From Bacillota bacterium (GTDB taxonomy: Bacteria; Bacillota; Clostridia; Peptostreptococcales; Anaerovoracaceae), in contig JAFWZZ010000015.1 of the NCBI GenBank assembly GCA_017522185.1, positions 1 through 64,000 of the forward strand: a stretch of DNA of 64,000 nucleotides, given 5' to 3'. Within the stretch, counting starts at the first letter, position 1, and each line of letters opens with the position of its first letter. A program made the translations under genes and the position numbers. The notes beneath the pieces were generated by a model. It ran no database searches. It had not been told where the DNA came from and saw only the letters and a program-made list of their open reading frames with translations. Shown in pieces: positions 1-64,000 of the stretch.

Positions 1-4
1 AAAA

Positions 5-89
5 TGGTCGAGGGAGATGGATTCGAACCATCGAAAGCTCAGCTAACGGATTTACAGTCCGCCCCCTTTGGCCACTCGGGAATCCCTCG
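5..89 (-). tRNA. tRNA-Tyr (GUA), CCA encoded
   Basis: On the minus strand a class II tRNA folds with 7-bp acceptor arms at 83-89 and 9-15 and an encoded CCA at 5-7. The anticodon loop reads CTGTAAA, giving anticodon GTA. The extra stem between anticodon and T arm is the long variable arm expected of bacterial tRNA-Tyr. It is the last gene of the four-tRNA cluster. Confidence 0.95.
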
Positions 90-147
90 AAGCTTTTCAA
101 ACTTAGTCATGTTATTTGAAATAAGGTATCATCTGTTGCCAGATAAA

Positions 148-222
148 TGGAGCTGGTGGAGGGAATCGAACCCCCAACCTGCTGATTACAAATCAGCTGC
201 TCTACCGTTGAGCCACACCAGC
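148..222 (-). tRNA. tRNA-Thr (UGU), CCA encoded
   Basis: Acceptor arms lie at 216-222 and 152-158 and CCA is encoded at 148-150. The anticodon stem GCTGA/TCAGC closes the loop TTTGTAA, giving anticodon TGT, which reads ACA threonine codons. Third gene of the cluster. Confidence 0.95.
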
Positions 223-243
223 ATATTGTGTAGTTTTAAAAAT

Positions 244-320
244 TGGCGACCTGGAACGGGCTCGAACCGTCGACCTCCAGCGTGACAGGCTGGCATTCTA
301 ACCAACTGAACTACCAGGCC
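244..320 (-). tRNA. tRNA-Asp (GUC), CCA encoded
   Basis: The acceptor stem pairs 314-320 with 248-254, with one G-U pair, and CCA is encoded at 244-246. The anticodon loop CTGTCAC gives GTC. The discriminator base is G, as usual for aspartate tRNAs. Second gene of the cluster. Confidence 0.95.
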
Positions 321-352
321 GCATCCTGCAAACTCCGTCCACTTAAGAAAAA

Positions 353-428
353 TGGTGGGCGTAATAGGGCTCGAACCTATGACCCTCTGCTTGTAAGGCA
401 GATGCTCTCCCAGCTGAGCTATACGCCC
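353..428 (-). tRNA. tRNA-Val (UAC), CCA encoded
   Basis: Acceptor arms are at 422-428 and 357-363 and CCA is encoded at 353-355. The anticodon loop CTTACAA gives TAC. It is the promoter-proximal tRNA of the Val-Asp-Thr-Tyr cluster. Confidence 0.95.
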
Positions 429-463
429 GTAGTGTCCGCTTTGTTTGCTTGGCACATTTATAT

Positions 464-492
464 ATATTACATCATGCAAACAGTATTGTCAA
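464..492 (-). promoter_or_regulatory. Promoter P2 of the tRNA cluster
   Basis: A perfect TTGACA (-35, 487-492) is followed after 17 bp by TAATAT (-10, 464-469) on the minus strand, about 30 bp before tRNA-Val. Confidence 0.5.
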
Positions 493-562
493 GAACTTTT
501 TTCATTTTTTCAAGAACTTTTTCTGTGTGCTTCTGTAATGCGCTCTCTCAAGCGCGAATATT

Positions 563-591
563 ATAATAGCATACCCGCGACTTCCTGTCAA
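563..591 (-). promoter_or_regulatory. Promoter P1 of the tRNA cluster
   Basis: A second perfect TTGACA (586-591) with a 17-bp spacer leads to TATTAT (563-568). The sequence just after the -10 is GC-rich, a feature of stable-RNA promoters under stringent control. It lies directly downstream of the yigZ stop codon. The 429-603 stretch holds only these two promoters and a small GCGCT/AGCGC hairpin at 540-555 with no U-run. Confidence 0.5.
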
Positions 592-603
592 ACACTTTTT
601 TCA

Positions 604-1239
604 TTATTTTTCTATTTCTACGTAATCCAGTTTCCTCTGCTCGCCGGTGATGATACCCTTGCCCATGGTAAGGCCTGTAATCAGCTCCTTCAGAGCATCT
701 CCCTCCTCCGGATCACAGACCAGATCGCATTCTACCATGTCCGTATAGACAACATTGTCAATCTTCACGTCAAAAGGAAACGTCGTATTCTGGATTTTGT
801 TATATGCCGTATAATCAATCTTATATGTAACGGCCAGGCGTTCTTTCACATCGCAGAGCCCTGCCGCCTCCAGACCCAGTTTCGCACTGTTGGTATACGC
901 TCTTACCAGTCCGCCGGTACCCAGTTTGATACCGCCGAAGTAGCGGGTTACCACCACAACTACATTGGTAATGCCTTCGCTTACCAGCATCTGCACCATA
1001 GGTGCCCCCGAGGTGCCCTGTGGCTCCCCGTCATCGCTGGCCCACTGGATCTGGAACTTGTCCCCCAGAACCATGGCAGGCACGTTGTGGGTTGCATCCT
1101 TGTGCTTTTTCTTAATCTCAGCGATAAACGCATCGGCCTCTTCCTTGGTTTCAGCGGGCTTTACATATGCGATGAATCTGGATTTTTCGATATACTGCTC
1201 TGCCTCTCCGTATCCGGTTACAGTACTATATAACTTCAT
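604..1239 (-). CDS. yigZ: YigZ/YvyE (IMPACT) family protein
   Basis: The 211-residue protein matches the YigZ/IMPACT family across its whole length. The N-terminal half carries the conserved run KSRFIAYV, then HNVPAMVLG, the acidic SDDGEPQGTSG segment and a TRYFGGIKLGTGGLVRAY block. A ferredoxin-like C-terminal domain follows. The biochemical role of bacterial members is not settled; eukaryotic IMPACT proteins act around GCN1/GCN2 and translation. The start overlaps the end of hflX by 14 bp, which suggests translational coupling in a yunB-hflX-yigZ operon. Confidence 0.9.
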   Translation of the reverse strand: MKLYSTVTGYGEAEQYIEKSRFIAYVKPAETKEEADAFIAEIKKKHKDATHNVPAMVLGDKFQIQWASDDGEPQGTSGAPMVQMLVSEGITNVVVVVTRYFGGIKLGTGGLVRAYTNSAKLGLEAAGLCDVKERLAVTYKIDYTAYNKIQNTTFPFDVKIDNVVYTDMVECDLVCDPEEGDALKELITGLTMGKGIITGEQRKLDYVEIEK

Positions 1240-2542
1240 ATTCTCTATACCTCTGATAGTCTTCCTGTCTTAATTCCACATCAAAAAGGGTGCCGTTCTC
1301 CAGGTATTCCATGGATTCCACCAGGGCCTTTTCACAAAGATAAGAAGAAATATCCCCTCTCGTGTATGGAATCAGCATCTTCGTGCGGACCTTGTCAGCA
1401 AAGATGCGTTCTTTGATTTTCTCGATGAGAACATCGATGTTGATGTTCTCCTTTGCGGAAACAAATACGTGCTCCTCTCCTGTGGCAGGAGGCTCAAAAT
1501 CCGGGTTCAGGTCGATTTTATTGAAGACCATCAGCTTTTCCTTGTCTGCCGCTCCAATTTCGCCTAAAACCTGGTTTGTCACGTTAATGTGGAACAGATT
1601 CTCATCGTATGCAGCATCTACCACGTGAAGCAGAAGATCTGCGTAGTTCACTTCTTCCAAAGTCGCCTTAAACGCCTCTACCAGGCTGTGCGGCAGTTTG
1701 CTGACGAATCCCACCGTATCGACCAGGATGAACTCGTGGTTGGTATCCAGCTTGACACTTCTCTGCTGGGTATCCAGAGTCGCGAAGAGCATATCCTTTT
1801 CCTTTACGGATTTTTCTTCTTTGTCTGTAATAGACAGCAGACGGTTCATCATGGCTGACTTACCGGAGTTGGTATAACCAACCAGGGCCACTACAGGAAT
1901 GCCGGACTTCTCCCGCTTCTGTCTCTGGACGCCGCGGGTCTTGCGAAGCTGCTCCAGTTCGTCTTTGATGTCGTCCATTCTGCGTTCGATATGCCGGCGG
2001 TCTGTTTCCAGTTTCTTTTCACCGGGACCTCTTGTACCAATGCCGCCGCCCAGACGGGACAGGGACTTGCCGAACCCGATCAGTCTCGGCATTCTGTATT
2101 TCAACTGGGCCAGTTCTACCTGCAGCTTCCCTTCTTTGGAATCTGCACGGGCCGCAAAGATGTCAAGAATCAGAATCGTACGGTCGATGACACGCACGCC
2201 GATGGCATCTTCTAAATTACGCAGCTGCATGCCTGTCAGCTCGTCGTTAAAAATCACCACGTCACAATCCATATTCCGGGCAAGCTCTGCAACTTCTTCC
2301 ACCTTTCCCTTTCCAATGAAGGTTGCAGTATTTGGTCGCTCTAATACCTGGACCACTTTTCCCAGCACCTGGATGTTTGCGGCTTCTGCCAGACCTGCCA
2401 GTTCTTCCATGGAGTAAGAGATGTCCTCTCTTCTCTGCAAGCCAACCAGAAGTGCTCTATAATCTTCCTCTGTTATAATCTCGTTATTTTCATTAAATCT
2501 CAGCATATGGCTAGTATAACACAAAACCGCACTATGTTGCAT
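1226..2542 (-). CDS. hflX: Ribosome-associated GTPase HflX
   Basis: This 438-residue P-loop GTPase has the HflX N-terminal domain with its glycine-rich stretch (about residues 150-175), then the G domain: G1 GYTNSGKS at 222-229, G3 DTVGF at 275-279, G4 NKID at 341-344. HflX binds the 50S subunit and splits stalled or hibernating ribosomes. The 2542 start is favoured because AGAGGA lies 8-9 nt upstream, inside the last codons of yunB, with which it overlaps by 11 bp. A shorter form starting at 2506 (MLRFNENNE) has no visible Shine-Dalgarno. Family members also confer antibiotic tolerance in some Bacillota and Actinobacteria; nothing here shows whether this one does. Confidence 0.95.
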   Translation of the reverse strand: MQHSAVLCYTSHMLRFNENNEIITEEDYRALLVGLQRREDISYSMEELAGLAEAANIQVLGKVVQVLERPNTATFIGKGKVEEVAELARNMDCDVVIFNDELTGMQLRNLEDAIGVRVIDRTILILDIFAARADSKEGKLQVELAQLKYRMPRLIGFGKSLSRLGGGIGTRGPGEKKLETDRRHIERRMDDIKDELEQLRKTRGVQRQKREKSGIPVVALVGYTNSGKSAMMNRLLSITDKEEKSVKEKDMLFATLDTQQRSVKLDTNHEFILVDTVGFVSKLPHSLVEAFKATLEEVNYADLLLHVVDAAYDENLFHINVTNQVLGEIGAADKEKLMVFNKIDLNPDFEPPATGEEHVFVSAKENINIDVLIEKIKERIFADKVRTKMLIPYTRGDISSYLCEKALVESMEYLENGTLFDVELRQEDYQRYREYEVI

Positions 2543-3167
2543 CTAAAATATCCTCTTTCGGTACAGAAACGTAGTTATCCGGCACGTCGCCCAAAATCAC
2601 AAGCTCCGTCAGCAGCATCCGGGTAGCTACTTTGAAATTCTCGTGGGAGAAAGGCTGCAGCACACGCACTTCTGTCTCGATGTTCACATAAATCTGATGC
2701 TTGGTCTGGTTGATGCCCTGGCTCTCAAAGGCGGTCTCAAAGTCACACTTTGACACAGAAAGAGGCAGGACACGAATCGTGATACCTTTCTCCGCCTGGG
2801 ACAGAATGGAGCTTCCGAAGATGGTGCCGATGGGAATCTCGATTTTTTCCGGTTTCAGACTGTTGTACGTGTCCTGCAGCGCCACAGTCAGCTCCGCGGT
2901 CTTCCTGTTCATCATGACTGTATCCGCCTGAATCAACTGCAGTTTGCCCGTTTCATCCTTTTTTATGACAAAATAGTCCTCCGGCTTCATTGCATCAGAA
3001 AAGGAGGCACGTACGGTCTCTCCGATGATTTCCGTCACAATACCCCTGGCCTTCAGTCTGCTGATTTCATCCAGGTTCGGTTCCACATAGGCCCGCGTAC
3101 CAAGGAACAGCAGCATTGCTCCTGTCAGGAAGCAAAGCAGGCTGCCGATTCTCCTCCATTTCCCCAT
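2532..3167 (-). CDS. yunB: Sporulation protein YunB
   Basis: The 211-residue protein has one N-terminal membrane segment (residues 9-26) after a short basic start. A long extracytoplasmic domain follows with repeated KIEIPIGT-like and IYVNIETEVRV stretches typical of YunB, a sigma-E-controlled sporulation protein in Bacillus. Its exact molecular role is unknown. The ATG sits immediately after the U-tract of the codY terminator, and the GGGAGG in that terminator's 3' arm is the only good ribosome binding site, 7 nt from the ATG. Its presence is an argument that the host forms spores. Confidence 0.85.
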   Translation of the reverse strand: MGKWRRIGSLLCFLTGAMLLFLGTRAYVEPNLDEISRLKARGIVTEIIGETVRASFSDAMKPEDYFVIKKDETGKLQLIQADTVMMNRKTAELTVALQDTYNSLKPEKIEIPIGTIFGSSILSQAEKGITIRVLPLSVSKCDFETAFESQGINQTKHQIYVNIETEVRVLQPFSHENFKVATRMLLTELVILGDVPDNYVSVPKEDILDAT

Positions 3168-3211
3168 AAAAAAACCTCCCGCTACAGTTACTGTATTCTC
3201 CGCGAGAGGTT
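3168..3211 (-). terminator. codY terminator whose 3' arm is the yunB ribosome binding site
   Basis: On the minus strand a 10-bp stem (3202-3211 with 3173-3182, one G-U pair) encloses a smaller TACAG/CTGTA hairpin and runs into seven Ts (3168-3174). The closing arm contains GGGAGG, which is also the only Shine-Dalgarno of yunB. Confidence 0.85.
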
Positions 3212-3238
3212 TTGTTTCATATTTGATTTCTATCAGAC

Positions 3239-4018
3239 TTAGATTTCGATTTTCTGAATGCCGTCTCTGAGGAACTCGTTGACGATTTTGATACGTGTGC
3301 CCTTCATGCCCAGGGAACGGGACTCGATGACACCGGCGCTTTCCAGCTTGCGCAGCGCGTTGACGATAACGGAGCGGGTAATACCGGACTTGTCCGCGAT
3401 TTTGCTTGCAACCAGAAGGCCTTCGTCTCCTTCCAGCTCCGCAAAAATCTTCGTAACCGCATCCATTTCGGAATAGGACAGCGTAGAAAGTGCCATTTCC
3501 ACGGCATCCTTCAGTCTGATATCTTCTTCCTGATCCATGGCGATGCCTCTTGCCACTTCCAGACCGACTACGGTTGCACCGTACTCGCAGATCGCGATGT
3601 CTTCGTCATCGTAAGCACGGCCCGGTCTTGCAGTCAGCATGGTTGCCACACGGTTTCCGCCGATGATAATCGGCACGACGGTATGATACTTGCTGGCCAA
3701 AGAATACTCTTCGCCGAACAGGGCCTTGATGCTGTCATAAATCAGATTAGATTCTGTTTCCTCTAAAGCAAGAAACTTTTCGTTGTATTGTTTCGGCAAA
3801 ACGACTTTGCCGATCTTTTCGTCCAGAACCAGAGGTGCTTCTTCCCCTGCTTCATAAGTTGCAGCCAGGACTTTTCCCTTTCTGTTGAGAACATACACAT
3901 TAGAATCCAGAAGTTCGTTCATAATATTGCACAGTTCATGAAAGGAAATATATCCTGTTGTACTCTCACTCAATACCCAGTTTAGTTTTCTGATTCTCGT
4001 TAATAGTTTCTCACTCAT
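3239..4018 (-). CDS. codY: GTP/branched-chain amino acid sensing repressor CodY
   Basis: The 259-residue protein is full length for CodY. Residues 1-155 form the GAF-type ligand domain that binds isoleucine, leucine and valine. The C-terminal winged helix-turn-helix (about 200-243, ASKIADKSGITRSVIVNALR) is nearly diagnostic. CodY represses nutrient-acquisition and stationary-phase genes when GTP and branched-chain amino acids are plentiful. It is the last gene of the topA-hslV-hslU-codY run, the arrangement of the Bacillus cod operon without trmFO and codV/xerC. GAGG lies 6 nt before the ATG. Plausible targets in this window are brnQ, pepV-yfcC and the APC permease, but no clear CodY box was recognised at them. 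Confidence 0.97.
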   Translation of the reverse strand: MSEKLLTRIRKLNWVLSESTTGYISFHELCNIMNELLDSNVYVLNRKGKVLAATYEAGEEAPLVLDEKIGKVVLPKQYNEKFLALEETESNLIYDSIKALFGEEYSLASKYHTVVPIIIGGNRVATMLTARPGRAYDDEDIAICEYGATVVGLEVARGIAMDQEEDIRLKDAVEMALSTLSYSEMDAVTKIFAELEGDEGLLVASKIADKSGITRSVIVNALRKLESAGVIESRSLGMKGTRIKIVNEFLRDGIQKIEI

Positions 4019-4059
4019 GCCATACCTCGTTTTCTAAACCTAATGCTGCATCGATTCCG

Positions 4060-5517
4060 CTACAGAATATATCTGTCCATATCGTCCTTATGCACGGTAT
4101 CCTGGAATTTCTCCTGCACGTATTCGCGGTCGATGACAATCTCTTCTGCGTCCATTTCAGGGATGTTGAAGGAGATGTCTTCCAGAAGCTTTTCCATGAT
4201 GGTGTGCAGTCTTCTCGCACCGATATTTTCTGTCTGCTCATTCATAAGATAAGCCATTGTCGCGATTTCGTCAATACTATTTTCAGAAAATTCTACATTT
4301 ATTCCTTCTGTTTCCAGCAGGGCTTTGTGCTGCTTGATAATGGCATTTTCCGGAACGGTCAGAATCTGTACAAAAGCTTCCTTGTCCAGGTTCTTCAGTT
4401 CCACTCTGATTGGGAAACGACCCTGCAGTTCCGGAATCAGATCCGTCGGTTTTGCCGTATGGAATGCACCTGCGCCGATGAACAGAATATGGTCTGTCTT
4501 CACCGGGCCGTACTTGGTATTTACCACGCTGCCTTCCACGATCGGCAGGATGTCACGCTGCACCCCTTCTCTGGAGACGTTGGCGCCTGCATGATAGCCG
4601 GAGTTGGATGCAATCTTATCGATTTCGTCGATGAAGATAATACCGTTCTGTTCTGCATTTTCCAGAGCTTCATCTGTTACCTGGTCCATATCCAGCAGGT
4701 TCTGCGCTTCCTGTTCTCTCAGAATTTTTCTTGCTTCCTTGACTCTGACTCTCTTTTTCTTCTTCTTCGGCGGCATCATATCGCCAAAGATGTTGCCGAT
4801 GGCAATGCTCATGCCTTCGTTGCTCATGTCCAGCTGGTTGCCCTTTGGCTGGTCTGTCACTTCAATTTCGATGAACTGCTCTTCCAGCAGACCTGCTCTC
4901 AGCTGCTGCTTCACCTGTTCACGGGCCATTTCCACTTCCGTGGTTTCGTGCTGCTGGGCTTCCTTTTCTCTCTGGCTTTCTTCATAGAGCTGCTTCTGGC
5001 TCGGATAGCCGCCGCTGTTCATGAGGAAATCGAAAGGACTCTTCGTCTTCGGTTCGCTCTTCTTCTTGCTGCCCGGAATCATGGCTTCGATGATTCTTTC
5101 TTCCGCGATACCGTCTGCGATATCATACTTTTCCTGCAGTTTGGACTGCTTGGTGATGCGGATGGATGCTTCCACCAGGTCACGGACCATGGAATCCACG
5201 TCACGGCCTACGTAGCCGACTTCCGTAAACTTCGTCGCTTCCACCTTGACAAAAGGCGCCTTCATCAGCTTAGCCAGTCTTCTTGCGATTTCCGTCTTAC
5301 CACATCCGGTAGGACCCATCATCAGGATGTTCTTCGGTGTGATTTCTTCTCTCATTTCTTCAGAAAGAAGACTTCTTCTGTATCTGTTACGCAGGGCGAT
5401 GGCAACGGATTTCTTCGCCTCATCCTGACCGATGATATACTTGTCCAGTTCTGCCACGATTTCTTTCGGTGTCATGCTCTGGATCTTCTGTGTCTTCGTT
5501 TCGATTAACGCTGTCAT
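4060..5517 (-). CDS. hslU: HslU (ClpY) AAA+ unfoldase of the HslVU protease
   Basis: The 485-residue AAA+ protein carries Walker A GPTGCGKT at 68-75, the substrate-gripping pore loop GYVG at 101-104, a variable I-domain (about 110-280) and Walker B IIFIDEID near residue 297. It ends in RYIL, the tail that inserts into HslV. It unfolds substrates and feeds them to HslV. The start has a purine-rich GGGGGGA ribosome binding site that begins at the hslV stop codon, so the two genes are adjacent and likely coupled. codY follows after 41 bp. Confidence 0.97.
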   Translation of the reverse strand: MTALIETKTQKIQSMTPKEIVAELDKYIIGQDEAKKSVAIALRNRYRRSLLSEEMREEITPKNILMMGPTGCGKTEIARRLAKLMKAPFVKVEATKFTEVGYVGRDVDSMVRDLVEASIRITKQSKLQEKYDIADGIAEERIIEAMIPGSKKKSEPKTKSPFDFLMNSGGYPSQKQLYEESQREKEAQQHETTEVEMAREQVKQQLRAGLLEEQFIEIEVTDQPKGNQLDMSNEGMSIAIGNIFGDMMPPKKKKKRVRVKEARKILREQEAQNLLDMDQVTDEALENAEQNGIIFIDEIDKIASNSGYHAGANVSREGVQRDILPIVEGSVVNTKYGPVKTDHILFIGAGAFHTAKPTDLIPELQGRFPIRVELKNLDKEAFVQILTVPENAIIKQHKALLETEGINVEFSENSIDEIATMAYLMNEQTENIGARRLHTIMEKLLEDISFNIPEMDAEEIVIDREYVQEKFQDTVHKDDMDRYIL

Positions 5518-5528
5518 GAATCTCCCCC

Positions 5529-6068
5529 CTATAATCTCTCTACAGAAATGTGATCATTTGTATATACGCAGATTGACGCTGCGATCTTCAGGGATTCCTC
5601 TACGATTTCTGCGGCGCTCATGTCTGTGTGATTAAACAAAGCGTTGGCTGCAGAATAGGCGTAGTTGCCGCCGGAACCGATGGCAACGAAATCCTGATCC
5701 GGTGCGATGACTTCGCCGTTGCCGGAAATCACCAGCAGGTCTTCCCTGTCCATGACGATCATCAAAGCTTCCAGATTTCTCATACCCTTATCAGAACGCC
5801 AGAGCTGGGCCAGGTCTACTGCAGCCCTCTTCAGATTACCGCCGTGTTCTTCCAGCTTCTTCTCGAACTTTTCTGTCAGGGAAAACGCATCGGCAACGGA
5901 GCCTGCGAATCCTGTCAGCACCTGATTCTTGTAGATTTTTTTGACTTTCTTTGCGCCGTTCTTCATGATAGCTGTTTCGCCCATGGTAACCTGTCCGTCA
6001 CCACCGATGGCTACATCATCCGGTCCCCTTCTTACAGCGCAGATTGTCGTTGCATGAAATTGTACCAT
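5529..6068 (-). CDS. hslV: HslV (ClpQ) peptidase subunit of HslVU
   Basis: The start at 6068 is set by GGAGG 8 nt upstream; the in-frame upstream extension is rejected. The 179-residue protein is a proteasome-like Ntn hydrolase with the conserved ATTI, GDGQVT and GFAGSVADA blocks. The predicted nucleophile threonine is preceded by a short leader, MVQFHA, so Thr7 would need removal of six residues. Bacillus ClpQ has a similar leader that begins with serine after Met and uses that serine; here position 2 is valine, so the serine mechanism is not available. It is 29 bp downstream of topA and is followed by hslU. Confidence 0.96.
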
Positions 6069-6097
6069 TTTCTCTACCTCCATGTTTCCTTTCGCTA

Positions 6098-8173
6098 TTA
6101 TTCCGTATAATCGCAATCTGCGTTAGAACAGGACAGATTGCCTTTTTTCGTCTTTCTTTCTATTAATAAAGCTTCGCATTTCGGACATTTCTTTTCTACC
6201 GGTTTATACCAGTAGGACTGGTCACAGTCCGGATAACCGCTGCAACCGTAGAACAGCTTGCCACGTTTGCTCTTTCTGGCTACGATGTCTTTGCCGCATT
6301 TCGGGCAGACAACACCGATGGTCTTTACGATTGGCTTGGTGTTCTTGCAGGTCGGGTAGCCACTGCAGGCAATGAAGTCGCCAAATCGGCCGGCTTTGAT
6401 AACCATAGGCTTGCCGCATAGTTCGCAGGATTCTCCGGTAGGCTGGTCCTCGATGACTACCTTTTCGATGGCCGCATCTGCCGCCGCAAGGTCTTTTGCA
6501 AAAGGACCGTAGAATTCGCGGATGACATTTTTCCAAGGTGTATCCTTGATTTCCACATCGTCCAGCTTATCTTCCATTTCCGCCGTAAAGCCGGCATCAA
6601 CGATTTCTTTAAAATATTCTTCCATCATACCGGTTACCAGGAATCCCAGTTCCGTCGGTACCAGAGATTTCTTCTCCCGCTTCACGTACTTACGCTCCGC
6701 CAGCGTACCGACTGTCGGCGCATAGGTACTCGGTCTTCCGATGTTCTTATCTTCCAGTTCCTTTACCAGACTGGCTTCCGTATAACGGGAAGGCGGCTGA
6801 GTAAAGTTCTGTTCGCCGGAGACTTTCTTCGGATCCAGTTCTTCGCCGATTTCCAGTGCAGGCAGGATGCGGTCTTTGTCCTCATCCACGCTGCTGCTGT
6901 ATACTCTCTGATAACCGTCAAAGAGCAATTTGGAACCGGTTGTCTTAAAGGTATACGGACCGTTTTCGATTTCCACCTGCAGGTTGTCGAATCTCGCTGC
7001 AGTCATCTGGCTGGCCAGGAAGCGGCACCAGATGAGACGGTACAGTTTGTACTGGTCGTTTGACAGGGAGTCTTTGATGTCGTCCGGAACCAGATGCACG
7101 TTACTCGGTCTGATGGCTTCGTGGGCATCCTGGATATCCTTCTTCTTGTTAGAATAGAAGTTGTTCCCTGCGTATTCCGGACCGTAGGTTTCTTTGATAA
7201 ACTCTGCCGCAGCTGCTTTTGCATCTTCAGAGATTCTCACAGAGTCAGTTCTCAGATAGGTAATCAGACCTACTGTGCCCTGACCCTTGATTTCCACCCC
7301 TTCATACAACTGCTGGGCAATCATCATGGTCTTTTTGGTGTTAAAGTTCAGCTTGTTAGAAGCCTCCTGCTGCATGCTGCTTGTGGTAAAAGGTGCATAA
7401 GGTTTCTTGATGCGTTCCTTCTGGTTCAGGCTGCCGACCACATATTTTCCCGCAGCCAGTTCGTCCAGAATTTTCTGGTTCTGCTGCCCGTTTTCGATGG
7501 TCAGTTTCTTCTTATTATATTCGGCCAGTTTTGCCGCAAAGCTTCTGCCCTTCTTGAACTCTGCCGTAATGGTCCAGTATTCCTGTGGAACAAAGTTCTG
7601 GATTTCCCTTTCTCTGTCACAGATGATTTTCAGGGCCGCAGACTGCACACGACCTGCAGAAAGCCCTTTCTTCACCTTTCTCCACAGGAGAGGGCTGATC
7701 TGATAACCAACCAGTCTGTCCAGCACACGTCTGGCCTGCTGGGCATCTACCAGGCTGGTGTCAATCTTACGCGGATGCTTCATGGCCTCTTTGATGGTAT
7801 TCTTTGTGATTTCGTTAAACTCGATTCTGCACGGGGTATCTAAATCGATTCCCAGCAGAAACGCCAGATGCCAGGAAATGGCCTCTCCTTCTCTATCCGG
7901 GTCGGTTGCCAGATAGACTTTGGATGCCTTCTTGGCTTCCTTCCGCAGCTCTTTGATGATGTCACCCTTGCCGCGGATGGCAATGTACTGTGGTTCAAAA
8001 TCATCTTCTATGTCAATGCCCAGCTTGCTCTTCGGCAGGTCACGAACATGTCCCACCGATGCAATGACCTTGTAACGGGCACCTAAATACTTTCCTATTG
8101 TCTTCGCTTTTGATGGAGACTCTACGATAACCAGAGTCTTCTTCGCTGTCTTTGTTGCCTGCGCTGTTGCCAT
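6098..8173 (-). CDS. topA: DNA topoisomerase I
   Basis: This type IA topoisomerase relaxes negative supercoils. The TOPRIM domain is near the N-terminus ([10 protein letters not shown] at 16-25 and the metal motif DPDRE at 91-95). The active-site tyrosine is in [10 protein letters not shown] at Tyr306. Three C4 zinc-ribbon repeats occupy the last 110 residues, each with CxxC pairs. The length of 691 is normal for Bacillota TopA. The order dprA-topA-hslVU-codY matches the Bacillus arrangement. Confidence 0.98.
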
Positions 8174-8228
8174 AGCGTTCCCAAATCCTCCTAATTTTAG
8201 TGTTCAATTCTGCATTATATGCGTCCTG

Positions 8229-9083
8229 TTAATAATTTGCAACAAAAAATTTTCCCATGGCCGAAAAAACAAGCCCTTTCATCTCCAGCACCGTCAGGAT
8301 GCCGTGGACTTTTCCCATGGGCATTTCCGCTGCAAAGGAAATCTCTTCTGCAGTCATCTCCCCTGTTTCCATGATGATGCGGCAGACCGCCAGTTCATCT
8401 CCTCCCAGCTGCCTCAACTTGTTTTCGGACAGCGTCGGAAGGATGCCCAGGTCCGCAAACAGATCGTCCAATAGTATCAGCGGCATTGCTCCTTCGTGAA
8501 TCAGCTTATTGGTCCCGAAGCTGTAGTGGCTGGTGATGTTTCCCGGCACCGCATAGACCTGTTTTCCCTGCTCCTCGGCCGCCTCTGCCGTAATCAGGGC
8601 ACCGCTGCGGTTAGGTGCTTCTACCACGACCACGCTTTCGGAAAGAGCGCTGATGATACGGTTTCGTCTCGGAAAATCAAAGGCTCTGGGGAGATAATCT
8701 GACGGATGTTCCGAAAGCAGGAGTCCTTCTGATGCGATTTTACGCTGCAGCTGCCTGTTTTCCGACGGATAATACCGGTCCGTGCCGCCGCCCAGCACTG
8801 CGATAGTTTTGCCGCCGCCAGCCATGACGCTCTGGTGGCCCGCCGTATCGATGCCTTTGGCAAGACCGCTGACGATGACCACATGATTCTGGGCCGCCCG
8901 TTTTCCGATTTCCTTTGCCACGGTAACGCCGTAGGTGGTACACTTCCTGGACCCTACCACGGCGATGCAGGGCTCATCTGCCAGCAATAAGTTTCCTTTA
9001 TAATATAGTTCTTTCACATCCGGGGAAAACTGATACACTTTCTCCGGAAAATCTTTTTCTCCTCTACATACTCTGCCTTCCAT
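8229..9083 (-). CDS. dprA: DNA-processing protein DprA
   Basis: DprA loads RecA onto incoming single-stranded DNA during transformation. The Rossmann-like core has VVGSRKCTTYG, SGLAKGIDTAGH, LGGGTDRYYPSEN, a FPRRNRIIS segment and VVEAPNRSGALITA. A small winged-helix-like domain follows at the C-terminus. Start 9083 (MEGRVCRGE) is chosen because GGGAGAG lies 5 nt upstream, within the end of comM, giving a 20-bp overlap and a 284-residue protein. The N-terminal SAM-like domain seen in longer DprA proteins is absent. Together with comM it suggests at least an ancestral natural-competence function. Confidence 0.93.
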   Translation of the reverse strand: MEGRVCRGEKDFPEKVYQFSPDVKELYYKGNLLLADEPCIAVVGSRKCTTYGVTVAKEIGKRAAQNHVVIVSGLAKGIDTAGHQSVMAGGGKTIAVLGGGTDRYYPSENRQLQRKIASEGLLLSEHPSDYLPRAFDFPRRNRIISALSESVVVVEAPNRSGALITAEAAEEQGKQVYAVPGNITSHYSFGTNKLIHEGAMPLILLDDLFADLGILPTLSENKLRQLGGDELAVCRIIMETGEMTAEEISFAAEMPMGKVHGILTVLEMKGLVFSAMGKFFVANY

Positions 9084-10596
9084 AAATTCTCTCCCGATAC
9101 TGCAGTGCCTCTGCCACATGTAGTTCCGAAATCTGCGCACTGCCTTCCAGATCTGCGATGGTTCTTGCCAGTTTTCTTACCTTTAATATAGTGCGGGGAT
9201 TTAGATGCAGCTTGTCATAAGCCGATGACAAAAGCGCCTCTCCCTCGCTGTCCAGCGGCGCATAACGCTCCAGGTGTTTCTCCTCCAGCTGCCCGTTCAG
9301 CACGAAGTCCTCTCTGCCATACCGTTCCCGCTGCACCTTTCTCGCCAATAGAATCTTCTCTTTCATGGTTTCAGAAGACATGGCAGCCGAACCCTTCAGA
9401 TCCTGGTATCCCACAGGCTGAAGATGGATGTGCATGTCGATGCGGTCCATGATCGGTCCGGAAAATTTCCGCTGGTAACGGAGGATTTCCGCCGCCGAAC
9501 ACTTACAGATCTGTCTCGGATCGCCCAGGTATCCGCAGGGACACGGGTTACTGGCACCCACCAGAAGGAAGTCAGCCGGGAATTCATACTGCCCGCTGCT
9601 TCGATGCAGGGTTATGGTTTTCTTTTCCAGCGGAATCCGCAGCCCCTCCATTACCTTGTAGTCGAATTCTCCCAGTTCGTCCAGGAACAGGACGCCTTTG
9701 TCTGCAAGGGTGATTTCTCCAGGCTTCGGATAGGCACCGCCGCCCAGAAGTCCTGCCATGGTCAGCTTATGGTGAGGATGACGGAAGGGTCTTCGGGTGA
9801 CGACCGGCTCTTCCTCCGTCAAAAGACCTGCGATGGAGTAAATCTTCGTGGTCTCCAGAATCTCCTCCCTGCTCATCTCCGGCATGATGGTTGGAATCCT
9901 TTCTGCCAGCATGGTCTTCCCCGTAGAGGGACTTCCCATCATCAAAAGACCATGACCACCTGCCACGGCCGTCATAATGGCCCGTTTCGCACTTTTCTGA
10001 CCGCGGACCTCCCCAAAGTCTTTCGCATCGCCTATGGGTTCACGATTCCACGACACACGGCCTCCTTCGCGGCACGTCAGTATCAGTTCACCGGAAAGAT
10101 GCTGCACCAGCTCCGTCAGATGATGGATGGCGAATACCTGTATGCCGGGAAGCAGCAGCGCTTCTTCTTCGTTTGCCTTCGGCACCACGACCCTCTTCTT
10201 CCCCTGTTTCTGCGCCGCCATGACCATGGGCAGAATCCCGGAAACACCGTTAATGCCGCCATCCAGCGAAACCTCACCGAGAAAACAGTACTGTTCCAGC
10301 TCTTCACAGAAGATCTGGCCCGATGCAGCCAGGATCCCTGTCGCGATGGCAAGGTCAAAATGACTGCCGCTCTTCCGCAGAATCGCAGGCGACATATTGA
10401 TGGTAATCCTTCCCTTTGGATATTCACAGCCCGCATGAAGCAGTGCAAGCCGGATCCGCTCCCTGGATTCTTTGATAGAGTTGTCCGGCTGGCCGACCAC
10501 GTTATATGCAGGCAGTCCACTGGATACGTCTGTTTCGATCAGGATGGGCAGGGCTTCGATGCCCCTGGCAAAAGCCGAATAGGTTTTACATAACAT
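9064..10596 (-). CDS. comM: YifB/ComM family AAA+ ATPase (Mg-chelatase like)
   Basis: The start at 10596 has AGGAGG 7 nt upstream, giving 510 residues. The N-terminal 190 residues form the Lon-like ChlI domain. The AAA+ module has Walker A GSPSTGKT at 221-228, a FRHPHHKLT block, a Walker B FLDELGEF and a zinc-type ASNPCPCGYLGDP segment. ComM is a hexameric helicase that extends heteroduplex joints during natural transformation. It lies between yraN and dprA, a common Bacillota arrangement. Confidence 0.93.
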   Translation of the reverse strand: MLCKTYSAFARGIEALPILIETDVSSGLPAYNVVGQPDNSIKESRERIRLALLHAGCEYPKGRITINMSPAILRKSGSHFDLAIATGILAASGQIFCEELEQYCFLGEVSLDGGINGVSGILPMVMAAQKQGKKRVVVPKANEEEALLLPGIQVFAIHHLTELVQHLSGELILTCREGGRVSWNREPIGDAKDFGEVRGQKSAKRAIMTAVAGGHGLLMMGSPSTGKTMLAERIPTIMPEMSREEILETTKIYSIAGLLTEEEPVVTRRPFRHPHHKLTMAGLLGGGAYPKPGEITLADKGVLFLDELGEFDYKVMEGLRIPLEKKTITLHRSSGQYEFPADFLLVGASNPCPCGYLGDPRQICKCSAAEILRYQRKFSGPIMDRIDMHIHLQPVGYQDLKGSAAMSSETMKEKILLARKVQRERYGREDFVLNGQLEEKHLERYAPLDSEGEALLSSAYDKLHLNPRTILKVRKLARTIADLEGSAQISELHVAEALQYRERIYGRQSM

Positions 10597-10612
10597 TCTG
10601 ATTCCTCCTTTC

Positions 10613-10945
10613 CTAGAACGCATCCACAATCTGATGAAAGCCGATTTCGACGACCTGAAAGGAAAAGGCATTCCAGTGGCAGGGAGATTCAGACAAAAAA
10701 TGTCCGGCCGCTCTCCGCATATGGCTGCGTTTCGTTTCCGTTACCGCCTCACAGGGCTGACCGAATGCCGTGTCCCGTCTTGTCTTCACTTCGATGAAGA
10801 ACAGTTCCATTCCCCTCTCCGCGATGATATCGATCTCACCGGCCCTGCACCGATAGTTCCGCCGCAGGACGGTGTAACCCTTCAGCTGCAGCACCTGTGC
10901 AGCGAAATCTTCGCCAGCCTTGCCAAACTTCTGTTTTTCATTCAT
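10613..10945 (-). CDS. yraN: YraN/UPF0102 family putative endonuclease
   Basis: The 110-residue protein has the compact UPF0102 fold with the nuclease-like signature GEIDIIAERG followed by FIEVKTR, the PD-(D/E)XK pattern. The function is not established. An ATG at 10945 with AGGTGG 8 nt upstream is preferred over the GTG at 10957 in the same frame. It is the first gene of the yraN-comM-dprA-topA-hslVU-codY run, 16 bp before comM. Confidence 0.9.
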   Translation of the reverse strand: MNEKQKFGKAGEDFAAQVLQLKGYTVLRRNYRCRAGEIDIIAERGMELFFIEVKTRRDTAFGQPCEAVTETKRSHMRRAAGHFLSESPCHWNAFSFQVVEIGFHQIVDAF

Positions 10946-11064
10946 TTCATTTTCCACCTTTTTACATTTTTGTTTTGTCTATAACTTACAACGCCACGTA
11001 TATAATGTCAATATTTTACTTGCATTTATTGCCAGAATTACTTTTTTCTCCTATTTTGTTCATC

Positions 11065-11094
11065 AAAAGACCGCTTGTATTTCTACAAGCGGTC
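11065..11094 (-). terminator. Terminator after the HAD phosphatase gene
   Basis: An 11-bp perfect stem (11084-11094 with 11069-11079) and 4-nt loop is followed by TTTTG on the minus strand. It separates the HAD/MBL operon from yraN. Confidence 0.85.
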
Positions 11095-11119
11095 CAAAAG
11101 TTCTCACTATATTTCTTTC

Positions 11120-11953
11120 CTATTTTATAGCGAACCGTTCCATGGCCTTCGCCACGCCGTCTTCGCCGTTGGTGTCGGTCACATAATCCCCATATCTTTT
11201 CATCTCGTCAGAAGCATTGGCCATGACAACGCCGATCTCCGCCAGCCTGATCATCTCCAGGTCGTTGAGGCTGTCTCCCACTGCCATCAGCTGACCGGAA
11301 GAAAGGTGCAGTTCCCTCATCAGGTACCGCAGTGCCTCTGCCTTGCTGGTCGTCGCGCCGCCAACTTCGATGTTGTGGATAAACGAAGAAGTCAGGGTTA
11401 CATTCTCTACAGGCGCCAGCATTTTCATCAGGATTTCCCGGTCTTCCATGTGCGGGAAGCTGATGTTAATATTCTCGATACCGTCCCGGTGTGTACGGAT
11501 GAAATCGAAGAATTCCGGCACAGGTTTTCTGGTGCTGAGCACATACCCGATATCACGGAACGTGGAACCGATGGTCTGGTATTCCTCGTATTCTTCCTTT
11601 GCGATATATGCGCCGCCGTTTACAAAAACCTCCAGGGAATAACCGGTCGGTCTCAGGATTTCCGCAATCTCCATAACTGCCTTTGCCCCTACGTTGTTCT
11701 CATAAACCGTTTCCCGGTCTGCAAGACGGGTAATCTTCGCACCATTAGAAGTCACCACATACTCCAGCCCCTCGATGTGAAAAAGCTGCTCCGGCAGAGA
11801 CTGAAAGGTTCTTCCCGTGCAGATCACGATATGAATGCCCTGCTCCATGGCACGCCGGAACGCCTCCATCGTTCTTTCTGATATTTCTCCATAGTCGTTT
11901 AATGTAGTGCCGTCTAAATCCAGCGCCACCAGCCTAATGTCTTTATCTTTCAT
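11120..11953 (-). CDS. Cof-type HAD-IIB sugar-phosphatase-like hydrolase
   Basis: The 277-residue protein has the four HAD motifs: motif I ALDLDGTT with the nucleophile aspartate near residue 11, motif II ICTGR, the motif III lysine in TTSKAEAL, and motif IV AVGDSLNDLEM. The C2B cap lies between motifs II and III. Members dephosphorylate sugar phosphates, pyridoxal phosphate or similar metabolites; the substrate cannot be read from sequence. The start overlaps the end of the upstream metallo-hydrolase gene by 11 bp, so the two are co-transcribed. Confidence 0.9.
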   Translation of the reverse strand: MKDKDIRLVALDLDGTTLNDYGEISERTMEAFRRAMEQGIHIVICTGRTFQSLPEQLFHIEGLEYVVTSNGAKITRLADRETVYENNVGAKAVMEIAEILRPTGYSLEVFVNGGAYIAKEEYEEYQTIGSTFRDIGYVLSTRKPVPEFFDFIRTHRDGIENINISFPHMEDREILMKMLAPVENVTLTSSFIHNIEVGGATTSKAEALRYLMRELHLSSGQLMAVGDSLNDLEMIRLAEIGVVMANASDEMKRYGDYVTDTNGEDGVAKAMERFAIK

Positions 11954-12545
11954 GTCCGTCCCTCAAAGCTAAAAATTCCCGGTTATGAGCTCTCACAAAT
12001 TTCATGTTGCAGCTGCCGTCATGACCCGGATAAATGGTAATCTGGTTGTCCCACTTGTCCACCACATTGCGGATGGAGTCTGTCATCATGGACTCGCTGC
12101 CGCCGGCGAGATCCGTTCTTCCCAGGTCCGTATCAAAGATGGTATCTCCCGTAAAGCAGACCTTGCTCTTCTCGCTGTAAAGGCAGATGCTTCCCATAGT
12201 GTGTCCCGGCGTGTGCTGCACAACCAGCGATTCACCTTCCAGGTCGAAAACAAAACCATCTTCCACCATCACATCTACCTTACCGCCATATACAAAGGCG
12301 TCATCACGATGCATATATATCGGGCAGTCGAAAGCGGACTTTACCGCTTCAGCCGCACCGGTATGGTCGTGGTGCAAATGGGTTAGAATAATCCCCGTAA
12401 GGGCCAGGTTCTGCTCTTTGATGTAGTCGATAAACACCTTCGGGCGGTATCCCGGATCCACAAGAAGACAATGTCTGCCATCCTTCTGATGAAGCACGTA
12501 TCCGTTGCTTTCCAGGGAGCCCCCGATAAAACGTTTGATTCTCAA
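11943..12545 (-). CDS. Metallo-beta-lactamase-fold hydrolase (glyoxalase II-like)
   Basis: The 200-residue protein has the zinc motif THLHHDHTG (about residues 55-63), a downstream PGHTMGS histidine, a GDTIFDTDLGRTDL aspartate loop and a final PGHDG histidine. Small clostridial members of this group are annotated as hydroxyacylglutathione hydrolase-like, but the true thioester or other substrate is unknown. Translation probably begins at TTG (12543-12545) because AAGGAG sits 8 nt upstream. It shares a promoter at 12580-12609 with the downstream HAD phosphatase. Confidence 0.88.
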   Translation of the reverse strand: MRIKRFIGGSLESNGYVLHQKDGRHCLLVDPGYRPKVFIDYIKEQNLALTGIILTHLHHDHTGAAEAVKSAFDCPIYMHRDDAFVYGGKVDVMVEDGFVFDLEGESLVVQHTPGHTMGSICLYSEKSKVCFTGDTIFDTDLGRTDLAGGSESMMTDSIRNVVDKWDNQITIYPGHDGSCNMKFVRAHNREFLALRDGHER

Positions 12546-12579
12546 ATCCGTTTCTCCTTTTTCTATCTGATTACGATGT

Positions 12580-12609
12580 ATTATACACCAAACCCCCTTG
12601 CAAATTCAA
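12580..12609 (-). promoter_or_regulatory. Promoter of the MBL/HAD operon
   Basis: Minus-strand TTGAAT (12604-12609), an 18-bp spacer and a perfect TATAAT (12580-12585). It lies between the divergent metallo-hydrolase gene and trkA. Confidence 0.6.
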
Positions 12610-12673
12610 TGAGTTTGCGTTAGAATAGCCTATGCATATATATGATAAAAAATTTTCCAATGAGGTATAGATT

Positions 12674-14029
12674 ATGAATATAGCTATTGTCGGTGCAGGA
12701 AAGCTGGGCCGCAAGGTTGCGACAGCCCTCTTAGGCGGCAACTACGAAATCACGATCATAGATAAAAATGAAGAAAAGCTGCAGAAGGTTGCCAACCAGA
12801 TGGACGTAATGACCATTCATGCGGACGCCCGTGAAATCAAGGTTCTGCAGAATATGGGTATTGATAACTTCCAGTATCTGCTGGCGGCAACTGATAATGA
12901 CGAAACCAACATCGTCATCGCATCTTTTGCGAAGAAGCTGGGATGCAGACGTGTTATCGCAAGAGTCCGTGAGCCAGAACACATGAACCAGTTTTTCTTC
13001 ATCAAAGAAAAGATGGGAATTGACTCTATCGTCAATCCGGACCTTGCCATCACGCTGGAAATTCACAAATACCTGGCAGAAAAATATACACTAAATAACG
13101 GTATCTTCACCAGCGGCAAGATTGCGCTGACAGAATTCTACGCGAGACACTATCCACGTGTCATCGGTCTGACCATGCCGCAGATCAAAGAAATGTTCCC
13201 AAATATGCTGGTTGCTGCTATCTCCAGAAAAGGCAAGGTTATCATCCCTCACGGTAATGACGACATTCACAGAGAAGACATTCTCTACATCATCGGTGAG
13301 AAAGATGAGATTATGGAGCTGAACAAAAAAGTCCATGTAAAGGGCAAATATACCAACCTGCGTAAGGTGATGATTGTCGGCGGCGGTAAGACAGGCTTCT
13401 ACCTGGCAGAGAAGCTTTCTGAATTCGGCGCTGCTGTGAAATTAGTTGAAAAGAGCAAAGAAAGATGTTACTATCTTTCCACTCATCTGAAAAACGTCAT
13501 GGTTCTTCACAACGACGGCACTGACGTAAGTTTCCTGGAAGAGGAAAACTTTGATGAGATGGATGCTTTTGTCGCATGTACAGGCTTCGATGAAGAAAAT
13601 CTGCTTTTGGCGCTGACTGCAAAACAGCATGGAATCGAGGATGTTATTTCCAAAGTCAGCCGCGAAAGCTACAAAGAGCTGATTGAACGTATGGGTGTGG
13701 ACATGGTACTGAATCCCCTGGACATTACTGCAAGCAACATCCTGCGTTTCATCCAGGGAACCAAGAAAATCATTTCTTCCACGCTGATTCAGGGACAGGC
13801 TGAAATCATGGAAATCGTAGCCCACTCCCATATGAAGATGATTGACAAACCACTGAGTGAATTGAACCTGCCAAACGGTATGCTGATCGCAGCCATCCAC
13901 AGGGGCGAACAGGTTATCATTCCAAAGGGTGATACTACGATTAAGTGGAATGACCGTGTCATTCTTGTCAGTCTGCTGAAAGAAATGGCTGATTTAGAGA
14001 ATCTGATTAAGAATAAAGACAGAGACTAG
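12674..14029 (+). CDS. trkA: TrkA, regulatory NAD-binding subunit of Trk K+ uptake
   Basis: The 451-residue cytoplasmic protein contains two tandem RCK units. Each has a Rossmann NAD(H) site (IAIVGAGKLGRKVA at the N-terminus and MIVGGGKTGFYLAEKL near residue 235) followed by a TrkA-C domain. TrkA gates the TrkH channel in response to nucleotides. GAGG lies 8 nt before the ATG. The gene leads an operon with two trkH genes, with only 9 bp to the first. Confidence 0.96.
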   Translation: MNIAIVGAGKLGRKVATALLGGNYEITIIDKNEEKLQKVANQMDVMTIHADAREIKVLQNMGIDNFQYLLAATDNDETNIVIASFAKKLGCRRVIARVREPEHMNQFFFIKEKMGIDSIVNPDLAITLEIHKYLAEKYTLNNGIFTSGKIALTEFYARHYPRVIGLTMPQIKEMFPNMLVAAISRKGKVIIPHGNDDIHREDILYIIGEKDEIMELNKKVHVKGKYTNLRKVMIVGGGKTGFYLAEKLSEFGAAVKLVEKSKERCYYLSTHLKNVMVLHNDGTDVSFLEEENFDEMDAFVACTGFDEENLLLALTAKQHGIEDVISKVSRESYKELIERMGVDMVLNPLDITASNILRFIQGTKKIISSTLIQGQAEIMEIVAHSHMKMIDKPLSELNLPNGMLIAAIHRGEQVIIPKGDTTIKWNDRVILVSLLKEMADLENLIKNKDRD

Positions 14030-14038
14030 GAGTTTCGG

Positions 14039-15505
14039 ATGACAGTAAATTTTAATAATGTTATCAAAATCATGAGTATCATATTTTTTGTGCTGGGCTT
14101 TTCTATGATCCCAGCACTTTTGGTTGCTGTGATTTATGACGAAACCGCTTCCTTCACCGCTTTTTCCAGCATTATTCTTCTATGTTTCGGCACAGGCTAT
14201 GTCTTCCACAAGATGTATCAGCCTGCTGAGTTAAAACTCAAAGAAAGAGACGGTTTTTTGATTGTAGCCTTATGCTGGCTGGTAGCATCGCTGGTCGGTG
14301 CCCTTCCTTTTGTGATGAGCGGTGCGATTCCAAGCTATATTGATGCTTTTTTTGAAACATGTTCCGGATTCTCAACGACCGGCTGTTCGATTTTGAACGA
14401 CATCGAGGCCCTGCCTAAATCTATGTTATTCTGGCGTTCCTTTACACACTGGCTGGGTGGTATGGGAATTATCGTGTTTGCAACAGCACTGCTGCCTTCC
14501 ATCGGTATCAAAGGGCAGATTATTGCCAGCGCGGAAACACCAGGCCCAACATTAGATAAGATTTCCCCAAGGTTCTCTGATACGGCAAGAAATCTGTATC
14601 TGATATACATTTTGTTCTCCGTTGTGGAAGTTCTGCTTCTCATGGCTGGTAAAATGAACCTCTACGATGCCCTTGTGCACACATTTGGCACAGTGGGAAC
14701 CGGCGGTTTCTCCTCTTATGGTGACAGTATTGCCCATTTCGACAGCGGATATATTCAATGGGTTATCATCATATTCATGCTCCTTTGTGGCATTAACTTC
14801 AACCTGTATTTCGTTCTGCTCAAGAGAGGAATCCGGAACTTCTTCAGCGATTCCGAGCTGAAACTGTACCTCCTGATCATCGCCGGTATTACTCTGGCCA
14901 TATTCCTCAACGTGTATCAGGCAGGCCACTACGAAAGCATAGGAAAAGCCTTTACGGATTCCGCTTTTCAGGTAGTATCTATCATCACAACGACAGGATA
15001 CGCGACCTGTGACTATGACATTTGGCCGACCTTCAGCCGCATGTTGATTTTCATTTTGATGCTGACCGGCGCCTGCTCCTCCTCCACCGGAGGCGGTGTA
15101 AAGTTAATCCGTATTCTCGTTGCGCTGAAAATGGTGCGTCGAGGGGTTTCCCTCAAACTGCATCCAAACAGATTCATTCCGGTTACAGTGGGAAACCGCC
15201 CGGTTCCACAGGAAGTGGCAACCAATATTGCGAACTTTATCTTCCTGTATATTTTCGTTGTATTTGCAGGTGCAGCCGTGATTTCCCTTAACGGCTTCGA
15301 CCTGATGACCACCATTTCTTCCGTTATGACCTGTGTAGGTAATATAGGTCCCGGTTTTAATCTGGTAGGCCCAAGTATGAATTTTGCAATTTTTTCCGAC
15401 TTTTCCAAAGTCTTCTTTTCCCTGCTGATGATTGCAGGAAGATTGGAACTGTTTACGTTCTTCATGCTGCTATCACCGCATTACTGGAATGCAAACAAAG
15501 TATAA
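14039..15505 (+). CDS. trkH: TrkH K+ channel subunit, first copy
   Basis: The 488-residue membrane protein has about ten hydrophobic segments arranged as four M1-pore-M2 repeats. The four filter loops each keep a glycine: STTGCS, GTGGFS, TTTGYATCD and VGNIGPGFN. Loop 4 matches the typical TrkH form. GGAG at the trkA stop is its ribosome binding site, giving coupled translation. It differs clearly from the second copy, so it is probably an old duplication or separate acquisition. Confidence 0.94.
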   Translation: MTVNFNNVIKIMSIIFFVLGFSMIPALLVAVIYDETASFTAFSSIILLCFGTGYVFHKMYQPAELKLKERDGFLIVALCWLVASLVGALPFVMSGAIPSYIDAFFETCSGFSTTGCSILNDIEALPKSMLFWRSFTHWLGGMGIIVFATALLPSIGIKGQIIASAETPGPTLDKISPRFSDTARNLYLIYILFSVVEVLLLMAGKMNLYDALVHTFGTVGTGGFSSYGDSIAHFDSGYIQWVIIIFMLLCGINFNLYFVLLKRGIRNFFSDSELKLYLLIIAGITLAIFLNVYQAGHYESIGKAFTDSAFQVVSIITTTGYATCDYDIWPTFSRMLIFILMLTGACSSSTGGGVKLIRILVALKMVRRGVSLKLHPNRFIPVTVGNRPVPQEVATNIANFIFLYIFVVFAGAAVISLNGFDLMTTISSVMTCVGNIGPGFNLVGPSMNFAIFSDFSKVFFSLLMIAGRLELFTFFMLLSPHYWNANKV

Positions 15506-15529
15506 CATTGATATAGAAGGATTTTTGAT

Positions 15530-16990
15530 ATGCATAACAACTATCGGGTAATCCTTAGAACCATTGGTCTCGTACTGATTTTTGAAGGCATTGCCATGCT
15601 GGTCCCATTGGCTTACGCCGTGTGGCTGGATGACGCTTCTGCTACTGCCTTTTTTACACCTGCAGTATTCTGCCTTGGTCTCGGATTATTCATTCACACA
15701 CAATTGAAATACTATACCTTAAAAATCAAGCAGAGAGAAAGCTATTTTATCGCTTTTGTATGCTGGATTACGGTGTCCTTTATGGGAATCTTCCCTTACA
15801 TGCTTGCGGATCAGGGATATAGTCTTGCAGACTGCATCTTTGAGTCTGTGTCCGGTTGGACAACAACCGGTGCATGGACAGTTAACGTGCCCTCTATGCC
15901 GAAGCCTCTGTTATTATGGAAAGCCACTACCAACTGGCTTGGCGGCATGGGGATTCTCCTGCTGACCATCTCCTTCTTCCCCGTACTGGGTGCTGAGGGG
16001 CAGAAGATGATCAATGCGGAGATGCCCGGCATTCAGGTAGAAAAAATGTCCACCAGAATCAGCGATACGGCAAAGATTTCCTATATGATCTATGTGATCA
16101 TGACTGTGGTGGAATTCCTGCTTCTGCTTCCAACGGGATTGACGCCTTTTGAAGCCCTGCTTAACACGATGTCCACCATCAGTACTGCGGGACTGATCAA
16201 TGTGGGTACAGGAAACGTCATCGCTGTATCCCCTTATGTTACGGGGGTCTTTACGGCATTCTCCATTTTTGGATCCATCAACTTTATGATGTATTTTTAT
16301 CTGTATAAACGGAAATGGTCCAGTATTCTAAACAACGTAGAAGTGCGCGCATTCCTGAAAATTCTGGCGGTCGGTTCTGCCATCATCGCTCTGACCCTGT
16401 TCTTTACAGGCACCTGCGATTCTTTGACAGATGCCTTTGGTACTGCCATCGCACAGTCAGTTGCTTACGGCGCTACATCCGGTTTTGAGGTTGCTGATCT
16501 TAATGCATGGCCTGGGCTGTGTAAGATAGTTCTGATTATCCTGCTGCTCATTGGAGGCTGCTCCAATTCCACCAGCGGCTCCATCAAGGTCATCCGTTTC
16601 ATCATATTCCTGAAGCTGATTAAACGCGGTATCTATAAGAGAATCCATCCAAAGGCAGTAAAACCGGTTATGATTCAGGGAAGACCGGTCAGCGCAGCCA
16701 GCGTATCTTCTATATCCGTGTTTCTGATGCTGTACTTCCTGGTCTTTGTCTTCGGATCTCTGGTATTCTCACTGGAAAATCTGGATATGGAAACCACCTT
16801 CTGCACGACGCTGGCCTGTATTACCAACAACGGAACGGCATTTGGCGGCATTGTCGGAGGTAACTTCAGTATTCTGTCAGAGCCCGGTAAGATATTCTCT
16901 TCGATTCTAATGCTTGCAGGCAGACTGGAAATGTATGCAATTATCCTGCTCTTCTCCAGATCCTTCTGGAATCCTAACAGAGCGACATAA
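15530..16990 (+). CDS. trkH: TrkH K+ channel subunit, second divergent copy
   Basis: The 486-residue protein has the same four-repeat membrane topology, but its filter loops differ: TTTGAWT, STAGLIN, ATSGFEVAD and TNNGTAFGG. Each glycine is kept, but the residues around it differ from the first copy, especially in loops 3 and 4. That may alter K+/Na+ selectivity or affinity. It is 24 bp downstream of the first trkH, and both could share the single TrkA. A terminator follows at 17026. Confidence 0.92.
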   Translation: MHNNYRVILRTIGLVLIFEGIAMLVPLAYAVWLDDASATAFFTPAVFCLGLGLFIHTQLKYYTLKIKQRESYFIAFVCWITVSFMGIFPYMLADQGYSLADCIFESVSGWTTTGAWTVNVPSMPKPLLLWKATTNWLGGMGILLLTISFFPVLGAEGQKMINAEMPGIQVEKMSTRISDTAKISYMIYVIMTVVEFLLLLPTGLTPFEALLNTMSTISTAGLINVGTGNVIAVSPYVTGVFTAFSIFGSINFMMYFYLYKRKWSSILNNVEVRAFLKILAVGSAIIALTLFFTGTCDSLTDAFGTAIAQSVAYGATSGFEVADLNAWPGLCKIVLIILLLIGGCSNSTSGSIKVIRFIIFLKLIKRGIYKRIHPKAVKPVMIQGRPVSAASVSSISVFLMLYFLVFVFGSLVFSLENLDMETTFCTTLACITNNGTAFGGIVGGNFSILSEPGKIFSSILMLAGRLEMYAIILLFSRSFWNPNRAT

Positions 16991-17025
16991 TGCTTGTATA
17001 ATTATGAATAAACTTTGTATTTTTT

Positions 17026-17061
17026 GCCTATCCTATTGTTGTGGGATAGGCATTTTTTATT
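17026..17061 (+). terminator. Terminator of the trkA-trkH-trkH operon
   Basis: An 8-bp stem (17026-17033 with 17044-17051) is followed by ATTTTTTATT. Confidence 0.9.
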
Positions 17062-17172
17062 GCTAATTACATCGAAAAATTAGGTGTTTTCTAATTAATG
17101 CATCCATTCTTCACATTCCCAAACCTTGACAAAAAAATCACACAATTTACACAAAGAATGGAAAAATATTCA

Positions 17173-17201
17173 TTGATTTATCACAAGAAATGTTTTAGTA
17201 T
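17173..17201 (+). promoter_or_regulatory. Possible padR promoter
   Basis: TTGATT (17173-17178), a 17-bp spacer and TAGTAT (17196-17201). A perfect TTGACA at 17126-17131 has no convincing -10 partner. No PadR-type ATGT/ACAT operator was clear. Confidence 0.4.
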
Positions 17202-17224
17202 ATTGTAGAAAGGATTGATGCAAT

Positions 17225-17566
17225 ATGACACAAAGAAACAAGAACAAGAGCAACTTCAAGAAAGGTTCTGTTGAAATGCTGCTGCTGCATCTTTTAGCAA
17301 CAGAGGGGGACTGCTACGGTTATCAGCTGTCCCAGCTGATTGACGAAAGATCAAACGGCGTCCTGATCATTCCGGAAGGATCCATGTATCCTACTTTGTA
17401 TAAACTCATTGATCACAAGTACATTTCCGACTACAAGTCCACAGTTGGAAAACGTATGACCCGCGTTTACTATCACATCGAAGAAAGCGGAAAACAGCGT
17501 TTACAGGAACTTGTAGAGGACTACAAGGAAGTTGCAAATGCCATTGAAACGATTATGAATTTTTAA
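17225..17566 (+). CDS. PadR family winged-helix regulator
   Basis: The 113-residue protein is a single PadR winged helix-turn-helix. It has the family signature YGYQLSQLI, then PEGSMYPTLYKL and the wing KRMTRVYYHIEESGK, followed by a short dimerisation helix. PadR proteins usually repress a neighbouring transporter or membrane gene, but this one stands alone between two terminators, so the target cannot be inferred from position. AAAGGA lies 10 nt before the ATG. Confidence 0.9.
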   Translation: MTQRNKNKSNFKKGSVEMLLLHLLATEGDCYGYQLSQLIDERSNGVLIIPEGSMYPTLYKLIDHKYISDYKSTVGKRMTRVYYHIEESGKQRLQELVEDYKEVANAIETIMNF

Positions 17567-17579
17567 TCTGTATCAAGCC

Positions 17580-17607
17580 AAAAGGAAGCCTCAGAGGCTT
17601 CCTTTTT
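17580..17607. terminator. Bidirectional terminator between padR and rnr
   Basis: A GGAAGCC/GGCTTCC stem with flanking A-run and T-run (17584-17602 core) serves the convergent genes padR and rnr. Confidence 0.9.
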
Positions 17608-17624
17608 TCATGTCTTTTTATATA

Positions 17625-19607
17625 TTACCACGCGGTCTCATCGTAAAGGACGAAGTCAATCTGCCGGTCTTCCGGACTGGCACCGATGACTTCGATTTGT
17701 ACTGCATCACCCAGCCGGTAAATCTTCTTTGACAGTCTGCCGATAACGCGGTACTTCCCTTCTTCGTATTCGTAGTAGTCGTCTTTGATAGAGTCCAGGC
17801 GTACCATGCCCTCCACCGTGTTGGGCAGTTCCACGTAAATGCCGAAACTGGTTACACCGCTGATAACACCGTCGAAGATTTCTCCGATATGGCCTTCCAT
17901 GTATTCGGCCTTCTTCATCTTCTCTACTTCCCGTTCCAGCTCCTGGGCCTTCCGTTCCGTCTGGGAGGAGATATCCGCAGCCGTTTCTGCCGCCGCCCTC
18001 ATCTTCTCAATCATCCCCTCGTCCAGCCGGCCGTTGATGGATGCTTTGATGATACGGTGAATCATCAGATCAGGGTAACGTCTGATCGGCGATGTGAAGT
18101 GGCAGTAAAACGGAAATGCCAGGCCGAAATGGCCCTCGCAGCTGGTACTGTAAAAAGCCTTCTTCATGGAACGCAGCATCACCGTGCTGACGATGTTCTC
18201 ATATGGCTTTCCTGCCGCTTCCGTCAGGATATCGTTGAGGACGCCGGAATGGATGTTGTCCGGATTTCCCGGAAGACTGATGCCAAATCCGGCCAGAAAT
18301 GCCTTCAGTTCCAGCATCTTCTCCACATCCGGTTTTTCGTGAACACGATAGATAAAGGGCAGATTCATCCAGTAAAACTGTTCTGCCACAGTCTGGTTTG
18401 CCACCAGCATGAATTCCTCAATCAGTCTGTTAGCCGTTCTCCGGTCGCTGATACCGATATCTACCGGCACTTCATCTTCATCCAGCAGAATCTCCGCCTC
18501 ATCAAAATCGAAGTCCAGGCTTCCCTTCTGCTTTCTCTTGTTTCTGAGGATTTCGGCAAGTTCTCCCATCAGCTTCAGATCATCATGGATGTGAGCATAG
18601 CGGACAGTCAGCTCCGGATCCTCATGCTCCAGAATATCGGAAACGTCATCGTAGACCATACGGGCCTTGGAACGAATGACGCTCTCAAAGATTTCGTGGC
18701 TGACCACATGACCGGTCCGGTCGATTTCCATCTGGCAGCTCAGGGTCAGACGGTCCACATCCGGGTTCAGGCTGCAGATACCGTTGGACAAAACCTTCGG
18801 CAGCATAGGCACCACTCTGGTCAGCAAATACACGCTGTTACCGCGTTTTGCCGCTTCTTTGTCCAGATATCCCCCCATGTCCACATAATGGCTGACATCG
18901 GCGATATGGACGCCTAACAGGTAGTTTCCGTTTTCCAGCTTCCTGATGGAAACACCGTCGTCCAGGTCCTTGGCAGATGCTCCGTCGATGGTGATAATGG
19001 TCTCGCCGCGCAGATCCCTTCTTCTTGCGGTTTCTTCCTCTGTGATCACTTCTTTGGATCTGGCCTTCGCCTCTGCGTTGGCACGGCTTGGAAAGGTTTC
19101 AAAGAGTCCGTTGGCACGAATCAGAGCCTTGATGGCGCCGCCGGTCTCGCCGTTTCGGGAAATGACTTCGATGATTTTCCCTTCGGCGCTGACGTTCTTT
19201 TCCGGATACTTTGTGATTCTCGCTACTACCTTGTCCCCGTTCTGGGCATTACGGAAATCCGCTTTTTTGATAAAAATGTCATCGTTGTTACGAGCATCAT
19301 CCGGCACCACGAATCCGAACCGTTTGTTCTTCTGAAAGGTGCCGACCACTTCCGTATGGGCACGCTCCAGCACCTTGTCGATAAGCCCTTCTCTGCTCTT
19401 TCTTCTCCATAAGTATTCCGGCAGAAGGTCCACCTCTACCAGGTCTCCGTGCATGGCATCTCCCATGTTGCTCTTTGCGATGAAGATATCTCCGTCCTCT
19501 TCCTGACGGACAAACCCGAAGCCGGCTTTGTTCTTCTCCAGGATTCCTGTCTTTTTCTCTGTATGCAGTTTTTTCTTGTACTGTTTCTTTTTCTTCTTCT
19601 TTTCCAT
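17625..19607 (-). CDS. rnr: Ribonuclease R
   Basis: The 660-residue 3'-5' exoribonuclease opens with a lysine-rich tail (residues 2-19). Two cold-shock domains follow, then the RNB catalytic domain with Asp208, Asp214, Asp216 and Asp217 in TIDGASAKDLDDG, and a C-terminal S1 domain (about 575-650). RNase R degrades structured RNA and acts in trans-translation and rRNA quality control. It is slightly shorter than E. coli RNase R, as usual in Bacillota. There is no good Shine-Dalgarno, and an extended -10 at 19614-19622 would place transcription start at or next to the ATG. Confidence 0.95.
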   Translation of the reverse strand: MEKKKKKKQYKKKLHTEKKTGILEKNKAGFGFVRQEEDGDIFIAKSNMGDAMHGDLVEVDLLPEYLWRRKSREGLIDKVLERAHTEVVGTFQKNKRFGFVVPDDARNNDDIFIKKADFRNAQNGDKVVARITKYPEKNVSAEGKIIEVISRNGETGGAIKALIRANGLFETFPSRANAEAKARSKEVITEEETARRRDLRGETIITIDGASAKDLDDGVSIRKLENGNYLLGVHIADVSHYVDMGGYLDKEAAKRGNSVYLLTRVVPMLPKVLSNGICSLNPDVDRLTLSCQMEIDRTGHVVSHEIFESVIRSKARMVYDDVSDILEHEDPELTVRYAHIHDDLKLMGELAEILRNKRKQKGSLDFDFDEAEILLDEDEVPVDIGISDRRTANRLIEEFMLVANQTVAEQFYWMNLPFIYRVHEKPDVEKMLELKAFLAGFGISLPGNPDNIHSGVLNDILTEAAGKPYENIVSTVMLRSMKKAFYSTSCEGHFGLAFPFYCHFTSPIRRYPDLMIHRIIKASINGRLDEGMIEKMRAAAETAADISSQTERKAQELEREVEKMKKAEYMEGHIGEIFDGVISGVTSFGIYVELPNTVEGMVRLDSIKDDYYEYEEGKYRVIGRLSKKIYRLGDAVQIEVIGASPEDRQIDFVLYDETAW

Positions 19608-19613
19608 ACCTGT

Positions 19614-19622
19614 ATTTTACCA
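19614..19622 (-). promoter_or_regulatory. Extended -10 that could give a leaderless rnr mRNA
   Basis: On the minus strand TGG precedes TAAAAT (19614-19619), an extended -10 with no clear -35. Standard spacing places +1 around 19607, the A of the rnr ATG. The lipoprotein terminator ends at 19623, so little room exists for another promoter. Confidence 0.4.
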
Positions 19623-19650
19623 GAAAAAACGCAGACATTCCAGTCTGCGT
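19623..19650 (-). terminator. Terminator of the acidic lipoprotein gene
   Basis: An 8-bp perfect stem (19643-19650 with 19629-19636) is followed by TTTTTTC on the minus strand. Confidence 0.9.
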
Positions 19651-19654
19651 CTTT

Positions 19655-19951
19655 CTACTGTTTTACATCATTTTGATTCTTGTCTTTGTTTTCGTGATTT
19701 TCGTCACGATTGTCGTCATCACCGTCTACAGCGTCTTTCACGTCATCAGCCGCATCATCGATGCCATCTTTGATGTCGTCACCTACATCGTCTGCATCCT
19801 CACGGGTATCATCAGCATCCTGCTGCATGGTCTGATTCTGCTGTTCGTCCGGAATGGCGTCGTTATTTCTGTCATTCTGGCTTCCGCAGCCTGTAAACGT
19901 AAACATGGTTACCAGCAGCATGGCTGCCAGTAAGAATCTGGTCTTCTTCAT
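19655..19951 (-). CDS. Small acidic lipoprotein, function unknown
   Basis: The 98-residue protein has a type II signal peptide with hydrophobic core (residues 6-19) and lipobox FTGC, the cysteine being about residue 22. The mature part is almost entirely Asp, Asn, Gln and Glu, with repeated DDxxDD patterns that look like an amphipathic, strongly acidic helix or disordered tail. It could bind divalent cations or simply be surface decoration. GGAG lies 8 nt before the ATG. It sits between brnQ and rnr with its own terminator. Confidence 0.75.
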   Translation of the reverse strand: MKKTRFLLAAMLLVTMFTFTGCGSQNDRNNDAIPDEQQNQTMQQDADDTREDADDVGDDIKDGIDDAADDVKDAVDGDDDNRDENHENKDKNQNDVKQ

Positions 19952-20035
19952 TTTCTGAACTCCTTTCCTATTCTAACGGTAGTATCTGATTCTGCCGAAA
20001 AAATATGAAAGGATTTTTATGGTTCGTCCAAAAAA

Positions 20036-21343
20036 TTATTTTTTTGCTTTTGCAATGACCAGACCGATCAGCGCGCCCACAATGGCAGGCACGATCCAGC
20101 CCAGGCCCAGATTGAAGAACGGAACCATTTCCATGATACCTGCGAAAGCACCCAGGGAAATGCCTGCTGTCTTCAGACCATCGAAGATGCCGATGATAAA
20201 GGCGAACAGGAACGCCAGTCCATAAGGTGCAGGATGGCTGCCGATCTTCTTGTGCATAAATGCCATCAGAACCAGCGTAATCACCGGCGGATAAACCATA
20301 ACCAGTGCCGGCAGCGTAAACGTAATCATCAGTGTCAGGCCTACGTTGGATACGGCAAAACTGAACAGGCATACTGCAGTCAGAACTGCCTTATAGGAAT
20401 ATTTCGGGAATGTTTCGTGCACATAGTCGGCAAAGGAGGTCGCCAGACCGATGGATGTGGTCAGACATGCCAGCAATACCGCTACACCCAGAACCATTCT
20501 GCCGCCGTTGCCCAGCAGTCTGTAAGTTACGTCTGCCAGAAGCTGGCCGCCGTTTTCAAATGCCATGGTACCGGAAGTCTGCGCACCTACGAAACTCAGT
20601 GCCAGATAAACAACACCCAGTGCGATGCCTGCAAAAATGCCGGAAACTAATGTATATTTTGCAATGTCCTTTGGTTCTTCCACGTCCAGGTTTTTGATCG
20701 CGTTGATGACAACGATAGCAAAAGCCAGGGACGCGAAGCCGTCTAATGCCAGGTAACCTTCCACCATGCCCTTGAAGAACGGTATAGAAGCGTAATCGCC
20801 CTGAGCCGCACCGATGGTGCCTACAGGGTTCACGATGCTGACCACAAAGATAACCGCGATGGACAGCAGCAGAACCGGTGTCAGGATCTTACCTACGATA
20901 TCAACAAGCTTACTTGGGTTCAGGCACAGCACGTAAGTCAGGCCGAAGAAAACTGCCGTGAAAATCACGGAAGTTAACAGGCTTGCACTGTCACCTAAGA
21001 ATGGCACAATGGCCATTTCGTAGGAAACCGTTCCTGTTCTCGGCATAGCGAAGAACGGACCGATCAGCAGATAGATCAGCATGCTGAGGAAGATTGCGAA
21101 CTTCGGACCGATCAGTTTTCCGAGATCGTCGATCTTTGTTCCAACAAAGATAATTGCTGCGATACCCAGCACGGACAGCCCCGCGTCAGTCACAACAAAT
21201 CCCAATGTAGCCTGCAGGAAGTTTTCTCCACCCAGATGGCCCAGCATCGGCGGGAAGATCATGTTTCCTGCACCGAAAAACATAGCAAAAAGCATCAGAG
21301 AAACAGAGATGATTCTGCCAATACTTAAAGTGTCTTTTTTCAT
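20036..21343 (-). CDS. brnQ: Branched-chain amino acid:cation symporter BrnQ
   Basis: The 435-residue membrane protein of the LIVCS family has about 12 transmembrane segments and the conserved N-terminal block FAMFFGAGNMIFPPMLG. It imports leucine, isoleucine and valine with Na+ or H+. The start at 21343 (MKKDTLSIG) has GAGG 5 nt upstream; the longer in-frame extension has no ribosome binding site. Repression by CodY would be typical but no CodY box was recognised upstream. A terminator separates it from the ispH-S1 gene. Confidence 0.95.
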   Translation of the reverse strand: MKKDTLSIGRIISVSLMLFAMFFGAGNMIFPPMLGHLGGENFLQATLGFVVTDAGLSVLGIAAIIFVGTKIDDLGKLIGPKFAIFLSMLIYLLIGPFFAMPRTGTVSYEMAIVPFLGDSASLLTSVIFTAVFFGLTYVLCLNPSKLVDIVGKILTPVLLLSIAVIFVVSIVNPVGTIGAAQGDYASIPFFKGMVEGYLALDGFASLAFAIVVINAIKNLDVEEPKDIAKYTLVSGIFAGIALGVVYLALSFVGAQTSGTMAFENGGQLLADVTYRLLGNGGRMVLGVAVLLACLTTSIGLATSFADYVHETFPKYSYKAVLTAVCLFSFAVSNVGLTLMITFTLPALVMVYPPVITLVLMAFMHKKIGSHPAPYGLAFLFAFIIGIFDGLKTAGISLGAFAGIMEMVPFFNLGLGWIVPAIVGALIGLVIAKAKK

Positions 21344-21394
21344 ATTTACCTCTCTTTCTATTCTTGCGCTTTTCCAGCGACTTATTCTAATACG

Positions 21395-21433
21395 CAAAAA
21401 AATACGCAGCACGTATTGCTACCTGCCGCGTAT
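21395..21433 (-). terminator. Terminator of the SPOR-rarA-ispH/S1 operon
   Basis: A 10-bp stem (21424-21433 with 21402-21411, one G-U pair) is followed by TTTTTTTG on the minus strand. Confidence 0.88.
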
Positions 21434-21446
21434 CCTTCACTCTTAA

Positions 21447-23387
21447 TTATTCAGCATCTTCTGCAACTGCTTCTTCTGCTGGAGCGTCAACAGTTTCCTT
21501 AATGCTTAAGCTGATTCTCTTTCTATCCTTGTCGATTTCTAAGATCTTTGCAGATACTTCCTGACCGATGGATAATTCGTCAGCAATGTTTGTTACTCTC
21601 TTGTGAGCAACTTCGGAAATGTGAACCAGACCGTCTAAACCAGGTTCTAATTCAACGAATGCACCGTATTCCTTAATCTGAACAACCTTACCAGCTACAA
21701 CCTGTCCAACTGCGTATGTATCGTCAATTACGGACCATGGTTCTGGCATTGTCTGCTTCAGACCTAAAGAAATCTTGCCCTTTTCTTCGTTCATGGATAA
21801 GATCTTTACGTTAACCTTGTCACCAATCTGCAGAACTTCCTGTGGGTGCTTCAGCTTACCCCAGGAGATTTCGGAGATGTGTAACAGACCGTCAATGCCG
21901 CCTAAATCTACGAATGCACCGTAATCAGTAAATCTCATTACTGTACCTTCTACAACATCGTCTACGTTCAGACCTTCCCAGATAGCTGCAATCTTAGCCT
22001 GTCTTGCTTCGCCTAAAACAGCCTTTCTGGAGAATACAGCTCTGCCTCTCTTCTGGTCAACTCTTGTAACCTTAACTTCCAGTACCTGTCCTAAGAATTC
22101 GTCTGCACTTTCAACAAACTTGTCGGATAACTGGGACAGAGGAATAAAGCCAGTCACTTCTTTGTAAGCTGCGATTACGCCGCCATTAACCTGCTTAACC
22201 ACTTTAACTGTGATGTTAGATTTATTTTCAAGAGCTTCGTTAATTTCATTCCAGTGCTCATTGATTTCCAGCTTTTTCTTGGAAAGTAAGATTCCACCGT
22301 CGCCGTCATCTGTCTTGATAACTTTTGCCTGAATCTCGTCGCCTTCTTTAAATAAATCAGCCAGCTTCTGTCCTTCCTCTAAAGTAACTTCTTCCACAGG
22401 AAGAATACCGTCTTTCTTGCAGCCCATGTTCACGATAACTTCTTTTTCAGTTACCTGGTGTACAGAACCATCAACTACTTCACCTACGCGAGGTAATCTT
22501 AAAGACGCGTCGATTTCATCCATGAAATCTTCCATTGAAAATTTTTCGTTTAATTCACTCATGTTAGCAATAACCTCCTTAATTACGCATTCAGGTGTTG
22601 ATGCACCTGCCGCAATCCCTATTTTATTACATTTTTTTAATTCTTTCAATGGTAAATCTTCAATATTTTCAACAAAATAAGAATTATTACAGTTTTTTTT
22701 CGAAATCTCGTATAATTTCCGGGTGTTGGAGCTGTTTCTGCCGCCAACGATGACCATGGCTTCCACCTCTTTGGACAGCTGGTCACAGGATTCCTGTCTC
22801 TCTCTGGTAGCATTGCAGATAGTATTGTTAACTTCGATTTCGATGTCCCGTTCCGAAAGCGCCGCGATGACCTGGTCCATCAGTTCTTTTTTGATGGTGG
22901 TCTGACATACCAGGAATATCTTGTCCACATTCACTGCATCCGCATCTTCTCTGCCGTTGACAATATATGCCCTGTTTCTGCACCAGCCGTTGATACCCAC
23001 CACCTCAGGATGGTTTCTGTCGCCAACGATGACGATGTTTTTGCCCTCGCTGTCTGCATCAAAGACCAGCTTGTGGATCTTATTGACGAACGGACAGGTA
23101 GCATCCACCACCTCCAGCCCGCGTGCTTCTGCCGCATCAAAGAAAGCCTTGGTTTCCCCATGGGAACGGACGATAACGATATCCCCTGCCTCTGCCTCTT
23201 CCGGCTGATAGATGATGCCGACGCCCTTTTCGGCCAGCTGTCCTGTAACGAACTGGTTGTGAATCAGCGGTCCGCAGGTAAAGATTCTCTTTCCCCGGTT
23301 CTTTTCTACCTGTGCTTCTGTTTTCTCGATGGCCTGTTTCACGCCGAAACAAAAGCCGGAGTTCTTTGCTCTAATGATTTCTGCCAT
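21447..23387 (-). CDS. ispH: IspH (HMB-PP reductase) fused to ribosomal protein S1
   Basis: The 646-residue protein has two parts. Residues 1-275 are IspH, the [4Fe-4S] enzyme making IPP and DMAPP in the last step of the MEP pathway; cluster cysteines are Cys13 (GFCFG), Cys98 (DATCPF) and Cys191 (TICNATRERQ). After a linker, four S1 RNA-binding domains occupy about 302-375, 390-455, 475-545 and 560-630, ending in an acidic alanine-rich tail. The fusion is a known feature of many Clostridia. It overlaps rarA by 17 bp; no strong Shine-Dalgarno is visible, which suggests coupling. Confidence 0.95.
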   Translation of the reverse strand: MAEIIRAKNSGFCFGVKQAIEKTEAQVEKNRGKRIFTCGPLIHNQFVTGQLAEKGVGIIYQPEEAEAGDIVIVRSHGETKAFFDAAEARGLEVVDATCPFVNKIHKLVFDADSEGKNIVIVGDRNHPEVVGINGWCRNRAYIVNGREDADAVNVDKIFLVCQTTIKKELMDQVIAALSERDIEIEVNNTICNATRERQESCDQLSKEVEAMVIVGGRNSSNTRKLYEISKKNCNNSYFVENIEDLPLKELKKCNKIGIAAGASTPECVIKEVIANMSELNEKFSMEDFMDEIDASLRLPRVGEVVDGSVHQVTEKEVIVNMGCKKDGILPVEEVTLEEGQKLADLFKEGDEIQAKVIKTDDGDGGILLSKKKLEINEHWNEINEALENKSNITVKVVKQVNGGVIAAYKEVTGFIPLSQLSDKFVESADEFLGQVLEVKVTRVDQKRGRAVFSRKAVLGEARQAKIAAIWEGLNVDDVVEGTVMRFTDYGAFVDLGGIDGLLHISEISWGKLKHPQEVLQIGDKVNVKILSMNEEKGKISLGLKQTMPEPWSVIDDTYAVGQVVAGKVVQIKEYGAFVELEPGLDGLVHISEVAHKRVTNIADELSIGQEVSAKILEIDKDRKRISLSIKETVDAPAEEAVAEDAE

Positions 23388-24657
23388 ATCTTTCTTCTAA
23401 TCCTTCCAGGAATTTTTTGAATGAGCCTTCAGATCCGTTGGATGTAGGCTCGTAATATTTGACGCCTTCCGCATAGAGGTTGTCCGGCAGATACTGCTGC
23501 TGGACATAACCGCCGTATGCGTGAGGATATTTATAGTCTTTGCCGATGCCCATCTTCTTCGCGCCCTGATAGTGGGCATCCTTTAAATGCAATGGGACAT
23601 CGTCGATTTTCTTCTTTCTGATGTCGGAAAGGGCCTTTTCGTAGGCCATGTATGCCGCATTGGATTTCGGTGCCGAGGCAAGCAGTATAACTGCCTGACT
23701 CAGGTTGATAACCGCTTCCGGATAGCCTACCATAAGCGCCGCCTGGACGCAGGATGTCACGATGGAAACTGCCGACGGATAAGCCATGCCGATATCTTCG
23801 CTGGCGATGACCATCAGTCTTCTGCCGATCATCTGGATGTCCGCGCCGCCGTCTACCAGCCTTGCAAAATAGTGGATGGCCGCGTCGGGATCGCTACCCC
23901 GGATGGACTTCTGCAGGGCGGACAGCAGGTTGTATCTGTCGTCTCCTTTGTCGTAGAATCCGATTTTCCGCTGCATGGCCTCCGCCACCATTTCCTTGGT
24001 GATACGGTCCCCCAGATTCAGGTTATCAATGATGAATCCAAAGGTGTCCAGCGCCACACGGCCGTCTCCGTTAGCCAGATCCGCCAGGATGTCCAGCGCC
24101 TCTTCATCGTAAGGAATCTCCAGATTGCCAAATCCTTTCTCCTTGTCCGTGAGTGCTCTTAAAATCAGTTTCTTCAGATGATCCGGCTGCAGTCTCTCGA
24201 ACTGATAGATGTTTCTTACCCTGCTGAGCACCGCATTATTGATAGCAAAATACGGATTCTCCGTGGTGCTGCCAATGAAACGGATGACCCCTTCTTCCAA
24301 AGCCTTCAGCAAGGAGTCCTGCTGCAGCTTGTTCCAGCGGTGGAACTCGTCGATGTACACATAGGTTGTCTTATTTTCCAGACCGTAGAAACGGAGCTTG
24401 GCATTCTCGATGAGATCCTTCAGCTCCTTGGTTCCCGTAGTTGACGCGTTGATTTCCATGAAATCACTGTCCATCTCTTTGGCAATGATACGGGCCAGGG
24501 TCGTCTTGCCCGTGCCCGATGGCCCAAAGAAAATTGCCGACGTAAAGGTCTTGTTCTTAATGGAGTTGTACAAAAGCGAGCCGGGATACATGAAATGCTC
24601 CTGCCCCTGGAAGTCCTCCAGTCTTTCCGGCCTCATTCTCGTCGATAGTGGTATCAT
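23371..24657 (-). CDS. rarA: Replication-associated AAA+ ATPase RarA (MgsA)
   Basis: The 428-residue AAA+ protein resembles clamp loaders. It has Walker A GPSGTGKT at 45-52, Walker B YIDEFHRWNK at 101-110, where most RarA proteins have DEIHRFNK, and sensor 1 GSTTENP. The C-terminal tetramerisation domain contains ASEDIGMAYP and the closing KYPHAYGGYVQQQYLP. RarA acts at stalled replication forks with SSB. It lies between the SPOR gene and ispH-S1 and overlaps the latter. Confidence 0.94.
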   Translation of the reverse strand: MIPLSTRMRPERLEDFQGQEHFMYPGSLLYNSIKNKTFTSAIFFGPSGTGKTTLARIIAKEMDSDFMEINASTTGTKELKDLIENAKLRFYGLENKTTYVYIDEFHRWNKLQQDSLLKALEEGVIRFIGSTTENPYFAINNAVLSRVRNIYQFERLQPDHLKKLILRALTDKEKGFGNLEIPYDEEALDILADLANGDGRVALDTFGFIIDNLNLGDRITKEMVAEAMQRKIGFYDKGDDRYNLLSALQKSIRGSDPDAAIHYFARLVDGGADIQMIGRRLMVIASEDIGMAYPSAVSIVTSCVQAALMVGYPEAVINLSQAVILLASAPKSNAAYMAYEKALSDIRKKKIDDVPLHLKDAHYQGAKKMGIGKDYKYPHAYGGYVQQQYLPDNLYAEGVKYYEPTSNGSEGSFKKFLEGLEERYGRNH

Positions 24658-24691
24658 AGCAAATCCTCTTTTCTATTCCAATCGGCATCAT

Positions 24692-25165
24692 CTAATCGAT
24701 ACTATCGATAAAGACGTCGATGTTGTTCTCATCTTTTAGTTTCTCCAGTTGTTTCAGGGCCTCTTCCTTGGTATCGATGTTCTCGCTGATGACCCTGTAG
24801 CTTCCGTCCTCTTCTTTGATTTCCGCTTCAATGCCGTCTTTGTCCAGCTGGGAAAGCAGAGTCTCTGCTCCGCTCCTGACGTCAAATCTGCCAAACTGGA
24901 GTACGTAGCCTCTGTCTTCTTTTTTCTTGCCGCTCTCTTTCGATTCCGCCTTTTTTTCCGCCGCATCCTCCAGACGTGCCGCCAGCTTCGACGGAAACTC
25001 CGGTTTCAGCACTTCCGTATCGTAGCCCATCAAAGGCCCCAGCGCAAAACGTGCCGTCAGATAACCCAAAACAACCGCACATAATATTATACCAAGAATC
25101 AATCCTAATTTCATCATGGAATTTTCTTTTCCCGGCCGGTACCGCCGCATTCTTCGTCTTCTCAT
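24692..25165 (-). CDS. SPOR-domain membrane protein
   Basis: The start at 25165 (MRRRRMRRY) has GGAGG 5 nt upstream, giving 157 residues. A very basic cytoplasmic N-terminus precedes one membrane segment (about 18-38). A charged linker rich in Lys and Glu follows, then a C-terminal SPOR domain (about 82-157, starting GYVLQFGRFD). SPOR domains bind denuded peptidoglycan glycans at division or sporulation septa. Its place ahead of rarA suggests operon organisation rather than a shared pathway. Confidence 0.82.
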   Translation of the reverse strand: MRRRRMRRYRPGKENSMMKLGLILGIILCAVVLGYLTARFALGPLMGYDTEVLKPEFPSKLAARLEDAAEKKAESKESGKKKEDRGYVLQFGRFDVRSGAETLLSQLDKDGIEAEIKEEDGSYRVISENIDTKEEALKQLEKLKDENNIDVFIDSID

Positions 25166-25268
25166 GTTGACCTCCGTGTTTTTCTCTGTATAAAACTTAT
25201 GCAAGAGTGTGTGGGAAAAGACGTATGAAAGTCACATGATTGGCAAACCGGCAAATCGTGATAACCGC

Positions 25269-25302
25269 GCAACCATCAAACCATATTTTTTGATGTTACT
25301 GC
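25269..25302 (+). repeat. Bipartite repeat copy R1
   Basis: The 34-bp element starts with GCAACCAT, has 21 variable AT-rich bases and ends with ACTGC. The next copy starts exactly 50 bp downstream in the same orientation. Confidence 0.75.
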
Positions 25303-25318
25303 GTTTAGAAAAAAAATC

Positions 25319-25352
25319 GCAACCATTAGACCAAATATGACGATACTACTGC
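25319..25352 (+). repeat. Bipartite repeat copy R2
   Basis: Same ends and the same 34-bp length as R1, from which it is separated by 16 A/T-rich bases. About half of the 21 interior bases agree with R1. Confidence 0.75.
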
Positions 25353-25423
25353 GCGTGATTAGGATTTGCATGCTGTAACCCGTGTTCCTGTAACCCTCCA
25401 CCTCTCACATGCATCCCAAAAAC

Positions 25424-25458
25424 GCAACCATTCTGTCACTTTATATGCGATTTACTGT
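25424..25458 (+). repeat. Bipartite repeat copy R3, slightly degenerate
   Basis: Begins with GCAACCAT and ends with ACTGT instead of ACTGC, with 22 bases between. It starts 105 bp after R2. Confidence 0.6.
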
Positions 25459-25539
25459 GTAAACCCTTGCGACAGTCAGGGATACATATGATTTTTCGCC
25501 GTATATCCTTCTCCACACAACTCTGTAGTGAAGGATTGC

Positions 25540-25573
25540 GCAGTACAATCACAAAATAATCACACATGGTTGC
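25540..25573 (-). repeat. Bipartite repeat copy R4, inverted
   Basis: Read on the minus strand the element is again GCAACCAT, 21 bases, ACTGC. Its orientation is opposite to R1-R3. Confidence 0.75.
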
Positions 25574-25589
25574 AGATTATTTTTTATAT

Positions 25590-25623
25590 GCAGTAAAGAC
25601 ACCGAATATGTAGTCATGGTTGC
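25590..25623 (-). repeat. Bipartite repeat copy R5, inverted
   Basis: Minus-strand GCAACCAT, 21 bases, ACTGC. It starts exactly 50 bp from R4, mirroring the 50-bp step of R1-R2, and is separated from R4 by 16 A/T-rich bases. Confidence 0.75.
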
Positions 25624-25662
25624 GGGATTAAAATGTCTCATGTAGTTTTCCTCATTTTTTTC

Positions 25663-25696
25663 ATATAAAAAAGGTTGCTTCAAAGAGCAACCTTTT
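25663..25696 (-). terminator. Terminator at the end of the Tad locus
   Basis: A GGTTGCT/AGCAACC stem (25686-25692 with 25673-25679) extended by A-T pairs runs into TTTTTTATA on the minus strand. The complementary orientation ends in TTTTCG, so it may work both ways. Confidence 0.85.
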
Positions 25697-25742
25697 CGTA
25701 CGCTGTTTTCTGTTGTCTGTCAATCATCCTGCTTAGGATTGG

Positions 25743-26222
25743 TTAGAACAAGTTGAGAGGCGGAAGCTGATTGGGTCTCTGCTCACGCCATTCCTCCAGT
25801 TCTTTCCAACTGTCATCCAAGCTTCCATAATGCCATTCAACATAAGACGCTGCTTCCTGGCTTAACGCTGAAATTCTACGGAGCCATGCATAGTATTCTA
25901 TGCTGGATTCACGATCCAAAGTATCAAAACCTTCAACATCTTCCCAAACTATATCCGGATCGCCTTCAATTTTATATCCCCGGGGTTCAAAGAAATGCAC
26001 CTTCATCCACTCCAGCCAGGTTTCCGCCTCTGCAAACTTTCCAGAAATACAAGCAAGTTTATCATCCTTATCAAAGAACCATGTGTTCCTAAAGTATTCA
26101 TCTATTCGCCTATAGACTTCCGGACATGTTGTCATATTAAAGTGCCAAAAGTCAATCAACAACTTATTATCAGGAGGAGGAATTAACTCCAGTCTTCCAT
26201 TTGCTCTTGTCCAAATTCCCAT
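25743..26222 (-). CDS. Hypothetical protein, tryptophan-rich, function unknown
   Basis: The 159-residue soluble acidic protein is rich in Trp, Tyr and Glu and has no signal peptide or membrane segment. I do not recognise a family. Notable segments are FWHFNMTTCPEVYRRIDEYF, the central EPRGYKIEGDPDIVWED and a C-terminal WKELEEWREQRPNQLPP. AGGAG lies 6-7 nt before the ATG, which supports it as a real gene. It is 69 bp after the DUF6382-like gene at the distal end of the Tad operon and before a terminator, so it could be co-transcribed. Small proteins of this look are often immunity proteins, but no toxin partner is present. Confidence 0.65.
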   Translation of the reverse strand: MGIWTRANGRLELIPPPDNKLLIDFWHFNMTTCPEVYRRIDEYFRNTWFFDKDDKLACISGKFAEAETWLEWMKVHFFEPRGYKIEGDPDIVWEDVEGFDTLDRESSIEYYAWLRRISALSQEAASYVEWHYGSLDDSWKELEEWREQRPNQLPPLNLF

Positions 26223-26291
26223 GAAAAACTCCTTTCTATTTTTAAGTTTCTTTCCATACTTAATAGAAGAAGAAGGCTTTCACCTTCTTCT

Positions 26292-26819
26292 CTACGGAAT
26301 ATCACAAACATAAACTTCCTGTTGCAGCAATTCGCATCGGTGAAGTATGCCGCGGTAGCTGAAATCCTTCTCACAGATTTCTTCGGCAAGGCTCTCCAGA
26401 TACCCCCGACCTTCTTCGCTGGCAAGATTCATGCAGTCCCTGATTAACAAGCAAAGCTGTTCTTTTCCCGGTAGCCCCTCTTCATTGGGGACAAAAATCA
26501 TCTTTATCCTGCTCTTCAACGGATCGTAAAACACAGTCTCTGTACTGATGACATATCGGTCCGGGAACAGATAATGCCGTTCGTTTGCTTCCATCTGCCC
26601 AATGAGATTGCAAAACATCTGAAACACTTCTTCTGTAGACATCTGCTTCATCTGGTGCAATGGTCTGCATCCGCCCGTCTGAAACACGGCGGAAATACCA
26701 GCTGTATCCTGTATGAAACTGACCGGCAGAAACACGTCCATGATGCCCATGGCCAGCTGTTCCATCATCCATTTCGGGATTCCGTCCTTCCCGTAAAACA
26801 CCGTTTTATTCTGATTCAT
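26292..26819 (-). CDS. DUF6382-like protein of the Tad locus, no FHA domain
   Basis: The start at 26819 (MNQNKTVFYG) has GGAGG 5 nt upstream and begins one base before the end of the previous gene. The 175-residue protein resembles the domain found N-terminal to FHA domains in clostridial Tad loci, with the stretch FLPVSFIQDTAGISAVF and the later VYDPLKSRIKMIFVPNEE-type pattern. No FHA domain follows; the protein simply stops. That family name is from memory, so the assignment is moderate. Position at the end of the pilus operon suggests a cytoplasmic regulatory or assembly role. Confidence 0.6.
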   Translation of the reverse strand: MNQNKTVFYGKDGIPKWMMEQLAMGIMDVFLPVSFIQDTAGISAVFQTGGCRPLHQMKQMSTEEVFQMFCNLIGQMEANERHYLFPDRYVISTETVFYDPLKSRIKMIFVPNEEGLPGKEQLCLLIRDCMNLASEEGRGYLESLAEEICEKDFSYRGILHRCELLQQEVYVCDIP

Positions 26820-26820
26820 C

Positions 26821-27564
26821 TCATCCTCCACACTTACTGCAGGGGGTATACCCCTGAGACTCTGCTTTGTGCTGTCCCCTGGTGACATAATAGCGTTTGA
26901 TTATGCTGCATCCGGCCACGTGATACGCTTCGCCGTATTTATCGAAGCAATATACCGGGCTTCCAATCTGAGCTGACTGGGCTTGACATAGTTTGCAGCT
27001 TTTGTATTGTTTCTGAATGGCCGCCGTCAGGTAAACCATCTGACAGCTTCCCGTCACATAGGTACAGCTTTTGCGATGATAGCGCATGCCCCATTGGGGA
27101 AAGATATATACGGTTCTGTCTTCTTCCGCCGGTCTGCCTTCCGGTGCCTGCCTGTGAAGCGTTCCGCTAAAAGCACGCACCGTCATTCTGTTGGTAAAGG
27201 TCGTACTTTTGAACAGTCCATAGAAGTCATTTCCATCATAATAGAAATGGTAATCCACCGTAATAAGATCATCGATACCGTGTTTCCGGTAGCTGTATTT
27301 GCAAGATGTAAACCGAAGAACAGATGCCTTTGGGTTTTCGGCAGCAGTTCTGGATTTCATGCGCAGTTTCATGGTCTGCTTTTCCGGCGCAAAAGGTGCC
27401 TTTGCCGACTCCAGCCGCAGTTCATCACAGACAGAAAAAGCCGTATTCTCGGCGGCAGAAAGTGCCGGAACTGCCGAAATCAGCATGAGAACAGCCAGTA
27501 TAAACAGCGGCATGATGATGGACGCTTCCACCAGATAACTCCCCTTTTTCCCCATTCTATTCAT
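26821..27564 (-). CDS. TadE-like pseudopilin with a cysteine-rich C-terminal domain
   Basis: The start at 27564 (MNRMGKKGSYLVEAS) has GGAGG 6 nt upstream and overlaps the end of the previous gene by 8 bp. The protein has 247 residues. Residues 6-35 are a TadE-type N-terminus: glycine, glutamate, then one hydrophobic membrane helix. The extracytoplasmic part ends in two similar units, YHRKSC...CKLC and YHVAGC...CSKC, each a histidine-cysteine followed about 30 residues later by CxxC, like zinc-binding or Ada-like motifs. The product is probably a minor pilus-tip or assembly protein. Confidence 0.75.
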   Translation of the reverse strand: MNRMGKKGSYLVEASIIMPLFILAVLMLISAVPALSAAENTAFSVCDELRLESAKAPFAPEKQTMKLRMKSRTAAENPKASVLRFTSCKYSYRKHGIDDLITVDYHFYYDGNDFYGLFKSTTFTNRMTVRAFSGTLHRQAPEGRPAEEDRTVYIFPQWGMRYHRKSCTYVTGSCQMVYLTAAIQKQYKSCKLCQAQSAQIGSPVYCFDKYGEAYHVAGCSIIKRYYVTRGQHKAESQGYTPCSKCGG

Positions 27565-28753
27565 AGGTTTCCTCCACATGACAGTTTTCCCCATTGATAT
27601 TGAAGGTGTAGGAAAGTCCCCCGTAGTAATCGCTGATGAGAAAGGTATCGTAATAGCTGTACCGCATATTGATCTGAATCAGGTCCATCATGCGCAGCAG
27701 CCTTGTATTTTCGTTCATTATCACCAGCAAAAGCCGGAGATAATCCTCATAGGAATCCCCCGTCTTTGTACCCGTATAAATGCACCCTTCCACATCGTCG
27801 TCCGCAAGGATCATGTCCAAGTCCGTGGCCCAGCTGGCATCTGTCTTTTCCTTTGGCACGGGATAGCCTTCTGTCAGAAGACGATAGTCGTTGACGCTTT
27901 CCGCATATGCCCACAGTGCCATAACAGAATGGGCCGTTGCTGCTGCCGCAGAAGGTGTCAGAAGCTCTGCTGCCGTATAAACAGCTGCGGACCTGACAGG
28001 GTCTCTTTCCAGAAAAGCCAGATTTGCGGGCTCCCGCAGCGCGATGATTCTCCGTTTTACAACGGCTTCGTTGGCATCATCCGTCTGTTTCCCGCCGATG
28101 AGATATTCCACTTCGGCCTGTAGATACGTGGTTCCCAGTTCCCGGGGATGAGACTGATCCTTAAAATGAGAAAAGATATAGCTTAGCTGCAGGCCGGTAT
28201 CCGAACCCTTCTTCACGAGTCCTTTGAGGCCGGATGCACCGTCGAATGTCTTCTCCAGAGATGACAGGGATATCCCTGCTTTTGCGCCTTCCGACGGCAG
28301 GTCTGCAAAAAGAACACGTGCAGCCGGCTTCTGATGGTGTGTTACGCCTTTGATTTCTTCGGCCGGCCCATTGAATACTCCAGTCAGTGCCGTCTTCCCT
28401 GCGCTAATGACCTGCTCTCTGAATATCTCTACATTCCTGAGAGAATAATCGCAGAGACTGCAGGACGTAATAGTAAGATTTGCATCCCGTTTGCTCTCAA
28501 AGGTTTCATCAGCATAAAAAGCAAGCTTGTCCTGCACCAGTGCCGGATAGCCGTAGTATCCAAACAGATGATACCGCTCCTGCAGGTTCCGGTCGTACTC
28601 CGCAAGAACCGACTGGGACCAGAGGCCGCTGCAGGCCCGGGCAGTTCCGATGATGGTGCCCTTTTTTGCCGCACCGATAAAGATACCAGCCGAACCGATG
28701 AGAACTGCAAGAAAGAGGCAGGCATAGACGGAGAAGAATCCTCTTTTATCCAT
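27557..28753 (-). CDS. DUF5702-like membrane-anchored protein of the Tad locus
   Basis: The start at 28753 (MDKRGFFSVYAC) fits the TadG-type pattern: a short basic, glycine-containing N-terminus and one hydrophobic helix (about 7-27). The 398-residue product has a long extracytoplasmic domain. I assign it to the DUF5702 group seen in clostridial Tad operons. Its start overlaps the preceding TadE-like gene by 8 bp and its end overlaps the next gene by 8 bp, so translation is tightly coupled. The longer upstream frame is rejected because it lies inside the preceding gene. Confidence 0.65.
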   Translation of the reverse strand: MDKRGFFSVYACLFLAVLIGSAGIFIGAAKKGTIIGTARACSGLWSQSVLAEYDRNLQERYHLFGYYGYPALVQDKLAFYADETFESKRDANLTITSCSLCDYSLRNVEIFREQVISAGKTALTGVFNGPAEEIKGVTHHQKPAARVLFADLPSEGAKAGISLSSLEKTFDGASGLKGLVKKGSDTGLQLSYIFSHFKDQSHPRELGTTYLQAEVEYLIGGKQTDDANEAVVKRRIIALREPANLAFLERDPVRSAAVYTAAELLTPSAAAATAHSVMALWAYAESVNDYRLLTEGYPVPKEKTDASWATDLDMILADDDVEGCIYTGTKTGDSYEDYLRLLLVIMNENTRLLRMMDLIQINMRYSYYDTFLISDYYGGLSYTFNINGENCHVEETYE

Positions 28754-29072
28754 CTTCCAGCCCTGCCATTTCCCCCAGACGTATCCATGCCGCCGGCTGC
28801 AGATCGTAGATTCTGTGCTGTTTTTCATCTTTCAGAATATGATTGACCATGCCGTCCAGCTTCGTCTGGTTTTCCTGCGTTCGTTTTCTGATGCGGAAAA
28901 CAGTATCGCTTTCCTGAACCTGGGCGAGCATTTCTTTATGTAAGACAATCTGTCCATGATGGTTTTCATAATAATGAACCATCACCAGAATCAAAGAAAA
29001 GACCACCAGAATCAGAATAGGCAGCACCATGGCAGCTTCCACCATTTCCTCTCCCCTTTTATTGCTCCTCAT
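28746..29072 (-). CDS. TadE-like pseudopilin
   Basis: The 108-residue protein begins MRSNKRGEEMVEAAMVLPIL, the RG-x-E-x-VE-A-x-x-x-P pattern of TadE proteins, and has one membrane helix (about 15-33) and a charged extracytoplasmic tail. Its ATG overlaps the stop codon of the flp pilin gene (ATGA). Confidence 0.8.
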   Translation of the reverse strand: MRSNKRGEEMVEAAMVLPILILVVFSLILVMVHYYENHHGQIVLHKEMLAQVQESDTVFRIRKRTQENQTKLDGMVNHILKDEKQHRIYDLQPAAWIRLGEMAGLEDG

Positions 29073-29221
29073 CGCGGATTCAGCTGGGAGAAGGTGTTGT
29101 TCACAAAGGTTGTGACTTCCGTCTTGAAAATCAGGCCGATGACCACGGCGATGCCGATAAGGATTGCGACCTGAATCATCTCCATGGCACCGACCATGAT
29201 GGTTCCTTTTTTGTTCTTCAT
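29069..29221 (-). CDS. flp: Flp-type pilin, 50 residues
   Basis: A 50-codon gene lies between tadC and the TadE-like gene. The product starts MKNKKGTIMVGAMEMIQVAI and continues with a hydrophobic helix to about residue 32, then a short polar tail ending TFSQLNPR. The size, the basic-glycine leader followed by a hydrophobic helix with an early Glu, and the position in a Tad locus fit a major Flp pilin of the short clostridial type. AAAGGAG lies 8 nt before the ATG. It is too short for typical ORF cut-offs and could be missed by automatic annotation. Confidence 0.85.
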   Translation of the reverse strand: MKNKKGTIMVGAMEMIQVAILIGIAVVIGLIFKTEVTTFVNNTFSQLNPR

Positions 29222-29237
29222 CTCATTTTCTCCTTTC

Positions 29238-30212
29238 TCACATATTCATCATTGCCGGCATGCCGGCAATGATAATCAAAACCAGCAGCAACAGGGCCAA
29301 AGGAAAAGTCATCTTTGTTTCCATCTCCTTTCCCCTCTGCATGGCTGAGGCTTTTCTGCCTTCCCACAAAAGACGGCTCTCTGCTGCAAGTTTTTCTTCC
29401 AGGTTGACGCCGCGATGCTGATGGTCCATCATGATGTTTACCATACGCACATATTCCCGGATGCCTACCTCCTGCGCCATCCCCTTCATCACGGTGATCA
29501 CCATAAATCCGGTCTCATCAGCTTCCTTACGAATCCGGCCAAGCAGCCGGCAGAAGCTGTCCTGGGTACCGCGTGTTGCATAACCTGCCTCGATACGGTA
29601 AAAAGCATCGTGAAAAATCATCCCGCAGTTTAGCAGCAGGAGGAGCTGGTCCACGAAGGAAGGCAGCGCCTTGCGGATTTCCGCTTCATAACGCCGTCTT
29701 CTTTCCTTTTCCTGCTTCCGCTCTGTTTCATATATGTAAAGGAGGCATACCGGCAGCAACAGGAATACCAGCAGGAAACGCAGATCCCGTTTCCCTCTCC
29801 ATCGCAGCACTGTACCGTCATTTAGCTTTTCCGGCAGGGAAATGCGAAGTTCCTTTTTCGTTTCTATCTCATCAATCAGTCCTGCAACTGCATCTTCCAG
29901 AACAAAGTCATCGCGTACCGTTTCATCTTCAGACGCAGCCTTCCCGTCGGACTCCAATTCCGGCGCCTTTATGGACAGTATGACCTCGCAGGTCAGTTTT
30001 TCTCCTCCTTTTTCCGCTTCGACTTCCAGTGGCAGGGACAGTGTCTGCTCCAGACTGTCTCTTTCAATGGCGACAAGGTTCCCATCTTCCCGCACAAGAT
30101 ACCGGCTCCTGCTGACGGAAGAAACCGCCAGGCAGACCAACAGTATGATATTTATACTAATCAGAATCCTGATTTCTTTTTTATGTGCCTTCAGCCAGTC
30201 AGAGTGTAACAT
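29238..30212 (-). CDS. tadC: TadC-like type II secretion system F-domain membrane protein
   Basis: The 324-residue inner-membrane platform protein has an N-terminal anchor (about 15-32), an unusual roughly 100-residue extracytoplasmic insertion, a second membrane helix near 145-160, the cytoplasmic T2SSF helical domain and two C-terminal hydrophobic stretches. TadB and TadC form the platform on which the ATPase drives pilus assembly. It overlaps tadB by 14 bp and is 16 bp before flp. Confidence 0.8.
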   Translation of the reverse strand: MLHSDWLKAHKKEIRILISINIILLVCLAVSSVSRSRYLVREDGNLVAIERDSLEQTLSLPLEVEAEKGGEKLTCEVILSIKAPELESDGKAASEDETVRDDFVLEDAVAGLIDEIETKKELRISLPEKLNDGTVLRWRGKRDLRFLLVFLLLPVCLLYIYETERKQEKERRRRYEAEIRKALPSFVDQLLLLLNCGMIFHDAFYRIEAGYATRGTQDSFCRLLGRIRKEADETGFMVITVMKGMAQEVGIREYVRMVNIMMDHQHRGVNLEEKLAAESRLLWEGRKASAMQRGKEMETKMTFPLALLLLVLIIIAGMPAMMNM

Positions 30213-30945
30213 TTGTCATCTTCTCCATCCAGTAATATGCAAAACCATTGATACCAAGGGCTGCTGCCATCATCAGTCTGCCCCCTTGCGTCGTGTACAT
30301 GGGTTCCAGGTATTCAGGAGACATCCACAGAAGGAAGATGATCATCACCGCCGGCATAATGGCGATAATGGTCCCTTCCAGTCTCTTCTGAGACAGCATG
30401 GTCTGTATTTCCATTTCCAAATTGATTTTTTCCGTCAAAAGTGCCGCCGCTTTATTGACGGCTGCCGCCATGTTGCCGCCAGTCTCCCTGCAGGCGCCAT
30501 AGACCTCCGAGAGCAGCTGAATGTCTTCCAGTCCGCTTCGGGCAGCAAAGTCTGCAAAAAGCTTCTGGTCGCTTTGTCCGGTCTCCTCGATGGCCCTGAG
30601 CATGTACCGCAGCTCGTCTGCCATAATTCCCTTGTCCCCGTAAATATGATACAAAGCGGTTTCCGCTTCCTTCATGGCTTCCGTCATGTGCCTGCCTGTA
30701 GCGAAGGATGCCGACAGGCTGAAGAGGAAGTCCCGGAACTCCTTTAGTAGTGCCTCCTGCCGCCGGTCTCTGCGATAATCCCCGTAGAGTTTCCATGCCG
30801 GTTTCACCGCCGCCGGAAGCAGCAGCACCAGCACCGGACTTTGAAAGAACAGCATGCTGACGCCGGCCAGGGCCAGCGCAGTCACGACGACAGCTGTCTT
30901 CCGCTCCTTTTCTGATAATATGTAAATCTGATACTCTGTCATCAC
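30199..30945 (-). CDS. tadB: TadB-like type II secretion system F-domain membrane protein
   Basis: The 248-residue protein has two N-terminal hydrophobic segments, a T2SSF helical domain with FSLSASFATGRHMTEAM and GGNMAAAVNKAA, and two C-terminal membrane helices. It partners TadC in the assembly platform. Its start overlaps the cpaF stop by 4 bp (ATGA). Confidence 0.85.
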   Translation of the reverse strand: MMTEYQIYILSEKERKTAVVVTALALAGVSMLFFQSPVLVLLLPAAVKPAWKLYGDYRRDRRQEALLKEFRDFLFSLSASFATGRHMTEAMKEAETALYHIYGDKGIMADELRYMLRAIEETGQSDQKLFADFAARSGLEDIQLLSEVYGACRETGGNMAAAVNKAAALLTEKINLEMEIQTMLSQKRLEGTIIAIMPAVMIIFLLWMSPEYLEPMYTTQGGRLMMAAALGINGFAYYWMEKMTNVTL

Positions 30946-32108
30946 GTGTTTCCTTTTAGCTGCATTTTCCTTGTTCTTTGAAGGGCATTCCCTGTGGAAG
31001 TCAGATTTTGGTTTTCGTCCAGGGTAAACAACGGATTCAGCACGTATTTCCCATTCTCAAAGTCCAGAAGTTCCTGCACTTCCATCACCATTCTCCGACC
31101 GGGACCCAGCCGGCCCAGATGAACCAGCACATCGATCCCTTCTACAATCTGTGCGCGAATGGCATCCATGGGAATCTGGGCAGACATCAGATACATGGCC
31201 TCCAGCCTCCGGAGCATGCCTTCCACGGAGTTGCCGTGCCCGGTACTCATGCTGCCGTCGTGGCCTGTATTCATGGCCTGCAGCATATCGGCCACCTCTT
31301 TGCCACGGACTTCACCTACGATAATACGGTCCGGACGCATACGAAGACTGGTCTTAATCAGCATGTCCATTGAAACAGCCCCCTGCCCCATGGCATTGGC
31401 CTGATGACATTCCATCTGGACCAGATTCCGGATATGGTGCAGCTGCAACTCTGCGGAGTCCTCAATGACGATGACGCGTTCGTCCTTTGGGATGGCTTCC
31501 GACAACGCATTAAGGAAGGTAGTCTTTCCCGAAGACGTCCCGCCACAGATAAACAGGTTATATCCGCAACGGACCAGCTCATACAGGAATTCTGCACATT
31601 CAGCAGAGATGGTACCTCCTGCGATCATATCCGCCATGCGAATGCGCTCTTTGGCGAATTTCCGGATGGTCAGAATTGGACCGCCGGCTGCAATATTCTT
31701 GTACACCGCGTTAACACGGGATCCGTCAGACAGTCTGGCATCCAGGATTGGATGCATCTCGTTGATTTCACGGTGTACTGCCGCGGCAATGTTACGGATG
31801 ACTTCTTCCAGTTCTTCCACGGATTCAAAGGATTCTTCAAGCTGCACGATGCCTTCTCTCGTCTCAAAGAAGAAGGTATCCGGCCCGTTGATCATGATTT
31901 CGTTGACCCGTTCGTCTTTCATATATAAATCCAGGATTCCCAGCTTACTACGCAGTCTGGCATAAAGCCTGCGTATCAGGGGACCGTATTCATGAAAGGG
32001 TCTTTGCCTTCCGTCGTTCAGCACGATTTCTTCAATGCAGGCCATGACCTGTTCGTCGGAAAGTTCCCCGCCGGAGTTCATCAGCCTCTTTCTTATTTCA
32101 TCGATCAT
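30942..32108 (-). CDS. cpaF: Tad pilus assembly ATPase CpaF/TadA
   Basis: The 388-residue secretion ATPase of the VirB11/PilB superfamily has Walker A GGTSSGKTT at 189-197, an Asp box around VIEDSAELQL, and Walker B MRPDRIIVGEVRG with the His box MSTGHGNS. It hydrolyses ATP to extrude Flp pilin. It overlaps the upstream tadZ-like gene by 11 bp and tadB by 4 bp, so the operon is strongly coupled. Confidence 0.95.
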   Translation of the reverse strand: MIDEIRKRLMNSGGELSDEQVMACIEEIVLNDGRQRPFHEYGPLIRRLYARLRSKLGILDLYMKDERVNEIMINGPDTFFFETREGIVQLEESFESVEELEEVIRNIAAAVHREINEMHPILDARLSDGSRVNAVYKNIAAGGPILTIRKFAKERIRMADMIAGGTISAECAEFLYELVRCGYNLFICGGTSSGKTTFLNALSEAIPKDERVIVIEDSAELQLHHIRNLVQMECHQANAMGQGAVSMDMLIKTSLRMRPDRIIVGEVRGKEVADMLQAMNTGHDGSMSTGHGNSVEGMLRRLEAMYLMSAQIPMDAIRAQIVEGIDVLVHLGRLGPGRRMVMEVQELLDFENGKYVLNPLFTLDENQNLTSTGNALQRTRKMQLKGNT

Positions 32109-33084
32109 GATTTCGTTCCATCATTTCCTTTACCAGCCTGCCAGCCTCCCACTGTACCTGCTTCATGGCAGACAGATCCAGGAGGCCGTTCTCCAGCAGG
32201 GCCGGTGCAGTGTGCTCTGCTGCATCCTGTGCATCCAGAGAAATGACCTTCACCGGTGTCCCTGCTGCGAGGCCTTCTAACAACTGTAAGATCTCTTTGA
32301 AAAAGGGTTCCGGAACCAGGTCTTTGCTGTCTGCCGTCAGAATAATCTCGTCACTACGACAAAGAAGCTCCCGGTTATTCCCAGAGAAATGATTCCCTAT
32401 GTCCAGAAACAGAAAGGCATATTTCCCATAATCATCTATCTTCTGCAGGAGTCGGTGAAGCTGCAGGGGGTGCAGCTCATCAAAATATGGGTTAGACGTA
32501 TTCGTGTCGACGCAGTCAACATGGAGGTCCCTGCGGATAAACGATTCTAAGGGAAAATCCCGCTCCTGCTCCAGATGATAGAGCAGATGCAACAGGCCCT
32601 TCCCGCCATCTGATGTCAAAAAGCGCTTGGAGCCATCGATGGGACAAAGATTCAGATACAGGCACCGCAATCCGAAATGACGATACAGGATTTCTCCGGC
32701 GGCCAGTGCAAGAGCCGTACCGCAGGCCCCTCCTGTCAAAGAAGAAAACATCAGGATTCTGCACCGGACATCTCCTGCAAACTCCAGGTTTTTCCCGGTC
32801 TCCCGGTAATGGATATACAGAAGACTGCCCACAAAGGAACCGGCATCCCGAAAACGGAATATCCTGTAAGGCGGTCCCTCATAAATCCGCTCTTCGTCCG
32901 GGCTGCTGCACAGGAGAATCTCTTTATGGGAATGCAGCTCCCGGTCAGTCAAAAGCAGATCGAAATCCGCTTCATCAAAATCAGCGTCAACCAACGTAAA
33001 ACAAAGATTTCTTCCTTCTGCTGCAAGACCTCTCACCAGGCTGCAGGCAAAGTCCCTGTCCTGCAGTTGTACGCATACTTTCAT
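32098..33084 (-). CDS. TadZ/CpaE-like protein with a degenerate P-loop
   Basis: The product has 328 residues from ATG at 33084 (33087 is the alternative), with AGGA upstream. Residues 1-100 resemble a receiver-like domain. The second half is a ParA/MinD-like fold, but the P-loop position reads SSLTGGACGTALAL (about 114-127), lacking the lysines of a functional KGGVGKT motif. TadZ proteins mark the cell-surface site where Tad pili assemble. It is the first gene of the pilus operon, behind a promoter at 33113-33141. Confidence 0.7.
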   Translation of the reverse strand: MKVCVQLQDRDFACSLVRGLAAEGRNLCFTLVDADFDEADFDLLLTDRELHSHKEILLCSSPDEERIYEGPPYRIFRFRDAGSFVGSLLYIHYRETGKNLEFAGDVRCRILMFSSLTGGACGTALALAAGEILYRHFGLRCLYLNLCPIDGSKRFLTSDGGKGLLHLLYHLEQERDFPLESFIRRDLHVDCVDTNTSNPYFDELHPLQLHRLLQKIDDYGKYAFLFLDIGNHFSGNNRELLCRSDEIILTADSKDLVPEPFFKEILQLLEGLAAGTPVKVISLDAQDAAEHTAPALLENGLLDLSAMKQVQWEAGRLVKEMMERNHDR

Positions 33085-33112
33085 CATGTGTCCTGTCCCC
33101 TTTCTCGAGGAT

Positions 33113-33141
33113 AGCATAGCACGATGTCTCCGACTCGTCAA
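33113..33141 (-). promoter_or_regulatory. Probable promoter of the Tad operon
   Basis: Minus-strand TTGACG (33136-33141), a 17-bp spacer and TATGCT (33113-33118), about 30 bp before the tadZ-like start. Confidence 0.55.
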
Positions 33142-33160
33142 CCATAAATTTACATTTTAT

Positions 33161-33853
33161 TTATTTATTTACATTTTCTCCAGATAGTTCCTTTAGTTTC
33201 CCCAGCGCTTCCCTTAAACCACCGGTTTCGTCGATGATTCCAATCTTTACGGCGTCCTCTCCGAAGAGAATGGTGCCTACATCGTTAGACATGTTTCCAG
33301 TAGCATTCATCTTCTCTTCGATATGGAGTTTTGACGCTTTTGAATGGGCCACAATAAAATCTACTACACGTTCCTGGGTCTTTCTCATATAGTCGAAGGT
33401 GGCGTCTGCCGTAATCAAAGTCCCGCTGGTCCTGATGGGATGCAGCGTCATGGTTGCGCTCTTTGCCACAAAGGAATAATCAGCGGAAACCGCCAGCGGA
33501 ATGCCGATGCTGTGGCCGCCGCCGATGACAAGGGATACGGTCGGTTTTGACAGGGATGCAATCAGTTCCGCCAGGGCCAGGCCGGCTTCCACGTCGCCTC
33601 CCACGGTATTCAGCACCAAAAGCAGGCCTTTGATGTCCGGATTCTCCTCTACCATGATCAGCTGTGGAATCAGATGCTCGTACTTGGTGGTTTTGTTGTC
33701 GCTGGCAAGAACCATATGGCCTTCCACACAGCCGATAATCGGAATGTACTGATAATCGCTCTTGAAGTTTGTCCCCGCGGCCAGGAGGCCCAGTTCCTTA
33801 ATCAGATCCACAGGTTCCGCCGCCTGGGTGGTCTTATCTTTTTCTTCGCACAT
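33161..33853 (-). CDS. tepA: TepA-like ClpP-fold protease
   Basis: The start at 33853 has AAAGGA 8 nt upstream, giving 230 residues. The ClpP/crotonase fold has GGDVEAGLALA (85-95), the nucleophile Ser115 in GGGHSIG and His138 in TLHPIR. It matches the Bacillus TepA/YmfB group, located near spoIIIE and dapA and thought to process exported peptides. Here it is divergent from ylmC, which belongs to the same Bacillus neighbourhood. The shared 59-bp intergenic region has no clear -35/-10. Confidence 0.85.
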   Translation of the reverse strand: MCEEKDKTTQAAEPVDLIKELGLLAAGTNFKSDYQYIPIIGCVEGHMVLASDNKTTKYEHLIPQLIMVEENPDIKGLLLVLNTVGGDVEAGLALAELIASLSKPTVSLVIGGGHSIGIPLAVSADYSFVAKSATMTLHPIRTSGTLITADATFDYMRKTQERVVDFIVAHSKASKLHIEEKMNATGNMSNDVGTILFGEDAVKIGIIDETGGLREALGKLKELSGENVNK

Positions 33854-33912
33854 AAAAAAAGTCCTTTCGTCATAAAATTTAAAAAATATTATGCGCAAAG
33901 GACGGGTGATTT

Positions 33913-34146
33913 ATGCTGTTAAGCGAGATTGGTGACAAGGAAATCATAGATTTAACGAAAGGCAGCCGCCACGGTGCTCTGGGCGATGCAGAGATTCTTT
34001 TTGACCCTCAGACGGGATCGATCAAAGCCCTCATGGTACCGAATTTCATGGAAAAAAGCCGGTTTGGCAGCTTCCACGACCATTTCCAGCTGCCCTGGGA
34101 AGCCATTGAGAAGATCGGGCTGGATTTGATTATTTTCCGGTCGTAA
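33913..34146 (+). CDS. YlmC/YmxH family PRC-barrel protein
   Basis: The 77-residue PRC-barrel protein has the family pattern LLSEIGDKEIIDLTKGSRHG, LGDAEI and an IKALMVP strand, ending in the short WEAIEKIGLDLIIF. YlmC/YmxH proteins are associated with sporulation in Bacillota. AAAGGA lies upstream. A GC-poor hairpin terminator follows at 34168. Confidence 0.85.
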   Translation: MLLSEIGDKEIIDLTKGSRHGALGDAEILFDPQTGSIKALMVPNFMEKSRFGSFHDHFQLPWEAIEKIGLDLIIFRS

Positions 34147-34167
34147 GGAATGGAAGAATTCGTCATT

Positions 34168-34208
34168 AGTGTATATTTTTTCTTCGTAAAGTATACACTA
34201 TTTATACT
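34168..34208 (+). terminator. AT-rich terminator of ylmC
   Basis: AGTGTATA (34168-34175) pairs with TATACACT (34192-34199), and the stem extends inward by A-T and G-U pairs. A T-rich tail follows. Confidence 0.6.
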
Positions 34209-34328
34209 TTTTCATGCTCATAGTTTAGAAACGAGTTAAAGTGGTTAGAATTCATGTACACTTTTAGAAAATATAGGAAAATATAGTGATTTCCTGAGGC
34301 TGACACGCTTTCATGCTCTTCCGAACAT

Positions 34329-34361
34329 GAAAAAAGACCCGCTTTCGCAAGCGGGTCTTTT
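34329..34361 (-). terminator. Terminator of the alcohol dehydrogenase gene
   Basis: A perfect AAGACCCGCTT/AAGCGGGTCTT stem with a 4-nt loop and TTTTTTC on the minus strand; the plus strand ends in TTTTG. Confidence 0.92.
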
Positions 34362-34417
34362 GATATCTTTAATGAAAGTCCATTTATTCGGTAGCCTTTC
34401 ACGCCAGTCAGTCATGA

Positions 34418-35581
34418 TTAATAGCAGGCCTTATAAATCGCCAGCACGTCTTCTGTTGTCATCGGAACGAATGTGCCTGTCAGCACGCCGTTCAGATTGC
34501 CAGCCATCATTTCCAGGCTGTCTTCCGGAACGTTCAGTTCGTGCAGTGTGCCAGGCAGACCTAAGTCGTTTACGAAGAAGTCTCTCGTCTTTGCGATACC
34601 TTCTCTTGCAACTTCGTACTGGTCTCTGCCTTCTGCCTCTACGCCCCATACGTTGACTGCGTATTCTGCGAACTGTTCTACGGTGTCATCCTGCAGCACG
34701 TGTTCCATCCATGCAGGCATTACCACTGCCAGACCTGCGCCGTGTGTCACGTCAAAGTAAGCAGACAGTTCGTGTTCGATTGGGTGGATACCCCAGTCCA
34801 GATAGCATCCGTTGGATAACAGACCGTTGATCGCTAAACTGGAAGCCCACATCAGGTTTGCTCTAGCTTCGTAGTTCTTTGGATCGTTTACAGCAATCGG
34901 ACCGTATTTGATGACAGTCTTCATTACCGCTTCACTCATTCTCTTCTGCAGATATGCTTTCGGTGTTCTGTTGAAGTAGACTTCGAACACATGGCTGATG
35001 ATGTCAGCTGCGCCGGCTGCAGTCTGGAACTTTGGAACGGAATATGTAAACTTCGGATCTAAGATGGAGAACTTCGGAATCACAGGATCTCCGCCTAAGT
35101 CCTTCTTTTCGTTTGTTTCTGTATTTGTAATTACCGCATAGGCATCCATTTCGGAACCTGTAGCAGCCATGGTGGAAACGACGAACACAGGCAGTGCATC
35201 CTGCATCAGGGACCAGTCAGAAGTCATGTCCCAAACGTTGCCGTCATACTTAACAGCCGCTGCGATAGCCTTGGAGCAGTCGATGGAGCTGCCGCCGCCG
35301 ATAGCCAGCACGCCGTCCAGACCTTTGTCCAGACACAGCTTCTTGCCTAACTGCACGGTTTCCAGTCTTGGGTTTGGATCAACACCGGATAATTCAAAGA
35401 ATTCAATGCCGTTTTCTCTCAGTACGGAAACAGCCTGATCGTAGATACCGGCACGCTTGATGCTGCCGCCGCCATATACCATTAACACTCTGGAAGCATA
35501 GTTCTTAATTTCACCCAGCTTCTCAATCTGTCCTTTACCAAAATATACTTTCGTTGGAATGTTGTAATCAAAATTCTGCAT
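34418..35581 (-). CDS. Iron-containing alcohol dehydrogenase (butanol dehydrogenase type)
   Basis: The 387-residue group III alcohol dehydrogenase has the nucleotide-binding GGGSSIDCSKA at 96-105 and the metal ligands Asp193, His197 (GAADIISHVFE), His266 (HPIEHELS) and His280 (THGAG). It resembles the NADPH-dependent butanol/aldehyde reductases BdhA/YqhD type. It probably disposes of reducing power by reducing aldehydes in fermentation. GGAGG lies 5 nt before the ATG. The cyclase gene is 51 bp upstream in the same direction. The codons used are strongly biased, suggesting high expression. Confidence 0.93.
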   Translation of the reverse strand: MQNFDYNIPTKVYFGKGQIEKLGEIKNYASRVLMVYGGGSIKRAGIYDQAVSVLRENGIEFFELSGVDPNPRLETVQLGKKLCLDKGLDGVLAIGGGSSIDCSKAIAAAVKYDGNVWDMTSDWSLMQDALPVFVVSTMAATGSEMDAYAVITNTETNEKKDLGGDPVIPKFSILDPKFTYSVPKFQTAAGAADIISHVFEVYFNRTPKAYLQKRMSEAVMKTVIKYGPIAVNDPKNYEARANLMWASSLAINGLLSNGCYLDWGIHPIEHELSAYFDVTHGAGLAVVMPAWMEHVLQDDTVEQFAEYAVNVWGVEAEGRDQYEVAREGIAKTRDFFVNDLGLPGTLHELNVPEDSLEMMAGNLNGVLTGTFVPMTTEDVLAIYKACY

Positions 35582-35617
35582 AATTACCTCCGTAATACTT
35601 TCTATACTAACTTGTTT

Positions 35618-35626
35618 ATTTTATCA
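35618..35626 (-). promoter_or_regulatory. Possible internal promoter of the alcohol dehydrogenase gene
   Basis: Extended -10 TGATAAAAT on the minus strand (35618-35626) with a weak TTGCGG 17 bp upstream, inside the end of the cyclase gene. Confidence 0.35.
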
Positions 35627-35632
35627 CATCGC

Positions 35633-36178
35633 TTACACTTCCGCAACCACTCTGCAAGGCAGTCCGGACATTTCCGCGTAGTTCATCGGATAGGTGTGGG
35701 CCGCGAATGTTTTCCCGCAGATTTCTCCAAGATTGCACAGGTTTTCCACCACAAAGGCGCCCCTGTCCGCACATTTCTGATCCGCTGGCGTGTGTTCCTT
35801 TCCCCTGCGAATCCCTGCAAAATCCACCCCGATGATAGATACCTTTTTGTCCAGAAGCCCGTCGATCAAAGCCTGGCTCAGCTGAGGGTGTTCCTTGAAA
35901 TACCGCCTGCTGCCGTAGCCGGCTTCTTCTATGAACCCGGAACAGAAAGCGACGAACATACCTTCTTTCACCTGGCTCAGGTCTATGTCCTCCGGTCCGA
36001 TTTCCACAAGGCCCCACACATCAAAACAGACCGCTTCTCTTTTTGTGTATTCCAAAGGAAAGGCTTTGTCCATCACATCAAAGTGGGTGCCCAGATGCCC
36101 CGAGAAGACCTTTTTTTCGCTGTCTCCCGCCGTTTTCATCATGTCAGGTGTAATCCGTAATGTTAAGTCAAATAACAT
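35633..36178 (-). CDS. Cyclase family protein (KynB-like fold)
   Basis: The 181-residue protein has the metal-binding signature GHLGTHFD (27-34) of the cyclase/arylformamidase family, and FAGIRRGKEH and NLCNLGEI blocks further on. Members hydrolyse N-formylkynurenine, isatin or related cyclic amides; the substrate here is unknown. Its neighbour is an alcohol dehydrogenase, and it lies divergent from trpS, but no tryptophan-breakdown genes are visible, so that link is only suggestive. GGAGG lies 6 nt before the ATG. Confidence 0.8.
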   Translation of the reverse strand: MLFDLTLRITPDMMKTAGDSEKKVFSGHLGTHFDVMDKAFPLEYTKREAVCFDVWGLVEIGPEDIDLSQVKEGMFVAFCSGFIEEAGYGSRRYFKEHPQLSQALIDGLLDKKVSIIGVDFAGIRRGKEHTPADQKCADRGAFVVENLCNLGEICGKTFAAHTYPMNYAEMSGLPCRVVAEV

Positions 36179-36246
36179 GGCAAACCTCCGTTTTTTGATG
36201 TCTTCATCTTACGACAGGCGCACCCTTTTGTCAAAATAAAATTGCC

Positions 36247-36276
36247 TTGACTTCTCCTCTTTTCCTGTGATAGAAT
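36247..36276 (+). promoter_or_regulatory. trpS promoter
   Basis: TTGACT (36247-36252), an 18-bp spacer and TAGAAT (36271-36276) preceded by TGA, an extended -10. Confidence 0.7.
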
Positions 36277-36299
36277 TTCCTTTGTAAGTGAATATAAAA

Positions 36300-36580
36300 C
36301 CTTTGATTCAGAGTAGTACCTTGGGAAGGTTGCAAAGAGAGAGCTGCAGGCGGTGGGATTGCAGCGGCGGACACCTGGGCGAATGGACTGATGAGGGCGA
36401 ACAGAACGGCTTTGATGACTTTGACGGCTTAGTATGGGAGACGGGTTCCGACCGTGACATCGGATGACATATGATGGTATGTCCAGAGTGCGCATGCCCG
36501 CGAGGGTATTGCGAATTAGGGTGGTATCGCAGAAGCCAGGCTTTTGTCCCTTGTTAGACGGGGATAGAAGCTTTTTTGTT
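36300..36580 (+). promoter_or_regulatory. T-box leader of trpS, specifier UGG
   Basis: The leader contains the T-box antiterminator motif AGGGTGG (36518-36524) with GTATCGC following. A Stem I distal GGTGG-like loop lies at about 36346-36360. The specifier loop reads GAA-TGG-A, with TGG (Trp) at 36384-36386, just before the CTGA that pairs with TCAG at the Stem I base. A competing terminator hairpin with U-run occupies 36540-36577. Uncharged tRNA-Trp would stabilise the antiterminator and switch on trpS. Confidence 0.92.
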
Positions 36581-36613
36581 TATCCTCGATTGAGAAAACG
36601 GAGGTAAAGACAC

Positions 36614-37594
36614 ATGAAAAGAGTATTTTCCGGCGTACAGCCGACAGGAAACATCCACTTAGGAAACTATCTGGGCGCACTGAAGCAGTTCGTGGAACTG
36701 CAGGATGACCATGAATGCATCTACTGCATCGTAGACATGCATGCGATTACCGTGCCGCAGAATCCAAAGGAATTAAAAGAACACATCTTAGACGTTGCTG
36801 CATTATACCTGGCAGTTGGCGTTGACCCTAAGAAATCCATTGTATTCGTACAATCCGATGTACCGGGCCACGCAGAGCTGAACTGGATTCTGACCTGCAA
36901 CTCCTACACAGGCGAACTGTCCAGAATGACACAGTTCAAATCCAAGAGCCAGAACAAGGAATCCGCTCCAACAGGCCTGTTCACCTACCCTGTGCTGATG
37001 GCAGCCGACATCCTGTTATATGACACAGACGTGGTACCTGTAGGTAATGACCAGAAGCAGCACATCGAGCTGTGCAGAGACATCGCAACCAGAATCAACA
37101 ACACCGTAAAGAAGACTTTCGTCATTCCGGAAGGCAGATTCCTGAAGGCCGGCGCAAGAATCATGGCGTTAGACGATCCTACCCAGAAGATGAGCAAGTC
37201 TGCTGCTAACGTACACAGCAGAATCTCCCTGCTGGATGAGCCAAACAAGATCAAAAAGTCCATCATGAAGGCCACAACAGACTCCGAAGGCGTGGTTAGA
37301 TACGATGTGGAAAACAAGCCAGGCATCTCCAACCTGATGACCATCTACAGCGTGTTAGGCAACATGTCCATGGAAGAAATCGAAGCCAAGTACGAAGGTA
37401 AAGGCTACGGCGATTTCAAGAAGGACTTAGTGGAAATCACAGTGAACGCCCTGGCACCGATCAAAGAAAGATACGAAGAAATCAGACATTCCGATGAGCT
37501 GATCGAGATCCTGAAGGACGGCGCAGAAAGAGCCAATGCCATCTCCGTGAAGACCATGGCAAGAGTGAAGAAGAATTTCGGATTAGGATTATAA
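36614..37594 (+). CDS. trpS: Tryptophanyl-tRNA synthetase
   Basis: The 326-residue class Ic synthetase has the HIGH-like GNIHLGN at 12-18 and KMSKS at 192-196. The Rossmann fold and tRNA-binding C-terminus are full length. It charges tRNA-Trp and is controlled by the T-box just upstream. It is followed by an intrinsic terminator. Confidence 0.98.
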   Translation: MKRVFSGVQPTGNIHLGNYLGALKQFVELQDDHECIYCIVDMHAITVPQNPKELKEHILDVAALYLAVGVDPKKSIVFVQSDVPGHAELNWILTCNSYTGELSRMTQFKSKSQNKESAPTGLFTYPVLMAADILLYDTDVVPVGNDQKQHIELCRDIATRINNTVKKTFVIPEGRFLKAGARIMALDDPTQKMSKSAANVHSRISLLDEPNKIKKSIMKATTDSEGVVRYDVENKPGISNLMTIYSVLGNMSMEEIEAKYEGKGYGDFKKDLVEITVNALAPIKERYEEIRHSDELIEILKDGAERANAISVKTMARVKKNFGLGL

Positions 37595-37611
37595 TCAAAT
37601 ACGCGCAAAGC

Positions 37612-37644
37612 AAAGGCGGTAGTGCAAATCACTACCGCCTTTTT
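37612..37644 (+). terminator. trpS terminator
   Basis: The stem AAAGGCGGTAGTG pairs with CACTACCGCC and is followed by five Ts (37640-37644). Confidence 0.92.
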
Positions 37645-37654
37645 GTTGCATGAC

Positions 37655-37680
37655 AAAAGGCCGGCGCATGCGCGCCGGCC
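37655..37680 (-). terminator. phaC terminator
   Basis: A perfect 9-bp GC-only stem (37672-37680 with 37659-37667), 4-nt loop, followed by TTTTG on the minus strand. Confidence 0.85.
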
Positions 37681-37715
37681 CTCTGTATGTTGATAGATTT
37701 TATATTCTGGATTAA

Positions 37716-38891
37716 TTATCTTCTCTTTGTTAACCATTCCACGATGTTTGGTACGATTTCCTTCTGGGACTTGGAGGAAGTGAACATACCGATGTGGCCG
37801 GTCTTGAAGTGCATGTAAGTTGCATCATCGGAACCTACGTATTCAACGAACTTTTCGGAAGCAGCCAGTGGTACCAGGTGGTCAGCATCGCCGCAAGCCA
37901 TCAGAACTGGACAAGTGATGTTCTTCAGGTTTACTGTGTAGTCACCTACTACTAATTCGCCCTTAACCAGCTTGTTGCCCTGGTACAGATCCTTAACGAA
38001 CTGTCTCAGAGTTTCGCCTTCCTGGTCTGGGGAGTCGAAAGTCCATCTTTCCATTCTCATGTAGTTTTCTAAGAACTTTCTGTCGTGCATCTTAGGAACC
38101 ATCTTCACGTACTTGTCGAAGGACAGAGTCAGTGGCTTTAAGATTAAGTAAGAGAAGTTCATTACGTCAGCTGGAACTACACCGTAGTGGTCGATCATGG
38201 AATCGATCTTCAGGTCCTTACCCCATCTGAATAACAGACCATCGTTTGTTTCGAAGTCGATTGGTGTTACCAGAGTAATCAGGCTGTTAACCTTTTCCTG
38301 GTGGCAAGCTGTGTAGATTGTGGAGAAAGTACCACCCTGGCAGATACCCATCAGGTTAACCTTCTTAGCACCAGTTGCTTTTCTGATGTATTCTACACAT
38401 TCGTCCATGTACCAGTTTACGTGGTCATCGATTGTCATGTACTTATCTTCAGCTGTTGGGTAACCCCAGTCGATCATGTAAACGTCGTTACCAGCTTCTA
38501 ATAAGGACTTGATCACGGATCTGTCGTCCTGCAGGTTTAACATAGTCTGTCTGTTGATCAGAGCGTAAGTGATCATCAGTGGGGACTTGGAAACCTTGGA
38601 AGCTTCTACTAATGGCTTGTAGTGAACTAAAGTCATCTTGCCGATACCGAATACAACTTCCTTTTCTAACTGGTCAGTTGCAACGTCTTCTGCAGTTAAG
38701 TCAATCAGTGTCTGGAAACCTGCGAATGCATCTTCCTGGAACTGAATCATTTCTTCTAAGTTCTTCTGAGGAGAGAACTGTTCTGCCATGTTAGCAAAAA
38801 TTTCAGTAGCTTCCTTCTGTGCTGCAGCAACTTCTTCCAGACCCTTGTTGATCTGTTCCTGCATCTTTACAATTATATCTTCGTTTTTCAT
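37716..38891 (-). CDS. phaC: Class III poly(3-hydroxyalkanoate) synthase, PhaC subunit
   Basis: The 391-residue alpha/beta-hydrolase-fold polymerase has the lipase-box variant GICQGG at 182-187 with nucleophile Cys184, the Asp motif CGDADHLVP near 333-341 and His366 in TGHIGM. It polymerises (R)-hydroxyacyl-CoA into a storage polyester with PhaE. The length and the paired phaE upstream are typical of class III. AAGGG lies 9 nt before the ATG and 34 bp separate it from phaE. The gene uses the same highly biased codons as other abundant proteins in this window. Confidence 0.93.
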   Translation of the reverse strand: MKNEDIIVKMQEQINKGLEEVAAAQKEATEIFANMAEQFSPQKNLEEMIQFQEDAFAGFQTLIDLTAEDVATDQLEKEVVFGIGKMTLVHYKPLVEASKVSKSPLMITYALINRQTMLNLQDDRSVIKSLLEAGNDVYMIDWGYPTAEDKYMTIDDHVNWYMDECVEYIRKATGAKKVNLMGICQGGTFSTIYTACHQEKVNSLITLVTPIDFETNDGLLFRWGKDLKIDSMIDHYGVVPADVMNFSYLILKPLTLSFDKYVKMVPKMHDRKFLENYMRMERWTFDSPDQEGETLRQFVKDLYQGNKLVKGELVVGDYTVNLKNITCPVLMACGDADHLVPLAASEKFVEYVGSDDATYMHFKTGHIGMFTSSKSQKEIVPNIVEWLTKRR

Positions 38892-38925
38892 TTATATATA
38901 CCCTTCTTTCCCTAGTTTTACGTAA

Positions 38926-40077
38926 TTATTCAGCCTTTGGAGCCTTTGGAGCTGGAGCAGCCTTTGCAGCAACTAATGCAGCAACTTCCTTCTGCAGGTC
39001 ACGAACTGCTTTTCTCAGATCGTAAACTGTCTTGTACAGGCCTTCCATATCCTTGTTTGTAGGGATTGGTAAAGAGGATAAGTTTCTTTCTACTACTTTG
39101 TTGGAAGCAGTTAAGTATAAGAAGTACTTGTCAGTGAAGTCTGCGAAAGCCTTGGAGAATTCAGCTGTTGCAAATAAATCTTCCATAGCCTTTTCGCTTG
39201 TGTTGTACCACAGGTCATAGAATTCTCTGAATGTGGAAACCTTCTGGCCTTCCTTCATCATGTTCTTGTAAGTTTCAGTTAAAGTCTGAACGTTAGCGTT
39301 GTTGGACTTTGTCATGATAGCGGATAACTTACCAGCGGAGAACATCATCTTGTAGTAAGCGTCCATAGCTGCCTGCTGTTCGTTAGCAGCTTCCATGTTG
39401 ATGCCTAAGTTCATCATCTTTACAACCTTACCGAAAGTTGCTTCGTATCTGTCACCGATTTCGGAGAAGAACTTGATTGCAGCATCAGCATCGCCGTTTA
39501 AAACGTTCTTTACTAATTCTTCATCTAACTGCATCCAAGGTCTCATCATGTTCTGGTAGAACTTTACGCACATTTCAGTCAGTTCCTGAGGCTGCTTGAA
39601 TAATTCAGCAACGTCAGCATTTGGGATTGCGTTCTGGATGAAAGATGTCATCATCTTGTTGTAGTTTTCCTGTAAGTTCTTAGCGAAATCTTCTGGGTTC
39701 ATTACGCCTTTGTAGAAGTCAAACAGCTGGTTGTACATTTCTAAACCTGGAACCTTAACTTCGAATAACTTTGCGTAGTCATCCATCATTGGGAACATTT
39801 CTGTGAACTTCTTCATGTATTCTTCGTAGCTTGGCATTTCACCGTACATTTCCTTAGCCTTAGCCTGTGCTTCTTCATACATTTCCTTTACTTTAGCCTG
39901 CATTTCTTCGTACATTTTCTTTGCATTTTCCTGTGCATCGCCGTACATAGCCTTCATAGCGTCCATGTTAGGGAACATAGCCTTCTGCATTTCTTCAAAG
40001 TCTGGAGTAGCCATCTTCTTCATGTTTTCAGTCCATGTTTCCATTAACTTCTGCTGTTCTTTGATTGGATCGAACAT
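38926..40077 (-). CDS. phaE: Class III PHA synthase, PhaE subunit
   Basis: The 383-residue helical protein matches the PhaE family. Residues 40-80 contain repeated KEMYEEAQAKA-like units forming an amphipathic coil. A long helical middle contains the PWMQLDEELVKNV-type helices. The tail is rich in Ala, Pro and Lys (about 365-383). PhaE forms the active complex with PhaC. Order phaE-phaC is common in this class. Transcription starts from the strong promoter at 40179-40207, over which lies a palindrome. Confidence 0.88.
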   Translation of the reverse strand: MFDPIKEQQKLMETWTENMKKMATPDFEEMQKAMFPNMDAMKAMYGDAQENAKKMYEEMQAKVKEMYEEAQAKAKEMYGEMPSYEEYMKKFTEMFPMMDDYAKLFEVKVPGLEMYNQLFDFYKGVMNPEDFAKNLQENYNKMMTSFIQNAIPNADVAELFKQPQELTEMCVKFYQNMMRPWMQLDEELVKNVLNGDADAAIKFFSEIGDRYEATFGKVVKMMNLGINMEAANEQQAAMDAYYKMMFSAGKLSAIMTKSNNANVQTLTETYKNMMKEGQKVSTFREFYDLWYNTSEKAMEDLFATAEFSKAFADFTDKYFLYLTASNKVVERNLSSLPIPTNKDMEGLYKTVYDLRKAVRDLQKEVAALVAAKAAPAPKAPKAE

Positions 40078-40172
40078 AATTTTTTACCTACCTTTTTTCT
40101 TAACAATTAACAATATCTTACTTTACTTTTTTTACTTCTTTGTGCTTAAATCTATTGGTCAAAACAAAATCG

Positions 40173-40207
40173 CTAAAAATTATACCATATTTTTAGTGAT
40201 TTATCAA
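40173..40207 (-). promoter_or_regulatory. phaEC promoter with an overlapping palindrome
   Basis: Minus-strand TTGATA (40202-40207), a 17-bp spacer and a perfect TATAAT (40179-40184) preceded by TGG, an extended -10. The -10 lies inside an inverted repeat CTAAAAAT-8 bp-ATTTTTAG (40173-40196), the expected position of a repressor operator. The leader to phaE is about 95 bp of A/T-rich sequence. Confidence 0.75.
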
Positions 40208-40220
40208 CAACTTTTTGCCA

Positions 40221-41015
40221 TTATTCCAGCAATCCTTTGACTTCTGAAATAATCTTCTCTGTCTCTAACATCATCGTAAAATGATTATTTGGATACAAAT
40301 CTATTCCTTTGTAGTTTCCCTTTACATTTCTGCGAAGCCACCTGGCGGTCGATACAGGATACATACCGTTTTCCGTGTAGAAGTAGACAAACGGAACGTC
40401 AATTTTCTTTGCGCCCTCACGGAAATCTGCATCTAACATATCCAGCCACAAAGTATACAGGACAGAACCAAAAGGCACTGGTGAGATTGCACTCATCATA
40501 TTTGAAAAGGCTTTCATCGCCCAGCCGCCCATTGACATAAACTCGCCGGTCATGGTCTGCATGGTGTGTTCCATATAAGACGCCATCGGGTCTTCGGAAA
40601 TACGCAGTCCGTGATCCCATTCCGTATCACAAAGCACTTTCGGACTCATATCCAGTACGGCTACGGCTGCCACTCTGGCGCCGTCGTACTTTTCAAAGTA
40701 TTCATAAATCAGCAGGCCTCCCAGGGAATGCCCTACCAGAATGACATCATGCAGATCTAATTCGATAATCAGATCGTGCAGGTCATCTGTCAGTCTGCCG
40801 ATGGAGCTTGCGTTGTATGTGTAGGAATGTCCATGACCTCTCAGGTCAAAGTAGATGCAGCGAGCTGAATCTTTTAATGCTTCTGCCATGTGGCTAAAAC
40901 TATGTTCACCATTGGAACTCCAGCCATGCACGAATACAATCGGCTGGCCGGTTCCAACTTCAGTGAAATAGATTTTACCATGATCAGAGGTTTTGATAAA
41001 ACCATCTTTTTTCAT
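40221..41015 (-). CDS. Alpha/beta hydrolase of the PHA locus
   Basis: The 264-residue protein has an oxyanion VHGWS at 29-33 and nucleophile Ser97 in GHSLGG. The C-terminal histidine is in NNHFTMM. The acid residue position reads YTENG, so Glu or Asn may replace the usual Asp, a point to check. It could be an intracellular PHA depolymerase or a hydroxyacyl-CoA thioesterase. Its start overlaps the phaB stop by one base (TAATG), and no independent ribosome binding site is evident, so coupling is likely. Confidence 0.75.
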   Translation of the reverse strand: MKKDGFIKTSDHGKIYFTEVGTGQPIVFVHGWSSNGEHSFSHMAEALKDSARCIYFDLRGHGHSYTYNASSIGRLTDDLHDLIIELDLHDVILVGHSLGGLLIYEYFEKYDGARVAAVAVLDMSPKVLCDTEWDHGLRISEDPMASYMEHTMQTMTGEFMSMGGWAMKAFSNMMSAISPVPFGSVLYTLWLDMLDADFREGAKKIDVPFVYFYTENGMYPVSTARWLRRNVKGNYKGIDLYPNNHFTMMLETEKIISEVKGLLE

Positions 41016-41737
41016 TACAGTCTCATACCACCGTTTACGTTCAGAGTCTGACCTGTTACATAAGATGCATCATCGGAAACTAAGAATAATGCAGCTTTTG
41101 CAATTTCGTCTGGCTGACCTAATCTGCCTAACATTGTCATCTTCGCGAACTTATCTAATAAGTCCTGTGGTACTGTGCTCAGGATGCTGGTCATTGTGTA
41201 ACCAGGAGCGATTGCGTTAACTCTAACTGCAGCGCCCTTTCTAGCGAATTCCTTAGCCCAAGTCTTTGTTAAGCCTAACAGACCTGCCTTAGCAGCAGAG
41301 TAGTTTGCCTGGCCGATGTTACCGAATACACCTACTACGGAAGAGATGTTTACGATAGCGCCTGAGCCCTGTGCTTCCATCTGAGGACCAACGTATCTTG
41401 TCAGGTTGAATACACCCTTCAGGTCAACGTCGATAACCAGATCCCACATTTCGTCTGTCATCTTCTTAGTCATGCCGTCTCTTGTGATACCAGCATTGTT
41501 TACCAGGATGTCGATTTTGCCGTACTTTTCTACAACGTAGTCAGCCAGCGCCTTACATCCTTCAACGTCAGTTACGTTTAACTTGTAGTACTCAACGTTT
41601 TCTGCTTCGTACTTAGGAGCGTCTGCCATATCAGCTGCGATAACCTTCGCACCTTCAGCAGCGAACAGTTTGCACATTGCTGCGCCTAAACCGTCTGCGC
41701 CACCTGTAACGATAGCAACCTTGTTTTCCAATCTCAT
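41015..41737 (-). CDS. phaB: Acetoacetyl-CoA / 3-oxoacyl reductase (PhaB/FabG type)
   Basis: The 240-residue short-chain dehydrogenase has the cofactor motif TGGADGLG at 11-18, NNAG at 80-83 and the catalytic Ser132/Ser133, Tyr146 and Lys150 (YSAAK). It probably makes (R)-3-hydroxybutyryl-CoA for PhaC; the PHA neighbours argue for PhaB rather than a fatty-acid FabG. No thiolase (phaA) is in this window. GGAGG lies upstream of the ATG, and the promoter at 41771-41799 is separate from that of phaEC. Confidence 0.85.
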   Translation of the reverse strand: MRLENKVAIVTGGADGLGAAMCKLFAAEGAKVIAADMADAPKYEAENVEYYKLNVTDVEGCKALADYVVEKYGKIDILVNNAGITRDGMTKKMTDEMWDLVIDVDLKGVFNLTRYVGPQMEAQGSGAIVNISSVVGVFGNIGQANYSAAKAGLLGLTKTWAKEFARKGAAVRVNAIAPGYTMTSILSTVPQDLLDKFAKMTMLGRLGQPDEIAKAALFLVSDDASYVTGQTLNVNGGMRL

Positions 41738-41770
41738 GGTTCTACCTCCAAATAAAAAATAATCCTTACT

Positions 41771-41799
41771 ATTATACTATATATACCTAACAAACACAA
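41771..41799 (-). promoter_or_regulatory. phaB promoter
   Basis: Minus-strand TTGTGT (41794-41799), a 17-bp spacer and perfect TATAAT (41771-41776). The 41738-41955 gap otherwise holds only this and the tRNA promoter. Confidence 0.6.
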
Positions 41800-41914
41800 G
41801 GAAGTTTTTTCCATTCGAGGTTTGCCCACATCATCTATCCTATGTATCCCAGGACTTCTGATGATAACTTTTTTGTTTTCCCCGCAAAATGGAGAATTTT
41901 GTCGAAGAAAAACA

Positions 41915-41943
41915 TTGGAGTTTTCTCTAAACTGTGCTATACT
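41915..41943 (+). promoter_or_regulatory. tRNA-Arg promoter
   Basis: TTGGAG (41915-41920), a 17-bp spacer and TATACT (41938-41943) preceded by TGC, an extended -10, 12 bp before the tRNA. Confidence 0.7.
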
Positions 41944-41955
41944 TACAATTGTTAT

Positions 41956-42031
41956 GCGCCTATAGCTCAGGGGATAGAGTGGCACACTCCGAATGTGAAG
42001 GTCGCAGGTTCGAATCCTGTTAGGCGCACCA
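41956..42031 (+). tRNA. tRNA-Arg (CCG), CCA encoded
   Basis: The acceptor GCGCCTA pairs with TAGGCGC and CCA is encoded at 42029-42031. The anticodon loop CTCCGAA gives CCG for CGG codons. The bottom pair of the anticodon stem is mismatched. A terminator follows immediately. Confidence 0.92.
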
Positions 42032-42037
42032 GCGACG

Positions 42038-42081
42038 GACCTATACGCTTTGGGAAACCTTTGTGTATAGGTTCTTTTTTT
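42038..42081 (+). terminator. tRNA-Arg terminator
   Basis: ACCTATAC (42039-42046) pairs with GTATAGGT (42065-42072), followed by TCTTTTTTT. Confidence 0.88.
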
Positions 42082-42133
42082 GTGCCTGTCGTTTCTTACA
42101 AAACGCGGTTACATAGCTTCATGAGTTTGGTCA

Positions 42134-42973
42134 TCATCTCAGGTCCAGTTCTTCCATGGCCTGTTTCAAGGCGCTTTTGCATTGCATGGAGCCCGGCCCC
42201 AACGATGTGATCAAGGAGCTGTTTTCGAGTCCTTCCAGAGATGTCAGGTGTTTGATGTTCTGGATCTTCATCCGTAGTGATCCTTCGGAAACCTCCGGCA
42301 CTTCCTTTGCAAGGCTTTGCAGGAAAGATACCGTATCCATGTCGCTCTTTTCGATGACATAGACCTGGAGGAATCTTTTACAGCAAATCAGATCTTCTTC
42401 CATAGTCCAGCGATGAACCGTAGATGTCTGGAAATACGGCTGCGGCATCATCGGCATATCCAAAACGGACAGTCCGTTTGCCTGGAATCTTAAAAATTCT
42501 TCGTATTTCTTCAGTGCCGCCGTGAATCCGTTGTGGACCTTCGCATCAAATTCCGCGTAGCCCGCACATTCTTTCAGCTGCTTCTGCACATCCAGGAAAT
42601 CTGTAAGATCTGTGATGCCAAAGAGATTGCTGATCGGTACAGATGCGAAAGCTGCTTCCTTGCAGGCATTCTCGATTCTGCCAGCGTATCCGCTGATGGT
42701 AACCGGATTGTATGCCTTCCCGTTTCTCGTTAATCCACGGAACCAGTTCACAAAGGATTTCTTCTGTTCACTTTCATCTGCCTCAGTGACTGCTGCATGC
42801 TGTGCCTGCTGCGCCCCTGTACCGTTATCTCCGGATACAACGCCTGCAAACACGTTATGAGCATATTCACTGATCAATCTGCTCAGTACAAGGCTCTCAT
42901 CTTCTGCCGTTAACATCAAGGCAGCCTGGAACTTCTTGTAGCTCTCTTCGTCAATCATGACCTGTCTTCCCAT
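42134..42973 (-). CDS. Hypothetical protein with putative DNA-binding N-terminus and restriction-associated domains
   Basis: GGAGG 10 nt upstream supports the start at 42973 (MGRQVMIDEESYKKF), giving 279 residues. The first 40 residues resemble a ribbon-helix-helix. The middle (about 80-165: FVNWFRGLTRNGKAYNPVTI, SGYAGRIENACK, ALKKYEEFLRFQ) resembles a helical, SAM-like domain found N-terminal to nucleases. The C-terminal WTMEEDLICC and SLRMKIQNIKHL pattern resembles a domain of HNH or restriction proteins. No nuclease motif is present, so it may be a regulator or a remnant. The link is from pattern memory and is moderate. Its promoter is flanked by palindromes. Confidence 0.5.
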   Translation of the reverse strand: MGRQVMIDEESYKKFQAALMLTAEDESLVLSRLISEYAHNVFAGVVSGDNGTGAQQAQHAAVTEADESEQKKSFVNWFRGLTRNGKAYNPVTISGYAGRIENACKEAAFASVPISNLFGITDLTDFLDVQKQLKECAGYAEFDAKVHNGFTAALKKYEEFLRFQANGLSVLDMPMMPQPYFQTSTVHRWTMEEDLICCKRFLQVYVIEKSDMDTVSFLQSLAKEVPEVSEGSLRMKIQNIKHLTSLEGLENSSLITSLGPGSMQCKSALKQAMEELDLR

Positions 42974-42997
42974 TAGACTCTCACCTCCCTTACATAA

Positions 42998-43026
42998 AGA
43001 ATACACTATAAAACATTAAATGTCAA
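42998..43026 (-). promoter_or_regulatory. Promoter of the putative DNA-binding protein gene
   Basis: A perfect minus-strand TTGACA (43021-43026), 17-bp spacer and TATTCT (42998-43003). Confidence 0.6.
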
Positions 43027-43079
43027 CATAAACTTTATGTTTTATTAGAGTATTTTTAGTAAAACCTTTATGTTTTATT
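43026..43079. repeat. Palindrome and direct repeat next to the promoter
   Basis: A perfect 7-1-7 palindrome ACATAAA-C-TTTATGT (43026-43040) abuts the -35. A 14-bp direct copy, CTTTATGTTTTATT, occurs at 43033-43046 and again at 43066-43079, 33 bp apart. The 43007-43190 gap otherwise holds the nptA promoter. Confidence 0.7.
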
Positions 43080-43125
43080 TTTGTTTTATTACAAACAAGG
43101 CATTTTCACATAAAAAAACAATCAC

Positions 43126-43154
43126 TTACCATAAAGTCCGCCATATGATACAAT
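43126..43154 (+). promoter_or_regulatory. nptA promoter
   Basis: TTACCA (43126-43131), a 17-bp spacer and TACAAT (43149-43154) preceded by TGA, an extended -10. Confidence 0.6.
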
Positions 43155-43190
43155 AGTATTGCATTTATTATTATATTAGGAGAACTGCAT

Positions 43191-44939
43191 ATGGACATTT
43201 TTTCAATCATCGCACTACTGGGCGGACTCGCCTTCTTCCTTTACGGCATGACTGCCATGTCTGACGGGCTGGAAAAGGTTTCTAACGGAAAGCTGAATCA
43301 TGCCTTAAGCAAAGTCACCGACAACCGTTTCATGGCCATGCTCTGCGGCGCAGGGATGACTATCGCCGTACAGTCCTCGTCAGCCGTTACCGTCATGCTG
43401 GTAGGTCTGGTAAACTCAGGTATCCTGGAATTCCAGCAGACCATCGGCGTTCTGATGGGGTCCAATATCGGTACGACTTTAACCGCATGGCTTCTGTCTC
43501 TGGCAGGCATCGACAGCGATGTCGTATGGATCAAACTGTTGAAACCTGTAAATTTCTCCCCTCTCTTCGCCTTCATCGGTATCATCATGATTATGATGGG
43601 CAAAAAGGATAAGCATAAGAGCATCGGCAGCGTTCTCGTGGGCTTTGCCATTCTGATGTTCGGCATGAATCTGATGTCAGATGCTATGGAACCCCTCGGT
43701 GAAATGCCGGAGTTCGCACAGCTTTTAACAGCATTTAAAAATCCGATTATCGCGGTTCTGGTCGGTGCTGCATTCACCGGTATCATCCAGAGCTCCGCCG
43801 CATCTGTTGCAATTCTGCAGGCACTTTCCCTGACAGGCAGTGTAACCTACGGCATGGCCATTCCGATCATCATGGGACAGAACATCGGCACCTGTGTGAC
43901 TGCCGTTCTATCCAGTATCGGCGTCAGTCGAAACGCAAAGAAGGTTGCCGTGGTGCATCTTTCCTTCAATATCATCGGTACACTGGTTTGTCTGATTCCA
44001 TTCTGTGTGGGTAACATGATTTTTGACTGGGCTTTCACAGATATGCGCATCACGCCGATTGCTATCGCCATCTCTCACAGCATCTTTAACGTGGTGACAA
44101 CGCTGCTCCTGCTTCCGTTTGCAAAGCAGCTGGAAATGCTGGCAAACAAAATCATCCCGGATTTGGAAGAAGACAAAAAAAGCAAAATTATGCTGGACGA
44201 CCGTCTTCTGGCCGTACCTACCATGGCAGTAGAGCAGGCAGCAGAAGTTACCGTAGAAATGTGCCATATTTCCAAGGATGCCCTGTTAGAATCCATGGGC
44301 CTTCTGGTTACATATAACGAGGAAACCTTCGACCAGGTTTCTAAGATGGAAATGGTTCTGGACGAATACCAGGATCAGCTCAGTACCTATATGATTAAAC
44401 TGTCGAAGATCGGCCTGGGGGATCAGGACTCTAAACGTATCGCCAAACTGCTCCACACCATCGACGACTTTGAACGTATCGGCGACCACGCCATTAACCT
44501 GGCACTGGCAGCAAAGCAGATCGAAGAAAACGGCACAACCGCTTCCCTGCAGGGCAGACTGGAACTGCTGAAGCTGACAGAGGCCCTTTCGGAAATCCTG
44601 GCCATTACAGAGGAATCTTTCACAAAGACTGATCTGGAAAAGGCCGCAAGGGTCGAACCGCTGGAACAGGTTATCGACGGACTGATTTACGAGGCCCGCA
44701 GAAACCATATCGCGAGACTGCAGGCCGGTACCTGCACTATCCAGCACGGTTTTATCCTCAATGACATCCTGACCAGCTACTCCAGAGTCTCCGACCACTG
44801 CTCCAACATCGCAGTCGCTGTCATCGAATCCCAGCACGGCACCTTCGATACCCACGAGTATCTGGATGCGGTCAAGAATATGGATAATCCGCAGTTCCGC
44901 AGACTGTTCAATGAATACAGCGAAAAGTACGTGCTATAG
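43191..44939 (+). CDS. Na+/phosphate cotransporter NptA-like, PhoU-domain fused
   Basis: The 582-residue protein has two inverted membrane repeats, each with the QSSSA (about 60) and QSSAA (about 204) motifs of NaPi-II transporters and matching GSNIGTT/GQNIGTC segments. After about eight membrane helices the soluble C-terminus (about 330-582) is helical and PhoU-like. It probably exports or imports phosphate with Na+ and senses phosphate or c-di-AMP through the PhoU part; direction is not resolvable. AGGAG lies 8 nt before the ATG. A strong terminator follows. Confidence 0.92.
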   Translation: MDIFSIIALLGGLAFFLYGMTAMSDGLEKVSNGKLNHALSKVTDNRFMAMLCGAGMTIAVQSSSAVTVMLVGLVNSGILEFQQTIGVLMGSNIGTTLTAWLLSLAGIDSDVVWIKLLKPVNFSPLFAFIGIIMIMMGKKDKHKSIGSVLVGFAILMFGMNLMSDAMEPLGEMPEFAQLLTAFKNPIIAVLVGAAFTGIIQSSAASVAILQALSLTGSVTYGMAIPIIMGQNIGTCVTAVLSSIGVSRNAKKVAVVHLSFNIIGTLVCLIPFCVGNMIFDWAFTDMRITPIAIAISHSIFNVVTTLLLLPFAKQLEMLANKIIPDLEEDKKSKIMLDDRLLAVPTMAVEQAAEVTVEMCHISKDALLESMGLLVTYNEETFDQVSKMEMVLDEYQDQLSTYMIKLSKIGLGDQDSKRIAKLLHTIDDFERIGDHAINLALAAKQIEENGTTASLQGRLELLKLTEALSEILAITEESFTKTDLEKAARVEPLEQVIDGLIYEARRNHIARLQAGTCTIQHGFILNDILTSYSRVSDHCSNIAVAVIESQHGTFDTHEYLDAVKNMDNPQFRRLFNEYSEKYVL

Positions 44940-44962
44940 AGAATCTTATACAAAAACACAGG

Positions 44963-44993
44963 AAAGCGCCGGGAAAGCCCCGGCGCTTCTTTT
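44963..44993 (+). terminator. nptA terminator
   Basis: AGCGCCGGG (44965-44973) pairs with CCCGGCGCT (44979-44987), followed by TCTTTTC. Confidence 0.85.
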
Positions 44994-45000
44994 CTTTAAT

Positions 45001-46311
45001 TTATTCCATTCTTTCAAATACCACATTGCCGAAAATATCGACAACTTTGATGCACATTGGTTTCTTTTCACCGATGATGCGTTCGTGTTCCAGTGTCAGC
45101 TCCCCTTTGGTTCTGACAAAGACCACATCCGGCCGGTGTATTCCGTCCTGATAGTCGTAGTCGATGCTCCACGCGTGAACCATCTGCAGTGCATCTTCCT
45201 CCAGAACCTCTAACGCCGTCTCCAGAGACTTTCCGTCGGTGGTCTTATGCAGCTGACGTTCCCGCAAGGACTTGAGCCTGATTCGGAGATGGGTTTTGTC
45301 TGTACCGTAGATTTCCTCTTCCAGAATCTCCACGTCTACCTTCAGCTTCGGTTTCGGTTCCTTTTTCATGTCAAAGACGCGGAAGCTCTGCCCTGCCTGG
45401 GCCAGACGGCTGACACTGCTCTCGATGGCAAGGCCTCCTTCGTCACAGCCGATAAACTTCCGGTTCATACGGCCTGCAACCACCGGAAGTGTACCACTTC
45501 CACAAAAGAAGTCGGCACAGAGGTCTCCCTCTTCCGTACAGCAGGAAATCATCCGCTCGATAAGCGCCTCCGGTTTCTGTGTGGCGTAACCGGTACGCTC
45601 ACTGGAGGTTCTGCCCACCATATCGATGCTCCAAACGTCCTTCATATTGACCATGGTGTACCAGCCCAGGTCGTCTTTGTATTCCTTGACACCCTTGAAA
45701 CGGTAAGGCTTGTACTGTCTGTTGTACGATTTCTCTTCCAGAGGGAAGAACTTGTATTTTGTACTCTTGCTGTACACCAGGATGGTGTCGTGTTTCCTAG
45801 AGAAGTGCTTCTTGCTGCTGCCGCCGGACTTATACTGCCAGATGATCTCATTGACAAAGTGTTTCTCGCCGAAGATTTCATCCATGATGACCTTGGCATA
45901 ATGGACCACGTGCCAGTCCAGATGGAGGAAGATCAGGCCGTCATCGGCCAAAAGCTCCTTCATCAGATAAAGCCGGCTCGCCATCATCTTCAGATACTGG
46001 CTCATACCCTTACTCCATTTGTCCTCGTAGGCCAGGTGGCGGATCTGCTTGTCCCCCGCCTTTACCACCGCATCGTAGTCGGCCTTGGAGAAGAACGGCG
46101 GGTCGATATAAATCATTTGGATTTTTCCGCCATAGCCCTGCTCCAGCAGGTTCTTCATGGCGGCTTTATTGTCGCCGTGGATGAGCATGTTATCCAAAGA
46201 GCCTTCTTTTCCCCGGATTTCTTCCGACTGGATCAAAGGTTTACTTTTTGCGTTTTTGTGCTGCCTTCTTGCGGCCTGCATGATTCTTGTGAATTCTCTG
46301 ATTAGACTCAT
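45001..46311 (-). CDS. Orphan beta-class DNA N6/N4 methyltransferase
   Basis: The 436-residue protein has the catalytic DPPF at 70-73, the middle target-recognition region, then TQKP at 244-247 and the AdoMet motif DFFCGSG at 267-273: the order of beta-class methyltransferases, making N6-methyladenine or N4-methylcytosine. No restriction enzyme gene is near. AGAGG lies 8 nt before the ATG. The first 71 bp overlap the 3' end of ygiQ in another frame. The last 100 residues form an extra domain of unknown use. Confidence 0.85.
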   Translation of the reverse strand: MSLIREFTRIMQAARRQHKNAKSKPLIQSEEIRGKEGSLDNMLIHGDNKAAMKNLLEQGYGGKIQMIYIDPPFFSKADYDAVVKAGDKQIRHLAYEDKWSKGMSQYLKMMASRLYLMKELLADDGLIFLHLDWHVVHYAKVIMDEIFGEKHFVNEIIWQYKSGGSSKKHFSRKHDTILVYSKSTKYKFFPLEEKSYNRQYKPYRFKGVKEYKDDLGWYTMVNMKDVWSIDMVGRTSSERTGYATQKPEALIERMISCCTEEGDLCADFFCGSGTLPVVAGRMNRKFIGCDEGGLAIESSVSRLAQAGQSFRVFDMKKEPKPKLKVDVEILEEEIYGTDKTHLRIRLKSLRERQLHKTTDGKSLETALEVLEEDALQMVHAWSIDYDYQDGIHRPDVVFVRTKGELTLEHERIIGEKKPMCIKVVDIFGNVVFERME

Positions 46312-48106
46312 TTCTGTTTCCTCTGTTTCCCCGCTGATTTCCCAATAAAACCCCGATGAGATCCGGTCTGTCCGCCTTCTGCAGGGCTCTGATGACCGTA
46401 TCGCGGTTTTCCGACTTGTTATAGTGAATCAGCGCACGCTGCATCTTCTTCTCTTCCATATCCTTCGCCACATAGACCGGTTCCATGGTGAATGGATCCA
46501 GCTCCGTGTAATACATACAGGTGGACAGGGTCGCCGGTGTCGGATAGAAATCCTGTACCTGATCCGGGATAAATCCATATTCCTTCAGGAACAGAGCCAA
46601 TTCGATGGCGTCCTCCAGCCTGCTTCCCGGATGAGAACTGATCAGATACGGGATCAGATACTGCTTCAGGCCCAGCTGCTGGTTCATCTTCCTATATTTC
46701 TCCGCAAAGTCCACAAAGACCTTCTTCTCCGGTTTTCTCATGTAGTAAAGAACTCTGTCGGAGATGTGTTCCGGTGCCACCTTCAGGGTACCGCTGACAT
46801 GGTACTGGCAAAGCTCCTTTAGGAAAGCGTCGCTCTTGTCCGCCATCAGGTAATCGTAACGGATGCCGGAACGGATGAAGACCTTCTTGACGCCTTTGAT
46901 ACCTCTGACCGCGCGCAACACGTCCAGGTAATCCTTATGATCCACATCCATGTTTTTGCAAGGCGCCGGATAGAGACAGTCCTTATGTTTGCAGACGCCG
47001 CTCTTCAGCTGCTTTTTGCAGGCCGGTGCGCGGAAGTTGGCAGTCGGACCGCCGACGTCGTGGATATATCCCTTGAAGCCTTTTAGCTTTGTCAGGCCTT
47101 CTGCCTCTTTAACCAGGGATTCTTTGCTGCGGCTTCTCACCTGTCTTCCCTGATGGAAGGTCAGCGCACAGAAACTGCATCCGCCGAAACAACCACGGCT
47201 GGAGACGATGCTGAACTTGATTTCCCGGAAGGCCGGAATCTCACCCAGCTCTGCATAAGCCGGATGCACCTCGTTTTCGAAAGGCAGTTCGTAGACGTCG
47301 TCCAGCTCCTCCCTTTCCAGAGGCGGCTGGGGCTGATTCTGTACCACATAAATGGTGTCGGTATATTTCTCGACGAGACGCTTGCCGTTGATATAGTCAT
47401 TGCTCCTGTAGGCCAGCGCAAAGCTCTTTGCGTAGGCTTCCTTTGCATTCGAAATTTCGTCGAAGGACGGCAGCATGACGGTATCTTCGTCCATGTCGAT
47501 TTCCTTTGCTTTGTAGCAGGTGCCTTTGATCCAGCTGATGTCCTTAGCCTCGATGCCGGCTTCCAGGGCTTCGGCGATTTCCACGATGGCCCTCTCACCC
47601 ATACCGTAGATCAAAAGATCCGCCTTGGCGTCCAGCAGGATAGATCTGCGGACTTTGTCACTCCAGTAATCGTAGTGACCCAGTCTGCGCAGGCTGGCCT
47701 CGATGCCGCCGATGATGATTGGCACATCCTTATAGGCCTCTCTGGCACGGTTACTGTAAACTATAACTGCACGGTCCGGTCTGTTGCCGGCCTTGCCGCC
47801 CGGGGAATACTCATCCACCTTACGTTTCCGTTTGAAGACGGAGTAGTTATTTACCATGGAATCCACGGTACCGCTGTTGATGAGGAACCCCAGTCTCGGT
47901 TTTCCGAAACGCTGGAAATCCGTTATGCTCTTGTAGTCAGGCTGCGGCAGAACGGCTACTTTGAACCCCCTGCTTTCCAGCAGGCGTCCGATGATTGCTG
48001 TCCCAAAGGAGTGGTGATCCACATAGGCATCCCCGGTTACCAGGACGAAATCCACCTGGTCCCAGCCTCTTTCTAACATTTCTTCTCTTGTAATCGGTAA
48101 AAACAT
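46241..48106 (-). CDS. ygiQ: Radical SAM protein YgiQ
   Basis: The start at 48106 has AAAGGA 6 nt upstream and the product has 621 residues. The radical SAM cluster motif is Cys306-x3-Cys310-x2-Cys313 in RGCFGGCSFC. Upstream is the cobalamin-like YgiQ N-domain with FVLVTGDAYVDHHSFG and IIGGIEASLRR. The C-terminus becomes low complexity, rich in Asn, Arg and Lys, and its last 71 bp overlap the methyltransferase gene. The biochemical role of YgiQ proteins is not established to my knowledge. Confidence 0.9.
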   Translation of the reverse strand: MFLPITREEMLERGWDQVDFVLVTGDAYVDHHSFGTAIIGRLLESRGFKVAVLPQPDYKSITDFQRFGKPRLGFLINSGTVDSMVNNYSVFKRKRKVDEYSPGGKAGNRPDRAVIVYSNRAREAYKDVPIIIGGIEASLRRLGHYDYWSDKVRRSILLDAKADLLIYGMGERAIVEIAEALEAGIEAKDISWIKGTCYKAKEIDMDEDTVMLPSFDEISNAKEAYAKSFALAYRSNDYINGKRLVEKYTDTIYVVQNQPQPPLEREELDDVYELPFENEVHPAYAELGEIPAFREIKFSIVSSRGCFGGCSFCALTFHQGRQVRSRSKESLVKEAEGLTKLKGFKGYIHDVGGPTANFRAPACKKQLKSGVCKHKDCLYPAPCKNMDVDHKDYLDVLRAVRGIKGVKKVFIRSGIRYDYLMADKSDAFLKELCQYHVSGTLKVAPEHISDRVLYYMRKPEKKVFVDFAEKYRKMNQQLGLKQYLIPYLISSHPGSRLEDAIELALFLKEYGFIPDQVQDFYPTPATLSTCMYYTELDPFTMEPVYVAKDMEEKKMQRALIHYNKSENRDTVIRALQKADRPDLIGVLLGNQRGNRGNRNESNQRIHKNHAGRKKAAQKRKK

Positions 48107-48125
48107 CCTGTTTCCTTTCGCGAAG

Positions 48126-48155
48126 AAAGGGACCGGCATAACATGCCGTCCCCTT
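48126..48155 (-). terminator. Hairpin between the BMP lipoprotein gene and ygiQ
   Basis: A GC-rich stem between 48126 and 48155 with a TTTCTT tail on the minus strand. The weak U-run suggests partial termination, so ygiQ may be read through. Confidence 0.6.
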
Positions 48156-48160
48156 CCTGA

Positions 48161-49237
48161 TTATTCCTGATCGATACGGATGTAATACAGCCACTTCGCC
48201 TTAATCAGGTCGTCGACTGTCTTTGCATCCTTTGCGGAGAGAACCTTCAGGTCCCCTTTCGCCAGCTCTTTGTAAATCTCGTTGTACATATCTTTGTTAA
48301 AATACTGGAATTCTGATTTCTTCATGTCCAAACCAACGCCGTCGTTCTTTGCACTCATGTAGACGGATTTTCCGCCCTTGAACGTGCCATCATAAACAGC
48401 CTGCAGCTGGGCGCCGACAGCTTCTTCGTAGCACTTTCTTGCAGAGGTGATGACAGTCTTGTCGTAGTCCTTGGAAGCATTTGACGCGATGACAACCTTG
48501 TCTGCCTCTTCTGCTTCTTTCTTTACGCCATGGAAAACATCTCCGCCATAGGTAAAGATGGCTCTGACGCCGTCATCATACCAAGACTTTGCCACCTTGC
48601 CGATTTCCTCTGCAGACGCGTCTTTGGTGCCGTAATCGTATCGAATCACCGCATAGCGGCCGAAACGGGATGCCGCTTCGTTTGCGCCCTGCAGGAATCC
48701 ATATCCATAAGCAACGGATTCTGCGCTCTTACCATCGGCCAGATAGCCCAGATTTCCCAGGCCTTCCACGACAGCACCGTAGCCGGCCAGAAATCCTGCA
48801 TGCAAGGGATTGAAACGTACCGTCACACAGTTGTCTGCCACTTCGTCCAGACTTCCGTCCAGATAAATGAACTTCACGTCCTTGTATTTTTGCTGTGCTT
48901 CCGCAACGGCTTCCTTTACCTCAGGACCTGCCGTAACGATAACCTTGGCCCCTGCATCAACCGCATCTTTCATGCGCGCAAGCTGGGCCTTTGTATCATT
49001 CTTTTCTGCTTCGTAGTATTTGTAGGTTTTGCCCTTTTCTTCTGCAAACTGACGCACACCGTTCCACGCTGCCTCTATTCTGTCTTCGTCATCGATGGAG
49101 ATTTCCGAAGACGGAGTTAAAAAGGCGATTTCGTAGGTGTACTCCTTCGCATCTGTATTCTCTTTCTTATCGCCTCCGCATGCAGCCAGTGAGAACGCCA
49201 CGACCATGCAGAGCATCAGACTCAAAACTTTCTTCAT
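48161..49237 (-). CDS. BMP-family substrate-binding lipoprotein
   Basis: The 358-residue protein has a lipobox LAAC with Cys20, and a periplasmic-binding fold of the Med/BMP type with ITPSSEISIDDEDRI-like and VIVTAGPEVKEAV blocks. BMP proteins deliver nucleosides to ABC transporters, but no permease or ATPase gene is adjacent. It could have been adopted as a sensor. GGAGG lies 7 nt before the ATG. Confidence 0.88.
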   Translation of the reverse strand: MKKVLSLMLCMVVAFSLAACGGDKKENTDAKEYTYEIAFLTPSSEISIDDEDRIEAAWNGVRQFAEEKGKTYKYYEAEKNDTKAQLARMKDAVDAGAKVIVTAGPEVKEAVAEAQQKYKDVKFIYLDGSLDEVADNCVTVRFNPLHAGFLAGYGAVVEGLGNLGYLADGKSAESVAYGYGFLQGANEAASRFGRYAVIRYDYGTKDASAEEIGKVAKSWYDDGVRAIFTYGGDVFHGVKKEAEEADKVVIASNASKDYDKTVITSARKCYEEAVGAQLQAVYDGTFKGGKSVYMSAKNDGVGLDMKKSEFQYFNKDMYNEIYKELAKGDLKVLSAKDAKTVDDLIKAKWLYYIRIDQE

Positions 49238-49305
49238 GTCTCTTCCTCCAGAATGAAAGATTTCCTTAACATATCCATTGTACCAAATGCCGGGAAAAAA
49301 TCCAA

Positions 49306-49334
49306 GAAAAAAAGGACGGTAAAACCGTCCTTTT
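49306..49334 (-). terminator. Terminator of the small P-loop protein gene
   Basis: AAAGGACGGT pairs with ACCGTCCTTT, followed by TTTTTTTC on the minus strand. Confidence 0.92.
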
Positions 49335-49347
49335 CATAACAAATAAA

Positions 49348-49770
49348 TTAGTTCAGAACTTCCAGGTCTGTGAAATCCACGCCAACCATTTCTTCCTTTT
49401 CAGCACTTAAGCTTACTACGAAGTCCATGCCGTAGTTCTTGGAGATATCCTGCAGTCTTGTTAAGAATTCAGGCAAATCGCCTAAGGAGAAATCAGCATG
49501 CTTTAAGATGCTGTCGATGTAAATTGTTTCGATATCGTGGTCGGAACTGATGATACCGTACAGGAAGCCAATGTATTCATCACTGTTTGTTACATGTTCA
49601 TATTCTTCCATGCATACAACTCTGATTCTGTACTTCAGGTCGTACATTAATCTGGAGTTCTTGTTGATGAAAATGATGCTACCCTTGCTGTTTTCAATCT
49701 GTTCGTTAGCCAGATCGATCATCTGCTTAGTCTTACCTGTTCCTTTATGTCCAATCAATAATTTCACCAT
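49348..49770 (-). CDS. Small P-loop protein, function unknown
   Basis: The 140-residue protein begins MVKLLIGHKGTGKTKQMIDL, with a Walker A GHKGTGKT at 7-14. An aspartate-rich strand IETIYIDSILKH near residue 83 may be Walker B. I do not recognise a named family; similar short ATP-binding proteins are usually annotated as hypothetical in Clostridia. AGGAGG lies upstream of the ATG. The gene has its own terminator and is codon-biased like abundant proteins. Confidence 0.75.
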   Translation of the reverse strand: MVKLLIGHKGTGKTKQMIDLANEQIENSKGSIIFINKNSRLMYDLKYRIRVVCMEEYEHVTNSDEYIGFLYGIISSDHDIETIYIDSILKHADFSLGDLPEFLTRLQDISKNYGMDFVVSLSAEKEEMVGVDFTDLEVLN

Positions 49771-49948
49771 GATTATTGTCCTCCTATTTGTTATTTGTTA
49801 ATAAACCCATTATACACCAAGGGCTCATTACATTCAATGTTTTTTTCAAGAAACTATCCTTGAAAAGTCTCGAAAAATGTCGAAAAAAATGCAGGAAGAG
49901 GAATCCTCTCCCTGCAAATTTATCACATATTTGCTATGTAAGAATGGC

Positions 49949-51496
49949 TTATACTAAACCGATGTAAGGAGCTACAGAGATGATGATTGCAGCTACTACT
50001 AACATTGGAATTAAAGTCTTCAGCATAGTCTTCAGATATACTGGATAGGATGTACCTGTCATATCGCACATCGCCATGTTTGTTGCTTCTGGGTAGATAC
50101 CGCAGATGAAGTTAACACCGCAAGTGAAAGCGGAGATTAACAGAACCTGACCAGCAATACCGCCAGCAGCAGTTGTGGAGAATAATGCTAACGCAATTGC
50201 ACCGAAGATTGGCATTGTGATACCAGCTACGCCGGAAGTGGACTGTAAGAACAGAGCGATCATCAGGTATACTGCGATAGCTGCAATTACGAATGCCCAC
50301 AGAGGAACACCTGTTAAGATATCCTTTAACCAGTAAATGAATGTGATGGACATACCGGAGTACTTGTCACCCATGAATACGCCGATACCTCTGGATACAG
50401 CTAATACCAGGATAACGGACATCAGGTCAGCAGCACCACCAACGAATGTCTTTACGAATACCTTTTCTGGCATCTTGTTTACAACAGCGATTAAGATAGC
50501 ACCGATTAACCATAATGTACAGAATTCATCGAAGTACCACCAGCCTAATTCAACAAAGGAATCAACACCCAGTAAGTTACCCAGGAATGTACCAGATAAG
50601 TTCTTGAAACCGTTTACTGCATTGAATACAGTTTCGCCATCGCCGATGGAATCCCATGGAGCGTAACCAACGATTGTGAATAAGATTACGAAGATGAAGA
50701 TAGCCAGGGAAGCCTTATGCTTACCAGTTAAAGGCTTGATTTCAGATACGTCGAAGGATGCGTGCAGGGAAGCAGCTTCTCTGTTGTCAACAACAGACTT
50801 GGATGGGTCCTTCTTAACGGAAGCAGCATATCTTGTTACGAAGAAGCAGCCCATAGCTAATAATACAACGAATAAGATCATTCTCAGAACGATACCATCG
50901 CCGATACCTAATTCGTCGTTACCAGTAGCAGCAACAGCAGCACCGATTGCGTAAGGGTTAACGATGTCAGCCATGTTACCAGCAACAGCACCTACGATGA
51001 TTACCATGATACCTGTGAATGCGTCATAGCCAGCAGCTAAGAACATTGGAATAACTACTACAGCGTATGCTGGCAGTTCTTCCCATAAACCGAATACAGT
51101 ACCCATTAAAGCAAAAGCGAACATCAGTACGCAGATCAGAGTGTTACCGCTGAACTTTCTCAGCAGAGCACCGATACCAGCGTCTAAAGCACCTGTTGCG
51201 TTTAATACTGCAACGAAACCACCGGATACGATCAGAGCAGCAGCAACCTGTACACCTTCAGCTAAACCTAAGATTGGAGCTAAGAAGAAGTCCCACAGAC
51301 CTGCTGGATTTGTACCAGCGTTTTCAATAACGTTACCATCTGCATCAAATGCCGCGTTGAAGATGATCTGACCATCTACGTTTACGGAAGTTGGTACGAA
51401 CCAAGTCAGGATACCAACGATGAACAAGAAGATTGTTACGATCATTAATGCGGATGGCATTTCGAAATGTTTTTTCTTGTTTAAGTTTTCAGACAT
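49949..51496 (-). CDS. YfcC-family transporter
   Basis: The 515-residue protein has about 12 membrane helices and the signature of the DcuC/YfcC superfamily. Clear blocks include PTSVNVDGQI near 35-44, GTVFGLWEELPAYAV and a C-terminal QSTSGVAGITMPIFG. It resembles carriers for C4-dicarboxylates, arginine/ornithine or short peptides. Because it follows pepV in an operon, amino-acid or dipeptide exchange is likelier. AGGAGG lies 8 nt before the ATG. Expression appears high by codon use. Confidence 0.8.
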   Translation of the reverse strand: MSENLNKKKHFEMPSALMIVTIFLFIVGILTWFVPTSVNVDGQIIFNAAFDADGNVIENAGTNPAGLWDFFLAPILGLAEGVQVAAALIVSGGFVAVLNATGALDAGIGALLRKFSGNTLICVLMFAFALMGTVFGLWEELPAYAVVVIPMFLAAGYDAFTGIMVIIVGAVAGNMADIVNPYAIGAAVAATGNDELGIGDGIVLRMILFVVLLAMGCFFVTRYAASVKKDPSKSVVDNREAASLHASFDVSEIKPLTGKHKASLAIFIFVILFTIVGYAPWDSIGDGETVFNAVNGFKNLSGTFLGNLLGVDSFVELGWWYFDEFCTLWLIGAILIAVVNKMPEKVFVKTFVGGAADLMSVILVLAVSRGIGVFMGDKYSGMSITFIYWLKDILTGVPLWAFVIAAIAVYLMIALFLQSTSGVAGITMPIFGAIALALFSTTAAGGIAGQVLLISAFTCGVNFICGIYPEATNMAMCDMTGTSYPVYLKTMLKTLIPMLVVAAIIISVAPYIGLV

Positions 51497-51533
51497 TTCA
51501 AATTCCTCCTAATAATAAATCCTAATAAAACTT

Positions 51534-52904
51534 TTATTTTGCAAGCTGATAAATTGCTTCCAGACAGATTTCTAACCAGATTTTCAGATGTTCTAATTCT
51601 AAACATTCGTTAGCCTGGTGCATAGTATCTTCCTGGTCTGGCAATAAGCAGCCAAATGCAACACAGTTGTCCATAGTTCTGGAGTAAGTAGCACCGCCGG
51701 AAGACTGTGGCTGGCTTTCTGTATCTCCAGTAACTGTTCTGTAAGCTTCCATCAGAGTCTGAACTAATTCAGAATCCTTTGGTACATACAGAGGTCTTTC
51801 GGTAGAAACACGCTCATATGCATAGCCTGTTCCTTCCATCTTTGCTTTTACTGCTTCTTCAATAGAATCAACAGTGAAAGCTACAGGGATTCTGCTGTCA
51901 CAGCACAGAACTAACTTGCCGTCTTCTACAACAATCTTACCTAAGTTTAATGTCAGAGGACCACAGTCGTCGTCAGAGCATGCAACACCCATGTTTTCTC
52001 CGTACAGGCATGTGCCGAAGTGGCCGTTTACAAAATCAACAACTTCCTTCAGTTCGCCTTCCAGAGGTAACTGTCCTAATACTGCCATCATGTGAGTCAG
52101 CGCATTCTTGCCTTCCCACAGGTATGCCGCATGTGCACCTACGCCTGTTGCGCGTAAGATCACCTTGTCGTCAGCCTTTTCGATCGCAAACATAGCAGGA
52201 TCAGCGTAAGCAGCTACAGCAGCTTCTAAGTCTGCCGCGTACTTACCATCTAATACAACGCTCGCCTTGGATGGAACGGAGTTAAATGCGTTACCACCTT
52301 CGATTTCCAGCTTTTCGGAAATTTCACGAGTCAGCGTATACTGTAATAAGCCCATTTCCGCATAAGTTACAGGGAAGTGGGAGTCTGGGGAGAACGCGAT
52401 CGTTGGCAGCTCAGGCTTTACTTCGTTTAAGTAGTAAGCCATGCAGTTCCAATCTGTTTCTTCGTTTGTACCCAGAATGATTCTTACTCTCTTGTTCAGA
52501 GTTACGCCCATATCCTTCAGGATTTTCATAGCGTATAAGCAAGTTACCAGCGGACCCTTATCGTCTAACGTTCCTCTTCCGAAGATCTTTCCGTCAGCGA
52601 TGACACCGCCCCATGGATCGAAGTCCCAGCCTTCTCCTGCAGGTACAACGTCAACGTGACCCAGGATACCCAGCATTTCTTCGCCTTCGCCCATTTCAAT
52701 ATGTCCAACGTAGTTATCAAAGTTTTCTGTTCTGAAGCCCAGTCTTTCACCCAGTGCCAGTGCAGCTTCCAGCGCCTTTGCAGGACCTTCACCAAACGGC
52801 ATGCCCGGCTGTGGTTCGCCTTCCACACTGTTGATCTGGCATAATGCAGAGATATCCTGCGCCAGTGGTTCCATAACGGCTTCAATCTGTTTCTTGAAAT
52901 CCAT
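51534..52904 (-). CDS. pepV: M20 family dipeptidase PepV
   Basis: The 456-residue dinuclear zinc peptidase has His83 and Asp85 in GHVDVVP, Asp115 in GRGTLDDKGP, the TNEETDW acid pair, a SPDSHFPV aspartate and a C-terminal histidine in TMHQANE. It cleaves dipeptides with an N-terminal substituted amino group, feeding amino-acid fermentation. Its start has GGAAGG upstream, and yfcC follows 37 bp later in the same operon. Confidence 0.93.
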   Translation of the reverse strand: MDFKKQIEAVMEPLAQDISALCQINSVEGEPQPGMPFGEGPAKALEAALALGERLGFRTENFDNYVGHIEMGEGEEMLGILGHVDVVPAGEGWDFDPWGGVIADGKIFGRGTLDDKGPLVTCLYAMKILKDMGVTLNKRVRIILGTNEETDWNCMAYYLNEVKPELPTIAFSPDSHFPVTYAEMGLLQYTLTREISEKLEIEGGNAFNSVPSKASVVLDGKYAADLEAAVAAYADPAMFAIEKADDKVILRATGVGAHAAYLWEGKNALTHMMAVLGQLPLEGELKEVVDFVNGHFGTCLYGENMGVACSDDDCGPLTLNLGKIVVEDGKLVLCCDSRIPVAFTVDSIEEAVKAKMEGTGYAYERVSTERPLYVPKDSELVQTLMEAYRTVTGDTESQPQSSGGATYSRTMDNCVAFGCLLPDQEDTMHQANECLELEHLKIWLEICLEAIYQLAK

Positions 52905-52968
52905 AACTAAACCTTCCTTTTATTCGTACAGTCGCGTCATAAACAAAAGTATTTTGACACGCCATTAC

Positions 52969-52997
52969 ATTGTATACATTTTCATCCAAAAAAGCAA
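52969..52997 (-). promoter_or_regulatory. pepV-yfcC promoter
   Basis: Minus-strand TTGCTT (52992-52997), a 17-bp spacer and TACAAT (52969-52974). The perfect palindrome TGTATACA overlaps the -10. Confidence 0.5.
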
Positions 52998-53030
52998 GCA
53001 CAAAATACTGGAAATCCCTGTTTTTTCAAC

Positions 53031-53069
53031 AAAAAAGGGAGAAATCCGGCAAGTTTTGGATTTCTCCCC
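53031..53069 (-). terminator. rlmN terminator
   Basis: GGGAGAAATCC pairs with GGATTTCTCCC, followed by TTTTTT on the minus strand. Confidence 0.9.
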
Positions 53070-53123
53070 TAAAAAGATTTTTGTTTTTGGTTTTTAGAAC
53101 AATTGTCTGAAAATATTATTTAT

Positions 53124-54140
53124 TTAATTCCCCAGTCTCAGCTGGCCACAGGCCGCATCGATATCGGCGCCCAGCTCGCGTCTCACCGTAGCCGGGATGC
53201 CTTTGGATTCCAGGATTTCAGCAAACTCCCCTGCCCGCTTGCGGCTGACCGTATCGAACCCGGACTCGGCGACTTTGTTCAACGGAATCAGGTTCACGTG
53301 ACAGAGCATGCCGCGGAGTAGTCCTGCCAGCCTTGCCGCATCGGCGTCGCTGTCGTTGACACCGTTAACCATAGTATACTCGAAAGTAATGCGGCGGCCG
53401 GTCTTCTCTGTGTATGCCTTACACGCCGGAATCAGCACATCCAGCGGATACTTCTTGTTAACCGGCATCATAGATCCACGGATTTCGTCAGTGGTGCCGT
53501 GCAAGGAAATGGCCAGGTTCACCTGTGGAAACTCCTCGGCGAAGCGTTCGATCATCGGTACCAGACCGCAGGTAGAAACGGTGATGTTTCGCATACCGAT
53601 GTTGAGGCCGTTCTTATCGTTGACGATGCGCAGGAAGGCAGCCACATTGTCGAAGTTATCAAAAGGCTCCCCCGTTCCCATGATTACGATGTGGCCGATT
53701 TTCTCACCGGTGTCGGCTTCTGCCTCCATCAGCTGAGACAGGATTTCCCCTGCTGTCAGGTCACGTTCCAGGCCGTTTCTGGTGGACGCACAGAACCTGC
53801 ATCCCATGCGGCAGCCAGCCTGACTGGATACACAGATGGAGTTTCCATATTTGTACTTCATGAATACGGATTCGATGGTATTGCCATCTTCCAGTTCATA
53901 AAGATACTTACGTGTGCCATCCGTCTTGGACTTCTGGACCTTGAGCATCTTCAGTCTGCCGATATAGGTTTCTTCTGCCAGCTTGTCACGGAGGACCTTC
54001 GGCACGTTGGTCATCTGGTCAAAATCAGTTACACCCTTATAAATCCAGGAAAAGACCTGCTTTGCTCGGAATGCAGGCTGACCCATGGATTTGATTAGAG
54101 TTTCCATTTCTTTTAATTGTAGATTTCTTAAGTTGATCAT
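53124..54140 (-). CDS. rlmN: Dual-specificity 23S rRNA/tRNA methyltransferase RlmN
   Basis: AGGAG 7 nt upstream sets the start at 54140 (MINLRNLQ), giving 338 residues. The radical SAM cluster cysteines are Cys110, Cys114 and Cys117 (CRMGCRFC). Two catalytic cysteines match Cys103 and Cys331, the latter in DAACGQLR near the end. RlmN methylates C2 of A2503 in 23S rRNA and A37 in some tRNAs. It is adjacent to ileS, which may be coincidental. Confidence 0.96.
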   Translation of the reverse strand: MINLRNLQLKEMETLIKSMGQPAFRAKQVFSWIYKGVTDFDQMTNVPKVLRDKLAEETYIGRLKMLKVQKSKTDGTRKYLYELEDGNTIESVFMKYKYGNSICVSSQAGCRMGCRFCASTRNGLERDLTAGEILSQLMEAEADTGEKIGHIVIMGTGEPFDNFDNVAAFLRIVNDKNGLNIGMRNITVSTCGLVPMIERFAEEFPQVNLAISLHGTTDEIRGSMMPVNKKYPLDVLIPACKAYTEKTGRRITFEYTMVNGVNDSDADAARLAGLLRGMLCHVNLIPLNKVAESGFDTVSRKRAGEFAEILESKGIPATVRRELGADIDAACGQLRLGN

Positions 54141-54157
54141 AAGAACTCTCCTGTTTG

Positions 54158-54186
54158 TAAATAAGGGCCGCCTCACGAGGCGGCCC
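54158..54186 (-). terminator. ileS terminator
   Basis: GGGCCGCCTC pairs with GAGGCGGCCC, followed by TTATTT on the minus strand. The U-run is weak. Confidence 0.75.
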
Positions 54187-54199
54187 CAATGTGTTTCTG

Positions 54200-57100
54200 T
54201 TATACTCTTTCTACTGCGATACCGGTCTTGTGGCCATTCAGGTCATAAGTATCCAGTTCAGCCTTAGCTTCGATGGCTACAGCCAGAGTTTCCTTCTGGA
54301 TCCATTCTGCGAATGTGCCGATTGCAGCAGTTACTGCTTCGTCAGCGTCAACGAAAATCTTGATGTTATCCATCATTTCGAAATCGTGCTGTTTACGCAG
54401 CTGCTGTACCTTGGAAACCAGTTCTCTTGCCAGACCTTCTTCTTCCAGTTCTGGAGTCACCTGTGTATCCAGGATAGTGAACACGTTGTTTTCCATAGCA
54501 ACAGCGAAACCTTCCTTGGCGTCGATTCTTACGTCAACAAAGTCCTTTTCGATGTCAACCATTTCACCGTTTAAGTCCAGAGCTACCTTGCCGTCTGCTT
54601 CTAACTTCGCGATGAATTCAGCAGCATTTTCCTTAGCCAGAGCGCCGCCGAAGGCTTTGATGTTCTTGCCCAGAACCGGACCTGCAACCTTGAAGTTTGG
54701 CTTCAGGCTGAAGTTCATGTACTGGTCTAATTCGTCAGCAAAGACTACAGTCTTCACGTTTAATTCTTCCTTGATCAGATCAACCAGGTCTTCGATGGTT
54801 TCTCTGTACTTACCGTCTACCAGGATTTCGGAAAGCGGCTGTCTAACCTTGATTCTTTCCTTTTCACGAGTACCTCTGCCCAGAGTTACCAGCGTTCTTA
54901 CCAGGTCCATTCTTTCTTCAACCTTCTTGTCGATCAGCTCTAAGTTAGCTTCTGGGAAGTATGCAACGTGTACAGTTTCTTCACCAGTCAGTTTAGTATA
55001 GATTTCGTCGGATAAGAATGGTGCGAATGGTGCGATTAACTTAGCAACGCCTACTAATACTTCGTAAGTTGTTGCATATACAGACTTCTTGTCATCAGTC
55101 ATTTCTTCTGCGTAGAATCTTCTTCTAGCTCTTCTGATGTACCAGTTGGACAGGTCTTCTGCAACGAAATCAGTCATGGCTCTTACGGACTTCATGTGGT
55201 CGTAGGAATCCATGTATTCAGTTACGTCCTTTACTAACTGGTTGTACTTGGATAAAATCCATCTGTCCAGTTCAGGTCTCTTGTCGTAGTCAACGAATAA
55301 TTCGTCAGCCTTGATGTCATCCTGGTTGGAGTACAGAACAAAGAAGTTATATACGTTCTTCAGTGTACCGAAGAACTTGCTCACAACGTCAATCAGACCG
55401 TCTTCGTCAAACTTGGTTGGTGTCCATGCTGGGGAAACGGATAACAGATACCATCTTGTAGCGTCAGCACCGTACTTGTCGAACAGTTCAAATGGAGAAA
55501 CTGTGTTTCCTCTGGACTTGGACATCTTCTTACCTTCTTTGTCTAAGATCAGGTCGTTAACCAGTACGTTCTTGTAAGGAGCCTGTCCCTTGATGAATGT
55601 GGAAATCGCCATCAGGGAGTAGAACCAGCCTCTTGTCTGGTCGATACCTTCGCAGATGAAGTCAGCTGGGAACAGCTTTTCTTCGAAGATGTCTTTGTTT
55701 TCGAACGGATAATGCCACTGTGCGAAAGGCATTGCACCGGAGTCAAACCAGCAGTCCATTACTTCTGTAATTCTCTGCATTGGCTTGCCGCAGTGTGGGC
55801 ATGTGATGTGTACATCGTCAACATATGGTCTGTGCAGTTCGATAGAAGTATCGATATCTTCGATTGCCTTTTCTACTAATTCTTCTCTGCTGCCGATGCA
55901 GTCTAAGTGGCCGCATTCACATCTCCAGATAGGAATTGGTGTACCCCAGTATCTGGATCTGGAAATTGCCCAGTCTTTTACTTCTGCTAACCAGTTGCCG
56001 AAACGCTTTTCACCAACGTATTCAGGGAACCAGTTAACTGTATTGTTATTTGCAACCAGCTGATCCTTCAGCTTGCTCATTTCGATATACCAGGATGGCT
56101 TTGCATAGTAAACCAGTGGAGTACCGCATCTCCAGCAGTGTGGATAGTTGTGTTCCATCTTTTCCTTTGCAAAGATCTTGTTGTCTGCTGCCAGGTACTT
56201 GATGATATCTACATCCAGACCGTCTTCCATAACGAAACGGCCTTCCCAAGGTGTAGCTGTGTAGCAGCCCTGTTCATCTACTGGCTGCAGTACAGGCAGG
56301 TCATATTTTCTACCGCACTGATAGTCGTCTTCACCGAATGCAGGTGCAGTATGAACGATACCAGTACCGTCTTCTACGGATACATAGTCCATGCATGTTA
56401 CAAAAAATGCCTTCTTGTCAGGCTTTACGAATGGCATCAGCTGTTCGTATTCCATGTATTCTAATGCAGTACCCTTCATTTCTTCTACGATTTCGTACTT
56501 GCCTTCGCCCAGAACCTTGTCAGCCAGAGCCTTTGCTACGTAGAACAGGTTGCCTTCTTCGTCGCCTTCTAACATCTTTGCTTTGATGTAGTCGATGTCA
56601 GGACCAGCAGTCAGTGCAACGTTGGAAGCCAGTGTCCAAGGTGTAGTTGTCCATGCTAAGAAGTATTCGTTTTCAGCATCTACTCTCTTGAACTTACAGA
56701 TTAAAGTGTTAACCTTCACTTCCTTGTAGCCCTGTGCTACTTCGTGGGAAGCCAGACCAGTTCCGCATCTTGGGCAGTAAGGCAGAATCTTGTGACCTTC
56801 GTAGATTAAGCCAGCCTTGAAGAATTCCTTCAGGATCCACCAGCAGGATTCTACGTAGTTGTTATCTAATGTGATATATGGGTCGTCCAGGTCTACCAGG
56901 TAACCCATTCTTTCTGTCATTTCTCTCCACATATCAGTGTATGTGAAAACGGATTCTCTACACTTCTGGTTAAATTCCTTGATACCATACTTTTCGATAT
57001 CCTGCTTGCCGCTCATGTTCAGCTGCTTTTCAACTTCGATTTCAACCGGCAGACCGTGTGTATCCCAGCCTGCTTTTCTGTTAACCTGGAAGCCCTTCAT

Positions 57101-57316
57101 TGTCTTGTAACGACAAACGGAGTCTTTCAGTGTTCTTGCCATAACGTGGTGAATGCCCGGCTTACCGTTAGCTGTTGGAGGGCCTTCAAAGAATACGTAT
57201 TTTGGTGCGCCTTCTCTTTCTGTTACGCACTTGTGCAGAAGGTCTTCTTCCTTCCACTTTGCCACCTGCTCGTTCTGGACTTCAGCAATTGGCTTTTCGT
57301 TTAATTTCTCAAACAT
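54200..57316 (-). CDS. ileS: Isoleucyl-tRNA synthetase, type 2, with swapped GXHH signature
   Basis: The 1038-residue class Ia synthetase carries KMSKS in EGKKMSKSRGN near residue 600, an editing CP1 domain and CxxC zinc sites. The usual HXGH motif reads Gly54-Ile55-His56-His57 (KPGIHHVM), so positions 1 and 3 are swapped. The N-terminal FFEGPPTANGKPG and long C-terminus fit the eukaryote-like IleRS2 form. I recall a published link between the swapped GXHH form of IleRS2 and extreme mupirocin resistance; that should be checked. A T-box controls the gene. Confidence 0.97.
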   Translation of the reverse strand: MFEKLNEKPIAEVQNEQVAKWKEEDLLHKCVTEREGAPKYVFFEGPPTANGKPGIHHVMARTLKDSVCRYKTMKGFQVNRKAGWDTHGLPVEIEVEKQLNMSGKQDIEKYGIKEFNQKCRESVFTYTDMWREMTERMGYLVDLDDPYITLDNNYVESCWWILKEFFKAGLIYEGHKILPYCPRCGTGLASHEVAQGYKEVKVNTLICKFKRVDAENEYFLAWTTTPWTLASNVALTAGPDIDYIKAKMLEGDEEGNLFYVAKALADKVLGEGKYEIVEEMKGTALEYMEYEQLMPFVKPDKKAFFVTCMDYVSVEDGTGIVHTAPAFGEDDYQCGRKYDLPVLQPVDEQGCYTATPWEGRFVMEDGLDVDIIKYLAADNKIFAKEKMEHNYPHCWRCGTPLVYYAKPSWYIEMSKLKDQLVANNNTVNWFPEYVGEKRFGNWLAEVKDWAISRSRYWGTPIPIWRCECGHLDCIGSREELVEKAIEDIDTSIELHRPYVDDVHITCPHCGKPMQRITEVMDCWFDSGAMPFAQWHYPFENKDIFEEKLFPADFICEGIDQTRGWFYSLMAISTFIKGQAPYKNVLVNDLILDKEGKKMSKSRGNTVSPFELFDKYGADATRWYLLSVSPAWTPTKFDEDGLIDVVSKFFGTLKNVYNFFVLYSNQDDIKADELFVDYDKRPELDRWILSKYNQLVKDVTEYMDSYDHMKSVRAMTDFVAEDLSNWYIRRARRRFYAEEMTDDKKSVYATTYEVLVGVAKLIAPFAPFLSDEIYTKLTGEETVHVAYFPEANLELIDKKVEERMDLVRTLVTLGRGTREKERIKVRQPLSEILVDGKYRETIEDLVDLIKEELNVKTVVFADELDQYMNFSLKPNFKVAGPVLGKNIKAFGGALAKENAAEFIAKLEADGKVALDLNGEMVDIEKDFVDVRIDAKEGFAVAMENNVFTILDTQVTPELEEEGLARELVSKVQQLRKQHDFEMMDNIKIFVDADEAVTAAIGTFAEWIQKETLAVAIEAKAELDTYDLNGHKTGIAVERV

Positions 57317-57353
57317 GTGATTTTCTTCCTTTCGTTTTGACTCGTATTGGGGC

Positions 57354-57600
57354 CAAAAAACAATTAAGTCCCCAATCGAATATAATTTCGATTAGGGACG
57401 ATTTAATCTAAACCGCGGTACCACCCTAGTTGCTTACTGCTATCACAGTGCCTCTCATTAAAGTGTCAGACTCCGGAGTGATATTCACCGTTGCTTCACC
57501 GTCTGCCTCTCAGCAATTGGCAGGCTCTCTGTAAGGATTTTACGCAGGGTTACTGGTTCCTTCACCGTCTGGATATTGAATTTTCAATACTCACGTACTC
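57354..57600 (-). promoter_or_regulatory. T-box leader of ileS, specifier AUC
   Basis: The minus-strand leader has the T-box motif AGGGTGGTACCGCGG (AGGGTGG at 57421-57427) and a terminator (57368-57380 with 57387-57399) followed by TTAATTGTTTTTT. Just before the ACTC that closes the Stem I base the sequence reads ATC-A (specifier 57480-57482), an Ile codon. The GGTGAA repeats at Stem I are also visible. Confidence 0.92.
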
Positions 57601-57604
57601 GATT

Positions 57605-57633
57605 ATCTTATCATTATTTTGTCACAAAATCAA
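57605..57633 (-). promoter_or_regulatory. ileS promoter
   Basis: Minus-strand TTGATT (57628-57633), a 17-bp spacer and TAAGAT (57605-57610) preceded by TGA, an extended -10. Confidence 0.55.
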
Positions 57634-57675
57634 CAAAAATTTTCTTATTTTTTATTTCTCATAACCGGATTCTAT

Positions 57676-57683
57676 GGTACAAT
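57676..57683 (+). promoter_or_regulatory. Extended -10 for the small membrane protein gene
   Basis: TGGTACAAT at 57675-57683 with only a weak -35 17 bp upstream. It gives a short leader to the AGGAGG ribosome binding site. Confidence 0.45.
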
Positions 57684-57704
57684 GTTTTCGTTAGGAGGGA
57701 TATC

Positions 57705-57905
57705 ATGCCACTATTATTATTAGGAATCATTTTCGTCATCGGATTAATCATATATTACATTTTCAGCGATCGGGAAATCGAGTTCGACGACGATGTCGAA
57801 GGCGTTACAGAAGACGATACCAATCCGTTTGAAAAGGAAGAAAACGTCATCTTCCTGCCCAATGATATCGAATCCGTGAAGGAAATGTATAAGAAGAAGA
57901 AATAG
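57705..57905 (+). CDS. Small single-pass membrane protein, function unknown
   Basis: The 66-residue protein has a hydrophobic N-terminus (residues 2-20), then an acidic segment rich in Asp and Glu, and a basic KKKK end. AGGAGG lies upstream of the ATG at 57705, which supports a real gene; longer readings upstream are rejected. No family is recognised. A terminator follows directly. Confidence 0.7.
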   Translation: MPLLLLGIIFVIGLIIYYIFSDREIEFDDDVEGVTEDDTNPFEKEENVIFLPNDIESVKEMYKKKK

Positions 57906-57910
57906 AAAAC

Positions 57911-57947
57911 GGCCTGTATGCGAATTGCATACAGGCCTGTTTTTTTG
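57911..57947. terminator. Terminator between the small protein gene and the APC permease gene
   Basis: GGCCTGTATGC (57911-57921) pairs with GCATACAGGCC (57927-57937), followed by TGTTTTTTT on the plus strand. The minus strand has GTTTTC. Confidence 0.9.
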
Positions 57948-57950
57948 TCT

Positions 57951-59330
57951 TTATTTATTTTTGAAATCCTGCTTCTTAGACCAGAAGTAGAAAGCGATAC
58001 CCATGACGCACCAGATGATCAGGCACACTCTGGATTCGAATGCCAGATAAGAAGGCATGCCAGGAACGATCAGCAGACCTACGAAGATTACCGCAAAGAT
58101 AGCGCCTACGACGGACAGCGCCTTCAGCAGTGGCTTCTTGTCCTGCGGATTCTGTTTCAGTGTCTTAAATGTTGCCATACAGGTGTAGCCGTAGCCAATG
58201 GCCGCACCGATAGACGACATATCTACAATCCATACCAGCACTTCTCTGCCGAACCAAGGCGCAGTCAGAGAAATCAGCATTACGAACAGGATTGCGTTCT
58301 TTGGAGTCTTTGTCTTTGTGTCGATGGCGCAGAACCACTTTGGCAGTGCATGTTCTCTCGCCATGGAAAACAGCAGTCTGCTGGTTGCCATATAGAAACC
58401 GATAATACCGGACAGCACCGCACAAACCAGTGCCACGCCCAGGAAAATCAGGCCTACTTTGCCCATGATGAATTCCACCGCTTCGCCTGTCGGCCAGTCA
58501 TAACCTTCTGCCAGCAGCTGTTCCCACGGCATGAAGGATGCCGTGATGGTATTCAGGATGACGTACACTGCACCACCGAACAGGATGGCAAAAACCATGA
58601 TGCCGTTTACCTTCTTTGGTGAAAAGTTGAATTCCTCTGCTGCCTGAGGGATAGAGTCGAATCCGACGAAAGCCCATGGTGCAACGGCAACGACCGCTAC
58701 GATTGCCGCAAAGGAGCTCTTGCCTGTCGGATATGCCGGCTGCAGGTTGGAGAAGTTTACGTCCGGATTGATAATCGCGAAAACCGCCAGAACCAGAACA
58801 GATGCTACCAGCGCAAAGGCCATAGCAGTCTGGATCCATCCTGCAACGCTGATGCCTTTGATGGATAAAACACCGAAAATAACCAGTGCCGCAGATGCCA
58901 GCAGGATTTCGCCTACATAGATGTCCCAGCCTGCCACGGTATATAAGTGTCCAAATTCCAGTACGCCGCCCAGCAGCTTTCGGCTTACCAGGCCCAGCGC
59001 AGTCGCATTCAGCGGAACGATTGCAAGGTAGGACAGGCTCAGGAACCAGCCGCACAGATAGGCGTGCTTCGTCCCAAAGGCGTTCTTTGCGAATGTATAC
59101 TCGCCGCCAGCCACCGGGTACTTCTGTACCATGTAACCGTAGTTCAGCGCAATACAGATCATCACGCAGGCAGCGATTGCCATACCGATCAAAGTCCCTA
59201 GCGGGCCTGCCTTCGGCAGGAACGTGGTGCCGGGCATTACGAATGCACCCCAGCCGATGATGCTTCCCAAAGCTAAAGACCAAACGTTAATCGGCTTTAA
59301 TTTTCTTTCTAACTTTACTTCTGTATTCAA
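57951..59330 (-). CDS. APC family amino acid permease
   Basis: Translation from TTG at 59330 is preferred because GGAGG is 7 nt upstream; an earlier TTG at 59354 has no such site. The product has 459 residues and about 12 membrane helices with the family GSIIGWGAFVMPGT helix-1 turn and the TM6 GFDSIPQAAEEF. It imports or exchanges an amino acid or polyamine; the substrate is not defined. The promoter region 59368-59390 has a small palindrome. Confidence 0.88.
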   Translation of the reverse strand: MNTEVKLERKLKPINVWSLALGSIIGWGAFVMPGTTFLPKAGPLGTLIGMAIAACVMICIALNYGYMVQKYPVAGGEYTFAKNAFGTKHAYLCGWFLSLSYLAIVPLNATALGLVSRKLLGGVLEFGHLYTVAGWDIYVGEILLASAALVIFGVLSIKGISVAGWIQTAMAFALVASVLVLAVFAIINPDVNFSNLQPAYPTGKSSFAAIVAVVAVAPWAFVGFDSIPQAAEEFNFSPKKVNGIMVFAILFGGAVYVILNTITASFMPWEQLLAEGYDWPTGEAVEFIMGKVGLIFLGVALVCAVLSGIIGFYMATSRLLFSMAREHALPKWFCAIDTKTKTPKNAILFVMLISLTAPWFGREVLVWIVDMSSIGAAIGYGYTCMATFKTLKQNPQDKKPLLKALSVVGAIFAVIFVGLLIVPGMPSYLAFESRVCLIIWCVMGIAFYFWSKKQDFKNK

Positions 59331-59367
59331 AAGATTACCTCCTGTTAAATTCAATATCTAACAATAT

Positions 59368-59390
59368 ATTATACACCAAAGACGGTCTTT
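59368..59390 (-). promoter_or_regulatory. APC permease promoter with small palindrome
   Basis: TATAAT (59368-59373) on the minus strand. The perfect palindrome AAAGAC-G-GTCTTT (59378-59390) lies within the -35/-10 spacer. The -35 TATGCA is weak, which suggests an activator or repressor. Confidence 0.45.
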
Positions 59391-59419
59391 TGCATAGGGT
59401 AAAAGTGAGGAGGGTTATT

Positions 59420-60265
59420 ATGAACCGTGTCGCATACTACAAAAAGGCATTCAGCCGGGCCCTGCATATTTCTGCAGAGGACCATCCGAAAATCGTCCTG
59501 ATGAGCGACTGTCACCGGGGCACCGGAAACTGGGCAGACAGTTTTTTGTCCAACCGGCCGGTCTATACGGCCGCCCTCAAATACTACATCCAAAAAAGCT
59601 TTACATACATTGAGTTGGGAGACGGCGATGAGCTTTGGGGAAACCGCCGGTTCGCAGATATCTACCGGACCCACCGGGAGGTGTTCCAGCTGTTTCAGCT
59701 GCTTGCGGAGGAAGACCGGATTTTCCTGCTCTATGGCAATCACGACCGGGAAAAAGAACTGGGTGTTTACAGGACAAAAACTGTACCTTTCCCCATTCCC
59801 TTCCATCAGTCTCTTATTGTTGACTTCCCTGACGGACCGGATCTCTATCTGTTTCACGGCTGCCAGGGTGACTTTCTCAACGACCGGCACTGGAAGTTGA
59901 CCAGAAGCCTGGTCCGCTATATCTGGAAACCGTTGGAACTGCGCGGTTTCAAAGATCCGACCAGTGCGGCCAAAAACTACACCAAGGTCCGGGAAACTGA
60001 GGAGAATTTCATGACATTCAGCCGGGAAAACCAGTGCATCCTGGGTGCAGGTCACACCCACAAGCCCTCACTGATGCAGACAGACGGCGGCATGTACATC
60101 AACAGTGGCAGCTGCGTCCATCCCGGCGCCATTACCGCCATTGAGATTAACGCGCAAAGAAAAAAAGCCACACTGGTCAAGTGGTCCATCTGTTCCCACA
60201 AAGACATGTCCCTCTATGTCTGCAGGGAACGGCTGAAGGAACTTCCAATGCAGCTTTCCCGTTAA
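59420..60265 (+). CDS. Calcineurin-like metallophosphoesterase
   Basis: GGAGG 6 nt upstream sets the start at 59420 (MNRVAYYKK), giving 281 residues. The metal motifs are LMSDCHRG (Asp30, His32), ELGDGDEL, GNHDRE and GAGHTHKP. It resembles UDP-2,3-diacylglucosamine hydrolase-like enzymes but in a Bacillota host the real substrate is unknown. It is convergent with the M14 carboxypeptidase, with only 6 bp between the stop codons. Confidence 0.85.
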   Translation: MNRVAYYKKAFSRALHISAEDHPKIVLMSDCHRGTGNWADSFLSNRPVYTAALKYYIQKSFTYIELGDGDELWGNRRFADIYRTHREVFQLFQLLAEEDRIFLLYGNHDREKELGVYRTKTVPFPIPFHQSLIVDFPDGPDLYLFHGCQGDFLNDRHWKLTRSLVRYIWKPLELRGFKDPTSAAKNYTKVRETEENFMTFSRENQCILGAGHTHKPSLMQTDGGMYINSGSCVHPGAITAIEINAQRKKATLVKWSICSHKDMSLYVCRERLKELPMQLSR

Positions 60266-60271
60266 TTTGCT

Positions 60272-61684
60272 TTATTTGTAATAGTGATATGCCGCCTTGG
60301 CAAATCCAAGCTTATTTTTATTATAGATGCTCTTGAACTCGCTGTGTTTCACAGGAGTTCTGGATTTACCGTTTTCGATACACACATACGGGATTCTGTA
60401 TTCGTGCATGATGTAATGCTCAAAATCCCCTCTGGCCATTGGGCTGTAACTTTCGTCAATGGTATAGTATCCGGTCATATCCCGGAACAGTTTGGCGAAG
60501 GCCCAGGCTTTGGCCTTGTACTTTTTGCTGTGGTAGCCCCAATAGATGCAGTTGCCCATGCTGTGGTAATTGATGACAGCTTTGATGTTACTGCAGCCTG
60601 CCATGGCCTTTCTCACAGCCTTTGTTTCCTTCTCCGAATAGCTCTTAGGCCCCGGATAGCCTTCGCTGGCAAAGGTGGTCTTGTCCGGCGGTCCTGCATA
60701 ATTGATGTAGTTGCCGTTCAGGTCTACGCCGCGCGCGTTAGCCTTCCAGTTGGTGTAGCTGCCGTTGCGGTCGATTTTCTTTACCTTGGCACGGAGCTTT
60801 TTATCTTTGATAGCAGACGGACCGTAAGTGCTGATGGCGATGCCGTCCGGGTTCACCATAGGTAGAATGCAAAAGCTGACCTGATTAAAGAGTTTCTCAT
60901 AGGACACCCCGTTATATGTCTCCGTTTGGTAGTTTCGACAGTAATACTCAATCATGCGCATGGTTACCTGACAGTTGATATACTCCCTGGCATGAAATCC
61001 AGCCGTCACAAAGATCTGTTTCTTCGCCTTCGGGTTACCGAATGTCATGGAATAGAGGCCCCGATCATCCACGGTCTTTCCCAGATACCGTTTCTTCAGC
61101 AAGTCCGGATATTTCTTTACCAGCCTGTCCATGTCTGTCTTGAAATCATTGTAGGTGTATTTCGTATCCGTGATGCTGACGATATATGGCTGACCGCAGG
61201 TTCGGATGACGATTTTGCTCATCGGCGAATCGTTTACTGTTTCCTTGCCCGAAACCGCCTTCACCTTGTAGTAGTACTTCTGTCCTGCCCTGGCTTTCGT
61301 GTGAGAATAGTTTGTTTTGACGGTCGTCCATTTGCGGTAGTAGGGGCCTTTCTTCTGTTCCGCCACATACACCTGGTATTTGGATGCACCTTTCACCTTG
61401 TTCCATGTCAGCTTCGGTTTCGCGTCTTCCAGGCGCAGTGTGGTCTTCGCCACCGGCGCCTTCAGTGCCGGTTTCTCTGGTTCTTCCGTTACCGGCGGCT
61501 CTTCCGGAACAGCTGGTGTGTCTGGTTCAGCCGGTGTTTCAGGCTGCACCACTTCTGCTTCCGTCTGTGTCTGCACATCTGCTACAGACACAGTCTCCTG
61601 CCCGTAAACATCTGTCGGGCCCATGTAGAGACTTGCTGCCATCAAAAATACCAGCATCATACTTGTAATTTTTTTCATTTTCAT
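60272..61684 (-). CDS. Secreted M14 family zinc carboxypeptidase
   Basis: The 470-residue protein begins with a signal peptide (about 1-28). A Pro/Glu/Thr-rich linker (35-78) and a fibronectin-III-like domain (about 80-165) follow. The peptidase domain has His231 and Glu234 in GFHARE, a second His in VINYHSMG near 372 and the catalytic Glu in VCIENGK near 437. It probably trims peptides or peptidoglycan stems outside the cell. GGAGAAGGG lies just upstream. It is convergent with the metallophosphoesterase. Confidence 0.9.
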   Translation of the reverse strand: MKMKKITSMMLVFLMAASLYMGPTDVYGQETVSVADVQTQTEAEVVQPETPAEPDTPAVPEEPPVTEEPEKPALKAPVAKTTLRLEDAKPKLTWNKVKGASKYQVYVAEQKKGPYYRKWTTVKTNYSHTKARAGQKYYYKVKAVSGKETVNDSPMSKIVIRTCGQPYIVSITDTKYTYNDFKTDMDRLVKKYPDLLKKRYLGKTVDDRGLYSMTFGNPKAKKQIFVTAGFHAREYINCQVTMRMIEYYCRNYQTETYNGVSYEKLFNQVSFCILPMVNPDGIAISTYGPSAIKDKKLRAKVKKIDRNGSYTNWKANARGVDLNGNYINYAGPPDKTTFASEGYPGPKSYSEKETKAVRKAMAGCSNIKAVINYHSMGNCIYWGYHSKKYKAKAWAFAKLFRDMTGYYTIDESYSPMARGDFEHYIMHEYRIPYVCIENGKSRTPVKHSEFKSIYNKNKLGFAKAAYHYYK

Positions 61685-61724
61685 CCCTTCTCCATGTTTA
61701 TCTGTTGTCCTGGAATTACGTCAG

Positions 61725-61761
61725 AAAAGGCCGTGACGAATATACATCACAGCCTTTTTTT
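61725..61761 (-). terminator. pnp terminator
   Basis: GGCTGTGA pairs with TCACGGCC (one T-G pair) and is followed by TTTTCTG on the minus strand. Confidence 0.8.
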
Positions 61762-61766
61762 ACTGA

Positions 61767-63890
61767 TTATAATAATTCTTTTCTGGATAAGTTGATTCTG
61801 TTCTGGCTGTCGATTTCTGTAACCTTAACCTTTACAACGTCGCCGATGTTCATCACATCTTCTACTTTTTCAACTCTTTCTTTTGCCATCTTGGAGATGT
61901 GCAGCAGACCTTCCTTGCCAGGCAAGATTTCGATGAACGCACCTACGGAGCCCTTTGCAGTGCTCAGGATACGAGTTACCTTACCTTCGTAGATTTCGCC
62001 TACTTCCACTTCCTTCGTCAGCAGTTCGATTTCCTTCTTCGCAGCTTCTGCACCTTCCATGTCGGAGGAGTAGATGCTGATTAAGCCTGGATCATCTTCG
62101 GAGATGTCGATCTTAACACCTGTTTCGTCAACGATTCTGTTGATTGTCTTACCACCAGGTCCGATAACGATTCTGATCTTGTCAGGATCGATTCTCATAG
62201 TCAGGCTTCTTGGCGCGTACTTGGACATTTCTTCTCTAGGAGCAGGGATTTCTTCGATCATCTGTTCCATGATGTGCATTCTGCCCACTCTTGCCTGTTC
62301 CAGAGCCTGTTCCAGGATTTCTCTGGATAAGCCGTGTACCTTGATGTCCATCTGGATTGCAGTTACGCCGACTTCTGTACCTGTTACCTTGAAGTCCATG
62401 TCGCCTAAGAAGTCTTCCATACCCTGAATGTCGGATAAGATAGCCATCTTGGAGGAACCGTCTTCTTCTACTCTTTCGATCAGACCCATCGCGATACCTG
62501 CAACCGGTCTCTTGATAGGAACACCTGCGTCCATCAGAGCTAAGCAGGAACCGCAAGTGGAACCCATGGAAGTAGAACCGTTGGAAGATAATACTTCGGA
62601 TACCACTCTGATTGCGTAAGGGAATTCTTCCACGCTTGGCAGTACCGGAATTAAAGCTCTTTCAGCTAACGCACCGTGACCGATTTCTCTTCTGCCAGGG
62701 CTTCTCATAGGTCTTGCTTCACCTACGGAGTAACCTGGGAAGTTGTAGTGGTGCATGTATCTCTTTTCTGTCTGTTCAGTAATACCGTCGATAGTCTGGG
62801 ATTCACTTGCAGGAGCCAGTGTACAAGCAGACAGAACCTGTGTCTGACCTCTCTTGAACAGGCCGGAACCGTGAACTCTTGGTAACATCTGTGTTTCACA
62901 CCAGATTGGTCTGATTTCGTCCAGCTTTCTGTTGTCAGGTCTGATACCTTCGTCCAGAATCATGTTACGAACGGATTCCTTTGTGATATTGTACAGAACG
63001 TTTGCAACATCCTTGCCGTTTTCCGGGTAGATTTCTGCAAAGTGTTCCTTGGTTTCTACTTCAACTGCATCCATGTTGTCCAGTCTTTCTAACTTGTCTA
63101 CAGTCTTGATTGCAACCTTCATCTTGTCTACAGCGTAAGCTCTTACTGCTTCGTCGATTTCTTCAGGCACCTTGTACAGATTCAGTTCCTGCTTTTCTCT
63201 GCCTACTTCAGCAACGATAGCTTCGATGAATTCAACAATCTTCTTAATTTCTTCATGTGCGAACAGGATTGCATCCAGCATTACGTTTTCAGGAACTTCT
63301 TCAGCGCCTGCTTCTACCATCATGATTGCATCCTTTGTACCTGCAACCGTCAGGTTCATCACGGATTCTGCTCTCTGTTCTAATGTAGGGTTGATGATGA
63401 ACTGTCCGTCAATCATACCTACACGAACAGAACCTGTAGGACCTTCCCATGGAATATCGGAAGTTGCCAGTGCAACAGAGGAACCGATCATTGCCATGAT
63501 ATCTGTTTCGCAGTCAGGGTCTACGGACATAACCGTTGCAACAACAACGACATCATTGAAGTAGCCCTTTGGGAACAGTGGTCTTAAAGGTCTGTCCATC
63601 AGTCTGGAAGACAGGATTGCCTTTTCGCTAGGTCTGCCTTCTCTCTTAATAAAGCCGCCAGGAATCTTACCTGCAGCGTACATTCTTTCTTCGTAGTCAC
63701 AGCTCAGTGGGAAAAAGTCAATGTCAGGTCTTGGTTCCTTGGAAGCACATGCTGTTACGTTAACTACGGATTCACCGTATCTTACCATAACCTGTCCATT
63801 CGCCTGTTCACATACCTTGCCAATTTCCAGCTGGAGTAATCTTCCTCCGATTGCTGTCTTAAAAGTTCTGTAATCAGTAAATCTTGCCAT
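61767..63890 (-). CDS. pnp: Polynucleotide phosphorylase
   Basis: The 707-residue trimeric exoribonuclease has two RNase PH domains, a KH domain with the IGPGGKTI loop and a C-terminal S1 domain (about 625-700). It degrades RNA phosphorolytically as part of the degradosome. GGAAGGAG lies about 13 nt before the ATG, a little long. The terminator just upstream is consistent with rpsO ending outside the window. Confidence 0.97.
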
Positions 63891-63957
63891 TTTTAATAAA
63901 CAACTCCTTCCTGTTTATTCGTCTCTCTCTTTGGCTTTAGCATTTGTTTCTTTTTAT

Positions 63958-63989
63958 TTAAAAAATGGCGGGGATCATTTTCCCCGCCA
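63958..63989 (-). terminator. Terminator of the gene upstream of pnp (probably rpsO)
   Basis: GGCGGGGA pairs with TCCCCGCC around a short loop, followed by TTTTTTAAA on the minus strand. The gene itself lies beyond the window edge. Confidence 0.88.
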
Positions 63990-64000
63990 AAATTTTCATC

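Follow-up and report, generated by a model that had tools for sequence, protein, structure and literature searches.

Mirrored arrays of spaced half-sites point to a candidate DNA-binding system in an Anaerovoracaceae bacterium and its congeners

A 64,000-nucleotide stretch of a Bacillota bacterium genome (assembly GCA_017522185.1, contig JAFWZZ010000015.1, positions 1 to 64,000; hereafter the window) contains a compact cluster of short repeat units in two orientations. A preliminary description of the locus named a multi-site protein-binding region, recombinase sites and a decayed mobile element as its possible roles. The question raised by the locus is what kind of element this is and what keeps its units so regular.

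Layout of the window element

The array at the window locus was confirmed, with four 34-bp units and a central unit within 25269-25623 (Table 1). Re-reading of the coordinates upheld the five units, their size, the exact 50-bp distance between the starts of paired units and the A/T-rich 16-bp linkers given in the preliminary description, as well as its 35-bp middle unit ending in ACTGT. The interiors had been described as 21 variable bases; the length stands, but an A/T bias at positions 16-20, 25, 26 and 29 (21 interiors of 21 bp) makes them less than fully variable. The statement that no ORF explains the cluster holds for ORFs of at least 80 aa, none of which spans the element. A CRISPR array is rejected, as it had been before, because the orientation reverses and the conserved stretches span just 8 and 5 bp; the fixed mirrored layout fits this rejection.

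The pattern GCAACCATN{15,27}ACTGC has 4 matches in the window, well above chance (mean 0.05 and maximum 1 in 100 shuffles). With a model of the two-unit arm, the left arm scores 68.6 bits over 25268-25354 and the right arm 62.8 bits over 25538-25624; the central unit is a weak match, at 14.3 bits. Next to the element, at 25664-25696, an inverted repeat (GGTTGCT/AGCAACC) with A/T tracts looks terminator-like by eye, although the consensus scan of 25100-25800 did not flag it. The adjoining minus-strand ORF of 159 aa (25743-26222) has no family match in Pfam, NCBIfam or PHROGs at E 0.01 and, by eye, is missing from those congener loci upstream of the SPOR-like gene that were read.

Table 1 Parts of the window element, and complete copies of the element in the source genome
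Feature	Position	Strand	Description
R1	25269..25302	+	GCAACCAT-N21-ACTGC; left arm, outer unit; 34 bp
Left-arm linker	25303..25318	.	16 bp, A/T-rich; between R1 and R2
R2	25319..25352	+	left arm, inner unit; 34 bp; start = R1 start + 50 bp
Centre	25353..25539	.	187 bp; similarity to other lineages' centres not detectable
R3	25424..25458	+	central third unit; 35 bp; terminal ACTGT
R4	25540..25573	-	right arm, inner unit; 34 bp
Right-arm linker	25574..25589	.	16 bp, A/T-rich; between R4 and R5
R5	25590..25623	-	right arm, outer unit; 34 bp; starts 50 bp past R4
Element C5	C5:35268-35621
Element C7	C7:9430-9782
Element C9	C9:25269-25623		window element
Element C15	C15:17433-17787
Element C20	C20:19598-19951
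Elements C23a, C23b	C23:12015-12355 and C23:13888-14249

Copies across the source genome

Across the whole source genome (G000) the pattern with a 15-27 bp interior has 30 matches against 0 for a reversed control, so that it does not occur at chance frequency, a genome-wide check proposed with the preliminary description, and the window locus is one of seven. With a 21-22 bp interior there are 28 exact matches, again against 0 for the reversed control. Twenty-six of them, together with two units that are off by one base, assemble into seven complete elements of ~355 bp, that of the window included, and the remaining two belong to two truncated copies, on contigs C12 and C13. Matches of the wider pattern on C21 and C28, with 24- and 26-bp interiors, are isolated and were left out.

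The seven elements follow a common plan: two 34-bp units facing in, a centre of 173-194 bp (185, 185, 187, 186, 185, 173 and 194 bp) and two units facing back, with paired units starting 50 or 51 bp apart in all elements. The units are non-palindromic and are mirrored in 7/7 elements. A central third unit is present in C9 and C15 and, in degenerate form, in C23a. What is conserved across elements is GCAACCAT, ACTGC and the A/T core; only 2 of 364 end positions deviate over the 28 units, which lends no support to the term 'decayed' in the preliminary description. The arm model, built from 12 of the 15 arms that it finds or from homologues thereof, scores these 15 at 54-70 bits and every other match in G000 below 20 bits. 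Fourteen of these full arms are paired across a centre in the above length range, and the 15th, on C13, belongs to the truncated copy there, which is without R1, R2 and centre and has GCAATCAT as one unit. The copies are intergenic and the genes beside them are unrelated in function; several copies (C7, C15 and C23a) sit between gene ends, and the end of a predicted ORF reaches 15 bp into the final unit of C7.

Signs of selection on the unit ends

Elements C5, C20 and C7 align as homologues, and in this alignment, with gaps scored as variation, the variable columns number 0/52 in the unit ends, 25/85 in the interiors, 4/32 in the linkers and 60/186 in the centres. Pairwise Fisher tests gave p values of 3e-4, 1.4e-6 and 1.7e-5. 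Outside the undecayed ends the three copies are ~20-25% different, and the flanks common to C5 and C20 have diverged too (14/86 aligned sites on the left and 6/55 on the right). The centres of C9, C15, C23a and C23b match neither those of C5/C20/C7 nor each other, so that five unrelated centre lineages (C5/C20/C7; C9; C15; C23a; C23b) have the same ends throughout. Because end columns are invariant while so many centre columns vary, the unit ends look to be under selection.

Neighbouring repeats

A palindromic repeat of ~190 bp, matched 39 times by BLAST in G000 (for example L051:9229-9430), adjoins C5, C7, C20 and the truncated copies on C12 and C13, and three contigs end in or near such a repeat. 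A 15-bp terminal repeat, AAATTGGGATTTGTC, flanks C5 on its right side and C20 and C13 on their left, and no second AAATTGGGATTTGTC end was seen for these element-bearing copies. Elsewhere in G000, AAATTGGGATTTGTC bounds MITE-like copies with TA-like flanks by eye, for example C5:14201-14694 and C32:14171-14521. Copies of this kind (C32:14171-14521, which equals L138:1501-1851, and L136, L137 and L139) contain as many as four palindromic units (GTTTC/GAAAC, 56 bp each), spaced in steps of 80-81 bp. Neither the palindromic repeat nor a AAATTGGGATTTGTC end was seen alongside C9, C15, C23a or C23b. The element has probably been carried along by AAATTGGGATTTGTC-type repeats while keeping its sites.

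The element was also examined for the marks of a MITE in its own right. No target-site duplication was seen: the longest words common to the flanks within 16 bp of both ends are 4, 5, 4, 0, 4, 4 and 4 bp, similar to swapped flanks (mean 3.6 bp for own and 3.3 bp for swapped flanks). The outermost units stand in inverted orientation at the two borders, and beyond (C)GCAACC no common terminal repeat was seen in the seven elements. The copies are not homologous over their full length, homologous centres being found in C5, C20 and C7 only. One G000 contig, C16 (L124, 3009 bp), is transposon-like and encodes a DUF6431 protein, an IS481/TnsB-like DDE transposase and an AAA ATPase.

Distribution beyond the source genome

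At E 0.001 the arm model matches 1 of 349 family genomes, namely G000 itself, and the exact pattern is found in 14 of 99 genomes including G000, the other 13 having one or two isolated matches each. At E up to 1, matches appear in 6 of 12 congeners (E 0.008-0.65); the whole arm is covered in none, and we took these weak, partial matches as chance. Five places with the pair pattern in a genome contig collection were re-scored and dropped, two being half-matches below 14 bits and three giving no match. No window-type element was found upstream of the SPOR-like gene at the 10 readable congener loci (500 bp of each). Viral contigs gave 0 matches to the window motif and 0 to one pattern each for the congener words TACGGTCA, GTTGTGCA and GTTACGCA; a single viral match to the GTTTC pattern described below is a short local repeat and was discarded. 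A plasmid search returned no match to the element or to one neighbouring gene.

On these comparisons the window motif is lineage-specific. Conservation in related strains had been named in the preliminary description as a mark of a real feature, and in the relatives compared the motif is not conserved, at this locus or elsewhere; we read this as lineage specificity and not as chance, because 28 exact copies exist at home although relatives are without the motif. Its absence from 12 congeners and from 10 readable orthologous loci would be unexpected for a core function.

Arrays of similar style in congeners

Analogous arrays built on other motifs occur in some of the congeners sampled. The pattern GTTTC-N15..17-GTTTC-N4-GAAAC has 30 matches in G007, 28 in G000 and 0-2 in each of 194 other genomes; at least 23 of the 28 in G000 lie within four MITE-like copies having up to four units. 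In G007 the pattern forms at least seven elements with module spacings of 185, 196, 237, 196, 196, 206 and 206 bp, one second module being off by one base. These seven are helically phased (10.35 bp, R=0.99, 0/20000 random sets), though their centres may not be fully independent, because three of the seven have common 17-26 bp matches. For the R2-R4 spacing in G000, phasing is not significant (chance 0.13).

A motif-blind, layout-first scan with a threshold of log10 p <= -8 returned 14 intergenic arrays in 381 kb of G008, 5 in 140 kb of G011, 3 in 200 kb of G005, 1 in 189 kb of G000 and 1 in 56 kb around the known elements of G007; there were 0 in 196 kb elsewhere of G007, in 276 kb of G009 and in 258 kb of G010. 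Further arrays lie within long ORFs (2 in G008 and 1 each in G007 and G009). Controls gave 1 array in 100 kb of E. coli (tRNA genes) and 0 in Markov sequence, with one resample per stretch. Six of the seven G000 elements fall below the threshold and are found in the unthresholded list; also below it, and chosen by geometry, are the ATTGAGCA and GTTTCGTA arrays of G007 and the mirrored CGCCTTCA array of G005 (61/193/61). The words of the congener arrays were noted only after the scan, and those in G008, G011 and G005 include GTTGTGCA, TACGGTCA, AAGTGTCA, TTGACAAA, GTTACGCA and AGAACCAT. Some arrays are tandem copies with similar interiors, for example the GTTACGCA arrays of G005, and two TACGGTCA arrays of G008 have a 2+2 plan with an arm-to-arm step of 159-160 bp and are alike in one arm.

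Orthologous gaps were compared between G008 and G007. Upstream of a gene that by eye is citC-like, G008 has ten GTTGTGCA half-sites and G007 four ATTGAGCA half-sites, the motif being altered at two positions in every half-site found; inside a unit both species step by 31 or 32 bp, and from unit to unit the step is 42 or 32 in G008 and 32 in G007. In a second orthologous gap the sites are of the TTGACA type in G008 and of the ATGTTT/AAACAT type in G007, the latter at -7.8 in the scan, and in three further syntenic gaps the array is present in one species only. In G008 the TTGACA family resembles a MITE: the 381 kb sampled contain about a dozen copies, with ends of the CGGCAAACCCATG type (stretches L239-L241, L229-L238 and L222-L228) and some decayed sites. 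An ORF pair at L231:11598-12823 (G008 C40 51598-52823), by eye similar to an IS110-type transposase, lies 185 bp from AAGTGTCA/TACGGTCA arrays.

Docking array or mobile ends

We propose, giving it about an even chance, that selection maintains the element as a multi-site docking array for a lineage-specific, arm-bridging putative DNA-binding protein. Each 34-bp unit would be one bipartite binding site, with a GCAACCAT contact, an A/T core and a TACTGC contact; two units 50 bp apart would form one arm, and the arms would face one another over the ~185-bp centre. The putative protein would assemble on both arms, bridge them and loop the centre, most likely as a matter of local nucleoprotein or chromosome structure and not of single-gene control. 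We infer all three, the protein as binder, the bridging and the cellular role: conservation confined to contact-like positions, the fixed mirrored orientation and the phasing in a congener speak for a protein on both arms, and the fixed inversion suggests that it assembles on, and bridges, both of them. In this respect the multi-site protein-binding region of the preliminary description is indirectly supported by the contact-like ends and the selection on them, the A/T core and the fixed spacing. Against docking are the lack of significant phasing in G000, the missing motif in congeners, the arrays confined to one species and the G008 MITE with decayed sites.

The main alternative, to which we give a lesser though real probability, is a non-autonomous mobile element in which R1/R2 and R5/R4 are inverted ends with two transposase or recombinase sites each, the enzyme acting in trans; contacts alone would then be conserved since copies losing them fail to spread. 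The copies are indeed dispersed, lineage-specific and multiple, their mirrored two-site ends are like multi-site transposon ends, C7 resembles C20 from R1 inwards and is unlike it outside R1 (by eye), and the TTGACA family of G008 is MITE-like. However, no gene lies between the arms, which almost without exception pair over a narrow range of distances, and the ends are undecayed in copies that differ elsewhere. Two transposases found with the rve model, the sole transposase model used, lack the sites, and no transposase between such ends was found in the draft assembly. We favour a chromosomal factor over a mobile-element enzyme, because the sites are intact in otherwise diverged copies and across lineages whose centres are unrelated, and target duplication is not seen; a docking array sometimes accompanied by MITE-like repeats is the best reading.

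The other explanations seem improbable. An operator array, with a repressor or activator on both arms looping the DNA to control a neighbour, would at the window serve the SPOR-domain-like/rarA-like operon; paired-operator looping is a known mechanism and the element lies ~100 bp upstream of the SPOR-like gene, but the neighbours of the copies are functionally unrelated, some copies sit between gene ends, and a consensus scan found no sigma-70-like site in 25100-25800, so that we consider this unlikely. Slightly less likely still is a functionless palindromic repeat spread along with other repeats: it would suit those copies that adjoin the many-copy palindrome, or show one MITE-like terminal-repeat end, but not the four copies that have neither neighbour, and the selected end columns already disfavour it. 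Least likely is an RNA element, in which the two mirrored arms would base-pair within a transcript and give a long, interrupted hairpin. The predicted fold is strong (z -6.5 for the plus strand, -5.6 for the minus strand), but arms mixed between elements fold equally well or better (mean z +0.5 and +0.4), and the interiors are without covariation, with 8.5 identities of 21 for R1-R5 against 8.1 between elements and 7.3 for R2-R4 against 8.7. No Rfam family falls here, the five gathering-score matches in the window all being tRNA.

Comparison with known systems

The ends of Mu, Tn7 and IS21 have several transposase sites each, inverted between ends. The element likewise has several sites per arm and inverted arms, but it differs in having no transposase gene between them, no target duplication and unrelated centres. 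Bacterial MITEs are described in passages of PMC2229807 as short, non-coding, mostly intergenic and multi-copy, and able to hold protein-binding sites, as in the Correia element with its IHF site and in repeats with methyltransferase sites. Some copies of our element sit with MITE-like terminal repeats; unlike MITEs, they have spaced contacts and not the whole sequence in common, and have neither a terminal repeat nor a target duplication of their own. REP/BIME sequences, as outlined in parts of PMC2817692, are extragenic, alternate in orientation, bind several proteins and usually exceed 100 copies per genome; the element is also extragenic with units in alternating orientation, but has seven complete copies with contact positions in common. 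Noc-binding sites and parS are dispersed chromosomal docking sites whose ParB/Noc family has changed specificity, according to sections of PMC7383237. In contrast to these, the element has bipartite sites in two mirrored arms, and the window motif is not a 16-bp-class palindrome of their kind and has no resemblance to parS. The GTTTC-N4-GAAAC module of G007 resembles parS.

Implications

The mirrored arrays point to a candidate DNA-binding system with recognition words that differ from species to species. Tentatively, and judging from six partly sampled congeners, of which two gave no above-threshold intergenic array, the genus may possess an undescribed class of chromosomal docking arrays. 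Each genome would encode several rapidly evolving DNA-binding proteins, every one with a half-site word of 6-8 bp to itself; position and helical geometry could then persist while the word changes in concert, as in the GTTGTGCA/ATTGAGCA gap of G008 and G007. A literature search, judged from titles and abstracts, found no description of arrays of this kind. The layout-first scan provides a simple means of seeking such arrays elsewhere. If these are mobile ends, they represent a non-autonomous family that is recognisable mainly via its contact spacing and is missed by similarity searches. If they are docking arrays, they form a natural series in which words differ between species and geometry is kept, and one could directly trace how a DNA-binding protein and its many dispersed sites evolve together.
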